From the NCBI RefSeq assembly GCF_002095575.1, contig NZ_MLJJ01000001.1, forward strand, positions 62,001 to 126,000: a DNA stretch of 64,000 nucleotides, read 5' to 3'. Position numbers and translations under genes: made by a program. Origin of the DNA: Pantoea septica. GTDB taxonomy: Bacteria; Pseudomonadota; Gammaproteobacteria; Enterobacterales; Enterobacteriaceae. Below, piece after piece: positions 1 to 64,000 of this stretch. Positions within the stretch are counted from its first letter, which is position 1. Every line of letters starts with the position of its first letter. The notes beneath the pieces were generated by a model. It was not told the origin of the DNA and made no database searches. It saw only the letters and a program-made list of their open reading frames with translations.

Positions 1-2012
1 TCGCGGAAGTTGTCGTAGTGCTGCTGCGCCAGCAGCGTGGTCGGCACCAGCACCGCCACCTGTTTATGGTTCTCTACCGCCAGGAAAGCGGCGCGCATCG
101 CCACTTCGGTTTTGCCGAAGCCGACGTCGCCACACACCAGACGATCCATTGCCAGCGGCTGGCACATGTCGCTCAGCACCGCGTTGATCGCCTGCGCCTG
201 ATCCGGCGTGGTTTCAAACGGGAAGCTCTCGCAGAAAAGCTGATACTGCTCGCGATCGTGCTTAAAGGCGTAGCCCGCTTTCGCCGCGCGCTGGGCGTAG
301 ATATCCAGCAGTTCGGCGGCGACGTCGCGCACTTTCTCCGCCGCTTTCTGCCGCGCGCGCGTCCAGGCGTCGCTGCCCAGCTTGTGCAGCGGGGCGTTTT
401 CATCCGCGCCGCCGGCGTAGCGGCTGATGAGATGCAGCGAGGAGACCGGCACGTAGAGTTTGGCGTCGTTAGCGTAAGAGAGCATCAGATACTCCGCCAT
501 GATGCCGCCCGCTTCCAGCGTGGTCAGGCCGATATAGCGTCCGACACCGTGCTCCAGATGCACCACCGGCTGTCCGGGCGTCAGCTCGGCCAGGTTGCGG
601 ATCAGAATATCGGGGTTGATGGTGCGGCGCGTATCCTGGCGGCGGCGGCTGACGCGTTCGCCCAGCAGATCGCTTTCGCAGATCAGGGCGCGGTCGCGCT
701 GCGTATCGATAAAGCCGCGCTCGCTGGCGCCGATCATCAGGGTATAGCGCTCGCCGTTCGTCTCATCGAAGCGCCTTACCGTCTGCGGACGCAGCTTAAT
801 GCGCGCCAGCAGCTCCTGCAGGCTTTCGCGGCGGCCTTCGCTCTCGACCGAGAAGGTCACCTGACCGCTGAAGTCGTCGAGGAACTGGCGGAGCGGATCG
901 AGCGGCGCTTTGGCCTGCGCCTGCACGGCGATATCGGGCAGCGGCTGGTAGCCGAGACTGGTGTTGCCCGCTTTCTCAGGCAGCGCCTCGTTGGTCATCT
1001 GCATGCGCGGCCAGCGGTTCAGCTCGCCCAGCAGCGCATCCGGCCGCAGCCAGAGCGCGGTCGGCGTCAGCAGCGGCCGCATGGGATCGACGCGGCGGTT
1101 TTCATAGCGCGCCTCTACGTCCTGCCAGAAGCGCTCCGCGCTGCCGTTAAGATCGCCGCAGTTCACCACCAGCGTATTGTCGGGCAGATAGCTGAACAGC
1201 GTCGGCAGCTCCTGCTCGAAGAAGAGCGGCTGCCAGTATTCAATGCCGGCGGGCAGGGTCCCTTTGCTCACCTGCTGATAGATATGCTCCGGCTCGCGGC
1301 GCACGTCGAACAGCTCGCGCCAGCGAGTGCGGAACAGCTCGATCGCCGCTTTGTCGGTAGGGAACTCGTGAGCCGGCAGCAGATTAATCGCCGGCACCGC
1401 TTCCAGCGTGCGCTGGCTGTCGACGTCGAACAGCCGCAGGCTGTCGATCTCGTCGTCGAAAAAGTCGATGCGGTAGGGCTGCTCGCTGCCCATTGGAAAG
1501 AGATCGAGCAGCGCGCCGCGCGTAGCGTATTCACCATGCTCCATCACCTGGTCGACGTGGCGATAGCCCGCCTGTTCCAGCTGGTCGCGCAGGCGATCGC
1601 GCGACAGCTTCTGTCCCTGTTTCATCACCAGCGCGTGGCCGTGTAAAAAAGGGTGCGGACAGACGCGCTGCATCAGGGTGTTCACCGGCATAATCAGCAT
1701 GCCGCGCGTCATGGTCGGCAGCTGGTAAAGCGTCGACAGACGCGCCGAAATAATGTCCTGATGAGGCGAGAAGCTGTCGTAGGGCAGCGTTTCCCAGTCG
1801 GCGAGATGGCTGACGGGGAGATCGGTGAACTGGCGGATCTCGTCCAGCAGGCGCAGCGCGGTTTGCATATCGGGGGTAATCATCAGCACCGGACCGGCGT
1901 GGCGCTCGGTAATGCTGGCGCACTCCACCGCGTGCGCGGCGCCGATCAGCTGACCGAGCTGGCGACGATCGCCGGGTTTTACGGGCAGGGCATAGCGGGT
2001 CTGTTCGGACAT
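1..2012 (-). CDS. mfd: Transcription-repair coupling factor Mfd, N-terminal part (cut by window edge)
   Basis: Mfd removes RNA polymerase stalled at DNA lesions and recruits UvrA. The minus-strand frame opens at 2012 with MSEQTRYALPVKPGDRRQ, which aligns with the E. coli start MPEQYRYTLPVKAG, and runs open to the left edge. About 670 of the usual ~1150 residues are present: the UvrB-like N-terminal module, the RNA-polymerase-interaction region and the start of the translocase. The last visible residues, QVAVLVPTTLLAQQHYDNFR, are helicase motif Ia. The rest of the translocase and the C-terminal UvrA-autoinhibition domain lie outside the window. A long plus-strand antisense frame over this gene is a GC-rich shadow. 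Confidence 0.97.
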   Translation of the reverse strand, partial: MSEQTRYALPVKPGDRRQLGQLIGAAHAVECASITERHAGPVLMITPDMQTALRLLDEIRQFTDLPVSHLADWETLPYDSFSPHQDIISARLSTLYQLPTMTRGMLIMPVNTLMQRVCPHPFLHGHALVMKQGQKLSRDRLRDQLEQAGYRHVDQVMEHGEYATRGALLDLFPMGSEQPYRIDFFDDEIDSLRLFDVDSQRTLEAVPAINLLPAHEFPTDKAAIELFRTRWRELFDVRREPEHIYQQVSKGTLPAGIEYWQPLFFEQELPTLFSYLPDNTLVVNCGDLNGSAERFWQDVEARYENRRVDPMRPLLTPTALWLRPDALLGELNRWPRMQMTNEALPEKAGNTSLGYQPLPDIAVQAQAKAPLDPLRQFLDDFSGQVTFSVESEGRRESLQELLARIKLRPQTVRRFDETNGERYTLMIGASERGFIDTQRDRALICESDLLGERVSRRRQDTRRTINPDILIRNLAELTPGQPVVHLEHGVGRYIGLTTLEAGGIMAEYLMLSYANDAKLYVPVSSLHLISRYAGGADENAPLHKLGSDAWTRARQKAAEKVRDVAAELLDIYAQRAAKAGYAFKHDREQYQLFCESFPFETTPDQAQAINAVLSDMCQPLAMDRLVCGDVGFGKTEVAMRAAFLAVENHKQVAVLVPTTLLAQQHYDNFR

Positions 2013-2114
2013 GGGATCTTGTGGTTCTCTCCATTTTTTCCAGGGCGTCATGATTCCACATTACGCCCTGGCGATCACCTGCTGCGACGGTTTTTCCTTT
2101 GCGCGGTGGCCGAG

Positions 2115-2324
2115 TTATTTAGCGGATGGTTGGGCATAGTGCATGCGCGGACGATCGACGTTCGCCCAGCTCAACTCCATTTCCAGATGGTAGCTGTGGT
2201 TGCCGTCGTCCCACTTGACGTAGTAGCCGGTGGGCGCGTCTCCCTGTTCAAAAACGTTAACAATCTCGCCTTTTATCTCTCCCGATTTGTGTTTCACAAT
2301 GCTGCCTTTGGGATATTTGAACAT
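2115..2324 (-). CDS. Small conserved-looking protein of unknown function (69 aa)
   Basis: Short soluble protein starting MFKYPKGSIVKHKSG, with a good ribosome site (GGAGGAAACACC before ATG). It looks like a small beta-barrel: an N-terminal 'G-V-K' segment, then alternating hydrophobic and charged strands (GYYVKWDDGNHSYH, LEMELSW). This resembles the SH3/KOW-like YodC/DUF2158 or HspQ type in general character, but I cannot assign it to a family. It lies in the mfd-lolC gap, where E. coli carries ycfT. Codon use and the RBS support a real gene; function is unknown. Confidence 0.7.
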   Translation of the reverse strand: MFKYPKGSIVKHKSGEIKGEIVNVFEQGDAPTGYYVKWDDGNHSYHLEMELSWANVDRPRMHYAQPSAK

Positions 2325-2546
2325 GGTGTTTCCTCCAGCGCCTCAGGAGCACGTTGCTGACTCCATCTTATAGTGTAGCCTAACCGGGCGGCAGGCGATT
2401 AAACGTACAGACGGGCGCGCCGGGATTTCTTTTTGACGAAAATCGGCCACACTTTGCCGCGTACTCAGAGGGTTAGAGGTTTCATAAACCGAACGCCTCC
2501 TTTATCATCACTGGTCTACTTTCAGGCAACTGCCAAGACGGAATAC

Positions 2547-3746
2547 ATGTATCAACCTGTCGCGCTATTTATCGGCCTGCGCTATATGCGCGGGCGAGCA
2601 TCGGATCGCTTTGGTCGCTTCGTTTCCTGGCTCTCCACTATCGGCATCACGCTCGGCGTGCTGGCCCTGGTCACCGTGCTGTCGGTGATGAACGGCTTTG
2701 AGCGCGAGCTGGAGGGCAATATTCTCGGCCTGATGCCGCAGGCGCTGGTCACCAGCGAGAAGGGCAGCATCAACCCGCAGCAGCAGCCCGCAGAGAGCCT
2801 TAAGCTGGCGGGCGTCAGCCGCATGGCGCCGCTCACCACCGCCGACGTGGTGTTACAGAGCGCGCATAACGTCTCGGTCGGCGTCATGCTCGGCATTCAG
2901 CCCGACGAAAAAGATCCGCTTACGCCCTATCTGGTCAACACGCCGCAAAGCGTGCTGCAGTCGGGCCAGTACAACGTTATCCTCGGCGAACAGCTGGCGA
3001 CGCAGCTTGGCGTCAAGCGCGGCGACGAGCTGCGCCTGATGGTGCCGTCCGTCAGCCAGTTTACCCCGATGGGGCGCGTGCCGAGCCAGCGTCTCTTCAC
3101 CGTGGCGGGCACTTACGCCGCCAACAGCGAGGTGGACGGCTACCAGATTCTGGTCAACCAGCAGGACGCCTCGCGCCTGATGCGCTATCCGGCAGGCAAC
3201 GTCACCGGCTGGCGACTGTGGCTGGATAAACCGCTGGCGGTGGATGCGCTGAGCCAGCAGGCGCTGCCTGCCGGACTGGTGTGGAAAGACTGGCGCGAGC
3301 GCAAAGGCGATCTTTTCCAGGCGGTGCGCATGGAGAAGAACATGATGGGCCTGCTGCTGAGCCTGATCGTCGCCGTCGCCGCCTTTAATATTATTACCTC
3401 GCTCGGCCTGCTGATCATGGAGAAGCAGGGCGAGGTGGCGATCCTGCAAACCCAGGGGCTGACGCGCCGGCAGATTGTCGCGGTCTTTATGGTGCAGGGC
3501 GCCAGCGCCGGGATTATCGGCGCGCTGCTCGGCACGCTGCTGGGCGTGCTGCTGGCCAGCCAGCTCAATAATCTGATGCCGGTCATCGGCCTGTTTTTAG
3601 ATGGCGCGGCGCTGCCGGTCGACATCAATTTCTGGCAGGTCGTGACCATCGCCGTCACGGCGATGGCCGTCGCGCTGCTGTCGACGCTCTATCCCTCCTG
3701 GCGCGCCGCCGCCGTTCAACCCGCTGAGGCTTTACGTTATGAGTAA
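2547..3746 (+). CDS. lolC: Lipoprotein-releasing ABC transporter permease subunit LolC
   Basis: Inner-membrane subunit of LolCDE, which extracts outer-membrane lipoproteins from the inner membrane and hands them to LolA; LolC provides the LolA-binding periplasmic hook. The start [18 protein letters not shown] at 2547 is preferred over an in-frame upstream ATG (2433), because it matches the E. coli N-terminus and gives the family length of 399 aa. One N-terminal membrane helix (about 20-45) is followed by a ~220-residue periplasmic domain and three C-terminal helices (about 265-395) with the MacB/FtsX pattern. The last 8 bases overlap lolD, so translation is probably coupled. Confidence 0.97.
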
Positions 3747-4443
3747 CACCCCTTTGTTGCAGTGCCGCGAGCTGTGCAAACGCTATCAGGAAGGCAGCGT
3801 GCAGACTGACGTGCTGCGCAACGTCACCTTTAGCCTGCAGCCCGGCGAGCTGGTGGCGATTGTCGGCAGCTCCGGCTCCGGCAAAAGTACGCTGCTGCAT
3901 CTGCTGGGCGGCCTGGACGCGCCGACCGCCGGCGATGTGGTGTTTGACGGCCAGTCGCTGAACGCCATGTCCTCTTCCGCCAAAGCGTCGCTGCGCAACC
4001 GCGAGCTGGGCTTTATCTACCAGTTCCATCATCTGCTGCCCGACTTCAACGCGCTGGAGAACGTGGCGATGCCGCTGCTGATCGGCAAAACCGGCAAGGC
4101 GGAGGCGCAGCAGCGCGCGCGCGAAATGCTGGCGGCGGTGGGGCTGGAGAAGCGCGCGCATCATCGTCCGTCAGAGCTGTCGGGCGGCGAGCGTCAGCGC
4201 GTCTCTATCGCCCGCGCGCTGGTGAACCGCCCGCGCCTGGTGATGGCGGATGAGCCGACCGGCAACCTCGACGCGCGCAACGCCGACGCCATTTTTGAGC
4301 TGCTGGGCGAGCTGAATGTCCGTCAGGGCACCGCCTTTCTGGTGGTGACGCACGATCTGCATCTGGCGAAACGCCTGTCGCGCCAGATGGAGATGCGCGA
4401 CGGTCAGTTAAGCGAGCAGGTGACCTTAGCAGGAGCGCTCTGA
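3739..4443 (+). CDS. lolD: Lipoprotein-releasing ABC transporter ATPase LolD
   Basis: Cytoplasmic ATPase driving lipoprotein release by LolCDE. Walker A is GSSGSGKST (about residue 42-50), the Q-loop region is [17 protein letters not shown], the signature is LSGGERQR (about 146-153), Walker B is [13 protein letters not shown], and the switch His is in VVTHDLHLA. Length 234 aa is standard for the family. It overlaps lolC by 8 bases and lolE by one base (TGATG), so the three genes form one translationally coupled operon. Confidence 0.97.
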
Positions 4444-5687
4444 TGGGTTCGTCGTTATCCCTGCTGTTAGGGCTGCGTTTTAGCCGCGGCCGCCGCGGCG
4501 GCGGCATGGTGTCGCTGATTTCGATCATTTCCACCCTCGGCATCGCGCTGGGCGTGGCGGTGCTGATCATCGGCCTGAGCGCCATGAACGGCTTCGAGCG
4601 CGAGCTGAACAACCGCATTCTGGCGGTAGTGCCGCACGGCGAGATCGAAGCGGTTAATCAGCCGTTCCGCAACTGGCAGTCGCTGATTGCGCCCGTAGAA
4701 CAGGTGCCCGGCATCGCCGCTGCCGCGCCCTATGTTAACTTCACCGGGCTGATCGAGAGCGGCGCAAAGCTGCAGGCGTTGCAGGTGAAAGGAGTCGATC
4801 CGGCGCAGGAGCCGCGCCTTAGCGCGCTGCCGCAGTTCGTTGAGGGCGACGGCTGGAAAACCTTCGCCGCCGGCAAACAGCAGATTATTTTAGGCGGCGG
4901 CATCGCCCGTACGCTGAACGTCAAGCAGGGCAGCTGGATTACTATCCTGATCCCCAACAATGACGGCGGCACGAAGCTGCTGCAGCCGAAGCGCATTCGT
5001 CTTCAGGTGAGCGGCATTCTGCAGCTGAGCGGCATGCTGGACCACAGTCTGGCGCTGGTGCCGCTGGCGGACGCGCAAAATTACCTCGATATGGGTGACA
5101 GTGTCACGGGCATCGCCCTGAAGATGCAGGATCCCTTCCAGGCGGTGAAGCTGGTGCGCGATGCGGGCGAGGCGACCCACGGCTACGTCTATATTCGCAG
5201 CTGGATCGGCACCTTCGGCTATATGTACCGCGATATTCAGATGATCCGCGCCATTATGTATCTGGCGATGGTGCTGGTGATTGGCGTAGCCTGTTTTAAT
5301 ATCGTTTCGACGCTGGTCATGGCGGTGAAGGATAAAAGCAGCGATATTGCGGTGCTGCGCACCCTGGGCGCGAAAGATGGGCTGATCCGCGCCATCTTTA
5401 TCTGGTACGGCCTGCTGGCCGGGCTGCTCGGCAGCGTCAGCGGCGTGGTCATCGGCGTGCTGGTGGCGCTTAATCTTACCCCCCTGGTGCGCGGGCTGGA
5501 ATCGCTGACCGGCCATCATTTGCTGGCGGGGGATATCTACTTTATCGATTTTCTGCCATCGGAGCTGCACTGGCTCGACGTCGGCTCCGTGCTGCTGACG
5601 GCCATCGTGCTGAGCCTGCTGGCGAGCTGGTATCCGGCGCGGCGCGCCAGCCGCATCGATCCGGCGCGCGTGCTGAGCGGGCAGTAA
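4443..5687 (+). CDS. lolE: Lipoprotein-releasing ABC transporter permease subunit LolE
   Basis: Second membrane subunit of LolCDE, the one that first engages the lipoprotein substrate. The 414-aa protein has the same plan as LolC: an N-terminal helix (residues about 25-50, [17 protein letters not shown]), a large periplasmic domain, and three helices in the last ~150 residues (for example [20 protein letters not shown]). It starts in the lolD stop (TGATG). E. coli carries nagK between lolE and cobB; here cobB follows directly after about 90 bases. Confidence 0.97.
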
Positions 5688-5778
5688 CCCGGCGAAAACG
5701 GCGGCATCGCGCTGTCATACGCGGCCGCTACACTTGAGGTTTCTGGCGGCGACCCGACGCCGCCCATAAGGAGTTTTT

Positions 5779-6612
5779 ATGCGCACACCGCGTCGACGCT
5801 TGCGCCTCGCCCGCTATAAGAAGACCCGCCGCAAGGTGCACCAGCGTTTTCGCCAGCGTATTTTCGAGCGCGATCGCCAGGCGGAGCTGGCGTCCCATCC
5901 GCAGCCGTTCGTGGTGGTTTTGACCGGCGCGGGCATTTCGGCCGAGTCGGGCATCCAGACGTTTCGCGCCGCCGACGGCCTGTGGGAAGAGCATCGCGTA
6001 GAGGATGTGGCGACGCCGGAGGGCTATCGCCGCGATCCTGAGCTGGTGCAGCGTTTTTATAACGCGCGCCGTCGCGCGCTGCAGTCCAGCGAGATCCAGC
6101 CCAACGCCGCGCACAAGGCGCTGGCCGAGCTGGAGCAGGTGCTGGGCGATAACTTTTTGCTGGTCACGCAGAATATCGACAATCTGCACGAGCGCGCAGG
6201 CAACAGTCGCGTGCTGCATATGCACGGTGAGCTGCTGAAGGCGCGCTGCACCGGCAGCGGGCAGGTGATTGAGTGGAGCGGCGATCTCACCACCGACGAT
6301 CGCTGCACCTGCTGCCAGTTTCCTGCGGCGCTGCGCCCGCATGTGGTGTGGTTTGGGGAGATGCCCATCGGCATGGAGGAGATTTATCATGCGCTGGAGC
6401 AGGCGGATCTTTTTATCGCTATCGGCACCTCCGGGCATGTCTATCCGGCGGCGGGCTTCGTGCATGAAGCCAAATTGCAGGGCGCGCATACCGTGGAGCT
6501 GAACCTGGAGCCGAGCCTGGTGGGCAATGAGTTCGCCGAGCGTCACTATGGGCTGGCGAGCCAGGAAGTGCCGCAGTTTGTGGATGGTTTTTTGCGGAGT
6601 TTGTATAAGTAA
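5779..6612 (+). CDS. cobB: NAD-dependent protein deacylase CobB (sirtuin)
   Basis: Removes acetyl and succinyl groups from lysines using NAD+, for example reactivating acetyl-CoA synthetase. Sirtuin motifs are complete: the NAD-binding [26 protein letters not shown], the catalytic His in HMHGEL, a zinc motif with Cys in KARCTGSG and DRCTCCQF, then FGEMP and [12 protein letters not shown]. The basic N-terminal extension ([19 protein letters not shown]) matches the long CobB form of enterics. Length 277 aa is normal. A strong AGGAG lies 5 bases before the ATG. No nagK lies upstream, unlike in E. coli. Confidence 0.96.
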
Positions 6613-6649
6613 GTGCAGTAAAAAGCTGCTGTGGGACAGGCGCTCACTA

Positions 6650-6832
6650 CGGGTGACTGGGCCCGATCGCAAAGACGCAAAAGCGGCATCCCTGCCGGCT
6701 CGGCCCGCGCGGTTACGCCCCTCATCCTTGAGGGGCGCCCGTAAACGGGCCAACGCGCTGCGTTGTTCAAAAACGCTCCCGGCGTTTTTGTCCTTGTCGC
6801 GGGACGCTTTGCTCTTCGGTCCCAGTCACCCG
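6650..6832. repeat. Dispersed intergenic repeat, copy 1 (~183 bp, structured)
   Basis: Palindromic element in the convergent cobB/potD gap. The outer arms CGGGTGACTGGG (6650-6661) and CCCAGTCACCCG (6821-6832) are exact complements, extended inward with interruptions by CCGA/TCGG and GCAAAG/CTTTGC. Inside are three hairpins: CGCCCCTCA-tcct-TGAGGGGCG (6716-6737), GCCCG-taaa-CGGGC (6737-6750) and AAAAACGC-tccc-gGCGTTTTT (about 6769-6788), the last resembling an intrinsic terminator. A second copy with the same layout lies at 12224-12410. Short open frames across it are side effects of the repeat. Confidence 0.88.
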
Positions 6833-6886
6833 CTGTTAAGCTCTGGCGTGGCTGTCAGGCGACAATCCCTGCTCCCTGCCTTTTTG

Positions 6887-7930
6887 TTATCGACCCGCCT
6901 TTAGCTTCTGGAACAGCGTCTCATACTGTACGCTGGCGTCGCCAACATCGTTCTGCCATTCGCCATTCTGGATCACCTCGGCGGAAGGGTAGAGCGACGG
7001 ATCGCCTGCCACCGCTTTCGGCAGCAGCGCCTTCGCAGCGAGGTTCGGCGTCGGGTAGCCGATGGTTTCCGCCACCTTCGCCGCCACGTCGGGACGCAGC
7101 AGGAAGTTAATCAGCTTCAGCGCGCCCGCCTTGTTTTTCGCGTTGGCCGGGATGGCCAGGTTATCCATCCAGAAAATCCCGCCCTCTTTCGGCCAGACCA
7201 CCTCCAGCGGCGTGCCCGCCTGACGCGCCACGTAAGCGGAACCGTTCCAGATCATGCCGAGATTCACTTCCCCTTCCATATAGGGGTTGCCGGGATTGTC
7301 GGAGTTAAAGGCGAGCACGTTCGGCATCAGCTTCTTCAGCTCTTCATAGGCGGCGTTGATCTCTTTTGGATCGCGCGTGTTGCCGGAGAGACCCAGCTTG
7401 CGCAGCGCCATCTGGAACACCTCGCGCGCGTCGTCGGTCAGCAGCAGGCTCTGCTTATACTCCGGCTTCCACAGGTCGGCCCAGCTCTGCACCGACTTCG
7501 CGTCGACCGCGTCGGTATTGACGCCGATCGCCGTTGCGCCCCAGATATAGGGGATCGAATAGTCGTTATTGGGATCGAACGGCTTGTTCAGCAGGTTTGG
7601 ATCGAGGTTTTTAAAGTTGCTGAGCTGCGCCTTGTCAATCTTCTGCAGCATGCCTTCATTGCGCATCTTCGCCACGAAGTAGGTCGAGGGCACCACCAGA
7701 TCGTAGGCGCCGTCTTTCCAGGTCTTCAGCTTGGCGTACATGCTCTCGTTGGACTCGTAGGTCGAGTAAATCACCTTGATGCCGGTCTCTTTGGTGAACT
7801 GCTCCAGCAGCCCCGGCGGCACATATTCAGTCCAGTTATAGAAGTAGAGCGTGTTGCCGTCGTCCGCCTGCGCGCCCTGCATGCCCAACGCCAGCGCCCC
7901 AGCCGCCAGCCAGTGAGACCATCTCTTCAT
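6887..7930 (-). CDS. potD: Spermidine/putrescine ABC transporter binding protein PotD
   Basis: Periplasmic polyamine-binding protein of PotABCD. The signal peptide MKRWSHWLAAGALALGMQGAQA precedes the mature start DDGNTLYFYNWTEYVP, a hallmark of the PotD family. Start 7930 is preferred over the adjacent ATG at 7933 because the GAGG ribosome site is better spaced; length 347 aa matches E. coli (348). It is last in the potA-potB-potC-potD operon, 10 bases after potC, and its 3' end faces the repeat at 6650-6832. Confidence 0.96.
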   Translation of the reverse strand: MKRWSHWLAAGALALGMQGAQADDGNTLYFYNWTEYVPPGLLEQFTKETGIKVIYSTYESNESMYAKLKTWKDGAYDLVVPSTYFVAKMRNEGMLQKIDKAQLSNFKNLDPNLLNKPFDPNNDYSIPYIWGATAIGVNTDAVDAKSVQSWADLWKPEYKQSLLLTDDAREVFQMALRKLGLSGNTRDPKEINAAYEELKKLMPNVLAFNSDNPGNPYMEGEVNLGMIWNGSAYVARQAGTPLEVVWPKEGGIFWMDNLAIPANAKNKAGALKLINFLLRPDVAAKVAETIGYPTPNLAAKALLPKAVAGDPSLYPSAEVIQNGEWQNDVGDASVQYETLFQKLKAGR

Positions 7931-7940
7931 CATCAATCCT

Positions 7941-8714
7941 CTATTTGGTTTTATCTCGGAGCAACAGCTGGCTGACGCCGACCAGCAGCAGCGACAGCAG
8001 CAGCAAAATCGTCGCCAGCGCATTCACCTCTGGCGAGACGCCGACTTTCACCATCGAATAGATCTTCAGCGGCAGGATCTCAAAGGTCGGCCCGGTGACG
8101 AACGAGGAGACCACCACGTCGTCCATCGACAGGGTAAAGCTCAGCAGCCAGCCCGCCGCCACCGCCGGCATCGCCAGCGGCAGAATAATTTTACGCAGAA
8201 TCGTGGTTTCGCTGGCACCCAGATCCTTCGCCGCTTCCAGCATGCGCACGTCAAAACCCTTCAGCCGCGAGTAGACGGTAATCACCACGAAAGGCAGACA
8301 GAAAGTAATGTGCGAAAAGAGCAGCGACCAGAAGCCGAGCGAAATGCCGAGCAGCATAAACAGCACCAGCAGGGAGATCGCCATCACGATATCCGGCGAC
8401 ATCATCACCACGAACAGCATGCCGCTGACAAAGGGCTTGCCGCGAAAGCGATAGCGGTAGAGCGCCACGGCGGTGAGCGAGCCGATCAGCGTCGCGCAGC
8501 TGGCAGAAAGCACCCCCATCATCAGCGAATGCTGCGCCGCCTGAATCAGGCTATCGTTATTCACCAGCAGGCTGTACCACTGAGTGCTGAAGCCCTGCCA
8601 GTTGATGCCGAAGCGCGAGGCGTTGAACGAGTTAACGATCAGAATAGCGATAGGGATATAAAACCAGGCGTAAATCGCGGCCATAAAGCCGCCGCGTAGC
8701 AGGCGTGCGATCAT
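7941..8714 (-). CDS. potC: Spermidine/putrescine ABC transporter permease PotC
   Basis: Inner-membrane permease of the polyamine importer. The 257-aa protein has about six hydrophobic helices, the first starting FMAAIYAWFYIPIAIL. The permease-ATPase coupling (EAA) loop is at LEAAKDLGASETTILRKI, in the binding-protein-dependent permease domain (about residues 60-250). It overlaps the end of potB by 4 bases, so expression is coupled. The C-terminal end lies 10 bases from potD. Confidence 0.96.
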   Translation of the reverse strand: MIARLLRGGFMAAIYAWFYIPIAILIVNSFNASRFGINWQGFSTQWYSLLVNNDSLIQAAQHSLMMGVLSASCATLIGSLTAVALYRYRFRGKPFVSGMLFVVMMSPDIVMAISLLVLFMLLGISLGFWSLLFSHITFCLPFVVITVYSRLKGFDVRMLEAAKDLGASETTILRKIILPLAMPAVAAGWLLSFTLSMDDVVVSSFVTGPTFEILPLKIYSMVKVGVSPEVNALATILLLLSLLLVGVSQLLLRDKTK

Positions 8715-9571
8715 TCCAGCTCCACCTTTTTATTCAGCAGGCGCGCGGCGCGCCAGTAAAACAGCAGCATTAGCCCCATCAGCAGCGTCATCACGATGCT
8801 GGTCGCCGCGCCGAACGGCCAGTCGCGGATGTTGAGGAACTGGCTCTTGATGACGTTGCCGATCAGCAGATTTTTCGCGCCGCCCATCAGGTCCGCCACG
8901 TAGAACAGCCCCATCGCCGGGATAAGCACCAGCAAACAGCCCGCGACGATGCCCGGCATGGTCAGCGGCAGAATAATGCGGAAAAAGGTCTGCGTTTTGC
9001 TGGCGCCGAGGTCGCGCGCGGCTTCCAGGCAGGTACGATCCAGCTTTTCCAGGCTGGAGTAGAGCGGCAGCACCATAAAGGGCAGCAGAATGTAGATCAG
9101 GCCGAGGACCACCGCCTGCGGCGTATACATGATGCGAAACGGCGTCTCGATAACGCCGAGCCACAGCAGAAAGTCGTTCAGCCAGCCGCGCGTGCTGAGA
9201 AAGATTTTCAGCCCGTAAATGCGGATCAGGGAATTGGTCCAGAAGGGCACAATCAGCAGGAACAGCATCAGCGGCCGCAGGCGCGCCGGCAGCTTCGTCA
9301 GGCACCATGCAAAGGGATAGCCCAGCAGCAGGCAGCAGAGCGTGGCGATAACCGCCATATTGAGCGAGTGGAGCAGCACCTCGGCATAGAGCGGATCGAG
9401 CAGCCGCGTATAGTTGCTGAGGGTAAACGCCATGCGAACGAAGTGCGCGTCGTCGCGCGTCAGAAAGCTGGTGACGAAGATCATCAGGTTCGGCAGCAGC
9501 ACGAACAGCGCCAGCCAGCCGACGATCAGCGCCGTGACGCCTTTCTGGAAACGGTTACGCATCAGCTTCAT
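8711..9571 (-). CDS. potB: Spermidine/putrescine ABC transporter permease PotB
   Basis: Partner permease of PotC. The 286-aa protein has six helices; the N-terminal one is [20 protein letters not shown] and the EAA loop is [20 protein letters not shown]. It begins within the last codons of potA (17-base overlap) and overlaps potC by 4 bases, so the four genes are one tight transcription unit. No alterations were noticed. Confidence 0.96.
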
Positions 9572-10679
9572 AGGGCAGCACCACCTCCCAGCTGGGAACC
9601 CAGTTCACCGCCATCTTTTGATTCAGAGAGTGATCGAAGTCGGGATCGTCCTCGTTAAAGAATTCGCTGACGGTCACCAGCTTGCCGTTTTCCAGCTCGA
9701 CGGTCGATTCCAGCGTCATGCCTTTGTAGTTGCGCTCGCGCACGTAGCCGATCAGGCCTTCCACCGCCTGGTCGCTGTGCACCTCGTCGACGCGCAGATC
9801 CTCCGGACGCAGCAGCACATGCAGGCGATCGCCGACGCTGACCGGGAAGGCGCAGTGAATATCGCATTCGCGGCCTTCCACGCGGGCGCGCACGCGCGGC
9901 GCGGCGCTGGCGTCGAGGACGTCGGCGTCAAACACGTTGATCTCGCCGATAAAGCGCGCCACGAACAGATTCTTCGGCTCTTCGTAGATTTCGCGCGGCG
10001 TGCCGTCCTGCTCGATCTTGCCGTCGCGCATCACCACGATGCGATCGGACATGGTCAGCGCCTCTTCCTGGTCGTGCGTCACGAACACGAAGGTGATGCC
10101 GAGCTTGCGCTGCAGCGCCTTCAGCTCGTTCTGCATCTGCTTGCGCAGCTTGTAGTCGAGCGCCGAGAGCGACTCGTCGAGCAGCAGCACTTTGGGGCGA
10201 TTCACCACCGCGCGCGCGATGGCGACGCGCTGCTGCTGGCCGCCGGAAAGCTGATGCGGACGGCGATCGGCGAAGCTTTCCAGCTGTACCATCGCCAGCG
10301 CTTCGCTGACGCGCGCGGCGATCTCCGCATTCGGCGTTTTCTGCATGCGCAGGCCGAAGGCGACGTTTTCAAAGACCGACATGTGCGGGAAGAGCGCATA
10401 GCTCTGAAAGACGGTGTTGACGTGGCGATGCTCGGCGGGCGTATCGGTGATATCGCTGTCATCCAGCATCACGCGGCCGCTGTCGACCTCTTCCAGCCCG
10501 GCGATCAGCCGCAGAATAGTGGTTTTGCCGCAGCCCGACGGACCGAGCAGGGTGATGAATTCGCCGTGGTCGATGGTCAGGTTGAAGTCGCTGATAATCG
10601 ACTTGCCGTCGAAAGCTTTACTGATGCCAGAAAGCGTAACCAGCGCCTGCTGCGCGCGTGTTTGCGTCATTTTAGTCAC
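9555..10679 (-). CDS. potA: Spermidine/putrescine ABC transporter ATPase PotA
   Basis: ATPase powering polyamine uptake. Walker [10 protein letters not shown] is near residue 47, the signature LSGGQQQR near 143, Walker B reads [12 protein letters not shown] (Ser in place of the usual Pro, as in other PotA proteins), and the H-loop is [11 protein letters not shown]-terminal TOBE-type regulatory domain runs from about residue 285 to 374. It is the first gene of potABCD; about 280 bases separate it from divergent pepT. Length 374 aa compares with 378 in E. coli. Confidence 0.96.
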
Positions 10680-10963
10680 TCAGTCGGTAATAGGGTCGAA
10701 CAGGTTACAGCATAGCCGTTTACGTCGGCCAGCCAGCGAGAGGGCGCGATGATACCTGAAAAACAGGGCAATGCCATGTTTTAGCGGTGAAAAGAGGCGA
10801 TCGGGCCGTTATCCGCCAACCTGACCACTGATGTTACCAGCTGTGTTAAAAGTTTCTTCTGCAAACGCGCGGGGCGGGTTAACCTGTCAGATAATGATAT
10901 GACGCAACATGCGTCGGACGCGACTATTGATAATGATGGTCGGCTTCTCTTGAAGGATGGCAT

Positions 10964-12193
10964 ATGGATCAGTTACTTGAACGTTTTTTAAGTTACGTGG
11001 CGATAGAGACGCAGGCAAAACCGCAGGCGCGTCAGGTGCCCAGCAGCGAAGGGCAGTGGACGCTGGCGCGCAAGCTGCAGGAAGAGCTGATTGCGCTTGG
11101 TTTTATCGACGTCTCGCTCAGCGATCACTGCTGCGTGATGGGCACGCTGCCTGCCAACGTCGACTGGCCGACGCCGGTGATCGGGTTTATCTCGCATATG
11201 GATACGTCGCCCGATTTTACCGCGAAGAATGTGAACCCGCAGATTATTGAGAACTATCGCGGCGGCGATATCGCGCTCGGCACGGGCGAAGAGGTGCTGT
11301 CGCCGGTGATGTTCCCGATCCTGCATAAGCTGATCGGCCATACCCTGATCACCACCGACGGTAAGACGCTGCTTGGCGCCGACGATAAGGCGGGCATCGC
11401 CGAGATCATGACGGCGATGGCGCGCCTCGCTAAAAGCGATATTCCGCACGGCGCCATTCGCGTCGCCTTTACTCCGGATGAAGAGATTGGCCGCGGCACT
11501 TCGCACTTCGACGTCGAGGGTTTCGCCGCCGACTGGGCCTATACCATCGACGGCAGCGATCTCGGCGAGTTCGAATATGAGAACTTCAACGCGGCCTCAG
11601 CGGTGGTGAAGATCGTCGGCAATAACGTGCACCCCGGCTCGGCGAAAGGGGTGATGGTGAACGCGCTCGATGTGGCGACGGCGTTTCATGCCGAAGTGCC
11701 GGCGAAAGAGCGCCCGCAGTTTACCGACGGCTACGAGGGCTTTTACCATCTGCATCAGATCAAGGGCACGGTAGAGCACGCCGAGCTGCAGTACATTATC
11801 CGCGATTTCGACACCGACGCGTTTGAACAGCGCAAACAGGTGCTGACGGCGATTGCCGAGCGCATTAACGCCGGGCTGCATAAAGACTGCACCGTCACGG
11901 TGGAGATCACCAACAGCTACCGCAACATGCGCGAGAAGGTGGAGCCGCACCCGCATATTATCGAGCTGGCGCTGCAGGCGATGCGCGACTGCGGCATCGA
12001 GCCGAAGGTGAAGCCGATTCGCGGCGGCACCGACGGTTCCGCGCTGTCGTGGAAAGGACTGCCGTGCCCGAATATCTTTACCGGCGGCTATAACTACCAC
12101 GGCAAGCACGAGTTCGCCTCGCTCAATATTATGGCGCAGTCGGTGGATGTGATTGTACGGCTGGCGGAGCTGGCGGCGGAGAGAAAAGGGTAA
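10964..12193 (+). CDS. pepT: Peptidase T (tripeptide aminopeptidase)
   Basis: Cytoplasmic zinc aminopeptidase of family M20 that releases N-terminal residues from tripeptides. The sequence shows the metal-site motif [10 protein letters not shown] (about residues 75-84), LLGADDKAG (Asp ligand), the catalytic/ligand pair [15 protein letters not shown], and the C-terminal His in [11 protein letters not shown]. Length 409 aa is typical. AAGGATGG precedes ATG 10964. The upstream region contains TTGATAATGATGG, which half-resembles an FNR site; E. coli pepT is FNR-activated, but the match here is weak. Confidence 0.96.
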
Positions 12194-12223
12194 AAAACGT
12201 CTCCGTCAGTAGGCGCAGCGCTT

Positions 12224-12410
12224 ACGCGGGTGGCGTGGAGCGCTCGCAAAGTCGCTAAACGCATCCCTGCTCGCTCGGCCCGCGTAGCGACGCACCTCAT
12301 CCCTGAGGTGCGCCCGTTACCGGGCCAACGCGCTGCGTTGTTTAAAAACGCTCCCGGCGTTTTTATCCCTGGCGCGGGACGCTTTGCTCTTCGCTCCACG
12401 CCACCCGCGT
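12224..12410. repeat. Dispersed intergenic repeat, copy 2 (~187 bp, structured)
   Basis: Same element as at 6650-6832, same orientation, in the convergent pepT/roxA gap. The outer arms are a perfect 19-bp inverted pair (12224-12242 with 12392-12410). They differ from copy 1 at several positions, yet both strands change together (for example GGTGACTGGG versus GGTGGCGTGG, each with its exact complement). The inner hairpin is CGCACCTCA-tccc-TGAGGTGCG; its fourth pair is A-T where copy 1 has C-G. The hairpins GCCCG-ttac-CGGGC and AAAAACGC-tccc-gGCGTTTTT are conserved. Confidence 0.88.
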
Positions 12411-12436
12411 TTTAGCTTTTGAGTCGTCTGGTGGTT

Positions 12437-13564
12437 CTACTCAGCGTCGCCAAAGTACCAGTACCCGGCGTTAACCAGCGCGGCAAGCTGCGCCAGCAGC
12501 GACGGGTCATCCAGCGTCTCGCCGAAATCCTCCAGGCTCAGCGTCTGACGACGCGCCAGCGCCTTCAGCACTTCCGGCTGCGAACACTCGACGCGCTCGC
12601 CGTTGACAAATACCGCGTCGCCAATAGTCAGCACGCGCAGGCCGCCAAGACGCGACAGCGTATCGCCCTGCTGCAGCGCATCGTAAATCTCATCGGGCTG
12701 ATAGGGCGGCTCCGGCGGCGCGACGTCCAGCTCATGACGCGACTGGGAGATGAACTCCCCGAACCAGCTGGCGAAATGCTCCGGCTGGTCGATCACGTCG
12801 AGCATCACCTTGCGAATGCCTTCGATCTCCTGCGGCAGAATCTGCGACGGGCAGTCGCGCGCCGGCACGTCAGGATCGCTGTAGCGATAGCTGCCCAGCT
12901 CGCGCGCCAGCACGTAGTCGGCGAAGCCGCTGATCAGCTCGCGGCCGCTCGGTGCGCGGAAGCCGACAGAGTAGTTGATGGCGTTCTCCAGCGAATAGCC
13001 TTCATGCGGGAATCCCGGCGGAATATAGAGAATATCGCCAGGCTCCATCTCTTCATCGATAATGGCGTCGAACGGCTCCACCTGCAGCAAATCGGGATGC
13101 GGGCAGTGCTGCTTCATCGGCACTTTCTCGCCGACGCGCCAGCGCCGACGGCCGGTGCCCTGAATAATAAACACGTCGTACTGATCGAAGTGCGGGCCGA
13201 CGCCGCCGCCCGGCACGGCGAACGAAATCATCAGATCGTCGATGCGCCAGTCAGGCAAAAAGCGGAACGGGCGCATCAGCGCCGCAGAGGGCTCATGCCA
13301 GTGGTTCACCGCCTGCACCAGCAGCGACCAGTTGTTTTCGCCCAGGTGATCGTAGCTTTCGAAAGGACCGTGGCTCACCTGCCACTTGCCGTCGTTATGG
13401 CTGACCAGACGGCTGTCCACCTCATTTTCCATCGCCAGTCCGGCCAGCTCGTCAGGAGAGATGGGATCGACAAAGTTTTTAAAACCGCGCTTAAGCAGCA
13501 CCGGGCGTTTTTGCCAGTAGCGCTGAATAAAGTCGGGCCAGTTAAGATCGAGCTGATAGTCCAT
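12437..13564 (-). CDS. roxA: Ribosomal protein uL16 arginine hydroxylase RoxA (YcfD)
   Basis: Fe(II)/2-oxoglutarate oxygenase of the JmjC/cupin type that hydroxylates an arginine in ribosomal protein L16. The iron ligands are visible as GPHFDQYDVF (His and Asp, about residues 124-133) and the distal His in PPGFPHEGYS (about 187). A C-terminal winged-helix region (about 300-375) is present. Length 375 aa matches the E. coli protein. It lies beside phoQ, as in E. coli. Confidence 0.94.
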   Translation of the reverse strand: MDYQLDLNWPDFIQRYWQKRPVLLKRGFKNFVDPISPDELAGLAMENEVDSRLVSHNDGKWQVSHGPFESYDHLGENNWSLLVQAVNHWHEPSAALMRPFRFLPDWRIDDLMISFAVPGGGVGPHFDQYDVFIIQGTGRRRWRVGEKVPMKQHCPHPDLLQVEPFDAIIDEEMEPGDILYIPPGFPHEGYSLENAINYSVGFRAPSGRELISGFADYVLARELGSYRYSDPDVPARDCPSQILPQEIEGIRKVMLDVIDQPEHFASWFGEFISQSRHELDVAPPEPPYQPDEIYDALQQGDTLSRLGGLRVLTIGDAVFVNGERVECSQPEVLKALARRQTLSLEDFGETLDDPSLLAQLAALVNAGYWYFGDAE

Positions 13565-13621
13565 AGGGTCGTTCCATGCAGGGCTGTAAATGCAGCCAAG
13601 TATAACAGCCTGCGCGCCTTT

Positions 13622-15082
13622 CTACTCGCGGCGATGTTCGACTTCCTGTTGGCGGAAGATCACTTCCATACGCGCGCCGCCCAGCGAGCTGGATGTGGCG
13701 ATAATCTGGCCCTTATACTGCTCCAGAATATCGAGCGCTACCGCCAGGCCCAGCCCCTGGCCGGGGCGCAGCGTATCGGCGCGCTGGCCGCGCACGAAGA
13801 CGAGATCGCGCTTGCTTTCGGGAATGCCGGGGCCATCGTCGTCGATAAACAGATGCAGCGCCTGGTCGGTCTGCCGCGCGCTCACCTCGATAAACTCCAG
13901 GCAATACTTGCAGGCGTTGTCCAGCACGTTGCCCAGCACTTCCATAAAATCGTTTTTATCGCCGATAAAGGTCACCTCGGGCGACACGTCCAGCGTAATC
14001 TCCACGCCTTTGTGCTGATAGACTTTATTGAGCGCCGAACAGAGGCTGTCGAGCAGCGCCGACACCGGATGCAGGTCGCGCAGCAGCGGGTTGTGGTCCG
14101 CCTGCATGCTGGCGCGGTGCAGGTAGTAGCCGATCTGCTGCGAAATACGGCTGATCTGCTCCAGCATCACCGGCTCGGCCTGCTCGATGGTGAGATCCTT
14201 GCCGTTACGCAGCGAGCGCAGCGTGCTTTGCAGCACCGCCAGCGGCGTTTTCAGGCTGTGCGTCAGATCGGAAAGGGTGGTGCGGTAGCGCGTATAGCGC
14301 TGGCGCTCGTTGCTCAGCAGCAGATTGAGATTGCGCACCAGACTGCGCAGCTCCTGCGGCGGCGCATCGTCGAGATTCTCGCGCTGGCTGGTTTCCAGTT
14401 CTCGTATCTGCGTGGCGAGATGACCGATCGGGCGCAGGCTCCAGTGCGCGGCCAGCCACAGCAGCGGGATTACCAGAATCAGGTTGGCGGCCAGCACGTA
14501 GCTGAACCAGGACCAGACCACGTCCGAATGCTGCAGCTCCTGCGGAATCGAGTCCACCACCACGATGGTCAGCGCAGGCAGGTTAGTGGTGGCGTCATAG
14601 CGGTTGACCGCGACGGAGTGGGTAAAGGTGTCGTTACTGTCGTTATCGATGGCGTGCAGCCGCTTCTGCGCCGACAGATCGTTGCCAATCGCCATGGCGC
14701 TGGTGCGATTGCTGGTGTCGATTTCGTAGAAGTCGGGCTTCAGCAGCCACTGGTGCTGGATTTTGGCGCGGATCTCCGGCACGTCGCGCTGCTGCCACAG
14801 CAGCTTGCCCTGTTCGTCGTAGATGAACACCAGCGTCGGGAAGTTAAGCGTCATGCGCTCCGGCTGCGCGATGGTCAGGCGGTTATTTTGCCACTGCGCC
14901 AGGGTAAAGAAGAGATTGCTTTCGCCCCGCATCACGCGATAGGTATTCTTATCGAAGCTGACCACGTAGCCGAGCACCGCCACCATACCGTAGGAGAGCG
15001 AGAGAAACAGCACGATAGCGGAACAGGCCAGCAAAAAGCGGGCGCGCAGCGACAGAGGACGGTAACGTTGAAACCAGCTCAT
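13622..15082 (-). CDS. phoQ: Sensor histidine kinase PhoQ
   Basis: Membrane sensor for low Mg2+, acid and cationic peptides that phosphorylates PhoP. Two membrane helices (about residues 17-42 and 195-215) flank a periplasmic sensor domain. A HAMP segment follows, then [14 protein letters not shown] with the phospho-His, the N box [10 protein letters not shown], and the G boxes DDDGPGIP and GQGLGLAVA. Length 486 aa is normal. The acidic patch of the sensor domain reads [14 protein letters not shown] where E. coli has EDDDDAE, so it is less acidic. The start codon overlaps the phoP stop. Confidence 0.95.
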
Positions 15083-15750
15083 CAGAGATCGAAGCGGTAT
15101 CCTTGGCCGCGTACGGTAGTGATCACTTCATCCGCATGCAGCGCCTGAATTTTTTTACGCAGGCGGCCCATCAGCACGTCGATGGTATGGCTTTCGCGCA
15201 GTTCGGCATCGGGATAGAGCTGCAGCATCAGGGAGTCTTTGCTCACCACTTTGCCCGCGTTACGGATCAGCGTTTCGACGATGGTGTATTCAAAGGCGGT
15301 CAGCTTCACCGGCTGGCCGTGGATAGTCAGCTCGCGACTCGAGAGATCGATTTGAAAGGGCGCCATATCGATGATTTGCGAGGCGTGTCCGCTGTTGCGG
15401 CGCATCAGCGCCTGCAGGCGCGCGGCCACTTCTTCAATATGGAAAGGTTTGGTAACGTAGTCGTCGGCGCCTGCTTCCAGCGCTTCGACTTTGGCCTGCC
15501 AGCCTTCGCGCGCGGTAAGCACCAGAATCGGCTGCCGCACCGACTGACCGCGCCAGCGGCGGATCAGCGACATGCCGTCTTCATCCGGCAGGCCCAGATC
15601 GACCAGCGCAATATCGGGCAGATGCTCCTGTAAAAAATAGTCGGCTTCCTTAGCGTCCTCTGCGGCGTCTACCTGATGGCCCATCTCGCGCAGCTGAACC
15701 GCAAGATGATGGCGCAGCAGAGCATTATCTTCCACAACCAAAACACGCAT
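15082..15750 (-). CDS. phoP: Response regulator PhoP
   Basis: OmpR-family DNA-binding regulator controlled by PhoQ, acting on Mg2+, acid and envelope-stress genes. The receiver domain (1-115) has the phospho-acceptor Asp in [13 protein letters not shown], Thr in ILVLTAREG and Lys in [10 protein letters not shown]; the winged-helix DNA-binding domain (about 125-222) ends [11 protein letters not shown]. Length 222 aa. It shares one base pair with phoQ (overlapping stop/start) and lies downstream of purB, as in E. coli. Confidence 0.96.
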
Positions 15751-15786
15751 GGATTTTCCTTACTCCCAGAGCATTTAAGTAAAGAT

Positions 15787-15812
15787 AAAGTATACGCAAA
15801 AACATTTAAACA
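15787..15812 (-). promoter_or_regulatory. Possible phoP promoter with partial PhoP box
   Basis: Reading the minus strand upstream of phoP, GTTTAAATGTTTTTG is followed by TATACT, a good -10. The first half matches the PhoP half-site GTTTA; the second half (TTTTG) is only partial. E. coli phoP is autoregulated through a (T)GTTTA direct repeat, so a site is expected here, but the match is weak. Confidence 0.3.
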
Positions 15813-15853
15813 ACAGCTTAACGCAGGCGGATCCGGCCCGCCTGCGTCTGCGC

Positions 15854-17266
<1,413 letters not shown>

Positions 17267-17908
17267 TTAATAAGCCGGAGAGAGCCGGGATAAAATGGTT
17301 TTCGCCTCGCGCAGCAAACGCTGGCGCGACAACATCAGCTGAAAGCGGCCGCCGCCGACCTGCTGCCACAGCACGGCGGCGCGAATGCCCGCCAGCAGCG
17401 TGGCGCGCACTTTGCTCTGCAGCAGCGGATTCTGCAGCACGGCGGGCGAGCCGGTAACCTGAATGCGTGGGCCGAGCGGGCTGACGACGTCGACGTAGAT
17501 CGCCGCCATGGCGCTGGTGATGGTTTCCGAGCCGAGTTCATAGTGCGCCAGCTGGCGATCGAGCTGGCCGATGCGCTGCGCCAGGGTGTCAAGCGCGCTT
17601 TTGTTGCCGCTCAGCTTACGCTCCAGCACCATCAGGCTCAGCGTGTAGCGCGTCAGCTCCGCGCCCATGCCCTGACGGCTGCTGCTGTTGAGCACCGCCA
17701 TCAGCGTTTCCAGCCCGAGGCGCAGGTTAGCTTCGTCATTGCCGAACACCGCCAGCGTCGAGCCGGGGTTGAGATCGATTACGCTGCGCAGCGAGACGTT
17801 AAGCGCGTCCGGCTGGCACTGGCCCTGATGCGCCAGCTGCTGAACCAGATGCGCCGCCTGGCAGATGCCCGCCAGCGCCAGCGTAATATCGTAATAATTT
17901 TTAGCCAC
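17267..17908 (-). CDS. hflD: High-frequency lysogenization protein HflD
   Basis: All-helical, membrane-associated protein; in E. coli it binds lambda CII and influences lysogeny. The 213-aa sequence begins [29 protein letters not shown], typical of the family, and ends [10 protein letters not shown]. No catalytic motif is expected. It sits between mnmA (33 bases upstream) and purB, as in E. coli. Confidence 0.95.
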
Positions 17909-17941
17909 GGTTACTCCTGTCTACGCGTCAGCCACGCCGAC

Positions 17942-19054
17942 TTAGTCAGCGCTAAGCGGCAGGCGCTCTTCGATAATGCCGCCGCCGAGGCATACGTCGC
18001 CGAGATAGAACACGGCGGACTGGCCGGGGGTCACCGCCGCGACCGGCGCGTCGAAGCGCACTTCGATGCGATCGTCGCCGCGCGGCACGATTTCGCAGGG
18101 AATATCCGTCTGGCGATAGCGGGTTTTCACCGTGCAGCGCAGCGGAGCGGCGATCGGCTGGCGATCGACCCAGTGCAGCTGCTGGGCAATAAGGCCCACC
18201 GACATCAGACGCGGATGGTCGGCACCCTGCGCCACGATCAGGCGGTTGCGCGCCACGTCTTTATCCACCACGTACCAGGGATCGTCGTTGCTCTCTTTCA
18301 GCCCGCCGATGCCCAGCCCTTTGCGCTGGCCCAGCGTGTGATACATCAGCCCCTGATGCTCGCCGACCACCTGGCCGTCTACGGTTTCAATCGCGCCCGG
18401 CTGCGCCGGCAGATAGCGGCCGAGGAAGCCGCGGAACTTGCGTTCGCCGATAAAGCAGATGCCAGTGGAGTCTTTTTTCTTCGCGGTGACGAGATCGAGC
18501 TCTTCGGCGATGCGGCGCACCTCCGGCTTCTCCAGCTCGCCTACCGGGAACAGGCTCTGGGCGATCTGTTCGTGGCTCAGCGTATAGAGGAAGTAGCTCT
18601 GATCTTTGTTGCCGTCGAGGCCGCGCAGCAGCTGGCTTTTGCCGTCGACGTCCGCGCGGCGCACGTAGTGGCCGGTGGCGATGTAGTCCGCGCCAAGATC
18701 GTCCGCAGCGAACTCAAGGAAGGCTTTGAATTTGATCTCTTTGTTGCAGAGAATGTCGGGATTGGGCGTGCGGCCCGCTTTGTACTCTTCGAGGAAGTGC
18801 TCGAAGACGTTGTCCCAGTACTCTGCGGCAAAGTTGATTTTATGCAGCTTGATGCCGAGTTTGTCGCATACCGCCTGCGCGTCCGCCAGATCGTCCGCGG
18901 CAGTGCAATACTCCTCGCCGTCGTCTTCCTCCCAGTTCTTCATGAACAGGCCTTCTACCTGATAGCCCTGCTGCTGCAGGAGCCAGGCGGAAACGGAAGA
19001 ATCGACGCCGCCGGACATACCGACGATCACTTTTTTCTGGCTGTTGTCAGACAT
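17942..19054 (-). CDS. mnmA: tRNA-specific 2-thiouridylase MnmA
   Basis: Installs the 2-thio group on wobble uridine 34 of Lys, Glu and Gln tRNAs, using sulfur from IscS via TusE. It shows the adenylating P-loop [15 protein letters not shown] (about residues 13-27), the first catalytic Cys in [12 protein letters not shown], the second in [17 protein letters not shown], and C-terminal beta-barrel domains. The start MSDNSQKK at 19054 is chosen over an upstream in-frame ATG because it gives the usual length (370 aa). Confidence 0.96.
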
Positions 19055-19097
19055 GACGCACTCTTGATTACGATAAAAAAACAGGCGGCATATTCTA

Positions 19098-19571
19098 TCA
19101 CGCGTCGGCGTGGCGCGCACCCTCGCGAAACGGCCACTGGAACGGCGCGATCAGATGCAGCGGATAGCGCGCGCCCTGTTGCCACAGCCTGACGCTTTCG
19201 GCGACCAGCGGCGAACGCAGGTTATCTGCAGCGATAATCTGCTCGGGCGTAAGCCACCAGCAGCGGTCGATATCGCTGTCCTGCGGCGCGGTCGCGCGCT
19301 TTTCCGGCAGGTCGACGCCAAACAGAAAACGCACGAAAGGCGTATTGTCCGGCGCGATCCACTGCTGGACGCCGAGGAAATAGCCGAGCGCGCACTCAAG
19401 GCCGGTCTCTTCGCGCAGTTCGCGCCGCGCCGCCTCCAGCAGCGTTTCGTCCGCTTCAAGATGACCGGCGGGCTGGTTCCAGGTGGCGCGGCCTTGCACC
19501 CGCTCCTCCACCACTAACAGTTCGCCTTCGGCCTGCACGATGCAGGCGACGGTGACATGAGGTTTAAACAT
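19098..19571 (-). CDS. nudJ: Phosphatase NudJ (Nudix hydrolase)
   Basis: Nudix hydrolase; the E. coli homologue hydrolyses HMP-pyrophosphate and other nucleoside di/triphosphates. The Nudix box runs from [17 protein letters not shown] to REETGLE (about residues 37-59), with the REUxEExGU glutamates intact. Length 157 aa. It is first in the nudJ-mnmA-hflD-purB group, 43 bases before mnmA. Confidence 0.94.
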
Positions 19572-19620
19572 CGATCCTCCGGGATTGTTAACCTGACGTT
19601 ATCGAAAAGCGCGTCGATGC

Positions 19621-20259
19621 CTACGCCGTATCGGTGATTTCACGCCACTCGCCCGGCGCTAAGGCGTCGAGCCGATAGTCGCCCATCGCATAGCGGATCA
19701 GGCGCAGAGTCGGAAAGCCGATATGCGCCGTCATACGGCGTACCTGGCGGTTGCGGCCCTCGTAGAGCGTCACCTTCAGCCAGCTGGTGGGAATCGCTTT
19801 ACGTTCGCGGATCGGCGGCTGGCGCGGCCATAGCCAGAGGGGCGCGTCGACCTTTTCGACGCCTGCAGGCAGCGTAGGGCCATCTTTCAGATTAACGCCA
19901 CTGCGCAGCGCCGCCAGATCCGCTTCCTGCGGCTCGCCTTCGACCTGAACATAGTAAATTTTGCCGGTGCGCTTGCCGGGCTGGGTGAGCGCGGCCTGCA
20001 GCGCGCCGTCGTTGGTCAGCACCATCAGGCCTTCGCTGTCGCGGTCCAGACGACCGGCGGCATAGACGTCGGCGACCGGGATAAAATCCTTCAGCGTCTG
20101 GCGGCCGGCTTCGTCGCTAAACTGTGGCAGAACATCGAATGGTTTGTTAAATAATATGACGCGTCGCGGTCCGCGCGCGCGCGGCGGTTTGCGCTGAGCG
20201 CCGCGTGGCGCGCGGTCAGGGCGTTTATGCTGGTGAATTTGCTGAGAACTTTTTCGCAT
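19621..20259 (-). CDS. rluE: 23S rRNA pseudouridine(2457) synthase RluE
   Basis: Converts U2457 of 23S rRNA to pseudouridine. It is an RsuA-family enzyme without the S4 domain: a basic N-terminal tail, [14 protein letters not shown], the catalytic Asp in [17 protein letters not shown], then [11 protein letters not shown] near the C-terminus. An in-frame ATG at 20289 would give an E. coli-like N-terminus, but it overlaps a TATAAT -10 element (20288-20293, minus), so I prefer MRKSSQQ at 20259. Confidence 0.92.
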
Positions 20260-20287
20260 GAGCTTTGCAGTCGGTGACAATCGGCGC

Positions 20288-20293
20288 ATTATA
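20288..20293 (-). promoter_or_regulatory. -10 element for rluE
   Basis: TATAAT on the minus strand just upstream of rluE. A transcript would begin about 7 bases downstream, inside the longer possible reading frame, which favours the shorter rluE start at 20259. No convincing -35 was seen. Confidence 0.5.
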
Positions 20294-20385
20294 ACGCGAA
20301 ACAGTGACGATTGGCGCGGCGTAAATATTCAAGTATCATGGCTACACATCTTACAATTTATTAACAAAACGCCCAGGAGAGGTTA

Positions 20386-21636
20386 ATGGAAAGCAAAGTA
20401 GTTGTTCCGGCGGAAGGTCAGAAAATCACCCTGGATCAGGGCAAGCTCAATGTGCCGAATAACCCGATCATTCCTTACATTGAAGGTGACGGCATCGGCG
20501 TTGACGTTTCTCCGGTGATGCTGAAGGTCGTCGACGCTGCGGTGAAAAAAGCCTACAACGGCGAGCGCAAAATCTCCTGGATGGAGATCTACACCGGCGA
20601 GAAATCGGTAGAGCTTTACGGCCAGGACGTCTGGCTGCCGCAGGAAACCCTCGACCTGATCAAAGAGTATCGCGTCGCCATTAAAGGCCCACTGACGACG
20701 CCGGTCGGCGGCGGCATCCGTTCTCTGAACGTGGCGCTGCGTCAGGAGCTCGACCTCTACGTTTGCCTGCGTCCGGTTCGCTACTACAAAGGCACGCCGA
20801 GCCCGGTTAAACGTCCTGAAGATACCGACATGGTGATCTTCCGTGAGAACTCAGAAGATATCTACGCCGGTATCGAGTGGAAAGCCGGTTCTGCCGAAGC
20901 GGACAAAGTGATCAAGTTCCTGCGCGACGAAATGGGCGTGAAGAAAATCCGCTTCCCGCAGGATTGCGGCATCGGCGTGAAGCCGTGTTCGGAAGAGGGC
21001 ACCAAACGTCTGGTGCGCGCAGCGATTGAGTATGCGATCACTAACGACCGCGACTCGCTGACGCTGGTGCACAAAGGCAACATCATGAAGTTCACCGAAG
21101 GCGCGTTCAAAGACTGGGGCTACCAGCTGGCGAAAGAAGAGTTCGGCGCTGAGCTGGTGGACGGCGGCCCGTGGATGAAGATTAAGAACCCGAACACCGG
21201 TAAAGATATCATCGTGAAAGATGTGATTGCCGATGCGTTCCTGCAGCAGATCCTGCTGCGTCCGGCGGAGTATGACGTTATCGCCTGTATGAACCTGAAC
21301 GGCGACTACATCTCCGACGCCCTGGCAGCGCAGGTTGGCGGCATCGGTATCGCACCGGGCGCGAACATCGGCGACGAATGCGCGCTGTTCGAAGCGACCC
21401 ACGGCACCGCGCCGAAATATGCCGGTCAGGATAAAGTGAACCCAGGTTCCGTTATTCTTTCCGCAGAGATGATGCTGCGTCACCTGCAGTGGTTCGAAGC
21501 GGCCGACCTGATTGTTAAAGGTGTGGAAGGCGCAATCGCTAACAAAACCGTGACCTATGACTTCGAACGTCTGATGGAAGGCGCTAAACTGCTGAAATGT
21601 TCAGAGTTTGGCGACGCTATCATCGAAAATATGTAA
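20386..21636 (+). CDS. icd: NADP-dependent isocitrate dehydrogenase
   Basis: TCA-cycle enzyme converting isocitrate to 2-oxoglutarate with NADP+. The 416-aa sequence is very close to E. coli: [20 protein letters not shown] contains the Ser phosphorylated by AceK, with [17 protein letters not shown] and [17 protein letters not shown] as nucleotide-site motifs. AGGAGAGG precedes the start. In E. coli the 3' end of icd is a phage attachment site; here no prophage follows, although an AT-richer, gene-poor zone begins soon after. Confidence 0.98.
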
Positions 21637-21645
21637 TCTGCCTCT

Positions 21646-21677
21646 CTCCGATCGCCCCTGTGGCGATCGGAGTTTTT
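21646..21677 (+). terminator. Intrinsic terminator of icd
   Basis: Perfect 11-bp stem CTCCGATCGCC / GGCGATCGGAG with a 5-base loop, followed by TTTTT, starting ten bases after the icd stop. From here to 21928 there is only AT-rich sequence with promoter-like tracts. Confidence 0.92.
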
Positions 21678-21928
21678 CCCCACCGCGCTTTTCCCCGATG
21701 CCTTTCCCTGCTGTTAACTAAACCTCTCTTTTTCTTGCGTCTGCCGCTCTGTAAAGCCATGCGCGATTTCCTGCGCGCCGGGAATAAATAGCGTCAGCCA
21801 GAAATGAATCTTTTTTACTTTCCCCTCTTTTTTATTCACGTCCGACTCTGCTTTTTACCATCAAAACCAGGTTATAGTGGCGGCGGATAAATCCATATAT
21901 GCTTTTTTAACAAGGAGTTAACCTATAT

Positions 21929-22348
21929 ATGAAAAAGGAAATGGCTGTATTATTTCTTGCGGCCGCGCCGCTGTTCGCTTTTGCGGCTGCTGATTCCTGC
22001 AGCGATCAACTTTCCGCGCTGAACGCTAAAATTGAGCAGGCTAAAAAATATGACAACAGAGCAGAACTCTCCCGACTTAATATCGCCAGAGATAAGGTGA
22101 AAACTTATTGCACCGAGGATCGTCAGGCGCGGCGAGCGAATCAGGATGTCGGCAAACAGCAGCTAAAGGTGAAAAAGGCGGAGCTTGAACTGCAGGAAGC
22201 GCAGCAGGAGCTGGAAGAGGCGAAAGCAGACGGGCGGCTGGATAAGATTTCTAAAAAAACGCACAAGGTAGAAGAGAAAAAATTAAAGGTGGAGTCGGCA
22301 AAAAGAGAGTTGTCCCAGGCGCAGGCTGATGCGGCGCGCCTCAATTAA
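21929..22348 (+). CDS. Periplasmic DUF1090 family protein (YqjC-like)
   Basis: Small secreted protein: signal peptide MKKEMAVLFLAAAPLFAFAAA, then a mature region with one Cys near each end of the first half (SCSDQL, KTYCTED), followed by a long charged coiled coil (residues about 75-139, rich in Glu, Lys and Ala). This is the plan of DUF1090/YqjC, whose function is not established. AAGGAG precedes the ATG. The gene is monocistronic, with its own terminator at 22369-22394. Confidence 0.85.
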   Translation: MKKEMAVLFLAAAPLFAFAAADSCSDQLSALNAKIEQAKKYDNRAELSRLNIARDKVKTYCTEDRQARRANQDVGKQQLKVKKAELELQEAQQELEEAKADGRLDKISKKTHKVEEKKLKVESAKRELSQAQADAARLN

Positions 22349-22368
22349 TAATCAGTCGTCATCGAGAC

Positions 22369-22394
22369 AGGCTCACTGACGTGAGCCTTTTTTA
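22369..22394 (+). terminator. Intrinsic terminator of the DUF1090 gene
   Basis: AGGCTCAC-tgac-GTGAGCCT followed by a T-run, 20 bases after the stop codon. Confidence 0.92.
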
Positions 22395-22536
22395 TGCTGA
22401 TTAATATGCCGCCGCGCTATCGTCATTCTGGACTCTCTTTAACGCGGCCGCGTATATAAGCGCCTTGTTGCGGCAAACCGGAGGGGAATAAAATAGCCGG
22501 GCGACAATGATATTTAATGATAAAGGGAGACAATCG

Positions 22537-23274
22537 ATGAAAATAACCAGACTGGCGGCGCTGCTAATGGTGCTGAGCGCTATCGGCGCCGCCTGCGCGT
22601 CGACGCCGCACTGGAGCTACGAGGGCAAAGCGGGACCGGCGCACTGGGGCGAGCTGGCGGCGGATTATCAGACCTGCCACAATGGTCAGTTCCAGTCGCC
22701 GATCGATATTAAAAACGCCATCGACGGCAAGCTGCCGCCGCTGGGTCTGGAGTTCCACACCTCTGCCGAAACGCTGGTGAACAATGGACACACTATTCAG
22801 GTCAGCGTGGATGATGAAGATGATTTCAGGCTCGACGGCGAAATCTTTCAGCTGAAGCAGTATCACTTCCATACCCCAAGCGAGAACCAGATAGAGGGAC
22901 GCAGCTTTCCGCTGGAGGCGCATTTCGTCCACAGCAATGCGGCGGGCGAGCTGGCGGTAGTGGCCGTCATGTTTGAGGTCGGGGAAGAGAACCCGGCGCT
23001 TAACCCGATTCTGGCCGTGATTCCGACGCAGCTTAATCACCCCGTGGCCGTCGACAAGCGGGTAGATCTCCGTCCGCTCTTTCCCGACGACCTGCACTAT
23101 TATCGCTTTAGCGGCTCCCTGACGACGCCGCCGTGCAGCGAAGGGCTGCGCTGGCTGGTAATGAAACAGCCCGTTACCCTGTCGCAGGCGCAGCTGGACG
23201 CTTTCCGCCAGGCGCTGAAGTCGAGTAATAACCGACCGCTGCAGCCTTTGCATGGCCGGTTAATCGTGGAATAG
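22537..23274 (+). CDS. Periplasmic alpha-type carbonic anhydrase
   Basis: Interconverts CO2 and bicarbonate in the periplasm. Signal peptide MKITRLAALLMVLSAIGAACA, then the alpha-CA fold: QSPIDI, zinc ligands in QYHFHTPSEN (two His) and LEAHFVHS (third His), and the substrate-pocket GSLTTPPCSEGL. Two cysteines (TCHNG, PPCSEG) can form the usual disulfide. Length 245 aa is typical. AAAGGGAG precedes ATG 22537, which is preferred to an upstream in-frame ATG at 22507. E. coli K-12 lacks this enzyme; several other enterobacteria have it. Confidence 0.93.
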   Translation: MKITRLAALLMVLSAIGAACASTPHWSYEGKAGPAHWGELAADYQTCHNGQFQSPIDIKNAIDGKLPPLGLEFHTSAETLVNNGHTIQVSVDDEDDFRLDGEIFQLKQYHFHTPSENQIEGRSFPLEAHFVHSNAAGELAVVAVMFEVGEENPALNPILAVIPTQLNHPVAVDKRVDLRPLFPDDLHYYRFSGSLTTPPCSEGLRWLVMKQPVTLSQAQLDAFRQALKSSNNRPLQPLHGRLIVE

Positions 23275-23674
23275 CTCGCTTTATTGTCAGCGTTAACTCG
23301 CTTTCTTACCGCGTAAGGAATAATTAATTATGCACTCGCAACAAATCTTCTCATTTGAGAAAGATGACGAAAGGCCTGGCCGGTTAAAATTGACCAGGAT
23401 CATAAAATAAAACGCAGGAATGATTATTATTAGCGGCGTGTGTTGTTAAGTGACCCGGCTCAAACAACCTCTTCAAAATGTAGTCTTTGTGTTTTTGGCT
23501 TTTTAAAACTTACCCTGTTTATTCAGGGTATTTTTTTGCCGATTTTTAGCCTGGCGAGAAAGCGCGGATGAGCGCAGACCGAAATACGTTATTTAAACGC
23601 CAGGGCCGGCGATTGTTAATCCTTTTTGTTTATGGCGGCAGGCTGGCTATTTACGTCCGCGACAAGGTTGCAAG
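23275..23674 (+). other. Gene-poor AT-rich stretch with one plus-strand terminator
   Basis: No convincing protein is encoded. A 26-codon frame opens at ATG 23330 after GTAAGGAA but has no recognisable content. A clear intrinsic terminator lies at 23511-23537 (TACCCTG-tttatt-CAGGGTA then seven T), which implies a short plus-strand transcript ending there, either the carbonic anhydrase read-through or a separate small RNA. Confidence 0.4.
23511..23537 (+). terminator. Intrinsic terminator with no clear gene before it
   Basis: Stem TACCCTG / CAGGGTA with a 6-base loop and a run of seven T. It is about 240 bases after the carbonic anhydrase stop. Confidence 0.85.
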
Positions 23675-24071
23675 AAACCAGGGGTAATGGCGGCGACCGG
23701 GGTGCTTTATCTTATCACCAGCGGCTTCGCCTCAAATGGCATTGGCGAGCATTCGCCAGGCGGCTATTCTCTGCAGTCAGCCGTTATGATCGAACGGGTG
23801 CCGACCGCATTCTTGCTGATCGTTAGTCAGGGCGCAGTTGACAAAAAAAGCGCCCGCGGGCTTTGCGCCAGTCGCTATTGGTCTGGCGCTGACGCTAATC
23901 CATCTCATCACTATTCCGGTAACTAATGCGTCGGTCAACCCGACGCGCAGTACGGCGGTTGCGTTTTTTCAGGGAACCTGGGCGCTGCAGCAGCTCTGGC
24001 TGTTCTGGCGGGGGCCGATTGCCGGCGGCTGTATCGGCGGGCTTATTTACCGCTTCCTGCTGCGTTGCAGA
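23675..24071 (+). pseudogene. aqpZ: Remnant of aquaporin Z gene (aqpZ), 3' part only
   Basis: The translated fragments VMAATGVLYLITSGFASNG, EHSPGGYSLQSAV and [19 protein letters not shown] align with residues from about 100 to the end of E. coli AqpZ. The N-terminal half, including the first NPA box, is missing. The second NPA box reads VNPTRSTAV (Ala to Thr). The reading frame changes at a run of seven A (23843-23849), and about eight residues after LYLITSG are deleted. The original C-terminus (IYR.LL..R) is replaced by an out-of-frame tail. A non-functional relic. Confidence 0.85.
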
Positions 24072-24411
24072 GTAAAAATTAATTATTTTCGGCCTTGCGG
24101 TCAGTCAAAACTCGCTATCTGGCGAGGTTATTATCAGGTAAATTAAGCCAGGCGGGGCACCAATGATGTCTGATGAAAAGCGAGATAAATGCAATAATTA
24201 AGCGCCGTTGATTAGCAGAATAAACGGCAGGTTCGCGGCAGAAAATATTATCCTTGCCATATTAATCGGTAATCCAGCATAAAGGCTGCTACTCTTAGGT
24301 TCTGGGTACGTTGTCATGAACGAAGGAAAACCCGCTGCAACGCCGGATGCGTCGCTCACGATTAGACATGCATGAGTGTCTTTAAAACAGCATTCGCTGA
24401 GCGAGTCACTT
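24072..24411. other. Intergenic stretch, nothing identified
   Basis: Low-GC sequence between the aqpZ relic and the next weak frame. It contains only very short frames and no clear terminator or promoter. I see nothing functional that I can support. Confidence 0.3.
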
Positions 24412-24609
24412 ATGAAAGAGGGTTTCTACTGGATTAAATCGAGGAACGAACCGCTGCAGGTCTGGTACTACTTATCTCAGTTCGGCTGGTACCGGCCACA
24501 AAGCGCCATTCCGATGACGGCGATTTATTTTCGCCAAATGGAATTCGAAATAATCGGCAACCGATTATTGCCGCCTTCACCTCTGGACGCGATAAATACG
24601 ATGTCGTGA
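24412..24609 (+). CDS. Doubtful small protein (65 aa)
   Basis: Frame starting MKEGFYWIKSRNEPLQVW, ending ...LDAINTMS. The opening 'EGFYWIK..' followed by tryptophans and tyrosines recalls small phage- or island-encoded proteins that begin 'EGYYWVR', but I cannot assign it. The ribosome site is poor and the region is decayed, so this may be a fragment or not coding. Between it and 24858 lies a short direct repeat (CGAAGCGGTAAA twice, near 24630-24645). Confidence 0.3.
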   Translation: MKEGFYWIKSRNEPLQVWYYLSQFGWYRPQSAIPMTAIYFRQMEFEIIGNRLLPPSPLDAINTMS

Positions 24610-24857
24610 TCTTCTAAAGCGAAGCGGTAAAAACGAAGCGGTAAACAGGCCGCTGCGTCTGTCACATTGCAGCGGAGATAATGTAAATGTCTTCAATAAA
24701 TTTGCGTTATTTGATTTAAAACAAAGTCACGCATCTCTTATGAGGGACGAAGTGCGAAATGACTTTTTTTAACACTCATTATTTATCTGCTGGCGTTAAA
24801 ATGCTGGTGGCCGGCTAATAGCCGGGCATCAGTATTAATTATTATCAGGTGAATAAC

Positions 24858-25136
24858 GTGAACTATAAGCAGTTTGAAAGCAAACTTGAGTCCTGGGAGA
24901 AAATCTCTTTTACCGCCATTATATACAGCCAATATGGCGCGGATTTTGAAGTGTATGCCATTGATGAACACAGCAATACTAAAAGCCGCATTTTTCTCTG
25001 CTATGCCGAAAATGAAGCGGACGCGCAAAAAAAGGTTGACCAGTATTCCGTATGGCTGGCGAAGTTCAACAGTCTTGCGCGTAAACGTCTCAGCAGCGAA
25101 CAGGCAATGAGGGGCGCGCTGCTGCAGCAAGAGTAG
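24858..25136 (+). CDS. Unknown small protein (92 aa)
   Basis: Starts at GTG 24858 (MNYKQFESKLESWEKISFTA), six bases after AGGTG; an in-frame GTG at 24849 is less well placed. Alternating strands (SFTAIIYSQYGADFEVYAID, SRIFLCYAENEADAQ) and a basic C-terminal helix suggest a small alpha/beta protein. No family recognised. GC content is lower than in the core genes, consistent with an acquired segment. Confidence 0.5.
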   Translation: MNYKQFESKLESWEKISFTAIIYSQYGADFEVYAIDEHSNTKSRIFLCYAENEADAQKKVDQYSVWLAKFNSLARKRLSSEQAMRGALLQQE

Positions 25137-25193
25137 CGGCGACGGCTTCGCTATGCGTGAAAGCAGATCGCCAGACGCCGATGCCGCCTCTCT

Positions 25194-25220
25194 GCGCAGC
25201 CAGCCCTGAGCTGGCTGCGC
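25194..25220 (+). repeat. Strong 11-bp hairpin downstream of the 92-aa gene
   Basis: GCGCAGCCAGC-cctga-GCTGGCTGCGC, a perfect stem about 60 bases after the stop at 25136. There is no T-run, so it may protect the mRNA 3' end or be a REP-like element rather than a classical terminator. Confidence 0.6.
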
Positions 25221-25283
25221 CCCTCAGACACATGCCGACGCAGTAGCCGGCATGCCCGATCGCGTCATGGCCTTGCTGCGGCG

Positions 25284-25403
25284 AAAAAAAGCCCCCAAAA
25301 GGGGGCAAGGGGTTGGAGTAACAGCCGCTCAGTAAGCATTGTGGATTTCATTACCGAGCCGCTTAAATATAGCTAACGCCAGCGATTAATACCTGTCTGA
25401 AGG
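25284..25403 (-). ncRNA. Candidate small RNA with own promoter and terminator
   Basis: On the minus strand an extended -10 (TGTATAAT, hexamer at 25409-25414) predicts a start near 25403. About 120 bases downstream is an ideal intrinsic terminator: GCCCCC-tttt-GGGGGC then seven T (25284-25306). Between them a ~12-bp stem (25351-25362 with 25324-25335, one mismatch and one G-T pair) holds a 15-base loop. A 28-codon frame beginning MKSTMLTERLLLQ would read through the terminator and is probably not the product. It does not resemble enteric sRNAs I can recall. Confidence 0.5.
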
Positions 25404-25652
25404 GCAATATTATACATTTAGAGTTCTAATTATTAGATTTCTTAGGAGGCGGAGTGATTGAATTATAGCGGTTTTTTATTTCTGAAACCGATTACTAAGA
25501 ATGGTCTGCAACTCATATCTGACGGGCGCGATAACTAAGCTGCTCTGGATGGGCCGTTATTTCCTGTTGAGCGGCGCCTGCAGCGGTCATGCCGCGCGCG
25601 GCCAGGGAACAGAGGCAAGGAAGAGTGGCATTGATACCTGACAAAGCGAAAT

Positions 25653-25677
25653 AAAAAATTCCCCCGCAGTGCAGGGG
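25653..25677 (-). terminator. Minus-strand intrinsic terminator after a 21-codon frame
   Basis: Stem CCCC-TGC-act-GC-GGGG then AATTTTTT on the minus strand. Immediately upstream (stop 25682, start 25747) is a 21-codon frame, MNSEPKPPPEILLYESVLYL plus Ile, lacking a clear ribosome site. It could be the end of a short regulatory RNA, a leader-peptide gene or a microprotein gene. Confidence 0.65.
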
Positions 25678-25949
25678 AGAGTCATATTAGATATAAAACG
25701 GACTCGTAGAGCAATATCTCTGGTGGAGGCTTGGGCTCAGAATTCATTTTAAGCATAACATAGTTAATAAGCGGCGCCACTCATTTAAAAATAAATAAAT
25801 ACCTTAATCCCTAACGGTTAGATCTCTACCTTTTACGCATTCTCTGTTATTTAATCGCTGTTAATATAGCGTTTCTTAATCATTCTTTTTTAAGAAAGAG
25901 ATACGCTGATTTATCTTTCTCAAAGAGAGGTCCTGCGACTCTTCAGGGC

Positions 25950-25979
25950 AAAAAAAGCCCGAATCAGTTTTGACCGGGC
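25950..25979 (-). terminator. Minus-strand intrinsic terminator in umuDC upstream region
   Basis: Minus strand: GCCCGgTCA-aaac-TGAttCGGGC followed by seven T. Upstream lies a 45-codon frame (25989-26126, MKRVFARPVFFTVSTTFHLV...) with a poor ribosome site, and GATAAT near 26145-26150 could be a -10. The transcript would be about 170-190 bases, running away from umuD. Confidence 0.65.
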
Positions 25980-26293
25980 GATGAAAATTTAACTATCAGG
26001 GCATGGAAAGCGATGCGGCAAATAAGGGAGAAACCGCCTCGCGGCGTCACTGCAGGTAAAGCAAATGACAAGGTGAAAAGTCGTCGAGACGGTGAAAAAT
26101 ACAGGTCGGGCGAAAACCCGTTTCATCCAGGCTTCAGCGCTCACATTATCACCATATCAGTTTGAATTAAGTCGATATTTTGTTCATAAGACAGATGAAC
26201 CGCCCGGCCTTACAAAAAATAATCCCTTCAGCGTCAGTGGTTTCACCACTTTTACCACCGCTGCGCCTTGATTAAATCATGAGTTTGATATTA

Positions 26294-26309
26294 CTGTATT
26301 TATATACAG
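26294..26309 (+). promoter_or_regulatory. LexA (SOS) box of umuDC
   Basis: CTGT-ATTTATAT-ACAG, exact match to the CTGT-N8-ACAG core, flanked by TA and GT, 25 bases before umuD. LexA repression with induction on DNA damage is the known control of umuDC. Confidence 0.93.
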
Positions 26310-26333
26310 TGTCCAGAAGAAGGAGTCTTTCTC

Positions 26334-26753
26334 ATGAAGTTATATCGCCCCGCAGAAGTCCGCGATCTGCTGCCTTTGCCGCTTTACATTGAGCGCGTGC
26401 CCTGCGGTTTTCCGTCGCCGGCACAGGATTACATCGAAAAACGCATCGACCTGAATGACCTGATGGTGCAGCACCCCAGCGCAACCTATTTTCTTCGCGT
26501 CAGCGGCGATTCGATGATCGACGCGGGCATATGCGAAGGGGATATGATTGTCGTCGACTCCTCTCTTACTGCGAAGCATGGCGATATTATCGTCGCCGCC
26601 ATTGATGGCGAATTTACTATTAAGCAGCTTCGCATTCACCCCTCGGTGCTACTGATGCCGGCCAACAGCAAACACAGCCCAATTCCCGTCAATGCCCCCG
26701 AAGGACTCCAGGTCTTCGGCGTCGTAACCTACGTTATTAAATCGACGCACTGA
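26334..26753 (+). CDS. umuD: DNA polymerase V accessory subunit UmuD
   Basis: RecA-stimulated self-cleaving protein; its UmuD' form joins UmuC to make the translesion polymerase Pol V. Cys24-Gly25 is the cleavage site ([10 protein letters not shown]), Ser60 lies in [10 protein letters not shown] and Lys97 in FTIKQLR, so the Ser-Lys dyad is intact at the E. coli positions. Length 139 aa equals E. coli. AAGGAG precedes the ATG. One base separates its stop from umuC. Confidence 0.97.
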
Positions 26754-26754
26754 T

Positions 26755-28017
26755 ATGTACGCGCTGGTCGACGTGAACAGCTTCTACGCCAGCTGTGAAA
26801 TCGTCTTTCGCCCCGACTTACGCGGGGTGCCCGTCGTGGTGCTCTCTAATAACGACGGCTGCGTAATCGCCCGCAGCGCAGAGGCTAAGGCGCTCGGCAT
26901 TAAGATGGGCGCACCTTTTTTTAAGCTGAAAGAGACGCTGCGCCAGCACAGGGTGCAGGTTTTTAGCTCTAACTATGCGCTCTATGCCGATATGAGCCTG
27001 CGGGTCATGACCACGCTGGAGGAGATGGCGCCAGCGGTGGAAATGTACAGCATTGATGAGGCCTTCCTGGATCTGAGCGGCGTCAGCTTCTGCCAGCCGC
27101 TTGAGGCGTTTGGCCGCGCCGTGCAGGCGCGCGTGAAGCAGGAACTGCATCTGCAGGTGGGCGTCGGGATTGCGCCCACCAAGACGCTGGCGAAGCTGGC
27201 CAACTTCGCCGCGAAAAAATATCGTGGTACGCAAGGGGTGGTCGACCTGTCACACGCCGAGCGGCAGCGTAAGCTGATGGCGCTGGTGCCGGTAGAAGAG
27301 GTGTGGGGCGTCGGCGCGCGCATCGCTAAGAAGCTGCAACAGATGGGCATTGAGAGCGCGCTGCAGCTGGCAGAGAGCTCTACCTGGGTCATCCGCAAGC
27401 ACTTTAACGTGGTGCTGGAGCGCACGGTGCGCGAACTGCGCGGCGAAGCCTGCCTGGATCTGGAAGAGATGGTGCCGACGAAGCAGCAAATCGTCTGCTC
27501 GCGCTCGTTTGGCACGCGTCTCACCGATTACGGGGCGGTGCGGCAGGCGGTTTGTCAGTATGCCGAGCGGGCGGCGGAAAAGCTGCGGCAGGAGAATCAG
27601 TATTGTCGGCAAGTCGCGGTGTTTTTGAAAACCAGCCCGCACGCGGCAAACGAAGCCTACTATGGCAATCAGGCGATGGGGCAGCTGCTGACTCCTTCAA
27701 ACGACACGCGCGATATCGTCCGCATCGCCACAGAGGCGCTGGACCGCATCTGGCTGGACGGCTACCGCTATATGAAGGCGGGCGTCATGCTGGGAGATTT
27801 TTTCAGCCAGGGCGTGGCGCAGCTGCATCTGTTTGACGCCTGTGGGCCGCGAGCCAACAGCGAAGCGCTGATGCAGGTAGTGGATAAGATCAATAAGGCG
27901 GGCAGGGGAACGCTCTGGTTTGCCGGACAGGGTATTGAAAAGAGCTGGGCGATGAAGCGCGATATGCTGTCGCCAGCTTATACCACCCGCTTTTCAGATT
28001 TGCCGATCGTCAGATAA
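26755..28017 (+). CDS. umuC: DNA polymerase V catalytic subunit UmuC
   Basis: Y-family error-prone DNA polymerase acting past lesions. The first catalytic Asp is in [15 protein letters not shown] and the Asp-Glu pair in [12 protein letters not shown] (about residues 98-109). The helix-hairpin-helix region [19 protein letters not shown] is near 182-200, then the little-finger domain; the C-terminal part should bind UmuD'. Length 420 aa versus 422 in E. coli. It forms an operon with umuD and ends 17 bases before the convergent ymgA-like gene. Confidence 0.97.
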
Positions 28018-28034
28018 GCGATCGGCCTGGGGCC

Positions 28035-28301
28035 TCAGTGTTTCTTTGCGCTGGACGAAAGCGGTTCGCTATAGCCGCGCGGCGGATCGTTGACGGCGCG
28101 TGCCGAAGGAAACTCCTGGCGTATCTCCGCCAGCGCCAGCGCCAGCGCCTGTTTCCTTTCGCTGTCGCGCTCCGTCATCGCCATCGCCTTCAGGCGATTC
28201 GCCAGCGAGGCGCCCGAAATCGACGCATTTTGCTCAAGCAGCGCGGCGACGGCTTCGCCAATCAGGTAATCGGTGAGTTTTTCAATCTTACTTCTTTGCA
28301 T
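28035..28301 (-). CDS. YmgA-like small regulatory (connector) protein
   Basis: 88-aa protein starting MQRSKIEKLTDYLIGEAVAA, with a helical middle (LLEQNASISGASLANRLK...ERKQALALALAEIRQEF) and a polar tail. The helix-spacer-helix plan and tail resemble E. coli YmgA, which is encoded beside ycgZ and ariR and acts on the Rcs phosphorelay. The similarity is weak and leans on the neighbouring ycgZ. Start 28301 is preferred over a longer frame because the extra residues look non-coding. Confidence 0.55.
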   Translation of the reverse strand: MQRSKIEKLTDYLIGEAVAALLEQNASISGASLANRLKAMAMTERDSERKQALALALAEIRQEFPSARAVNDPPRGYSEPLSSSAKKH

Positions 28302-28480
28302 ACCAGCATCTCTTATTACAGTGTTTGCCCGTTGACTGGACAGAGTGACTGGAAGCAAGCCGGCTGTGAGAGACGTTCCTTTCACGGCCTATGTCCGTCA
28401 AAATACTCTTCCTGACACGTTCCACTGTGAATCATGCTGCGGGCAGGGGGTGAACGCAATGGTCAGCCTGCAAATTATCA

Positions 28481-28720
28481 TCAACGCTTAAATAGCAAGC
28501 CGATAAGTTTTTGATAATGTTGCTCTTCTTCCGGGCTGGCTGCCAGCTCCAGGCGGGCAAGCAGTTTGGTGCAGAGCGCTTTCCTGTTGAGCTGTTTACC
28601 GGCGCGCAGGATCTCGACCACAATCTGACCTAAGGTTTCCTGCTCGCACGGCAGCGTCGCCTTCTTGAAATAGTGGGCGATATCACTGCCTGTGGTTGGC
28701 CTGTCTCCGATTTGACGCAT
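28481..28720 (-). CDS. ycgZ: YcgZ family connector protein
   Basis: 79-aa protein; its region HYFKKATLPCEQETLGQIVV and the end KLLARLELA...EEEQHYQKLIGLLF match E. coli YcgZ closely. In E. coli YcgZ, YmgA, AriR and YmgC are small proteins made in the cold and under blue light, released by the BluR/BluF pair, that act through the Rcs phosphorelay on biofilm and colanic acid. AAGGG precedes ATG 28720; a TTG at 28726 is a poorer start. Paired TGTACA motifs lie ~80-100 bases upstream. No bluR or bluF gene is in this window. Confidence 0.85.
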   Translation of the reverse strand: MRQIGDRPTTGSDIAHYFKKATLPCEQETLGQIVVEILRAGKQLNRKALCTKLLARLELAASPEEEQHYQKLIGLLFKR

Positions 28721-28796
28721 AAACAACCCTTAAAGTCCGTGTGATTAAAACATAATCAGTTAAGTCAGGCCTAAACTTATACAATTTCCACGAGGT

Positions 28797-28816
28797 TGTA
28801 CAGGATTACCTGTACA
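28797..28816. promoter_or_regulatory. Palindromic operator candidate upstream of ycgZ
   Basis: TGTACAGG-atta-CCTGTACA, a perfect 8-bp inverted repeat, 77 bases upstream of the ycgZ start. A further half-site (TTGTATA on the minus strand) lies 12 bases closer to the gene. TGTACA repeats recall the boxes described for MerR-type regulators MlrA and BluR; that link is inference. A related pair lies at 32641-32666. Confidence 0.6.
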
Positions 28817-28905
28817 GGCTGGCGTTTATTTTTTGAACTTTACCACATTATCAGCCTTAACAACGCGTTAGCCTAAAGCCAGGACAAGCGGACAACGGTC
28901 GTGCG

Positions 28906-29109
28906 TCAGTTTAATTTACTGGCCAGCAGCCGAATGGCGCGCTCGCAGGCGGCCTCGATTTCCGGATCGTCCGCGCATGCGCCAGCGCGATAGAGCGCGC
29001 CAATGATTTCCTGTATGGGAAGGGCTTCGCCAGGCTGCAGGAGCTGCGCCACAACGCGACCTAGCAGAGCGTAAACTTCCTGATTATCAGCAGTTTCATT
29101 GTGGTTCAC
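28906..29109 (-). CDS. AriR/YmgB-like connector protein
   Basis: 67-aa protein starting GTG 29109 (MNHNETADNQEVYALLGRVV), with AGGAG 5 bases upstream; a longer in-frame ATG (29154) lacks a good site. The pattern of a hydrophobic helix (LLGRVVAQLLQPGEALPIQEII), a turn and a second helix (EIEAACERAIRLLASKL) is that of the AriR/YmgB/YcgZ family: small helical proteins linking acid or cold stress to the Rcs system. It precedes ycgZ by about 180 bases on the same strand. Confidence 0.6.
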   Translation of the reverse strand: MNHNETADNQEVYALLGRVVAQLLQPGEALPIQEIIGALYRAGACADDPEIEAACERAIRLLASKLN

Positions 29110-29228
29110 TCTGTCTCCTGAAAGGTAACGACGAACGGGTAATTTTGAATGCATTATCTCTTTTACTGTTTAAACGGAAAAAGCACAGCAAGAACGATCG
29201 CCTGAGAAAAGCGCTGTACGGAATATAT

Positions 29229-29250
29229 TTAGGAAATGCTTATTTCCTAA
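29229..29250. promoter_or_regulatory. Palindrome between tetR-type gene and ariR-like gene
   Basis: TTAGGAAAT-gctt-ATTTCCTAA, a perfect 9-bp inverted repeat starting 120 bases upstream of the ariR-like start and 14 bases past the regulator's stop. No T-run follows on either strand, so an operator is as likely as a terminator. Confidence 0.5.
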
Positions 29251-29263
29251 TAGGGCGAATCAA

Positions 29264-29881
29264 TTAATCCAGAATGCCAAGCAGCATATTAATCGTTTCT
29301 GCGCCATTAGTCACATCCTGGACTTTACCCACCACGCGCATGCCGAACGCCACGCACAGCAGCAGGCCCGCCGCCGTCTCCGCATCCAGCGACGCAGAGA
29401 TCGATCCGTCCTCCTGGCCTTCGCGAACCAGCGCGATCAGAAAATGACGGTTGCGCAGTACCGCCTGACGCACCAGCTCGGAAAGCTCCTCGTCCAGGCT
29501 CTGCAGCTCGACGGTGCTGCCGACGACCAGGCAGCCGCGCCGCCCCTCGATTTCACGGGCGGAGTCGAGATAAAACTGCAGCAGCTCAGCGATGCGCGCT
29601 CTGCCGGTAGGATACTGCTGCAGGCGCGCACGCAGGTCGGCGCCGCGCACGCTGATATAGCGTTCGAATACGCGCAGAAAAAGGGTGCGCTTGTCTTTAA
29701 AAGCCTTGTAGATACTGCCCGCCGTCAGATTCATGGCTTCGCTGAGATCGGCTACCGACGAGGCGTGAAAACCTTTTTGACGGAAGACGATCATGGCGTT
29801 ATCCAGCGCGGTATCGGTATCGAAAGCTCTTGGCCTGCCACGCTCCCTGGGGGGCGCGGGGGGAATGCGGGATGTGGTCAT
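29264..29881 (-). CDS. TetR/AcrR family transcriptional regulator
   Basis: 205-aa one-component regulator. The N-terminal helix-turn-helix spans residues about 20-66 (RQKGFHASSVADLSEAMNLT then GSIYKAFKDKRTLF). The ligand-binding domain (70-205) contains GCLVVGSTVELQ, a motif seen in TetR repressors with this C-terminal domain. The target is unknown: no efflux or reductase gene is adjacent on the opposite strand, and hiuH diverges about 280 bases away. Upstream, the minus strand carries two TGGTA repeats (near 29909-29921). Confidence 0.88.
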   Translation of the reverse strand: MTTSRIPPAPPRERGRPRAFDTDTALDNAMIVFRQKGFHASSVADLSEAMNLTAGSIYKAFKDKRTLFLRVFERYISVRGADLRARLQQYPTGRARIAELLQFYLDSAREIEGRRGCLVVGSTVELQSLDEELSELVRQAVLRNRHFLIALVREGQEDGSISASLDAETAAGLLLCVAFGMRVVGKVQDVTNGAETINMLLGILD

Positions 29882-30157
29882 CGCTCAACTTAAGGGAATA
29901 TTTGCTACCAAATTACCATAACGGCGAACGGCAGGAAAAATAAAAACGTCAGCGGCGCAGCGGCCGTCTGAAATCAAACAGGCCAGAAAAGCGCGAGCCG
30001 GGAAATAAGCAGGCTAAATAATAATTTTTATTAACCACAACAAGAGAGGAATATGCCGCACTGCGCTTCTCGGAAATTTCAGATATGCAACGAAAAGCGG
30101 TACGTCGCGCCGCATGCTGGCTTAACCTGTGCTCCTCAACATAAAAAAGGACGACTT

Positions 30158-30580
30158 ATGAAATCTCTCTCAATGTTTGGTGCCGCAGCGCTGGCGGCTT
30201 TCGCGTTCTCCGCCACGGCTGCGGAACCTGCCGCGATGAAAAACCCGATCAGCGTTCACGTGCTCAATTTACAAACCGGCATTCCTACCGCTGGCGTAAC
30301 GGTAGAGCTGGATCAAAACCGCAACGGCGACTGGGTCAAGCTCGCTACCGGCGTCACCGACGCCAACGGCCGCATCAGCGCGCTCTATCCTGAGGGCAAA
30401 CAGGCGGAGCAGGGCACCTATAAAGTGGTGTTCAAAACCGGCGACTACTATGCCGGCGTGAAGCAAAAGACCTTCTTCCCGGAGATCCCGGTGATCTTCA
30501 CGATCGAGAACACCAGCCAGCACTACCATATTCCGCTGCTGCTTAGCCCTTACGGCTACTCCACCTATCGCGGCAACTAA
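30158..30580 (+). CDS. hiuH: 5-hydroxyisourate hydrolase, periplasmic (transthyretin-like)
   Basis: Hydrolyses 5-hydroxyisourate in purine/urate breakdown. Signal peptide MKSLSMFGAAALAAFAFSATAA, then the transthyretin-like fold: ISVHVLNLQTGIP (first catalytic His), NGRISALYPEG (Arg), and QHYHIPLLLSPYGYSTYRGN at the C-terminus. The usual terminal tetrapeptide YRGS is YRGN here. Length 140 aa. Start 30158 is chosen because AAGGACG and the signal peptide follow; an upstream frame start (30053) is not credible. Confidence 0.93.
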   Translation: MKSLSMFGAAALAAFAFSATAAEPAAMKNPISVHVLNLQTGIPTAGVTVELDQNRNGDWVKLATGVTDANGRISALYPEGKQAEQGTYKVVFKTGDYYAGVKQKTFFPEIPVIFTIENTSQHYHIPLLLSPYGYSTYRGN

Positions 30581-30600
30581 GCGGCGAAATATAAATACCC

Positions 30601-30635
30601 AGGCCTGACGCGCAATGCCGCCTCAGGCCTTTTTT
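30601..30635 (+). terminator. Intrinsic terminator of hiuH
   Basis: AGGCCTGA and TCAGGCCT enclose a 14-base loop, followed by a T-run, 20 bases after the stop codon. Confidence 0.88.
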
Positions 30636-30822
30636 AGCTCGCGCAAAGGCGAGTCGCGAAACGGCGCGGCGAAATTAAGCGAAAACTAATCTTTATACCG
30701 TAGGCTGCACCCACTGCTAACGCCAGGTCAGGATCCCGCCCAGGGGAGAAGGAACGCCCGATGCCGTCGCGCATTTCATCCGGCAAACCAGACGTTGATT
30801 GTTTTGACGGGAGCCACCCTCT

Positions 30823-32118
30823 TTGCTGCGATTGCTTTTTTTATTAATGGGCGGGCCAATGCTGCGCGCCAGCTGGCCAGGTCTGCTGATGGCCGGCACG
30901 CTCTGCCTCGCTGCCAGCGCAGGCATCGTGCTGGAGAGCCTTTACCACGGCACGCTCTCCGTTCCGCTCTGTTTGCTGAGCGTTTTCCTCCTCTCCGAAG
31001 GCGTGATACAGGCCTGGCGCGCGCGAACCGGGTTCGACAGCGGCTGGGCGGCGCAGAGCAAAGCGCTGACGCTGCTGCTGCTCGGCACGGCTTTGCTGGC
31101 CGCGCCGCACGAGAAGGGCAGCTGCGTCGCCTGGCTGTTCGCGCTCGCCTTTTTGCTGGACGGCGGATTTCGCGTCATCGCCTGCGCGCTGATGCGCTGT
31201 CGCCGCTGGCACAGCAAGCTGGCGATCGGCGGCGGCGAATGGCTGCTCAGCCTGATGATCGTCACCGACTGGCCGCTGCCCCATCGCGTGCTGATCCCGA
31301 TGGGATTTGCCCTGGTGCTGCTGGGCTGGGCCTTCTCGCTGTTGCAGATGGTCTGGCAAATCCGCGCGCTGCCGCCGGAGACCAGCGTCGCGGCGCTGCC
31401 GCTCTTTACCCGCAAAGGGGTGCGTAAACCGCACGGGCTCGATTATCGCCACGTTGCCTGCGACGCCGCACCCGCCAGCGAGCCGCTTACCATCTATATC
31501 TGGACGCCGCTGGGGTCGGGCAGCGTCGCCGGACGGCGTCCCTGGTTCGACCGCTGGGTGGCCGCTATCGATCACCGCGGACAGGTTTCCACCGGCCACA
31601 CCTCGCTGGCGATGGGCGACGCCCTCTACGTCAGCCTCTATCCTGTCGAGGATATGACCGGCACCCTGAGCGGCGTGCTGCAAATGCTGCACGCGCGCGA
31701 AGAGAATGACGTCGCCGGCTTTCACCAGCGCTCCCTTGAGCGGGAGATTAAAGAGTGGTGCCTGCCCGACAAGCGCCTCTCGCTGCCCCATTACAACCAG
31801 CAGGCGCTGATCAACTACTGGGCGCGCCACGGCCAGGATTGCCGCTACAACCTGACGTCGCGCAACTGCTCTACCAGCGTGATGCAGGCGCTGGACGTCG
31901 CCACCGAGGGGCTGTTGGGGCTGCGCGGCGTGCGCGGCTACGCGGCGCTGCTCGATCCCGACTTCTGGCTGTTGAGCCTGATCCGCAGCCGGGCGGAGGG
32001 CATGACCTGGACGCCGGGTTTGGTAATGGATTACGTGCAGGTGCTGCGCCGGGTGCTGGCATTGCAGCCGAACGGCTGCGGCAGCAAATACTTATTTCCC
32101 GAACGCGCAGAAAAATAA
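30823..32118 (+). CDS. HdeD-like membrane protein with C-terminal papain-like peptidase-type domain
   Basis: 431-aa protein. Residues about 1-190 form five or six hydrophobic helices with short loops, like the HdeD/DUF308 acid-resistance family. Residues about 215-420 are soluble and contain STGHTSLAMGDALYVSLYP (His) and, about 95 residues later, NLTSRNCSTSVMQALD (Asn-Cys). A His before a Cys in this arrangement resembles circularly permuted NlpC/P60-like cysteine peptidases. The catalytic role is inferred only. The TTG at 30823 has GGGAG 8 bases upstream; ATG 30847 is an alternative. Confidence 0.75.
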   Translation: MLRLLFLLMGGPMLRASWPGLLMAGTLCLAASAGIVLESLYHGTLSVPLCLLSVFLLSEGVIQAWRARTGFDSGWAAQSKALTLLLLGTALLAAPHEKGSCVAWLFALAFLLDGGFRVIACALMRCRRWHSKLAIGGGEWLLSLMIVTDWPLPHRVLIPMGFALVLLGWAFSLLQMVWQIRALPPETSVAALPLFTRKGVRKPHGLDYRHVACDAAPASEPLTIYIWTPLGSGSVAGRRPWFDRWVAAIDHRGQVSTGHTSLAMGDALYVSLYPVEDMTGTLSGVLQMLHAREENDVAGFHQRSLEREIKEWCLPDKRLSLPHYNQQALINYWARHGQDCRYNLTSRNCSTSVMQALDVATEGLLGLRGVRGYAALLDPDFWLLSLIRSRAEGMTWTPGLVMDYVQVLRRVLALQPNGCGSKYLFPERAEK

Positions 32119-32231
32119 CAGCGGCTGTTACACAGCGCGCGGTTAATTATCTGGCGGGTGAGGCCGGTGTTATTTAAGGGAGAAGGGGTTGCGCAGAATA
32201 AAAGGGGCTTTTAAAAATATAAATTGAATAA

Positions 32232-32254
32232 AAGCCGGGAAAAAGTTTCCCGGC
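32232..32254 (-). terminator. Terminator of the KGG-protein gene
   Basis: Perfect stem GCCGGGAAA-ctt-TTTCCCGGC with T-rich sequence after it on the minus strand, 13 bases past the stop. Confidence 0.8.
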
Positions 32255-32266
32255 GAAACTTTATTT

Positions 32267-32452
32267 TTAACTGGCGCTTTTATCTGCGGCAGAGCGGCGG
32301 CTGAGCTTGCCGCCGACGCGTCCTGCCTCGACCGCGCGCTCGCGGTTATATTTAAAGTTACCGCTGCTCATCTGCCCGCCTTTTTTACCCGCTTCACGTG
32401 CTCTGTCGGGATTTTCGGCAAAATTACCTGCTCCGCCACGTCGCTGAGTCAT
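32267..32452 (-). CDS. yciG: KGG-repeat general stress protein, YciG-like
   Basis: 61-aa hydrophilic protein, MTQRRGGAGNFAENPDRARE, with AGKKGGQMSSGNFKYN and AGRVGGKLS repeats, matching E. coli YciG. In E. coli yciG is a sigma-S-dependent stationary-phase gene, linked to motility and stress. GAGAGG precedes the ATG. The promoter region contains two TGTACA motifs around a TATATT element (32641-32666). Unlike E. coli, yciF and yciE do not follow. Confidence 0.88.
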   Translation of the reverse strand: MTQRRGGAGNFAENPDRAREAGKKGGQMSSGNFKYNRERAVEAGRVGGKLSRRSAADKSAS

Positions 32453-32640
32453 ATCAATTCCTCTCTGTATAAAATAATAATAATTAAAAGAGTTTCAATG
32501 CGCTTTAACTATGTAAGCAGAATGGCAATTTAGCAATGTGACATTTGAGATGAATATTTGCCGTTTTCAACGGCGGAAATAATCGACAAGGAAAAAGCGA
32601 AGCCTAATTACATACCAGGTAAAGAAAAAAAAGCTAAATT

Positions 32641-32666
32641 TGTACAACTATTAATATAGCTGTACA
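32641..32666. promoter_or_regulatory. Paired TGTACA motifs upstream of the yciG-like gene
   Basis: TGTACA (32641-32646) and TGTACA (32661-32666) with 14 bases between. On the minus strand the spacer reads GCTATATTAATAGT, containing a -10-like TATATT, so a bound protein would cover the promoter core. Flanking AAATT and GTTTA extend the symmetry. The rest of the 333-base gap between glgX and the KGG gene holds only AT-rich leader with a small GCCGTT-gaa-AACGGC hairpin. Confidence 0.5.
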
Positions 32667-32786
32667 GTTTAACCGTTAGTGCTAATTTGTGATGATGATC
32701 ACTTTTAATTTTGCGGGTTTGCGTGCGGACGGGATAAAGCGCAGCGGCCCGACGGGCGGGACGCTGCGTGCATTCATCATCTCGGT

Positions 32787-34862
32787 TTAGGGCCGACGGA
32801 ATAGCGCCAGGCTGCGACCCTCCAGCTCGAAATCCTTCTCTTTGGTAATCACCAGTCCGCGGTTATCGTTATCGGAGGTGGTCAGCTCCAGCACCCAGCC
32901 GCCTTCGCCAAACTGCGGAATGCGGAACGGCACCGCGCCCTCAAACGGGTTAATGAGCATCAGCACGTCGTGCCAGATGCCTTCCTCGGTTTGCAGATCG
33001 GGGCGGCCGATATAGACGCCCAGCGTCGAGCCTTCTTCCCACTGTTCCGCCTGCTGGAAGCCGCCGCCAGCGTTGAACCACTTGATCTCCATGCCGTCGC
33101 GCCAGTTCTCGCGGCGCAGCAGCGGCTGCTCGGCGCGCAGGCGGATAACGTGGCGCGTAAACTCGCGCAGCGCCTCCGCACTGGCGGGGAGGTTTTCCCA
33201 GTGCACCCAGGAGATCTCGCTGTCCTGGCAGTAGCCGTTGTTGTTGCCCAGCTGGCTGCGGCCAAACTCGTCGCCTGCCAGCAGCATCGGCGTGCCGTGA
33301 GAGAAGAAGAGCGTAGCGAGGAAGTTGCGCTTCTGGCGCTCGCGCACCGCGTTAATGCCTTCATCTTCGGTCGCGCCTTCCGCGCCGTAGTTGTAGGAGC
33401 GGTTGTCGTTGTGGCCGTCGTTGTTATCCTCGCCGTTCTCGTCGTTGTGCTTCTCGTTGTAGGACACCAGGTCGTTCAGCGTGAAACCGTCGTGGGCAGT
33501 GATAAAGTTGACGCTCGCCCAGGGACGGCGGCCGCGCTGATCGTAGAGATCGCCGGAGCCGAGCAGGCGGGCGGCGAAGTCGGTCGAGACGTTATCGCCT
33601 TTCCAGTATTCGCGCACCGTATCGCGGTATTTATCGTTCCACTCAGCCCAGCCGGGCGGGAAGCCGCCGACCTGATAACCGCCGGGGCCGATATCCCAGG
33701 GCTCGCCGATCAGCTTCAGCTTCGACAGCACAGGATCCTGCATAATGGCGTCGAAGAAGCCGCCGCGCTGGTCGAAGCCTTCCGGCTCGCGTCCGAGAAT
33801 AGTGCCAAGGTCGAAACGAAAACCGTCGATATGCATCGACTCCGCCCAGTAGCGCAGCGAATCCATCACCATCTGCAGCACGCGCGGATGAGAGGTATTC
33901 ACCGTGTTGCCGGTGCCGGTATCGTTAATGTAGTAGCGATGCTGGTCAGGCAGGGTGCGGTAGTAGGAGAAGTTGTCGATGCCCTTAAAGGAGAGCGTCG
34001 GCCCAAGCTCGTTGCCTTCCGCCGTGTGGTTGTAGACCACGTCGAGGATCACTTCGACGCCGGCGTCATGGAAGGCGCGCACCATGTCGCGGAAGCCCTG
34101 AATGCCGCGCGGGCCGTAGTAGCGCGGCGCGGGGGCGAAAAAGCCGATGGAGTTATAGCCCCAGAAGTTTTTCAGTCCGCGGTCCAGCAGATGCTGATCG
34201 TCCGGGAACCAGTGCACCGGCAACAGCTCGACCGAAGTGATGCCCAGGCTTTTGATATAGTCGACCGTGGCCTGATGTCCCATGCCCTCATAGGTGCCGC
34301 GCAGCACCTCCGGCAGCGCTGGATTAAGCTGGGTGAAGCCCTTCACGTGCGTCTCGTAGATCACCGTGTTCGGCCAGGCGATGCTCGGACGGTTATCGTC
34401 CTGCCAGTCGAACTCGTTGGGATCGATGACCCGGCACTTGGGCATAAAAGGGGCGCTGTCGCGCGTGTCGAACGTCAGATCCTTATCTTCATGCAGCAGC
34501 TCGTAGGCGAAGTGCGCCTCGTTCCACTCGATGTCGCCCGCCAGTTCGCGCGCGTAGGGATCGATCAGCAGCTTATTGGGGTTAAAGCGATGTCCGTTCT
34601 CTGGATCGTAAGGACCGTAAACGCGATAGCCGTAAAGCGCGCCGGGCTTCAGGCCCGGCACATAGCCGTGCCACACCTCGTGGGTGTACTCCGGCAGCGC
34701 CAGGCGGGCGATCTCATTCTTGCCGCTCTCATCAAACAGGCAGAGCTCGATACGCTCGGCGTGGGCGGAAAAAATGGCGAAATTCACCCCTTCGCCGTCG
34801 TAGTTGGCGCCTAGCTGCTGGCCCGATCCCGATGTAATAGTAAATTCTGTAGCTTCAGACAT
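32787..34862 (-). CDS. glgX: Glycogen debranching enzyme (GlgX/TreX type)
   Basis: GH13 isoamylase-type enzyme that cleaves alpha-1,6 branches, supplying linear maltodextrin to TreY. An N-terminal CBM48-like domain (about 10-130) precedes the barrel with ILDVVYNHTAEG, GFRFDLGTILG (catalytic Asp), KLIGEPWD (Glu) and FITAHDGFTL (Asp). Length 691 aa is normal. GAGAGGG precedes ATG. It is last in treZ-treY-glgX, 70 bases after treY, so its local role is probably trehalose formation from glycogen. Confidence 0.93.
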   Translation of the reverse strand: MSEATEFTITSGSGQQLGANYDGEGVNFAIFSAHAERIELCLFDESGKNEIARLALPEYTHEVWHGYVPGLKPGALYGYRVYGPYDPENGHRFNPNKLLIDPYARELAGDIEWNEAHFAYELLHEDKDLTFDTRDSAPFMPKCRVIDPNEFDWQDDNRPSIAWPNTVIYETHVKGFTQLNPALPEVLRGTYEGMGHQATVDYIKSLGITSVELLPVHWFPDDQHLLDRGLKNFWGYNSIGFFAPAPRYYGPRGIQGFRDMVRAFHDAGVEVILDVVYNHTAEGNELGPTLSFKGIDNFSYYRTLPDQHRYYINDTGTGNTVNTSHPRVLQMVMDSLRYWAESMHIDGFRFDLGTILGREPEGFDQRGGFFDAIMQDPVLSKLKLIGEPWDIGPGGYQVGGFPPGWAEWNDKYRDTVREYWKGDNVSTDFAARLLGSGDLYDQRGRRPWASVNFITAHDGFTLNDLVSYNEKHNDENGEDNNDGHNDNRSYNYGAEGATEDEGINAVRERQKRNFLATLFFSHGTPMLLAGDEFGRSQLGNNNGYCQDSEISWVHWENLPASAEALREFTRHVIRLRAEQPLLRRENWRDGMEIKWFNAGGGFQQAEQWEEGSTLGVYIGRPDLQTEEGIWHDVLMLINPFEGAVPFRIPQFGEGGWVLELTTSDNDNRGLVITKEKDFELEGRSLALFRRP

Positions 34863-34931
34863 TTATCCCTCTCCATTCAGTAAAATGCTATCCACAACAA
34901 CCGCGTTGAATCACCTGTTTTTTTCATCCGG

Positions 34932-37430
34932 TCAGACGCCGATCAGCACCAGCGGCGCACCGCTGTTGAGCGCGTCAAGGCTAAGCCGGTCGGTCAGCTC
35001 ACACTCTTCTCCAGTAAAAATGTTGCGGTAACGGCGCAGCGCCAGGGGCTCCTTCAGGGTAATCGAGGTGGCGTCGCTGTAGCGCTGACGGGCGAAAGCC
35101 AGGCGCGGCACCACGACGATCAGCGCGTGCTGATCGTCGGCGCGGGCGAAGGCGACCGCATGCGAAGCTTCGGTGCCGTTGACCACCAGCGGCAAATAGT
35201 CGCCGTGGCGGAACAGCGCGTGATACTGCTGACGCAGCGGCAGCAGCGTGGCGATGGTCTGCTGTTTGAGCTGGCCGCTTTGCCACCCCTCCGGCGCGGA
35301 GAAATCGCCACGTTCGCCCAGCATACGCTGCAGCGCCTCGAAGTCGGGCTCCAGGCGGTTATCGGGATCGACCAGGCTGAAGTTAAGCGCTTCACTGCCC
35401 TGATAGATATCGGGCACGCCGGGCGCGGTAAGCTTAATCACCGTCTGGCTGAGAGAGTTGATCAGGCCGGCGGCGATAAAGGGCAGCAGCGCCTGGCTGA
35501 AGTCGGCGAGGAACTCGGCGTTATCCGGCGAAAGCAGGCGGCGGGCATAGTCCAGCACCGCCGTTTCATAAGCCTCATCGCCGTCCGCCCAGTTGGTGCG
35601 CAGCTTGGCTTCGCGCAGCGCTTTTTCGACAAAGGCGGTAAAGCGCGGTTCGATAGCCGCGAGCTGCTCGGCGTCCGCCGCGCCGGAGGCGGGCCAGACG
35701 CCCGCCAGCGCCTGGTAAAGCATCCACTCCACCGCCGGTTCCGGCGCCGGTCCGCCGTCGAGCGCCACCACCGCGCTGCGGTTCATCTGGCGCCAGCGCG
35801 CCACATGCTGCGCCCAGCGCTGCGGCGACTCCGTGAGGGTATAGAGGCGCGCGCGCGCGTCTTCGCCGCGCTTGGTATCGTGCGTCGAGGTGCCGGTCAG
35901 ACCGTCCGGCTGGCGCTCGCGGCGGATCTGCATCTCGTCGTGAAAGCGCGCCAGCGAGAAGGCGCGCGGCAGCGGCTCTGCGCCGACTTCGTTAAGCGCC
36001 AGCGCCATATGCTGGCGGAAAAAGAGCGTATCCTCGACCGACTTCGCCATCAGCGGGCCGGTCAGCTGCTGGAAGCGGGTGCGGAAGGTGGCGGCGTCCT
36101 GCGCGACGGCGGCGTCGAGTTCGTTGTTCATAATGCGCAGCAGGTGGTCAAGCGCCGCAGGCGAGAGGCCGGGCGCATCGCGGCGCACCGTTTCCGCCAC
36201 GCGCCGCAGCAGCGCCGCGCCTTCCGGCGGCATGCCTTCCGGCGTACCGTAGCTGCGATAGACCGGAAAGGCCACCAGCAGCTCGCGCAGCGCGGCGCGC
36301 AGATCGCTCTCCGGCAGCGTGACGCCGGAGGCGCTGGCGATGGCGCCCGCCAGCTTCAGCAGGGTAGTGAATTCGCCTTCGAAGTTTTTATCCGCCATCA
36401 GCAGCTTGGCGGCGCGCAGCTGGGCGCGCATATCTACTGGCTCGCCCACCGCCTGATCGTAGGCCTGGCGCAGCGCGGCGATCTGGCGGCCATCCACCAG
36501 CGCGTCGGAGAGCGAGGCGATAAACTCATAGCCGGTGGTGCCGGAAACCGGCCAGTCCGCCGGAAGCTGCTCGCCTTCGCCGAGGATTTTCTCCACCGTG
36601 ATATAGCACTCCGCTCCCGCATGCTGGCGCAGCTGCTCCAGATAGCCTTTGGGATCGGCCAGCCCGTCGACGTGATCGACGCGCAGCCCGCTGACCGCGC
36701 CCGAATGTACCAGCTCCAGAATCAGCCGGTGGCTGTCGTCGAACACCTGCGGATCTTCCACCCGGACGCCCGCCAGCCCGGTGATTTCGAAAAAGCGGCG
36801 GTAGGAGAGGTCGCGCGGCGCGTCGCGCCACGACATCAGCCGGTAGGGCTGGCTGTCGTGCAGCGCAGCGATCTGCGCCTTATCGGTCAGCGCCAGCACG
36901 TCGGCTTCGCGCCCCTGCCAGCTCGCCGGCGAGAGCGGATAAAAGCTTTCGTAATAGGCGAACGCGGGTTTGCCGCTGTCAGGATCGGCTTTTATCGCGA
37001 TGTCGCCGTTTTCCAGCGCCGCTTCGAAGCTGTCGCCCAGGAAGGGCAGCGTCAGGCGGCGCGACCAGTCGATGTCGAAATAGCGCGCATAGCGGCTCTG
37101 CTCGCCGTGCTCAATCACATCGCGCCACCAGGCGTTCTCCAGCGAGGCGGCCATATGGTTCGGCACGATATCGATGATCAGCTCGAGGCCCGCCTGCTTC
37201 AGCGTCTCCACCAGCCGGTCGAAACCGGCGCGGCCGCCGATGGCGGGATCGATGGCGTTGGCGTCGGTCACGTCGTAGCCGTGGGTCGAGCCGCTGGTGG
37301 CGGTAAAGATCGGCGAGGCGTAGAGGTGGGTGATGCCGAGCCGTTTAATATAGGGCACCAGCGCCGCCGCGCGATCGAAGGTCATGCCGTTGCGAAACTG
37401 AATACGGTAGGTGGAGGCTGGAATGGTCAT
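34932..37430 (-). CDS. treY: Maltooligosyl trehalose synthase TreY
   Basis: Intramolecular transglycosylase converting the reducing end of a maltodextrin into a trehalose unit. The 832-aa GH13 protein shows the TreY variant motifs: TYRIQFRNGMTFD at the N-terminus, LIIDIVPNHMA, GLRVDHVDGLADP, CYITVEKILGEGE and TGTSTHDTKRGEDARARL. Its ATG overlaps the treZ stop (ATGA), so the two are coupled. Confidence 0.95.
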   Translation of the reverse strand: MTIPASTYRIQFRNGMTFDRAAALVPYIKRLGITHLYASPIFTATSGSTHGYDVTDANAIDPAIGGRAGFDRLVETLKQAGLELIIDIVPNHMAASLENAWWRDVIEHGEQSRYARYFDIDWSRRLTLPFLGDSFEAALENGDIAIKADPDSGKPAFAYYESFYPLSPASWQGREADVLALTDKAQIAALHDSQPYRLMSWRDAPRDLSYRRFFEITGLAGVRVEDPQVFDDSHRLILELVHSGAVSGLRVDHVDGLADPKGYLEQLRQHAGAECYITVEKILGEGEQLPADWPVSGTTGYEFIASLSDALVDGRQIAALRQAYDQAVGEPVDMRAQLRAAKLLMADKNFEGEFTTLLKLAGAIASASGVTLPESDLRAALRELLVAFPVYRSYGTPEGMPPEGAALLRRVAETVRRDAPGLSPAALDHLLRIMNNELDAAVAQDAATFRTRFQQLTGPLMAKSVEDTLFFRQHMALALNEVGAEPLPRAFSLARFHDEMQIRRERQPDGLTGTSTHDTKRGEDARARLYTLTESPQRWAQHVARWRQMNRSAVVALDGGPAPEPAVEWMLYQALAGVWPASGAADAEQLAAIEPRFTAFVEKALREAKLRTNWADGDEAYETAVLDYARRLLSPDNAEFLADFSQALLPFIAAGLINSLSQTVIKLTAPGVPDIYQGSEALNFSLVDPDNRLEPDFEALQRMLGERGDFSAPEGWQSGQLKQQTIATLLPLRQQYHALFRHGDYLPLVVNGTEASHAVAFARADDQHALIVVVPRLAFARQRYSDATSITLKEPLALRRYRNIFTGEECELTDRLSLDALNSGAPLVLIGV

Positions 37431-39214
37431 TGGGCGTCTCCTTTGGCCAGGCGCACGACGATGGCGTTTTGCGGCAGGTCGCGGCTGTTCTCCGGCCAGG
37501 CGAAAATCGTTTCGCCTGGCTGCTCAGGCAGCGGCTGTCTGCTCTCGCCGATATTCAGCGCCAGCGACAGCGTGCCGGCAGGGAAGCGCCAGCTCACCTG
37601 AATAAAGCCTTCCTCGCTGTGCTCCACGCGGCCGGCGTGGCCGCCTGCGGTGGCGAGCAGCGGCACGATATGCTGCTGGCGCAGCGCCAGCAGGCGGCGC
37701 GACAGCGTCAGCCAGGCCTTGCCCTCGTCGCTCTGCGGCTTGCGCCAGTCGAGCTTCGAGCGGGTAAAGGTCTCTTCGGCGTTGGGATCGGGCACGCTTT
37801 CGCCTTCATGTCCGGCGTGACCGGCGAACTCCTTCGCGCGGCCTTCGCGCACCGCTTTGGCCAGATCGCCGTGAAAATCGGTAAAGAAGAGGAAGGGGTT
37901 AGTTTCGCCATACTCTTCGCCCATAAACAGCAGCGGAATATGCGGCGAGAGCAGCAGCGTGGCGAGCAGCACTTTATTGCGATCGGCGCCGATAAGGCTA
38001 ATTAGCCTTTCTCCCAGCGCGCGGTTGCCGACCTGGTCATGGTTCTGGATAAAATCGACGAAAGCCGCAGGCGGCTGGCCGCGGCTGTCGACGCCGCGCG
38101 CCTCGCCGCTGTGGGGCGAGACTTCGCCCTGATAAGCGAAACCTTCCGCCAGCACGCGGGCGACATATTTTTCCGGATGCGGCGTGAAGTCCTGGTAATA
38201 GGCATGGGTTTCGCCAGTGGCGAAGACGTGAACCGCGTTGTGGAAGTCGTCGTTCCATTCGCCGCTGAACAGCGGCGCGTTGCCTTGCTCATCGCGCGGA
38301 TGCAGGAACACCACGTTGCGGCTGTCTTCGGTGGTGAGATGGATCGGGCGGTCGGAAATCTCCGCGCGGATGCGCTCGGCGATCTCGATCAGCGCATGCT
38401 TCTCCGACGTATCTTCGATCTGGTCGATGGCGTCGAAGCGCAGGCCGTCGAGGCGGTACTCCTGCAGCCAGTAGAGCGGCGCCTCGACGATATAGCGGCG
38501 CGCCGCGTCGACGTCGTAGGCGATGCCTGCGCCCCAGGGCGTCACGCGCTCTTTGTGGAAAAAGTCCGGCGCCAGCAGCGGCAGGTAGTTGCCTTCCGGA
38601 CCGAAGTGGTTCAGCACGATATCCAGCACCACCGAAAGGCCGTGACCGTGCGCGGCGTCGATAAAGGCTTTAAAGTCGTCAGGCGTGCCGTAGGCGGCGT
38701 GCGGCGCATAGAGCAGCACGCCGTCGTAGCCCCAGCCGCGGTTGCCGCCGAACTGCGATACCGGCAGCACCTCAATCATGGTAATGCCGAGCTCCGCCAG
38801 CCAGGGCAGCTTTTCAATCGCCGCCTGGAAGGTGCCTTCCGGGGTAAAGGTGCCGATATGCAACTCATAGACCACGCTCTCTTCCCAGGGGCGACCTTGC
38901 CACGCCTGATGCTGCCAGGCGTAGCGCGTGGGATCCACCACCAGCGACGGGCCGTTAACCTCATCTTTTTGCGCGCGCGAGGCGGGATCGGGCACGACGG
39001 TGCCGTCGGCCAGCACAAAATTATATTCGCTGCCGGGCGCGACGCCGGTCGAGCGCAGTTCAAACCAGCCATCTTCGGCGGGGCGCATTGGCGTATCTTT
39101 GCCGTCAAGGCGCAGGCTTACGCTGTGTTGACCGGGGGCCCAGAGACGAAAGCGGACCGCATCGTTGGCGACATATTCAGCGCCCCAGCTTTTGGTAAAT
39201 GATGCTGACTCCAT
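37427..39214 (-). CDS. treZ: Maltooligosyl trehalose trehalohydrolase TreZ
   Basis: Releases trehalose from the maltooligosyl-trehalose made by TreY. The 595-aa protein has an N-terminal beta-sandwich (VRFRLWAPGQHSVSLRLDG), then a GH13 barrel with VVLDIVLNHFGPEGNY, GLRFDAIDQIED, LTTEDSRNV and DFIQNHDQVGNRA. GAGG lies 7 bases before ATG 39214. First gene of the operon; its promoter lies in the ~370-base gap shared with the divergent sugar porter. Trehalose protects against drying and osmotic stress. Confidence 0.95.
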   Translation of the reverse strand: MESASFTKSWGAEYVANDAVRFRLWAPGQHSVSLRLDGKDTPMRPAEDGWFELRSTGVAPGSEYNFVLADGTVVPDPASRAQKDEVNGPSLVVDPTRYAWQHQAWQGRPWEESVVYELHIGTFTPEGTFQAAIEKLPWLAELGITMIEVLPVSQFGGNRGWGYDGVLLYAPHAAYGTPDDFKAFIDAAHGHGLSVVLDIVLNHFGPEGNYLPLLAPDFFHKERVTPWGAGIAYDVDAARRYIVEAPLYWLQEYRLDGLRFDAIDQIEDTSEKHALIEIAERIRAEISDRPIHLTTEDSRNVVFLHPRDEQGNAPLFSGEWNDDFHNAVHVFATGETHAYYQDFTPHPEKYVARVLAEGFAYQGEVSPHSGEARGVDSRGQPPAAFVDFIQNHDQVGNRALGERLISLIGADRNKVLLATLLLSPHIPLLFMGEEYGETNPFLFFTDFHGDLAKAVREGRAKEFAGHAGHEGESVPDPNAEETFTRSKLDWRKPQSDEGKAWLTLSRRLLALRQQHIVPLLATAGGHAGRVEHSEEGFIQVSWRFPAGTLSLALNIGESRQPLPEQPGETIFAWPENSRDLPQNAIVVRLAKGDAQ

Positions 39215-39509
39215 TCAATAACCTCGTCTGAATCAAATGTGATCGATAAACCACACCGCGCGGCCCAGGTCCGGCGATGCAGGCAACAAAAGGTAAGACG
39301 GAAACGTATCTGACACGTCGTTGGCGGAGAGCGCGCGCCAGCCGCCACGGGATGCGGGGGGTGGCGCAACCGGCTCTCTACGACGCCATACGAAAATCAA
39401 TCATAGTCCACGCTGGAAGAGTTGCCGGAGCGGGGCGCAGCGCGGAAGCGGCTATGGCGGCGCATGGCGGGAAAATTAGGTGATGTCCGTCACAAATCAA
39501 AAAGTGCAT

Positions 39510-39516
39510 CTATACT
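39510..39516 (+). promoter_or_regulatory. Sigma-S-like -10 element upstream of the sugar porter
   Basis: CTATACT, the preferred -10 of sigma-S polymerase, with a predicted start near 39523, ~60 bases before the GTG start. The remainder of the 39215-39582 gap, shared with treZ, shows no other recognisable element. Confidence 0.5.
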
Positions 39517-39582
39517 TGTTAATCTTGCCTGGGTTGGTGAAATTATACGCAAATTCAGGGTGTTAAAACTCATGGAGTGAAT

Positions 39583-41037
39583 GTGGAGCAGAATAAACCT
39601 GAATCAAACGACAGCAGCGCGCCGTCGGCCGATACCGTGCGCCAGCGGCTCTTTTTTGTGGTGCTGGTGGCGACCATGGGCGCGCTCGCCTTTGGCTACG
39701 ACACCGGCATTATTTCCGGCGCGCTGCCCTATATGACGCTGCCGCCCGCGCAGGGCGGTCTCGACCTCACCCCGTTCACCGAAGGGCTGGTGACTTCCTC
39801 TTTGATTTTCGGCGCCGCGGCCGGCGCGTTTCTCAGCGGCTATGTCTCGGATCGCTTCGGCCGCCGCATCACCCTGCGCAGCCTGGCGCTGGTCTTCGTC
39901 GCCGGCGCTATCGGCACCGCCATTGCGCCTAACGTCGAGATCATGGTCGCGATGCGACTGCTGCTCGGCATCGCAGTCGGCGGCGGCTCCTCTACCGTAC
40001 CGGTGTTTATCGCCGAGATCGCGGGGCCGCGCCATCGCGCGCCGCTGGTGAGCCGCAACGAGCTCATGATCGTCTCCGGCCAGCTGCTCGCCTATGTGGT
40101 CAGCGCGCTGATGAGCTACCTGCTGCACGATCCGAAAATGTGGCGCTATATGCTGGCGCTGGCGATGATCCCCGGCACGCTGCTGTTTATCGGCACCTTC
40201 TTCGTTCCCGCCTCGCCGCACTGGCTGGTGGCGGAAGGGCGCATCAAAGAGGCGATGCGCGTGATGAAGAAGCTGCGCGAAACGCCGCGCGAGGTGCGCA
40301 AAGAGATGGCGGAGATGCGCAAACAGGCGCGCGCAGCGGAGCGCGGCCCGTCGGCTGGCGAGCTGCTGCGCGAGAAATGGGTGGTGCGTCTGCTGCTGCT
40401 CGGCGCCGGCATGGGCATCGTTATTCAGTTCACCGGCGTTAACGCCTTTATGTACTACACGCCGATTATTCTGAAAACCACCGGCATGGGCACCAGCGCC
40501 TCTATCGCTGCCACCATCGGCAACGGCGTGGTGTCGGTGCTGGCGGTAATGGCCGGGATCCGCGCGGTAGGGCGCTTCGGCCGCCGTCCGATGCTGATGA
40601 CCGGGCTGTGCGTGGTGATCGCGGCGCAGCTGGCGCTGGGCGCGGTGCTGGTCTTTATGCCGCAGAACATGACGCAGAGCCTGCTGGCGCTCGCCTGCAT
40701 CATGCTGTTCCTGTTCTTTATGCAGATGTGCATCTCGCCAGTCTACTGGCTGCTGATGTCGGAGCTGTTCCCGATGAAAGTGCGCGGCGTGCTGACCGGC
40801 ACCGCCGTCTCTTTCCAGTGGATCTGCAACGCGGCCGTCGCCTTCGCCTTTCCGCCGCTGCTGGCGCTGGCGGGCAACAGCACCTTCTTTATTTTCGCGG
40901 CGATTAACGTAGCGTCGCTGGCGTTTGTGGCGCTGATGCTGCCGGAGACGCGCGGCAAATCGCTGGAGCAGATCGAAACCCTGATGCGCGAGCGTTTCGG
41001 CGAAACGGATAAAGCCGCCGCCAGCGACGCTGCATAA
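39583..41037 (+). CDS. Sugar-porter family MFS transporter
   Basis: Proton-linked sugar (or polyol) importer of the GalP/XylE/IolT type with 12 membrane helices. Family motifs are seen: FGYDTGIISGALPYM (helix 1), SDRFGRRI, the sugar-porter PASPHWLVAEGR at the central loop, QFTGVNAFMYYTP in helix 7, and PETRGKSLEQIE at the end. Start GTG 39583 has GGAG 5 bases before it; GTG 39577 is also in frame. Divergent from treZ, so its substrate may be a glucose-type sugar, but that is inference. Confidence 0.88.
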   Translation: MEQNKPESNDSSAPSADTVRQRLFFVVLVATMGALAFGYDTGIISGALPYMTLPPAQGGLDLTPFTEGLVTSSLIFGAAAGAFLSGYVSDRFGRRITLRSLALVFVAGAIGTAIAPNVEIMVAMRLLLGIAVGGGSSTVPVFIAEIAGPRHRAPLVSRNELMIVSGQLLAYVVSALMSYLLHDPKMWRYMLALAMIPGTLLFIGTFFVPASPHWLVAEGRIKEAMRVMKKLRETPREVRKEMAEMRKQARAAERGPSAGELLREKWVVRLLLLGAGMGIVIQFTGVNAFMYYTPIILKTTGMGTSASIAATIGNGVVSVLAVMAGIRAVGRFGRRPMLMTGLCVVIAAQLALGAVLVFMPQNMTQSLLALACIMLFLFFMQMCISPVYWLLMSELFPMKVRGVLTGTAVSFQWICNAAVAFAFPPLLALAGNSTFFIFAAINVASLAFVALMLPETRGKSLEQIETLMRERFGETDKAAASDAA

Positions 41038-41134
41038 GCGCAGGCTGCGGATTATCCCGCTGATAATCCGCAGCTATCACACCAAATACTATTACCGTCT
41101 GGCGGCCGATGCGCCGTCCGGGAATAATCTCAGC

Positions 41135-41392
41135 ATGGCTACTTATCGAATCAAAGTGGGATTTCATAATCCCTCCGCGCTGACCTTCCGGGAGCTGGAT
41201 GTGATTCTGGCTGAAGCGTCATTCCGCGCCGCGCAGTCACAGCGCGCCGGCGTCCGTTATTTCACGGAGTATGAATATGAGTCGGAGGGCGATCTCTGTT
41301 CGGTGTGCGCGCTGGCCTATAGCCACGCCTGCAAAGTGAGGAAATGTCCGCTGGTGCTGGTGGAGATGCAAAAGGCCGAGGCAGGCGTCTAA
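41135..41392 (+). CDS. Small cysteine-containing protein, unknown
   Basis: 85-aa protein, MATYRIKVGFHNPSALTFRE, with four cysteines in the second half (CSVCALAYSHACKVRKC), arranged like a small metal site. No signal peptide and no clear ribosome site. Not assignable to a family. It lies between the sugar porter and the convergent 95-aa gene. GC content matches the neighbours. Confidence 0.45.
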   Translation: MATYRIKVGFHNPSALTFRELDVILAEASFRAAQSQRAGVRYFTEYEYESEGDLCSVCALAYSHACKVRKCPLVLVEMQKAEAGV

Positions 41393-41419
41393 TCGACACT
41401 GACGCCGCGCCTCGGGCGG

Positions 41420-41707
41420 TTACAGCAGTTCGTCGGCCTGAATCGGCTGCGCATGCCAGCGCTCGACCGCCTGTTTGACCTCATCCTCGCTGGGGTTCTC
41501 TTCCGTCGCCACGTTGTAGCGTTTGCCGTCCACCGCGACCACCGTGACCGGCAGCACATAGCGCTGCAGCTCCTCGCGATTCGGCGAAGTGCTGCTCTCG
41601 GTCTCTTCAGGCGCTTTGATCTCAACCTCGACCTCTACCTGGCCCGCTGCAAAGCTTTTGACTTCGCCGTGATAGCCGGCGCCGAAAATCAGATAATCCT
41701 GGTTCAT
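41420..41707 (-). CDS. Small acidic protein, unknown (95 aa)
   Basis: Starts MNQDYLIFGAGYHGEVKSFA at 41707 after AGGAGAG. It has an N-terminal beta-rich part, an acidic middle (EIKAPEETESSTSPN), then VTVVAVDGKRYNVATEENPS and a C-terminal helix. No motif recognised. It follows the SDR gene on the same strand (54-base gap), so it is probably co-transcribed. Confidence 0.6.
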   Translation of the reverse strand: MNQDYLIFGAGYHGEVKSFAAGQVEVEVEIKAPEETESSTSPNREELQRYVLPVTVVAVDGKRYNVATEENPSEDEVKQAVERWHAQPIQADELL

Positions 41708-41760
41708 AGTCTCTCCTGAGGGTGAGCGGCATCGCACAGCGCGATGCCGTCGGTGGCGCG

Positions 41761-42525
41761 TTATGCCTGTTTCGGCTGTCCGTTCGAGGCGGTAATGCCG
41801 CCGTCGACCGGCAGGTTGACGCCGGTGATATAGCGCGCGTCGTCGCTGGCGATAAACAGCACCGCGCTGGCGATATCGTCCGGCTCGCCGGCGCGACGCA
41901 GCGCGATGCGGTCATAGAAGCGTTCCATCAGCGCCTCGTCGTCTTTCATCTCTTCAGTCAGGTCGGTGAAGGTCAGGCCGGGACAGATGGCGTTGACGCG
42001 CACGCCGTCGGCGCCGTAATCCATCGCCAGCGAACGGGTAAAGTTGGTCACCGCGCCTTTCGCCGCGTTATAGACGCTCATGCCCCAGTCGCCGCCAAGG
42101 CCGGAAACCGAAGAGATATTGACCACGTTGCCCTGGGTTTTCAGCAGGTCGGGCATAAAGTGGTGAATACAGTAGTAAACGCCGTCAAGATCGACCTTCA
42201 TCAGCTTATGCCAGTCGTCCGGCTGCACTTCGTGAATGCGGCCCTGCACCACGCTGCCCGCGTTGTTGACGAGCACGTCGACGCGCCCGTACTTCTCCGC
42301 CACGCGATCGCGCAGCGCTTTGACCTGATCGACCTCCGCGACGTCGCACGGCGCCACCAGATGATCGCCTGACGTCAGCATCGCCAGCGTCTTCTGCAGC
42401 TTCTCTTCGGTTCGGCCGACCAGCACCACGGCGGCGCCTTCACGGGAAAACTGTTTCGCCGTAGCCTGACCAATACCCGATCCCGCCCCGGTGACAACGA
42501 CTACTTTTCCTGTAAATCTCGACAT
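41761..42525 (-). CDS. Short-chain dehydrogenase/reductase (SDR)
   Basis: NAD(P)-dependent oxidoreductase of the classical SDR type, 254 aa. It shows TGAGSGIG (cofactor loop, about 12-19), DVLVNNAGS, the catalytic Ser in VNISSVSGLGG, Tyr and Lys in YNAAKGAVTNF, then NAICPGLTFTDLT. GR at the end of strand 2 (VLVGRTEEK) favours NADP over NAD. Substrate unknown. Divergent from the FAD monooxygenase gene. Confidence 0.9.
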   Translation of the reverse strand: MSRFTGKVVVVTGAGSGIGQATAKQFSREGAAVVLVGRTEEKLQKTLAMLTSGDHLVAPCDVAEVDQVKALRDRVAEKYGRVDVLVNNAGSVVQGRIHEVQPDDWHKLMKVDLDGVYYCIHHFMPDLLKTQGNVVNISSVSGLGGDWGMSVYNAAKGAVTNFTRSLAMDYGADGVRVNAICPGLTFTDLTEEMKDDEALMERFYDRIALRRAGEPDDIASAVLFIASDDARYITGVNLPVDGGITASNGQPKQA

Positions 42526-42676
42526 GTTTTCTCCTTATGGTGGGATGACAGACATTACCTTTAAGCCTGGCAGCCAGATGGGATCGTTCAAGCCAGACGG
42601 CAATATCCCTGCAATAAGTCTGTATTTTATGGCTGACAGCTGGCCTACACTGTCAGGCACTAACCGAGGAGTGACC

Positions 42677-43879
42677 ATGCCATCACAGACGCTTTCCGCT
42701 GACTGCTGCATCGTCGGCGGCGGTCCGGCGGGCCTGATGACCGGCTACCTGCTGGCGCGCGCGGGCCTGCAGGTCGTCGTTATTGAAAAACACGCCGATT
42801 TTCTGCGTGATTTTCGCGGCGACACCATTCATCCCTCCACGCTGGAGGTGATGCACCATCTGGGCCTGCTGGATAAGCTGCTGGCGCTGCCGCATCAGCG
42901 CGCCGAAAAGCTGCAGGCGGAAATGGGCGGAGAGGAGGTGACGATGGCCGATTTCTCGCGCCTGCCGGTGCGCTGCCGCTTTATCGCCTTTATGCCGCAG
43001 TGGGATTTTCTTAACTTTCTCGCCGACCAGTGCGCCGCCTTTCCCGGCTTCAGGCTGTTGACCTCGACCAGGCTCAGCGAGCTGATCGTCGAGCAGGAGC
43101 GGGTGTGCGGCGTCACCGCGCTGCGCGACGGCCAGCCGCTGACCATCCGCGCGCAGCTGGTAATCGGCGCCGACGGGCGGCATTCGGCGGTCAGGGCGCA
43201 GGCGGGGCTGACCAGCCGCGCCTTCGGCACGCCGCGCGACGTGATCTGGTTTCGGCTCGACAAGCAGCCTGAAGATCCTGAGATGGGCACCGGCCACAGC
43301 GGCCCGCGCAACAACTTTATCGTTATCGATCGCGGCGACTACTGGCAGTGCGGCTTCACTATCGAGAAAGGGGAGTTTGAGGCGCTGCAGCGCGACGGGC
43401 TGGCGGCGCTGAAGCAGCGCATCGCCGCGGTGTCGCCGTTCCACGCCGGCCGGCTGGAGACCCTCGACGACTGGTCGCAGGTCCGGCTGCTGTCGATTCG
43501 TATCGACCGGCTGGATAAGTGGATGAGGCCGGGACTGCTCTGCATCGGCGATGCGGCGCACGCCATGTCGCCTATCGGCGGGGTCGGCGTCAACCTGGCG
43601 ATCCAGGATGCGGTGGCCGCCGCCAACCTGCTGACCCGGCCGCTGCAGCGCGGCAGGGTCACGCTGCGCGATCTGGCCCGGGTGCAGAAACGCCGCCAGT
43701 TTCCCACCGTCGCCACCCAGTTTTTGCAGATCAAAATGAGCCGTAAACGGCCGGGCGGCGGCGGGAAAAACCCGATGCCGGGCATGCTGCGCAAATGGCC
43801 GTTCCTGCGCTTTGTCTTTGGACGGCTGCTCGGCATGGGGTTTCGCATGGAAAAACCGCGCCGCTTTGCGGCGCGCTGA
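42677..43879 (+). CDS. FAD-dependent aromatic-type monooxygenase/oxidoreductase
   Basis: 400-aa flavoprotein of the p-hydroxybenzoate hydroxylase/UbiH class. Dinucleotide motif CCIVGGGPAGLMTGYLLARAG (about 9-29), DG motif VIGADGRHSAVR, and the second FAD motif CIGDAAHAMSPIGGVGVNLA (about 281-300). ATG 42677 has GAGG upstream. Substrate unknown; placement opposite an SDR gene suggests small-molecule oxidation or detoxification. Confidence 0.88.
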   Translation: MPSQTLSADCCIVGGGPAGLMTGYLLARAGLQVVVIEKHADFLRDFRGDTIHPSTLEVMHHLGLLDKLLALPHQRAEKLQAEMGGEEVTMADFSRLPVRCRFIAFMPQWDFLNFLADQCAAFPGFRLLTSTRLSELIVEQERVCGVTALRDGQPLTIRAQLVIGADGRHSAVRAQAGLTSRAFGTPRDVIWFRLDKQPEDPEMGTGHSGPRNNFIVIDRGDYWQCGFTIEKGEFEALQRDGLAALKQRIAAVSPFHAGRLETLDDWSQVRLLSIRIDRLDKWMRPGLLCIGDAAHAMSPIGGVGVNLAIQDAVAAANLLTRPLQRGRVTLRDLARVQKRRQFPTVATQFLQIKMSRKRPGGGGKNPMPGMLRKWPFLRFVFGRLLGMGFRMEKPRRFAAR

Positions 43880-43900
43880 GGCCGAACGCGCGTCGCAATC

Positions 43901-43908
43901 CTATACTT
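43901..43908 (+). promoter_or_regulatory. Sigma-S-like -10 element upstream of MHS transporter
   Basis: CTATACTT, 35 bases before GTG 43943, identical in eight bases to the element preceding the sugar porter at 39510. TSS would be near 43914. Confidence 0.5.
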
Positions 43909-43942
43909 GACCCATTAAAAGGTCCGTCACCAGGATACGCCT

Positions 43943-45223
43943 GTGGAAAACCCTCAACTGCTGGCGCAGCGTCAGCGACGCGCGTTGATAGCCGGTTCGG
44001 TCGGCAACTTTATCGAATGGTATGAGTTCGCCGTTTACGGCTTTCTCGCGACGCTCATCGCGCAGAATTTCTTTCAGCTGCACGGCGCATCGGCGCTCAG
44101 CAGCCTGATCCTGACCTACGCCTCCTTCGCCATCGCCTTTTTCTTTCGTCCGCTGGGCGCGGTCATCTTCGGCCGCATCGGTGACCGGATCGGCCGTAAG
44201 CCAACGCTGATCGCGGTGCTGCTGCTGATGACGCTGGCGACCACGCTGATTGGCCTGGCGCCAACCAGCGCCACGCTGGGCATCGCCGCGCCGCTGATCC
44301 TCACCGGATTGCGTATCCTGCAGGGGCTGTTCGCGGGCGGCGAGTATGGCGGCGCGGTGGCGCTGATGACCGAATTTGCGCCGCCGGGCAAGCGCGGGCT
44401 CTACGGCGCGTGGCAATCTTTTACCGTGGCGCTGGGCCTGCTGGCGGGCGCGGGGGTCGTAGCGCTGCTTTCGGGGCTGCTCAGCAGCGATGCGATGCTG
44501 GCCTGGGGCTGGCGCGTGCCTTTCCTGCTGGCGCTGCCGCTCGGGCTGATTGCGCTGTGGCTGCGGCTGAGCATGGAGGAGACGCCGAGCTTTATTCGCC
44601 AGCACCAGCAGCCCCGTCCGCAGGCGAGCGCCGCGCAGACGCTGAAAATTACCCTGCTGGCGATTGCGCGGGTGATGCTCTGGTCGGCGGCGGGCTATAC
44701 CTGGCTGGTGATTATGCCCAGCTATCTGCAGGCGGCGCTGCACGCTGGCTTCAATCAGGCGCTGCTGAGCGCGGTGGTTTCTAACCTGGGCTTTGCGGCC
44801 GCCATTTTGCCGGCCGGCTGGCTCAGCGATAAAATCGGCCGCCGCCGCGTGATGGTTACGGCCAGCGTCTTGCTGCTGCTGCTCGTGTTTCCGCTGCTCA
44901 ACCTGTTGCAGGCTGACAGCACCTCGACCGCGCTGCGCGCGCTGGTGGTGTTTATCGCCGGCGGCATTGTCGGCATGCTGGCGGGGCCAGGTCCGGCGAT
45001 GCTGGCGGAGATGTTTCCCACCCATGTGCGCTACACCGGGCTGGGCCTCGCCTATTCGCTGTCGAACGCCATCTTTTCCGGCTGCGCTGGCCTGATTATC
45101 ACTGGCCTGATGAAGCAGACCGGCAATCTTGATATCCCGGCCTGGTACGTGATGGCCACCGCGCTGGTCTCTATTCCGGCGCTGATGACGCTGAAAAGCA
45201 GTGATGCTCAGCAGCGGCTGTAG
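43943..45223 (+). CDS. MHS-family MFS transporter (KgtP/ProP/ShiA-like)
   Basis: 426-aa proton symporter of the metabolite:H+ symporter group with 12 helices. N-terminal IAGSVGNFIEWYEFAVYGFL and FGRIGDRIGRKPTL, then LFAGGEYGGAVALMTEFAPP, are the group's hallmarks; a second-half motif is LSDKIGRRRVMV. Start is GTG after AGGA. Substrates in the group include citrate, 2-oxoglutarate, proline/betaine and shikimate; the sequence does not let me choose. Confidence 0.88.
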   Translation: MENPQLLAQRQRRALIAGSVGNFIEWYEFAVYGFLATLIAQNFFQLHGASALSSLILTYASFAIAFFFRPLGAVIFGRIGDRIGRKPTLIAVLLLMTLATTLIGLAPTSATLGIAAPLILTGLRILQGLFAGGEYGGAVALMTEFAPPGKRGLYGAWQSFTVALGLLAGAGVVALLSGLLSSDAMLAWGWRVPFLLALPLGLIALWLRLSMEETPSFIRQHQQPRPQASAAQTLKITLLAIARVMLWSAAGYTWLVIMPSYLQAALHAGFNQALLSAVVSNLGFAAAILPAGWLSDKIGRRRVMVTASVLLLLLVFPLLNLLQADSTSTALRALVVFIAGGIVGMLAGPGPAMLAEMFPTHVRYTGLGLAYSLSNAIFSGCAGLIITGLMKQTGNLDIPAWYVMATALVSIPALMTLKSSDAQQRL

Positions 45224-45322
45224 CCGGGCGTGCTAAAAATCCGGGGTGGCACCCGCATAGAGCGGGTTGGCGCTGGCAGCAGCGTGGAAGAGAAGAACGG
45301 CGTGTCGCGGCAGAAGTAACTG

Positions 45323-45373
45323 ACGGGAAGGGACAGGCGTCCCTTCCCGTTCTTCCCGCATTATGCGGGAAGG
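45323..45373. terminator. Double hairpin between convergent genes
   Basis: Two adjacent perfect hairpins: ACGGGAAGGGAC-aggc-GTCCCTTCCCGT (45323-45350) and CTTCCCGCA-tta-TGCGGGAAG (45353-45373). They lie between the MHS transporter and the DUF883 gene that points toward it. No long T-run, but a two-way transcription stop is the likely role. Confidence 0.6.
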
Positions 45374-45382
45374 CGCGCTGGA

Positions 45383-45631
45383 TTATTTACGACCCAGCAG
45401 GAAGCCGATAAAGACGCCAACGCCAGCAGCGACCGCCAGACCGGCCAGCGGGTTGGACTGAACCTGGTCTTTGATGGTGTCTGCTGCGTCACGCGCAGCG
45501 TAGGTCGCCTGATTGGAATAACGACGCGCTGCACCGCGAACGCGATGACGCGGTGAATCAGTGGCTTCGCCCCATTGCTGCTCAGCGGCACCAGCAACTT
45601 CTTTAACGGTATCTTCGATTTTTCCTGACAT
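45383..45631 (-). CDS. DUF883/ElaB-type membrane-anchored stress protein
   Basis: 82-aa protein, MSGKIEDTVKEVAGAAEQQW, whose N-terminus is CsbD-like and whose C-terminal helix (LAGLAVAAGVGVFIGFLLGRK) is the single membrane anchor typical of DUF883 proteins (ElaB, YqjD, YgaM), some of which bind ribosomes in stationary phase. AAAGGAG precedes ATG. The two-part make-up (CsbD-like plus DUF883 anchor) is a little unusual. Confidence 0.85.
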   Translation of the reverse strand: MSGKIEDTVKEVAGAAEQQWGEATDSPRHRVRGAARRYSNQATYAARDAADTIKDQVQSNPLAGLAVAAGVGVFIGFLLGRK

Positions 45632-45712
45632 AGTTCGTCTCCTTTGAGTTGGCGTTCACTAAAAGCGTAGCAAAGCCCGGCGGTTATGCTGGATGCTTAC
45701 GCTTTTTTCATC

Positions 45713-45877
45713 CTATGACTGAGGCTGACCGACGGGGCCGCTGCCGCCCGGCGCGCCAGGGGGGTGTTGCCCGCCGGGCGCATGTGGCGGCGCTGGCGCG
45801 TCGTACGGACGCGGCGCGCAGGCCGTAACGGCGCACGCGCCGAGCCCGAGTAAAAAAATCATTACCAGCTGTTTCAC
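45713..45877 (-). CDS. Very small Pro/Gly-rich lipoprotein (54 aa)
   Basis: Short gene starting at GTG 45877: MKQLVMIFLLGLGACAVTAC, then PRPYDAPAPPHAPGGQHPPG and a GSGPVGQPQS end. A lipobox (VTAC) directly follows the hydrophobic segment; the mature part is mostly Pro, Gly and Ala, so presumably unfolded. A weak ribosome site (AGAAG) precedes it. Similar tiny Pro/Gly-rich lipoproteins are common in enterics and uncharacterised. Confidence 0.6.
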   Translation of the reverse strand: MKQLVMIFLLGLGACAVTACAPRPYDAPAPPHAPGGQHPPGAPGGSGPVGQPQS

Positions 45878-45970
45878 AGGCTTCTTTTGGCTAAAAAAAG
45901 AGCGGCTAAAAGCGTGGCGGGTGAATAGCCGGCGGGCAAACGAGGCGGCGGAGAGTAACCGGCCCGCTAT

Positions 45971-46660
45971 TTATGTTCGATGCGAATGCAGCGCCAGCGA
46001 CCATATATCACGACCACATTCGGGGCAGCTGCCTTTGTCGCCGGTACGCATCTCTTGTGTCAGACCGCAGCGCTTACAGGCATATAAGCCGTCCTGGGGG
46101 ATGAGGGTGAAGCAGGGGCGATGCTCAGCGGGCAGAACGGAGAGGCCGGGAACGACATCTTCATCTTTATAAAAATAGAGGCTGAGCTGACCATCGACTT
46201 CAACCAGTCCCAGGCGAATCTGACCAAGATGCTCTGCGCCCGCATGCCGCAGCTCCATTAAAAACTCATCTTCAGAAATATTGAGTTTGTCGAGATTACT
46301 GGATACGTACTTTCCTTGCGAAATAAGGGTAACGACTTCTCCTTCAATTAAGGTCGACAGCGTGGTCGATCGCGACATAGCCCAGGTCGTCAGACGGTAA
46401 AGAGCAAGCAGAACGATAAAAACCATGATGACGGGCAGCACCGGCACATCGTCATAAAAGGTCACGTCGCCGGAGGCTGAACCCAGCGTCAATATAATCA
46501 CCACCTCGAAAAGCGACAGCTGCTGAACGCCTCGCCTGCCCGAAATTTTAAGAAAAATAAAAACCACGCTGTAGGCAATAAAAACGCGAATGACGACTTC
46601 AAAAAGAAAGGTATAAGGCAGGTCGTTAATAAGAAACTTATGAAAATCGAAGTCGGTCAT
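45971..46660 (-). CDS. DUF421 membrane protein (YcaP/YetF-like)
   Basis: 229-aa inner-membrane protein: three helices (about 20-40, 50-65, 72-92) followed by a cytoplasmic DUF421 domain (about 100-185, with SEDEFLMELRHAG). The last ~45 residues carry two Cys pairs (ACKRCGLTQ and SCPECGRD), a probable zinc ribbon. E. coli YcaP has a similar length and plan. Role unknown; Bacillus homologues (YetF) affect spore germination. Confidence 0.88.
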   Translation of the reverse strand: MTDFDFHKFLINDLPYTFLFEVVIRVFIAYSVVFIFLKISGRRGVQQLSLFEVVIILTLGSASGDVTFYDDVPVLPVIMVFIVLLALYRLTTWAMSRSTTLSTLIEGEVVTLISQGKYVSSNLDKLNISEDEFLMELRHAGAEHLGQIRLGLVEVDGQLSLYFYKDEDVVPGLSVLPAEHRPCFTLIPQDGLYACKRCGLTQEMRTGDKGSCPECGRDIWSLALHSHRT

Positions 46661-46815
46661 CTTATGTCCTGTTTACTATTCCGGCTTTTCTCGGCGCTGA
46701 CGATCTGCCAACTGACGTGGATCATGGCAAAGCGGGTTAATGCTGCGGGATAAGGCGGATATCTTCAGGCGCCGGCACGGTCCGACAAGAGCCGCGTGCT
46801 GGCGCCATGACGGGA

Positions 46816-46845
46816 GGGCGATAAGGGAGGGCGCCCTTATCGCCC
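46816..46845. terminator. 12-bp hairpin downstream of the oxidoreductase gene
   Basis: GGGCGATAAGGG-agggcg-CCCTTATCGCCC, perfect stem, six bases past the stop at 46852 (minus). No T-run, so it may act mainly in RNA stability. Confidence 0.55.
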
Positions 46846-46851
46846 ACGCCA

Positions 46852-47865
46852 TCACCACTCGACGCAAATTTTACCCAGATGGGCGCCGCTCTGCTGGTAA
46901 CGAAAAGCGTCGCCGAGCTCGGCGTATTTGAAGGTGCGGTCAATCACCGGCTTCTTGCCCATGGTCTCCAGCGCCTTCACAAAATCGACCTGGTCCTGTC
47001 GGCTGGCCACAATCAGGCCTTTCAGCTGCACCTGCTTCGCCAGCAGGGAGAGCACGGAGATGTCTGCTTTATCGCCGGAGAGAATGCCGATCTGCGCAAT
47101 ATGGCCGCCGACTTTGACCGCCTTCAGGGATTCATTGAGGGTGGCCGGACCGCCTACCTCCACAACGTGGTCGACGCCGAACCCCTGCGTCAGCTCGAGC
47201 GCTTTGTCGCCCCATTGCGGCGTGGTTTTGTAGTTGATGGTTTCATCGGCGCCCATCGCTCGTACGGCGGCGAGCTTTTCATCGGAGGAGGAGGTGGCAA
47301 TCACCCTGGCGCCCATCGCTTTAGCGATTTGCAGCGCCGCGACAGAGACGCCGCCGGTTCCCTGCACCAGCACCGTTTCACCCGCTTTAAGCTGACCATC
47401 TGTAACCAGCGCGCGCCAGGCCGTCAGGGCTGAAGTGGTGATGGTGGCAGACTCGGCATGGCTCCAGCCTTGCGGCGCATGGGTAAAGGCGCTTTCCGGG
47501 CGGACGACATATTCGCTCGCCATGCCATCGATGCCGTCGCCGGGGGTATGGGCAAAGTTGCCTGCCGCGGGCACCGGCTTGCCTGCCGGCCAGATGGGGA
47601 AAAAGGTAGAGACGACGCGATCGCCGGCTTTGAATGCTTCAACGCCTTCTCCCACTTCTTCCACAATGCCTGCGCCGTCTGACAGTAAGACACGCCCATC
47701 CTGGGTAGGGAACTGTCCGCTGGCCACGACCAAATCATGAAAGTTTAGCGAGCTGGCTTTAATCGCCACCCGAATTTCGCCTTTGCCGGGCCTGCCGGGG
47801 TCGGCAATATCAGTCAGGGTGATGTTTTCCAGACCGCCGGGCGCCTTGAGCGTAACTGCTTTCAT
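46852..47865 (-). CDS. Zinc-independent quinone-oxidoreductase-like alcohol dehydrogenase (MDR family)
   Basis: 337-aa medium-chain dehydrogenase/reductase. GroES-like N-terminal domain, then a Rossmann domain with VQGTGGVSVAALQIAKAMGA (about 170-190) and VIATSSSDEKLAAVRAMGAD. The zinc-binding Cys of classical ADHs are absent; SSS after strand 2 favours NADPH. Probably a quinone or enal reductase; substrate unknown. AGGAG precedes ATG, and a perfect palindrome (47904-47915) lies in the promoter region. Confidence 0.88.
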   Translation of the reverse strand: MKAVTLKAPGGLENITLTDIADPGRPGKGEIRVAIKASSLNFHDLVVASGQFPTQDGRVLLSDGAGIVEEVGEGVEAFKAGDRVVSTFFPIWPAGKPVPAAGNFAHTPGDGIDGMASEYVVRPESAFTHAPQGWSHAESATITTSALTAWRALVTDGQLKAGETVLVQGTGGVSVAALQIAKAMGARVIATSSSDEKLAAVRAMGADETINYKTTPQWGDKALELTQGFGVDHVVEVGGPATLNESLKAVKVGGHIAQIGILSGDKADISVLSLLAKQVQLKGLIVASRQDQVDFVKALETMGKKPVIDRTFKYAELGDAFRYQQSGAHLGKICVEW

Positions 47866-47903
47866 CGTGATCTCCTGTAAAAGCGTGGGTTTATCAAATA
47901 ACC

Positions 47904-47915
47904 GGTTAATTAACC
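47904..47915. promoter_or_regulatory. Perfect 12-bp palindrome upstream of the oxidoreductase
   Basis: GGTTAATTAACC, starting 39 bases upstream of the oxidoreductase start, at a position where a repressor or activator could act. No regulator gene is adjacent. Confidence 0.4.
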
Positions 47916-48084
47916 TAATAATAGGAGGACTTTATTGAGCAGGGGACCTTTTTGTTACACAGGCGGGGGCAGAGAAAGCGAAAAAAAGCGACCAGGCTAA
48001 ACAACATACCGGATGAGCATGACCTCAATGTTCCGCAGGTTCGAGAAAGGGCAAACCGCAGCAGTGGCGATCTGCCCGCCGACA

Positions 48085-49293
48085 TTACTCTACGGCGATG
48101 GGTTTCTCATTCACCGTGGGCTGTTCATCGCCCTGAATCTGCTTAATGCGCTGTTCGGTTGCGTTAACCGCGCTGGCGCTGCTCAGCAGGGTGTAGGTCA
48201 GCTCAAAGGTGGTGCTTTGACCGGGCGCTAACTGCTTCACGCGACCCTGCTCTTTTTCAATGGTGACCGGATAGGCGTAGTTGGTGCCCGGCTCAATGCC
48301 GGTAACATAGCCCTGTTTCAGCGTGTCCGTGTTCTTCCACATCGTCAGCAGGGGCAGCTGGTGGGTGTCGAACTCAATAGATGCGCCTTTGTCGCCTTTG
48401 CTGTTGATCACCGCCGCCAGCGTTTTGCCGCTGCTGTCCGCTTTTGGCACCAGGTTAAACACCATCTCATCAAAGTCTTTGGTCGGCGCGTCGTAGGTGT
48501 TCCACGCTTTCAGGCCGGTTTTCGCATAGTCGTTAAAAGGCGAAACCGACTTCAGCGGGGCGATAAAGCGCGCATCTTTTTCCAGAATCGGCGTGCCGAA
48601 GTTGCTGTGATAAATAATTTGATAGTCGTGCGGATAGTCGCCGCGGTTGGTCAGCACGTCATGCAGGGTAAAGGATTTAGCGCCGGGCACGTAACGCAGC
48701 TCGGTCCAGGTCTCCAGATTCGCCTTTTTAAAGGTGTTCTCTTTTAGCAGACCGCGCACGCGAATTTCATGCGGCGCCTTCTCATCGACCGTGACCTCAA
48801 CGCGGGACGCTGGCGTATTGCCCGCTTTACCGTGCAGGGTATAAATCCTGCCGTCTTTGGTCACCGGATGCCCGGTCCACTCGTAGCCGCAGCGCACCAT
48901 CATTTCGTTGAATCCTTCCAGCCAGCCTAACCCGTTGCGGCTTTCGAGATTGATATAGGCTGGATTCACCACCTCGTTGACCGGCGAATCCCAGCCCAGC
49001 CGGACGCCATCGCCATTTACATGCAGCAAATCCATGCCGCGCGTCGGGCTCAGGGCGATAGTCAGGCCATTTTTACTGGTGATGGTCAGCACCTTAGAAC
49101 CTTCCTGCTTGCCGCCGTGCAGGACTTTCTGCTGTAAGCTGAAAGCGTCGCCGGAGAGCTTCAGCTCTTTACTGTCAACCTGCCAGTTTCCCTTGTCCGT
49201 GCCGGCTTCAGCATCCGTCAGCACCCACGTCTGTGCTGCTGCCTGACCACTGATTGCTGCCATAACCATGCCTGCTAAAAGTGCCTTTTTCAT
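48085..49293 (-). CDS. Periplasmic aldose-1-epimerase-like protein (DUF4432 type)
   Basis: 402-aa exported protein: signal peptide MKKALLAGMVMAAISGQAAAQ, then a galactose-mutarotase-like beta-sandwich with LSPTRGMDLLHVNGDGVRLG, NGLGWLEGFNEMMVRCGYEW, YTLHGKAGN (His), IYHSNFGTPILEKDARF. These are DUF4432 features; substrate is likely a sugar, but no member activity is known to me. Secretion is notable, because many relatives lack a signal peptide. Neighbouring genes give no sugar operon. Confidence 0.82.
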   Translation of the reverse strand: MKKALLAGMVMAAISGQAAAQTWVLTDAEAGTDKGNWQVDSKELKLSGDAFSLQQKVLHGGKQEGSKVLTITSKNGLTIALSPTRGMDLLHVNGDGVRLGWDSPVNEVVNPAYINLESRNGLGWLEGFNEMMVRCGYEWTGHPVTKDGRIYTLHGKAGNTPASRVEVTVDEKAPHEIRVRGLLKENTFKKANLETWTELRYVPGAKSFTLHDVLTNRGDYPHDYQIIYHSNFGTPILEKDARFIAPLKSVSPFNDYAKTGLKAWNTYDAPTKDFDEMVFNLVPKADSSGKTLAAVINSKGDKGASIEFDTHQLPLLTMWKNTDTLKQGYVTGIEPGTNYAYPVTIEKEQGRVKQLAPGQSTTFELTYTLLSSASAVNATEQRIKQIQGDEQPTVNEKPIAVE

Positions 49294-49829
49294 TTTTCCG
49301 CATCCCGTTGCTGAATTGATTTAGCTTAAGTCGGGTCAGAGTATAAATAGCTGCCCCAGGAAAACGTGATGAGGTTCACCTGACACGATTTTCCGTCGAA
49401 AGGATGAGATAATTCAGATCTGCGTCACAGGTTTTTGCTCGCAGAACAAGCGATCAGAGCGATAAACAGAAGCAAAGAGCAAGGGAAAGGTGTTTTAGGT
49501 AAATCGTTTCAGCTTTTAGTCAGCTTGTTTGCCGCGCAAAATGCAGGTGAATGAGTCGCAAATTTATCTTTCGTTCAGGCCTGCTTTGCTTTTTAACGTC
49601 GCCAGGCTGCTCGCGTCCTTTAATCACGCCCGCCGTCTTCATAGCCGCGACTAACACCCCTGCGTACAGTCGCTTCATTCCGCTGTCACCCTGACTCCTC
49701 GACTGCTCAAAAGTGGCGATCGCCCGGTCGTTGCGCGCCATAGCGAGGGTTGATTGCACGGCGATGCGTTGGGATCGCCGTTATTTTCTGGCCGCCCGGG
49801 GGTGCCGCGTCGCTGTGATCAGCGCCTTA
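49294..49829. other. Intergenic region, no convincing gene
   Basis: About 535 bases between the DUF4432 gene and the MFS transporter. A minus-strand frame starting MKRLYAGVLVAAMKTAGVIK (49678 to 49520) has a weak ribosome site and no recognisable content. No terminator with a T-run was found. Confidence 0.35.
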
Positions 49830-51083
49830 TTATGCATCCTGCAGCCGGGTCAGGATGCGGATCCTGAAGAGGTAAATAAGGGCGCACAGCATCAGGCTGA
49901 GCAAGGCGGTGCAGATAAAAACGCCGGCACCGGTCAGCGCCAGCATGACGCCGCCGATCAAGGGGCCGGCAGCGATCCCCAGCGTCGACAACATAGAGGC
50001 GCCCAGGTAGGCACCGCGATGCTTTGCCGGCGCCAGCTGATCGAGCAGGATGTTCAGGTTCGGCATAAGAATCGCTTCTCCCAGGCTAAAGACGCCGGTG
50101 ACCGCCAGCCACAGCCAGATTTCCGTTGAGCGCACGGAAAAAAAGCATATCTGCGACAGGGCGAAAATGAGTCCGCCCAGCAGAATGCGTTTCGGCAGGT
50201 TTATCTGCGCCATAAACCGCACAATAAATGTCTGAAACAGCAGCACGGTACAGGCATTGGTGACCAGTATCAGGGTGATCAACTTCACTGCCGCGCCGCC
50301 GTCAAGCGACAGCAGGTACTGGGGCAGTATGGCTTCGTAATGGATAAACACCACGCTGCATAAAATGCTGCACAGCAGCGCCGCAATATAGGTTTTATCC
50401 CTGGCGATAATACCCACCATCTGGTTCAGCTTCACCGGCGGCTCGCTGCCAGTCTGCGGCTCGCTCAGCAGTTTACCCGCCGGGATAAACAGCAGCACGT
50501 AAGCGAAAAAAGGCAGATAGCTCAGTCCGGTTATCAGAAAGGTTCCCTTTTGAGAGGTCAGGCCAAAAACGATCCCCACCAGCGGGCCAAACACCGCCGC
50601 GACGTTAATCAGGTAGTAGCGCATTTGCAGCGCAAGCGCACGGCGACGACGATCGCCCAGCAAATCGCTCATCAGCGCGCGCAAAGGGGGATCGACCCAC
50701 GCGAAGGAGACGCCAATAATCATCAGGCCGACGATAAACAGCCCCAGCCCGGTGGCCTGCGCCAGGGTGACATATCCCAGCGCGGAAAAGGCGCAGCCCA
50801 GCAGCAGGATCACGCGTCTGCCCAGTCGGTCCGATAGTTGTCCGCCGTACATACCCAGCGCCACTGAGAACAGCGCGCTGCTGGTCATCGCCATGCCAAT
50901 GGCGATCGGCGACAGGTGATAATTTTGCGTCATGATGACGGCGATAAATGGCCACGCCATAAAATAGCTAAACCGTATAACGAGCGTAAAAAAGAGCAGC
51001 GCATGGACAGTCGCCGGGAAGGATTTTAACGTCTGGAACAGACCCGGTTCCGCGCTCGCGGCAGCGGCGTGTTTCGTCGGCAT
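49830..51083 (-). CDS. MFS drug-efflux type transporter
   Basis: 417-aa, 12-helix transporter of the DHA1/MdtH kind: cytoplasmic N-terminus, then FTLVIRFSYFMAWPFIAVIM, the loop motif YGGQLSDRLGRRVILL (about 80-95), and DPPLRALMSDLLGDRRRRAL at the 4-5 loop. The latter resembles the 'DPPR..L' pattern of MdtH and other drug exporters. AGGGAT precedes ATG. Likely exports a toxic compound; specificity unknown. Confidence 0.85.
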   Translation of the reverse strand: MPTKHAAAASAEPGLFQTLKSFPATVHALLFFTLVIRFSYFMAWPFIAVIMTQNYHLSPIAIGMAMTSSALFSVALGMYGGQLSDRLGRRVILLLGCAFSALGYVTLAQATGLGLFIVGLMIIGVSFAWVDPPLRALMSDLLGDRRRRALALQMRYYLINVAAVFGPLVGIVFGLTSQKGTFLITGLSYLPFFAYVLLFIPAGKLLSEPQTGSEPPVKLNQMVGIIARDKTYIAALLCSILCSVVFIHYEAILPQYLLSLDGGAAVKLITLILVTNACTVLLFQTFIVRFMAQINLPKRILLGGLIFALSQICFFSVRSTEIWLWLAVTGVFSLGEAILMPNLNILLDQLAPAKHRGAYLGASMLSTLGIAAGPLIGGVMLALTGAGVFICTALLSLMLCALIYLFRIRILTRLQDA

Positions 51084-51362
51084 ACTTTATCCCTGTAATG
51101 GTTTTTATTAACACGCTGGAATGCTGATGAATATAACTAATTAAATATTAATAAGATTATTATCAGGCTGCGGCAAGATAAATGTTATTAAACTGTTTAA
51201 TTCGTCAGCTTATGATGTGAAGGCGGGTGGTAGCAGAGAAATATAAGGTAAAGCGCGAAACAGATAATTAAATGCGGAAGTAAGTACTGAAATAACCTGT
51301 GGCCGGCGCTTTTCAATACATACCTAACTCCTCTTATCAGTGATGCCAGTCACAGTAATCGC

Positions 51363-51389
51363 TGAAGCTCTGACAATACGAGTCGATAA
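51363..51389 (+). promoter_or_regulatory. Possible sigma-28 (FliA) promoter of the FIST chemoreceptor
   Basis: TGAA - 15 bases - GTCGATAA, one change in each element from the enterobacterial flagellar consensus TAAA-N15-GCCGATAA and with exact spacing. TSS near 51396, about 125 bases upstream of the chemoreceptor start. The rest of the 51084-51521 gap is AT-rich, with a hairpin CTCAGCG...CGCTGAG at 51396-51419. Confidence 0.5.
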
Positions 51390-51521
51390 CCCATGCTCAG
51401 CGCCTCTTTTAACGCTGAGTAGGGATCATGAGTACTGATTGCGAACGGACCTGCTTTTAGCCCTCCTTTTTTTTACAACACCAGCCTATGCACGCCTTTT
51501 AATTACAGTGGAAATAATAAT

Positions 51522-53486
51522 ATGTCTGCTCTCAAGACAATGGGTAAACGCCTTTTCGGTTCAGGTTTCGCAGGCGCGTCTCAGCCCGCCAACGGCATTT
51601 TCAACTGCGAGAGCCTGCCGGCCTCGCTCTCTGCGGCAGGTCTCAGACCGCGCGCGGCGGGGGTATTGCTGACGTTCGTGCCGCCCGAGGCCGATTTCCA
51701 GAAGGTCAGCCAGGCCTGGCAGCGCTTTTCCTCGGCGGATTTAACCGTGATTACGCTCTCCTCTAACGGCGCGCTCAGCGCCAGCGGCAGGCAGACGACC
51801 TACTGCAAAGGAGACGGCCAGGAGGGGAGCTGGCTCTGGCTGCCCCGTAGCCTGGTTGCGGAACATGAAACCCATATCGTTGACCTCCATCTCAGCGACA
51901 CCCACACGGCGACCGATCGCATCAGCGCGATCGAGCAGGAGCTGGCCGCGCTCAAGCTGCGCATGCCGCTCTCTGCCGATCGCACCTTTGCCATGATCTA
52001 CTGCGACGGGCTGTCGGCGTCGGAGGGATTTTTGATGCAGGCCTGGTACAACAGCGGCCGTTTTCCCTGCCTGGCGATCGGCGGCTCGGCGGGCGGGCGC
52101 GTCACCTTCGACGGCACCTGGATCGGCGTAGGCGGTCGCGTGCTGCAGGGGAAAGCGGTGATCGTTTTCTGCCGCATGGCGGCGGGCAAATCTTTTGCTC
52201 CTTTTAAAAGCCAGAACTTTGAGCCGTTGAATAAGAGCTGGTTAATCGCGGAAGCGGATCCCGTTACGCGCACCCTGACTTCGGTGTTCAATCAGCAGGG
52301 GCAGCAGCAGCCCTTTACCCAGGCGCTGGCGGAGCATCTGGCGTGCAATGAACAGCAGCTTACCGAGCGGCTGAAAGGGTTGACCTTCGCCGTTAAGGTG
52401 GGCGAGGCGTTCTTTATTCGCTCCGTGGCGAAAATGGAGAGCCGCAGCGTGCAATTTTTTTGCGACCTGGAGTTCGGCGACCGGCTCTATCTGATGCGCG
52501 AAACCGATTTTAAACAGGCGACGCTGCGCGACTGGCAGGCGTTTACCGGGCGCCACGGCAAACCGGCGGCGATCCTGATGAACGACTGCATACTGCGCCG
52601 CGCAGGCAACGCCGATCGGCTGCACGACGCCCACTTTTTCAAAGGCATTCCCGCCGCCGGCTTCTCCAGCTTCGGCGAAATCCTGGGCGTGCCGATTAAC
52701 CAGACGCTCTCTGCGCTGGTGTTTTTCAATCACGACGCCAATGCGATGGCGCAATTTCCCGTGGAGTATGCCAGCTATGCGGCGCATTACGCCCAGCGCG
52801 CGCTGCGCCGCTGGGAGGCGCTGAACCGCGTGCAGTCGGGCGTGCTGGCGCGCGTGGTGAATTATCAGCAGGAGCTGGCTCCTATCGTGCAGGCGCTGCC
52901 GGTGCTGGAAGCGGCGACCCAGAGCCAGAGCGAAGCGCTTACGATGGCTGAAAGCGCTATCCGCGGCATCAGCGATATCGCCAGAGAAAGCCAGCAGGCG
53001 CAGAGCCGTTTAGGCGAGGGGCTGGACGATCTGGAGGAGATATCAAACGGCATCAATGTCATTACGCATGGCATCAGCAATATCGCTTTCCAGACCAATA
53101 TTCTGGCGCTTAACGCGGCGGTGGAGGCGGCGCGCGCGGGCGAAGCGGGCAGGGGATTCGCCGTGGTGGCGGGAGAGGTGCGTCGTCTGGCCCACTCGTC
53201 TAAAGAGCAGGCGGAAGCCACGGCGAGCAATATCGACGATGCGGTGAGCACCATTTCACGCATTCGCGACGTGGCCACCAATACGGTGCAAACCGCCACC
53301 GATATGGCCGAGCGCAGCATTCTCGCGGCCGATAGCATCGCGGCGATGAGCCATCGCACGCGCGAAGAGCGCGCAGACATGGCGAAACAGCTGGATAGCC
53401 TGCGCACCCTGACCGCTGGCATGGACGCCATGCAGGAAGCGGTGGCAGAGCTGAAAGTGCTGCAAACCCTCTCAACCCGCCGGTAA
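51522..53486 (+). CDS. Soluble chemoreceptor: FIST sensory domains plus methyl-accepting signalling domain
   Basis: 654-aa protein with no membrane segment. Residues ~45-240 are FIST_N (contains [20 protein letters not shown] and [15 protein letters not shown]), ~250-400 FIST_C (ending [20 protein letters not shown]), and ~440-650 a coiled-coil methyl-accepting domain whose tip reads [20 protein letters not shown] then [14 protein letters not shown] domains are proposed to bind small ligands such as amino acids. It should signal to CheW/CheA as a cytoplasmic receptor; no che or motility genes are in this window. A sigma-28-like promoter lies upstream. Confidence 0.93.
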
Positions 53487-53652
53487 GGCACCGCTGGCGC
53501 AGCTCTCTGGAGAAGGGCTGCGCCGAAGACGAAGCGGAGCCCTAAGCCTCAGATGCTGTTCCGCCTGCGGCGGGTTTGCGTCGCTCGACGATCCTGACTA
53601 CTGTTTCTGAATACTCTTTTACGACGACCGGCGAAGCCTGGCAGGAGGAGCG

Positions 53653-53859
53653 ATGAAGCGCGATGCATTAAATGAAGATGATTACGACGAAGTCTGCCGC
53701 GTCATTGGCGATGCGGTGGTCGTGCTGGCCGAATCGGGCCATGAGACCAAACGGGAAGAGCTTTCCGCACTGCTGAAGCGCGCGCGGCAGCACCGTTCTC
53801 ACAGCGAGCGCGATGAGCAGCGGATGCTGGAGCACGCGATCCGTCTGGTTAAGCCTTAA
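53653..53859 (+). CDS. FumD (YdhZ)-like small protein
   Basis: 68-aa protein, MKRDALNEDDYDEVCRVIGD, ending ...HAIRLVKP, with CRVIGDAVVVLAESGHETKR similar to E. coli FumD (DELYREMCRVVGKVVLEMRD). The end (RSHSERDEQRMLEHAIRLVK) also aligns with RIQRSELEKQAMETVINALV. FumD is reported as a small fumarase-type protein, though the family is poorly understood. Strong AGGAGGAG ribosome site. Neighbour: convergent unknown gene at 53870. Confidence 0.7.
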   Translation: MKRDALNEDDYDEVCRVIGDAVVVLAESGHETKREELSALLKRARQHRSHSERDEQRMLEHAIRLVKP

Positions 53860-53869
53860 ACGCTGGCCG

Positions 53870-54433
53870 CTATGCCTGCTGCGCCAGCAGCCCCTGGCGG
53901 CTGGCGGGATACCAGCTCACCAGAAAATGCCGCAGGTGATCGAGGCACCACTCCGCCTCGTCGCGCTGCTGGCAGTAGTACATTACCGTCACCTTTTCAT
54001 ACTCCCGCGCGCGTTGACGCAGCGGCGACCAGCCCCAGTCCAGCACGCAGCGGGCGTAGTTAATCAACGCCTCCGGCTGCATATCGTGCTGCGTCGCCTG
54101 CTCGCGCAGGTAGCGTCCGAAAGCCTGGTCGAGGCTTAGCGTCTCTTGCCGGGCGACCGGCAGGTCGGGACGGAAAGCGAAATCGATAAAGCCGCATACC
54201 GCATCGTCGCGCTGCTGCCAGTCGCACGCCAGCGTCATAAATAGCCCATCCTGCAGATTGATCTCTTCCAGCAGACGCCGAAGATTCGCCGACTGCGCCA
54301 GCACCGCGATCTCATCGATGCGCTCTGTTTGCAGCGTGAGATCGATGCCGCACGGGTTGAGCGAACCGTCCTCGTTGCGCGTGGCGGGGAAGGGGAAATC
54401 GATGTAGCCGTTGTTGTCCAGTCGCTTTTCCAT
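53870..54433 (-). CDS. Unknown soluble protein (187 aa)
   Basis: MEKRLDNNGYIDFPFPATRN..., mixed alpha/beta, with YIDFPFPATRNEDGSLNPCG at the start and CVLDWGWSPLRQ, MYYCQQRDEAEWCLDHL near the end. No motif recognised; no signal peptide. Start 54433 is uncertain, since no good ribosome site is visible; an in-frame GTG at 54463 adds ten residues. Codon use is like that of the neighbours. Confidence 0.6.
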   Translation of the reverse strand: MEKRLDNNGYIDFPFPATRNEDGSLNPCGIDLTLQTERIDEIAVLAQSANLRRLLEEINLQDGLFMTLACDWQQRDDAVCGFIDFAFRPDLPVARQETLSLDQAFGRYLREQATQHDMQPEALINYARCVLDWGWSPLRQRAREYEKVTVMYYCQQRDEAEWCLDHLRHFLVSWYPASRQGLLAQQA

Positions 54434-54495
54434 GGAGGGTGAGCCTGCAGCCTGACGAGCCACGACAATAAACTATCTGGCCGCCGGACGCACGC

Positions 54496-54825
54496 CTAAG
54501 GGCACGTCCAGGTGATCATGGTGTCTTCGTGGGGATTGATCAGGCGGAACTGCTTATCCGACAGCCGCTGGGCGTAGTAGCCTTCGGCGGTGACGGCGGA
54601 GGGGATATATTTGAAACGATCCAGCGACTGCAGTGTCCCACTCTGCACGTTGACGCCGTCGCGGCTGACGGTGAAGGCGCTGACGAGGTCGAAAATCGTC
54701 GCCTGCGTCTGCCCCATCGGCTGGCCGTAAATAGTGCTGACTTCGCCAGCGCACTCGACCCCTTTCGGGCCGGAAGCGCAGCCGGCAAGCAGCGTAATAA
54801 AAGTGAAAACGGTGAGTCGCAACAT
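54496..54825 (-). CDS. Small lipoprotein, unknown
   Basis: 109-aa protein with a lipobox after a short hydrophobic stretch (MLRLTVFTFITLLAGCASGP). The mature part is beta-rich (GECSTIYG-like region, ATIFDLVSAFTVSRDGVNVQ, FRLINPHEDTMITWTCP), with two further Cys. No family recognised. Not clearly in an operon. Confidence 0.7.
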   Translation of the reverse strand: MLRLTVFTFITLLAGCASGPKGVECAGEVSTIYGQPMGQTQATIFDLVSAFTVSRDGVNVQSGTLQSLDRFKYIPSAVTAEGYYAQRLSDKQFRLINPHEDTMITWTCP

Positions 54826-55038
54826 ATCCTGTACCTGCTTCGATCCCTGGGTATCCCGTGGCGCTAATTTTGACGCGTTGCGTCCCGGCTATTGTGATCA
54901 TAGCAGGTCTGGCGCGGCATCCCATTTGCAGTTCGATTAATAGTTAAGCGTTAAACGTGCCAAAGGGTGACTTGAGTAGCATATTAAAGGTATTCTTGCC
55001 ATCTTTGCGCACCAGTTGGGCGATTTAAGGGAAACTGA

Positions 55039-55218
55039 ATGAAAGAAGAAGAAGCCAGTCTAATGATTATCCGTCATGCGATCGAGAGGCTTGAAGCGGA
55101 AAAGAAGCAGCAGGTGATCTCCTGCGTGGCGGCCATCCGCGATGTTATGCAGGGATACGACGAGGAGGACGCCTCGCTGGCGTTAATGCTGGTCGCCGCA
55201 GAGGTTGCGGCAGAATAA
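55039..55218 (+). CDS. Very small helical protein, unknown (59 aa)
   Basis: Short gene, MKEEEASLMIIRHAIERLEA..., with an acidic N-terminus, one long amphipathic helix (IRHAIERLEAEKKQQVISCV) and a second hydrophobic helix ending LMLVAAEVAAE. GGGAAAC precedes the ATG. Followed by an inverted repeat AGCCCGG...CCGGGCTTTT (55226-55259). It resembles the small helical regulators of enterics in general style, not any one I can name. Confidence 0.6.
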   Translation: MKEEEASLMIIRHAIERLEAEKKQQVISCVAAIRDVMQGYDEEDASLALMLVAAEVAAE

Positions 55219-55255
55219 ACGTCAGCCCGGGGCTGCATGATGCGGCGCCGGGCTT

Positions 55256-55612
55256 TTAGCGGTTCATCTCACTCACCAGCCAGCGGTGGATCACGCTGAC
55301 AATCCACGCCTGCTGCGCGTCGTCCAGCGGCTGATGAGCAGCGATGCCGTGCCACTTCGCCAGGCAGCCGCGACAGCAGGTCGCCGTAGCATGCTGGGCG
55401 ATAAACACCGGATGACCGCGCATCGGCGTCTGCTTTCCGTCATTCTTCGGCTCCGCCTGCGCCAGACGCTGCGCGACAAAATCCGCCGCATGCCTGTCGA
55501 TCACCTCCGGCCCTTTCGCCAGACAGTATTCACGCTCCTTCACGCCCAGATGAAAGCGCCGCCGAAATGGCGACTGCGCCAGCCGCTGAAACAGGGCATC
55601 TTGCCGATCCAT
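55256..55612 (-). CDS. DUF4186 family protein
   Basis: 118-aa cytoplasmic protein, MDRQDALFQRLAQSPFRRRF, with the DUF4186 core NDGKQTPMRGHPVFIAQHAT and TCCRGCLAKWHGI (two Cys, then Cys) in the second half. Function unknown in the family; the conserved HPVFxAQHATATCCRxCLxKWH segment looks like a metal or DNA-binding motif. AAGGAG precedes ATG 55612. Confidence 0.85.
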   Translation of the reverse strand: MDRQDALFQRLAQSPFRRRFHLGVKEREYCLAKGPEVIDRHAADFVAQRLAQAEPKNDGKQTPMRGHPVFIAQHATATCCRGCLAKWHGIAAHQPLDDAQQAWIVSVIHRWLVSEMNR

Positions 55613-55709
55613 AGAATCTCCTTTAGGAATCAATGCGCTTTAAGTCTCTTCCTGGTTTCGCTTTGGCGAGGCTGTGCTAAACCTAAAGCGAACCTAGGAA
55701 GGAGGAAAT

Positions 55710-55934
55710 ATGAAAAAAACAGTTATGGCGATCGGTATTCTGAGCGCGGGCCTGATGCTGGCCGGCTGCGCGAATGACCACGTGCTGCACACCAACGACG
55801 GCCGCACTATTGTGGCGCAGGGCAAGCCGAAGGTAGATGACGACACCGGTATGATCACCTACAAAGACGTCTACGGTAAAGAGCAGCAAATCAATCGCGA
55901 CAGCATTAAAGATATGTCGCAGGTCGGAAATTAA
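55710..55934 (+). CDS. YgdI/YgdR-type lipoprotein (DUF903)
   Basis: 74-aa lipoprotein, MKKTVMAIGILSAGLMLAGC with a lipobox (MLAGC), then the DUF903 SH3-like domain (LHTNDGRTIVAQGKPKVDDD, GMITYKDVYGKEQQINRDSI). Family function unknown. GGAGGA precedes the start. Upstream TGTGCTAAACC may be the promoter -10 region. Confidence 0.9.
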   Translation: MKKTVMAIGILSAGLMLAGCANDHVLHTNDGRTIVAQGKPKVDDDTGMITYKDVYGKEQQINRDSIKDMSQVGN

Positions 55935-56055
55935 CGACAGCTTTTGTCACACTTCGGCCCGCCCGGCGCGGGCCGTTCCGCTTTTTCCCGCCGTCTGATG
56001 TGATACTCTGAAAATAGTTAACCAAATCAGAGCATAACTTCGACGGAGCCCGAAA

Positions 56056-56439
56056 ATGAAAGCCACTCTGTTCACACTCGGCCTGCTGAGCTGCGCTATT
56101 GCGCCCGCCTGGAGCGAAACCCAGTTCCAGATTACCTGTCCCGGCCGTCCCACCATGACCATCTCGCACGCCGCCTATGGCCTGAGCACGCTTAGCTGGC
56201 CGCAGCACCATTTTCAGATTGCCGCCGGAAAGCAGCATACCCGGCTGAAGGACGGCGATAGCGTCGCCATCACCCGTTTTCGCAACGGCGACCAGCTGAT
56301 TGTCAACAAAGCGAGCGACGAGACCTTCTTCGTTTACCGCGACAGTAACCGGCTGTTACCCTGTAGCCGCAGCGAAACGCGCGATGTCGATCAGCTATCG
56401 CTGGAGCCGTACGACGATCGCGACCATCCGCACTCTTAA
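56056..56439 (+). CDS. Unknown secreted protein (127 aa)
   Basis: Signal peptide MKATLFTLGLLSCAIAPAWS, then a beta-rich mature protein with two Cys (FQITCPGRP and LLPCSRSETR). No family recognised. GGAG lies 7 bases before ATG. Stands alone between the YgdI-like lipoprotein and the acetyltransferase gene. Confidence 0.65.
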   Translation: MKATLFTLGLLSCAIAPAWSETQFQITCPGRPTMTISHAAYGLSTLSWPQHHFQIAAGKQHTRLKDGDSVAITRFRNGDQLIVNKASDETFFVYRDSNRLLPCSRSETRDVDQLSLEPYDDRDHPHS

Positions 56440-56460
56440 CCCGCTTTAGCTGGAGAGTCT

Positions 56461-56874
56461 ATGCAACTGAACGTTACCGATGCGGTCACGCATCAGGATC
56501 TGGATGAAGTGCGCCTCGGCCTGAACGCCTTCAACAGCCGCTTTATCAATATCGACGAGATCAAAGCCATCGGCGTGTTCGTCACCGACGAGCATGGCAA
56601 AAAAAGGGCGGGGCTGACCGGCTCGACCACCGGCAACTGGCTGCGTATCGATATGCTGTGGGTCAGCGACGCGCTGCGCGGGCAGGGCGTCGGCACGCAG
56701 CTGATCGGGGCGGCGGAAGAGGAGGCGCGCCGACGCGGCTGCCGCTATGCGCAGGTCGACACCGCCAGCTTTCAGGCGCGCCCGTTCTATGAAAAATTAG
56801 GCTACAGCCTGCGTTTCAGTCTGGATAACTACCCGCGCCACCATCAGCGTCACTATCTCAGCAAGGCGCTGTAA
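56461..56874 (+). CDS. GNAT family N-acetyltransferase
   Basis: 137-aa acetyl-CoA-dependent acetyltransferase. Acetyl-CoA-binding motif A: IDMLWVSDALRGQGVGTQLI (about 63-82), then CRYAQVDTASFQARPFYEKLGY (motif B), typical of small single-domain GNATs. Substrate not evident. GGAGAG precedes the ATG; the stop abuts the convergent metallo-hydrolase. Confidence 0.9.
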   Translation: MQLNVTDAVTHQDLDEVRLGLNAFNSRFINIDEIKAIGVFVTDEHGKKRAGLTGSTTGNWLRIDMLWVSDALRGQGVGTQLIGAAEEEARRRGCRYAQVDTASFQARPFYEKLGYSLRFSLDNYPRHHQRHYLSKAL

Positions 56875-57537
56875 TCACAAAGGCGGCTGCTGGCGCATAT
56901 CCAGCGGCTGCTGCTCCGCCTCGTCAATCGCCGCCAGCCAGCTTTGCAGCGTCACCTCGACCCATGAAAGATGGCCGCGCGTGGTGCTCATCAGCACCAC
57001 ATCGGGCCGCAGCGTGCGGTAAAACTCCAGCGACTGCTTTAGCTCGTGCGGATTGCTGTCCGCCACCAGCACCGTGATCCAGCGATGGTGATCGCGCGTC
57101 AGAGTGTCGCCGACAAACAGATAGCTGCGACCCAGCGGCGAAGAGTAGAGAAAGCTGCTGCTGCCTGGCGTGTGGCCCGGCGTCGGCAGCAGATGGAAGT
57201 CGCCGAAGTGCGTCTCCTGATGGCTAAAGGTGTCATCCGGCTCCAGCACCCGGCTGACGGGGCCGAGAGAGCGGCTGTGGCAGTAGAGCGCGCTGCTGAA
57301 GCGCTGCTGGATCACGGCGGCGCCGGGCGCCGCTTCGTGCCAGTGGGTCAGGTAGTGGCGGATCACGCCGCCCTCGTCGGCCAGCACCTCATGATCGAGC
57401 GGGTGCTCCACGCGGCCAATCAGCAGGTTGCCGCGCGGGTGGCGCAGCATAAAGCCGTGCATCATTAAATCATTAACGGCATCTTCCGCCGGAAATTCCG
57501 GCGTGGAGATCCACAAATCGTCGTACAGCGGCTTCAA
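56875..57537 (-). CDS. Metallo-beta-lactamase-fold protein with degenerate metal motif
   Basis: 220-aa protein with the MBL-fold outline: LPTPGHTPGSSSF (His), FVGDTLTRDHH (Asp) and MSTTRGHLSW (last His). The main motif, usually HxHxDH, reads THWHEAAPGAA: the first two His are kept, Asp becomes Glu and the third His is lost. So metal binding may be altered or absent. Starts at TTG 57537 after AGGGAG; co-directional with ldcA (22-base gap). Confidence 0.85.
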   Translation of the reverse strand: MKPLYDDLWISTPEFPAEDAVNDLMMHGFMLRHPRGNLLIGRVEHPLDHEVLADEGGVIRHYLTHWHEAAPGAAVIQQRFSSALYCHSRSLGPVSRVLEPDDTFSHQETHFGDFHLLPTPGHTPGSSSFLYSSPLGRSYLFVGDTLTRDHHRWITVLVADSNPHELKQSLEFYRTLRPDVVLMSTTRGHLSWVEVTLQSWLAAIDEAEQQPLDMRQQPPL

Positions 57538-57559
57538 TGGCGATCTCCCTGAGAACGGC

Positions 57560-58486
57560 TTAATGCTCGGGTAATACGGGATGGCCAGTGGCCTGCAGTT
57601 CGGCCTGATGGTTCGCCACGCGCAGACGGGCGCGCGCGCCTAGCGGCAGCGTTACGGTATCCGCATCATGACCAAAGGCCAGATCGCTTATCACCGGCAG
57701 GCCGGTGACGTCGCGCAGATAGTGCCAGACGCTGGCGAAGTCGAACCCGTTGTCATAGTCGCTGAGCGCGCTGCTGGTAAAGCTGCCGGTGATGATGGCG
57801 CGCTGTCGCGCCAGGATGCCGCTCTGCTGCAGCTGGATCAGCATGCGTTCGATGCGGAACGGATGTTCATTGACATCCTCGATCACCAGAATGCCGTCGT
57901 CGAACTGCGGCAGCCAGGGGGTGCCGATCAGCGAGCAAATCATCGCCAGATTGCCGCCCCACAGCGTGCCCTGCCACTCGCCGGCGTCCGGCGTCTCGCT
58001 GCGCCAGCCAACATTGACTGTAGGCGAAGTCAGCGCCTGCCAGAAGTGCGTCAGGGTAAAATCAGATAAAACCTCCGCGCCGAAATTGCCGGCCAGCATC
58101 GGCGCGCTAAAGCTCACAAGGCCGGTCTGCGCCAGCAGGGCGAGCTGCAGCGCGGTAAAATCGCTGTGGCCGCACAGCGCCAGCGGCTGATTCAGCAGGC
58201 GGCGCTGCAGCCCGACGTAATCGACCTGCGCCAGCAGGCGGCTGGCGCCGTAGCCGCCGCGCACCGCCAGCACGATGTCGGGCAGCGTCTCGAGCTGCGC
58301 CAGCCGGTTGAATTCAGCGAGACGTTCGGCGTCGGTGCCAGCGAAACGCTGAAAGCGGCGGCCGATGGTTTCCAGGTTTTCGACCTGATGGCCCGCCGCA
58401 CGCAGCCGCTCGACGCCGCGCCAGGCGGCAGGCTGGTTGTGACAATATCCGGAGGGCGAAATGAGATGAACGGAACGAGAAATCAT
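57560..58486 (-). CDS. ldcA: Muramoyltetrapeptide (LD-) carboxypeptidase LdcA
   Basis: Serine peptidase S66 that trims tetrapeptides to tripeptides in murein recycling. The nucleophile Ser is in ALCGHSDFTALQLA (about residue 105), with Glu in ILVIEDVNEHPFRIERML and His in ISDLAFGHDADTVTLPLG. Length 308 aa, as in E. coli. Divergent from emtA, as in E. coli. Confidence 0.93.
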   Translation of the reverse strand: MISRSVHLISPSGYCHNQPAAWRGVERLRAAGHQVENLETIGRRFQRFAGTDAERLAEFNRLAQLETLPDIVLAVRGGYGASRLLAQVDYVGLQRRLLNQPLALCGHSDFTALQLALLAQTGLVSFSAPMLAGNFGAEVLSDFTLTHFWQALTSPTVNVGWRSETPDAGEWQGTLWGGNLAMICSLIGTPWLPQFDDGILVIEDVNEHPFRIERMLIQLQQSGILARQRAIITGSFTSSALSDYDNGFDFASVWHYLRDVTGLPVISDLAFGHDADTVTLPLGARARLRVANHQAELQATGHPVLPEH

Positions 58487-58656
58487 AAGGCTATTCCTGC
58501 GGTTAGCGGGCGATTAACAGGCCGATGATGACGAAAAGCGCGAGGGAAGTCACTTCGCGACACGGTTTTTTACGCAATTAGGATAAACGGTAATTTTGCT
58601 GCGGCGCGCGCCAGGTATGATAGCCTGCGACCACACTGCATCAGGATGAAAAATTG

Positions 58657-59283
58657 GTGAAATTTCGATATCTTGCCCTTTCCGCGCTGCTGCTGGCGGG
58701 CTGCGCCAGCGAACCGTCAAAACAGGTCGTTAAGCAACGCAACACGCCGCTTACTCAGGCGCCACCGTCGAATATCAACGCGACCTGGGCGATGTTCACC
58801 GAAGATGCCGCCAGTCATTATGGCGTTGATGAGAAACTGCTCAGCGCCATTATCACTGTCGAATCGGGCGGTAACCCCGGCGTCGTCAGCCGATCCAATG
58901 CGGTGGGACTGATGCAGATTAAAGCCGCGACGGCGGGCAGGGAAGTCTATCGCGTGCAGGGGCGCCGCGGTCAGCCGTCGAACGCCGAGCTGCGCGATCC
59001 GGCGAAAAATATCGATATCGGCGCCGCCTATATCAAGATCCTGCAGGAGTCGGCGCTTTCCGGCATTCGCGACCCGCTGACGCTGCGCTACGCCACGATC
59101 GTCTCCTACGCCAACGGCGCGGGCGCGCTGCTGCGCACCTTTTCCCGCGACCGCGACCGGGCTATCGCCATGATCAACGCCATGTCGCCGGACGAGTTCT
59201 ACCAGCACGTTCAGAACAAGCATCCCGCCGCGCAGGCGCCGCGCTACCTGTGGAAGGTCACCACGGCGTACCGCACTATTTAA
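58657..59283 (+). CDS. emtA: Membrane-bound lytic endotransglycosylase EmtA (MltE)
   Basis: Outer-membrane lipoprotein that cleaves murein internally. Lipobox in MKFRYLALSALLLAGCASEP, then the SLT domain: IITVESGGNPGVVSRSNAVG (catalytic Glu), LMQIKAATAGREVYR, AAYIKILQESALSG and VSYANGAGALLRTFSRDR. Start is GTG 58657 or TTG 58654 after AGGAT. TATGAT at about 58617 may be its -10. Confidence 0.93.
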   Translation: MKFRYLALSALLLAGCASEPSKQVVKQRNTPLTQAPPSNINATWAMFTEDAASHYGVDEKLLSAIITVESGGNPGVVSRSNAVGLMQIKAATAGREVYRVQGRRGQPSNAELRDPAKNIDIGAAYIKILQESALSGIRDPLTLRYATIVSYANGAGALLRTFSRDRDRAIAMINAMSPDEFYQHVQNKHPAAQAPRYLWKVTTAYRTI

Positions 59284-59297
59284 CGCCTTTTAACGCC

Positions 59298-60245
59298 TTA
59301 CTCCACCAGCAGCCGCGCGGTGGGGTAATCGACGATCAGCACGTTAACGTAGCCGCCGCGCAGCGCGCCGCGGATGGCGTGCGCCTTCTCTTTGCCGCCC
59401 GCCAGCGCCACCACCTGCGCGCAGTTGCGCACCTGCGCCAGCTCCATGCCGATGACCGGATCCTCTTCCGCGCTCAGCACCGGTTCGCCCTGCGCATCGA
59501 AGTAGTGCAGGCAGATATCGCCGACCGCGCCGCGCTGCGCCAGGGTGCGCAGCATCTCCTCGTCATAATAGTTGCCGGAGTTGCGCAGCAGCGCCGACGG
59601 CTCCAGATCGCCGATGCCGACGATAGCCAGATCCACCTGGTCAAACTTCTCCAGCACCTCCGCGACGTCCGGGTTGGCCGCCAGCCGCTGGCGATCCTGC
59701 ACCGAGTGCTCGATCGACTGCGACGGCAGTAGCCAGGAAGGGCAGTTCAGCAGCGCTGCGAGGTTCTGCGTCAGAATCGTCGCCTGCACGTTGCCGTTGG
59801 CGCCGACGCCGCCCAGCAGCTGGATCACCCCTTTGCAGGCGGCGTTAAAGGGGTGCAGCGCATCCACCATGGCGCGGATGGTGCCGCTCCAGGAGGAGAT
59901 GCCGATCAGCTCGTCGGCGCGCAGCCGCGTCTCCAGATAGTGCGCTGCCGCCGAGCCGATCGCCTGCTTGATCTGCTGCGAAGAGGCGTTTTCCGGCACG
60001 TCGACCACAATCGCCTGCGGCAGCCCATAGGTCTGCTCGATCGCCTTCTCCAGCGCCGGAAAGATATTGGCGGGCGGCACGACGCTGATCTTCACCACGC
60101 CCTCTTTCACGCTGCGGTTGAGAATGCGCGAGACAAAAGACTGCGACAGCTTCAGCATCTGCGCGATATCTGACTGTTTCATCCCTTCGCTGTAGTAAAG
60201 CGTGGCAATCTTCACCATCAGCCGTTGCTCATCCTGTTTCGCCAT
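59298..60245 (-). CDS. SorC/DeoR-family sugar-responsive transcriptional regulator
   Basis: 315-aa regulator: N-terminal helix-turn-helix (about 15-45, KQSDIAQMLKLSQSFVSRIL) and a C-terminal sugar-phosphate-binding domain with ISSWSGTIRAMVDAL and AIVGIGDLEPSALLRNSGNY, the SorC pattern. Divergent from the sugar ABC transporter; the gap holds a SorC-like palindrome (60398-60415), so it likely represses or activates that operon in response to a sugar or sugar phosphate. Confidence 0.9.
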   Translation of the reverse strand: MAKQDEQRLMVKIATLYYSEGMKQSDIAQMLKLSQSFVSRILNRSVKEGVVKISVVPPANIFPALEKAIEQTYGLPQAIVVDVPENASSQQIKQAIGSAAAHYLETRLRADELIGISSWSGTIRAMVDALHPFNAACKGVIQLLGGVGANGNVQATILTQNLAALLNCPSWLLPSQSIEHSVQDRQRLAANPDVAEVLEKFDQVDLAIVGIGDLEPSALLRNSGNYYDEEMLRTLAQRGAVGDICLHYFDAQGEPVLSAEEDPVIGMELAQVRNCAQVVALAGGKEKAHAIRGALRGGYVNVLIVDYPTARLLVE

Positions 60246-60397
60246 TCATCCTTCCTCTCTGTGTCGGCCTGGTATTGTTAACCAGGATGGGGGAAATCAC
60301 AACGCGTGACATTTTGTGATCGTTTTCGCTTTTTAAACAATCGGGGTTGCGCGCCCGCCTGAAGCGGGTGCATAGTCATCTTGCATATAAAATCGCA

Positions 60398-60415
60398 ATT
60401 GAATATTTATTCAAG
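60398..60415. promoter_or_regulatory. Likely operator of the SorC-type regulator
   Basis: ATTGAA-tattta-TTCAAG, a near-perfect palindrome (TTGAATA / TATTCAA exact arms), just downstream of a TATAAA -10 (60386-60391) and before the GGAG of the binding-protein gene. It has the same ATTGAA-N6-TTCAA plan as I recall for the Bacillus SorC-family regulator DeoR. Lies where binding would block transcription. A partial CRP-like TGTGATC lies near 60315. Confidence 0.6.
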
Positions 60416-60425
60416 CGGAGAATAA

Positions 60426-61370
<945 letters not shown>

Positions 61371-61381
61371 CCGGAGGCGGC

Positions 61382-61986
61382 ATGAAACGGAGCAGAGCGA
61401 TGCTGGCGATCACCCTGGCGCTGACGGTAAGCGGCTGTACCGTGGTGGATCTCGACGCCAGCGGCAACCCGATCATGCCGAAAGATCCCCATGCGAAACC
61501 GAGCTACAGCAGCCAGACGCCGCAGCAGATCGCGCAGGCGAGCTGGCAGAGCCGGGTGCTCGACGCGGCGCAGCAGCGCGCCATGAGCTGGGCGGATATG
61601 GAGACCAAAAGCGGGACGGTGAAGGCGGGCGGCAGCGAAAGCGTCTTTGTGCGCGCCAGCGGCAGGGTGGCGGCGGTGGACGAGAGCAACAGCCGCGAGC
61701 GCACCCTGACGCTGACCCTGAACGGCAGGCCGGTAACAGTCAGCCTCGGGCCGGTGATCCGCAGCAACGCGCTGCGCGATGCGGCGGGTTTCCGCTTCGA
61801 GGAGTTCACCAATCAGGTGCAGTACGCGCAGCTGACCCGCGCGCTTAACCGCCACGCGGTGCAGCAGCTGCCGAAGGTCGACGCCAGCTGGATCGGCAAA
61901 CCGGCGCAGGCGCTGCTGGCGGTCGAGATGGGCCACGGCGTGGTTAACGACGTGGTGGCGGTAGAGCTGAAGCAGGGAGAGGCGCC

Positions 61987-61990
<4 letters not shown>
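61382..61990 (+). CDS. DUF2291 lipoprotein associated with sugar ABC transporter
   Basis: 202-aa lipoprotein starting MKRSRAMLAITLALTVSGCT (lipobox VSGC) after GGAGG; start 61382 replaces a longer in-frame one. The mature part contains ESVFVRASGRVAAVDESNSR and WIGKPAQALLAVEMGHGVVN. DUF2291 genes regularly sit inside sugar/polyol ABC operons between binding protein and ATPase; function unknown. Overlaps the ATPase gene by 4 bases. Confidence 0.88.
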
Positions 61991-63501
<1,511 letters not shown>

Positions 63502-63503
63502 GC

Positions 63504-64000
63504 ATGAAAGGCAACAACGCTATGACGATGGCAGGCCAACCGGCGAAGGCGTTTAACTCGCGCGAGAGCATTATCCTGCTGCTGCTGAAGCTGCGCACCT
63601 TTATCGCGCTGTTTTTGATTGTCGGCTTCTTCGCGATCGCCGTGCCGGACTTTCTCGCGCTCGGCAGCCTGGTGATTATGGTGAAGCATATCGCCATCAA
63701 CGCCTTTCTGGCGCTGGGCATTACCTTCGTGATTATCACCGCCGGCATCGACCTCTCTATCGGCGCGACGCTGGGGCTGTGCGGCATGATCGCCGGCTGG
63801 CTGATCACCAAGGGGATCGTGCTGCCGATGTTCGGCATCGCCATCTTTCCCAGCGTCTGGGTCATCGTGCCGCTGGTGCTGCTGGTAGGCGGAGCGATCG
63901 GGGCGGCCAACGGCTGGATCATCACCCGCTACAACGTCGCGCCCTTTATCTGCACGCTCGGCACCATGTATATCCTGCGCGGCGCGGCGATGCTCACCTC
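63504..64000 (+). CDS. Sugar ABC transporter permease (RbsC-like), cut by right edge
   Basis: N-terminal 165 residues visible: MKGNNAMTMAGQPAKAFNSR, first helix LRTFIALFLIVGFFAIAVPD, then ITFVIITAGIDLSIGATLGL, the family signature (SIG.TL), and GWIITRYNVAPFICTLGTMY. ATG 63504 lies immediately after the ATPase stop. The remaining C-terminal half is outside the window. Confidence 0.93.
   Translation, partial: MKGNNAMTMAGQPAKAFNSRESIILLLLKLRTFIALFLIVGFFAIAVPDFLALGSLVIMVKHIAINAFLALGITFVIITAGIDLSIGATLGLCGMIAGWLITKGIVLPMFGIAIFPSVWVIVPLVLLVGGAIGAANGWIITRYNVAPFICTLGTMYILRGAAMLT

Follow-up and report, generated by a model that had tools for sequence, protein, structure and literature searches.

What is a palindromic, multi-hairpin repeat doing between protein-coding genes of Pantoea septica, and is it kept as RNA or as DNA? 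The 64,000-nt stretch analyzed here (the window) carries two copies of such a repeat, which a sequence-only reading had described as sharing an inner core within different outer arms, with changes on one side of a helix matched on the other, and had tentatively ascribed to selection on a folded RNA or DNA form rather than to simple homology decay. The observation of two related, compensated copies is confirmed. Their parts are listed below; for copies, hairpins, and cores, the strand given is that of the inferred functional RNA.

6650-6832, minus strand: copy 1, long form, a frame with one core (BLAST, fold, and exact letters)
6650-6666, no strand: copy 1 frame, left outer arm, pairing with 6816-6832 (exact letters and fold)
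6816-6832, no strand: copy 1 frame, right outer arm (exact letters)
6669-6674, no strand: copy 1 second frame stem GCAAAG, pairing with 6807-6812 (pairing analysis and letters)
6685-6696, minus strand: copy 1 frame hairpin, minus-strand loop CAGGGATG, of the form CANGGANG (loop pattern and letters)
6714-6790, minus strand: copy 1 core unit, four hairpins, homologous to tRNA-linked repeats (covariance model match)
6717-6736, minus strand: copy 1 core hairpin E, minus-strand loop CAAGGATG (core alignment and letters)
6737-6750, minus strand: copy 1 core hairpin F (core alignment and letters)
6752-6764, minus strand: copy 1 core hairpin G (core alignment and letters)
6769-6789, minus strand: copy 1 core hairpin H, minus-strand loop CGGGA (core alignment and letters)
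6790-6796, minus strand: copy 1 split frame loop (CAAGGAC), in which the minus strand retains ANGGA (loop pattern and letters)
12224-12410, minus strand: copy 2, long form (BLAST, fold, and exact letters)
12225-12242, no strand: copy 2 frame, left outer arm, pairing with 12392-12409 (fold and letters)
12392-12409, no strand: copy 2 frame, right outer arm (fold and letters)
12261-12270, minus strand: copy 2 frame hairpin, minus-strand loop CAGGGATG (loop pattern and letters)
12289-12365, minus strand: copy 2 core unit (covariance model match)
12292-12311, minus strand: copy 2 core hairpin E, minus-strand loop CAGGGATG (core alignment and letters)
12312-12325, minus strand: copy 2 core hairpin F (core alignment and letters)
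12327-12339, minus strand: copy 2 core hairpin G (core alignment and letters)
12344-12364, minus strand: copy 2 core hairpin H, minus-strand loop CGGGA (core alignment and letters)

The arms of copy 1 read CGGGTGACTGGG / CCCAGTCACCCG at 6650-6661 and 6821-6832, and those of copy 2 CGGGTGGCGTGG / CCACGCCACCCG at 12227-12238 and 12396-12407. All three arm differences are compensated (A-T to G-C, T-A to G-C, and G-C to T-A, the opposite arm matching each), and the reported exchange of a C-G for an A-T pair in an inner hairpin is present between 6717-6736 and 12292-12311. The shared core and the different outer arms are likewise both seen, but there are no two arm types: arms differ copy by copy, and across the family each copy's own two arms remain complementary despite this variation. 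The two copies folded far more stably than dinucleotide shuffles, with z scores of -6.3 and -7.7 for the plus strand (some flank included) and -8.0 and -8.3 for the minus strand, and 0 of 200 shuffles reached the real fold energy in each of the four copy and strand tests. A covariance model of the core, of which both copies are themselves rows, matched copy 1 at 92.8 bits (G000:C1:68710-68792, window 6710-6792) and copy 2 at 86.8 bits (G000:C1:74285-74367, window 12285-12367).

The copies are not a chance resemblance, because copy 2 used as a BLAST query gave 51 matches in the host genome. These comprise about 25 near full-length copies, about ten short forms, which appear as paired matches to query positions 1-61 and 142-187, and fragments; the further copies that the sequence-only reading had proposed to look for thus exist in number. 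Among 60 relatives searched, the host's own genome included, the element was found in 24 of 36 genomes of the same genus and in 0 of 24 of other genera. Matches in 34 plasmid records were all from Pantoea, with no annotated feature beneath the match, while phage records gave no match to the element, viral contigs none to a 23-base piece of the core, and 5,426 E. coli genomes no blastn match to the element.

Anchor patterns delimited 251 distinct elements in 439 loci, of which 166 have a single core, 55 are short forms, and 30 are longer, the last being either tandem cores or anchors spanning two neighbouring elements. The element is composite: a palindromic frame, also found alone, holds 0 to 6 copies of a core of about 78 nt with four hairpins. 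In the frame, an outer stem and a GCAAAG/CTTTGC stem are accompanied by a hairpin whose loop reads CATCCNTG and, at the apex, by the hairpin CCCGCGN-ATCCNTG-NCGCGGG; in long forms the core is placed within the loop of that apical hairpin. Five tandem cores occupy one frame at L152 640-1240 and six occupy another at G015:C1:2808970-2809570; here the core, and not the frame, has been amplified locally.

At the copy 1 site, 24 of 30 loci were readable by eye; long forms were present in G000 and G028, short forms in G008, G013, and G007, and the element was absent from 19, two near relatives (G071 and G064) among them. All 30 loci were readable by eye at the copy 2 site, where G000 and G026 carried long forms, G064 a short form, and G071 an arms-only remnant, with no element in 26, G008 and G028 among them. 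The core is gained or lost at fixed sites. Since occupied and empty sites differ beyond the insert itself, no target-site duplication is readable. About 2 kb of other DNA lies between the two copy 1 site flanks in G026 (G026:C2:2415821-2417799), so this 3'-3' junction takes larger inserts too. A frame with a core also lies behind three tRNA-Lys genes in a record labelled Enterobacter ludwigii (L090 1057-1243); its flanks resemble a Pantoea locus (L046), and the label may be wrong.

Pairing was analyzed in 93 long copies, one per locus cluster, drawn from 196 elements in 112 clusters, with clusters lacking a one-core copy left out. RNAalifold recovered only part of the expected helices on this set, so helices were set by hand from single-copy folds. 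The outer arms paired at 82.7% of cells, versus 55.9% when right arms were dealt to other copies (58.4% in the highest of 50 deals), and the outer stem held 368 double-change cells. Because the copies are related, the test was redone within sites, using 52 same-site pairs (the 47 sites they come from each have more than one element and gave no more than two pairs; three of the 52 are tandem copies in one locus and not orthologues). In these pairs, double Watson-Crick changes number 18, where independent change of the two sides would give about 2, and there are also 5 double non-pairing changes and 95 single changes (A-C 30, G-T 20, other 45). Stem changes are therefore correlated, in the family as in the original pair, and the excess of paired arms and of same-site double changes argues for selection on a folded form over homology decay.

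Paired changes might instead come from mutation, if template switching between the palindrome arms rewrote one from the other, leaving double changes without any function. Such a process would yield within-site double changes like those seen, and the outer arms, which form the longest palindrome, do change most; however, the short core hairpins E and G covary across genera too, loops remain constant, and the strand asymmetry described below is not expected from it, and we hold this account to be very unlikely.

Mismatch types bear on which strand is folded. Among the 93 copies, A-C exceeded G-T in the outer stem (91 versus 41; 197 and 150 in the dealt control) and in hairpin H (13 versus 1), and another sampling gave 85 versus 58, with a bootstrap share of A-C of 0.55-0.70. 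Frame hairpin C is reversed (A-C 4, G-T 16), which counts against a minus-strand RNA, and most remaining inner helices are near even. An A-C mismatch read on the plus strand corresponds to a G-U pair in a minus-strand RNA, so the overall pattern modestly favours such an RNA.

The core reaches well beyond Pantoea. At least 113 GTDB genome stretches contain an exact 23-base piece of it, where by our own reckoning far fewer than one would be expected by chance; among the matches listed, most are from Pantoea, and others are from Pectobacterium, Dickeya, Klebsiella, Franconibacter, Methylophaga, Rheinheimera, Sedimenticola, and Natronospirillum. A 31-row alignment of the core shows the four hairpins with 95.6% of cells paired (86.3% shuffled) and 68 double-change cells (15.8 shuffled), hairpin H being near-invariant there because the rows were selected by the 23-base piece. 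Searching with the covariance model (E up to 1e-4) gave matches in 111 of 274 gammaproteobacterial genomes and 95 of 222 genera. In an alignment of 40 matches from 29 class-search loci, fitted to the model itself, 95.9% of cells were paired versus 76.1% shuffled, and 159 double-change cells stood against 40.7. Wobble across the class again leaned to A-C (48 versus 27 G-T; 175 and 177 in the dealt control); the lean comes from helix F (27 to 4), and helix G runs the other way (9 to 16). Taken across the class, the core is a structured RNA. An Rfam scan of 20 class-search loci matched tRNA and tmRNA only and no core, so the class-wide family is missing there.

A known relative is found in E. coli K-12, where the repeat RrB was matched at 69.3 bits by a core model without E. 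coli rows; the tyrT repeats scored 25.9 bits or less, rttR only weakly. RrB belongs to the tRNA-linked repeats (TLRs). As set out in the sections of PMC8144298 devoted to them, E. coli has, in ten loci, 22 TLRs whose last 18-19 bp come from the upstream tRNA or rRNA, and their conservation is given for 31 species in 12 genera of Enterobacteriales; the same sections report no known function for TLRs and hold that only the rRNA-linked ones look CsrA-binding. Copies of a tRNA or tmRNA 3' end accompany the cores found here too, with at least 18 of 20 positions identical in 18 of 35 core-RNA pairs and at least 15 of 20 in 21 of 35, whereas shuffled RNA ends never exceeded 15 of 20. Given the RrB homology and these copied ends, the cores found across the class look like the TLR family as a whole. 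Homology of the core to TLRs is well supported, and the Pantoea element looks like a TLR-derived variant without two TLR hallmarks, operon position and the copied RNA end.

The position of cores beside stable RNA genes indicates their strand. In 88 loci (69 from the class search and 19 chosen non-Pantoea loci with the 23-base piece), we found 123 matches, 114 of them distinct cores. A tRNA or tmRNA gene lay within 200 nt of 43 distinct cores, and 37 of these 43 are on the opposite strand, which would make the transcribed strand the minus strand of the repeat as first read; the remaining 71 of 114 have no tRNA or tmRNA within that distance, which counts against the CsrA reading set out below. 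By position, 28 are downstream opposite, 9 upstream opposite, 4 downstream same, and 2 upstream same. Three of the four downstream same cores belong to tRNA-Phe arrays (L079, L096, and L137), the wrong strand for GGA loops, and the fourth (L463) also lies behind an opposite-strand tRNA-Glu whose end it copies. In Methylophaga, three cores that follow 5S genes at a distance of 95-99 nt lie opposite them as well.

Some of these loci show particular arrangements. Tandem cores follow tRNA-Phe on the tRNA strand in L079, L096, L102, and L137 (Enterobacter pulveris, Franconibacter, and Enterobacterales records). Methylophaga cores sit in rRNA operon trailers (L104, L110, and L124), several in a row at L104 and L110.

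Of the two forms that the sequence-only reading had left side by side, RNA is thus favoured, by the wobble asymmetry of the outer arms and by the fixed strand behind tRNA, tmRNA, and 5S genes in other genera. A structure acting at the DNA level, such as a cruciform or DNA hairpins bound by a protein, would fit the folding of both strands; the strand preference and the asymmetric wobble point instead to RNA, and make a DNA structure highly improbable.

What the minus strand displays is a recurrent loop. Loop E reads CA(N)GGANG in 101 of 123 matches (92 of 114 distinct cores), on 43 different stem sequences, and loop H holds GGA in 112 of 123; the loop E motif is absent from 22 of 123 matches, which counts against CsrA binding. 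In 8-letter loops, C, A, GG, A, and G are near constant, and positions 3 and 7 vary. Loops were cut by the model alignment, which is cleaner; earlier counts with fuzzy patterns lean towards the motif. The element thus carries several GGA motifs in hairpin loops, as a sponge RNA should. CAGGANG is the repeat of CsrB. CANGGANG is a documented Rsm motif, in the part of PMC6849547 that deals with it. For TLRs, the relevant sections of PMC8144298 report that RrB binds CsrA in vitro and that changing three GGA motifs weakens binding; they also predict 19 tRNA-linked E. coli repeats to be without CsrA affinity, which counts against a class-wide CsrA reading, and describe only modest phenotypes for RrA/B/F.

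A CsrA match was present in 235 of 274 gammaproteobacterial genomes. Comparison of the listings gave no association between CsrA and the core: a CsrA match is lacking from 12 of the 111 genomes with the element and from 27 of the 163 without it, and CsrA gene presence neither supports nor refutes the CsrA reading. In three loci, a core follows a csrA-like gene, at distances of 115 nt (L446 1501-1582), 314 nt (L448 1501-1580), and 531 nt (L476 1501-1577), with its GGA strand in sense, and coordinates suggest the same arrangement in G209, G216, G309, G323, and G329. The 3' region of csrA itself may carry CsrA-binding hairpins.

In the window, both copies lie between convergent genes.

5779-6612, plus strand: left neighbour of copy 1, a sirtuin-like ORF that we take to be cobB
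6887-8023, minus strand: right neighbour of copy 1, convergent, an ORF that is presumably potD-like
10964-12193, plus strand: left neighbour of copy 2, an ORF that we assume to be pepT-like
12437-13564, minus strand: right neighbour of copy 2, convergent, an ORF that we take to be roxA-like
12198-12215, no strand: decayed remnant of a terminator hairpin whose intact form adjoins the element in G064 (L325) (by eye)

With genes called by a hexamer score trained on the window, 89 of 106 Pantoea loci were convergent, 11 had both neighbours leftward, 5 both rightward, and 1 was divergent. These loci, out of 127 locus clusters, are those in which each neighbour lies no more than 500 nt away and no gene was called across the element; a smaller set under other clustering gave 78 convergent, 14, 5, and 1. 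Element-free gaps of the same loci, which are not a random genome sample, were convergent in 18 of 223 cases. The excess of leftward over rightward tandem contexts (11 versus 5) is not significant and counts against reading the element as a minus-strand 3' UTR.

Convergent placement is also what would be expected if the element were a bidirectional transcription end that replaces native terminators. By eye, at the two window sites, the terminator hairpin of related genomes is missing or decayed beside the element. Yet under a simple rule the element itself scores as an intrinsic terminator in only 3 of 88 (plus) and 1 of 88 (minus) convergent loci, and 55 of 88 retain a terminator-like hairpin in a flank, so that a take-over of termination is only a suggestion. 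Scanning for intrinsic terminators gave only weak candidates at copy 1 and nothing at copy 2; the element is thus unsupported as a stand-alone intrinsic terminator, and the bidirectional end is in our view quite unlikely. No promoter-like site was found at copy 1 or copy 2.

We favour, at about an even probability, a reading in which the TLR core has left the stable-RNA operons and now supplies CsrA-binding hairpins in 3' UTRs, as decoy or control element. The palindromic frame, which also exists alone, would hold the TLR-homologous four-hairpin core in its apical loop, and the minus strand would be transcribed as the 3' UTR of the right-hand gene, potD-like or roxA-like in the window. The resulting RNA would display several GGA loops to which dimeric CsrA/RsmA could bind, and the scattered copies may then serve as CsrA decoys, as 3'-UTR control elements, or as both; in stable-RNA operons, the same core would couple CsrA titration to growth rate. 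For the Pantoea copies, we infer function from the motif by way of the homologue RrB. A broader version is possible, and we advance it tentatively: TLR cores would be CsrA/RsmA-binding hairpins throughout the class, and in Pantoea one lineage of them would have escaped into a mobile palindromic frame to become a genome-wide network of dozens of 3'-UTR decoys, their strength tuned by tandem gain and loss of cores.

The element could also be an ordinary non-autonomous dispersed palindrome of the REP, ERIC, or MITE sort, spread by some enzyme and tolerated mainly at 3' ends, where it would at most stabilize mRNA ends, its GGA loops being a functionless TLR relic. Copy number and presence do vary between species and sites, and 3'-end placement is known for REPs, as the pertinent part of PMC3733652 describes. 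This account leaves unexplained the retention of the loop motif over many genera while both N positions vary, as well as the compensatory changes after insertion, and it lacks a RAYT-type transposase in the host genome; we judge it somewhat unlikely. E. coli genomes carry REP and ERIC. The earlier statement that the repeat is not ERIC, BOX, or REP stands, as far as tested, for REP and ERIC: E. coli gave no match, neither GTAG nor CGTC recurs as a fixed tag at the ends (of 127, 10 left and 4 right flanks contain GTAG, and 16 and 20 contain CGTC), and Y1_Tnp (Y1/RAYT transposase), the only transposase family searched, had no match in the host genome. Lacking the tag and a RAYT partner there, a REP identity is rejected.

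The reading as a TLR-derived source of CsrA-binding hairpins gives the element its wider interest. The sequence-only reading had seen neither the build from frame and core nor the TLR homology, the placement between convergent genes, or the CsrA-type loops. A general function of TLRs becomes directly testable, given that the core is found across the class and that its CANGGANG loops are conserved and mostly read on the strand of the stable RNA. The Pantoea element shows how an operon module can leave, be boxed in a palindrome, and settle between convergent genes, possibly a new way in which binding sites for a post-transcriptional regulator come to be dispersed. In the open-licence PubMed Central literature, we found no description of the Pantoea element or of the class-wide TLR family, and the window had no Rfam match at gathering score; an ATPC match at copy 2 under a lax threshold was below gathering score and is taken as chance.

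Compared with known systems, the window copies come closest to the TLRs RrA/RrB/RrF. They have a homologous four-hairpin core, the RrB loop CAGGACG is of the same type as theirs, and RrB has the same strand sense as the cores in other genera. In contrast to TLRs, which sit in stable-RNA operons and end in a copy of the upstream RNA 3' end, the window copies have no such copy, lie in a window without a tRNA or an Rfam rRNA/tRNA match, and are instead placed inside a palindromic frame between convergent protein genes. Matches to the Rfam family RtT (RF00391; E. coli rttR, tyrT operon) lie over the core, on its other strand, in a Sedimenticola locus (L063) and at L512 and L515; the window copies differ in that RtT has no match at gathering score in the window and none up to E 5 at copy 2, and rttR reaches only 25.9 bits with the core model. 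RtT-type repeats lie opposite cores at L512 558-691 and L515 908-1035 (host genome), one of them behind two tRNA-Tyr genes. With REP/BIME, ERIC, and MITEs, the element shares its nature as a dispersed intergenic palindrome near 3' ends, but it differs from them in having no E. coli match, no tag, no RAYT, and a multi-hairpin core with an RNA homologue. Finally, CsrB/CsrC and RsmX/Y/Z have no counterpart in the dispersed, multi-copy distribution of the window copies, which are without an Rfam match or a promoter-like site, yet like these RNAs the element carries several GGA loops of the CANGGANG or CAGGANG type.
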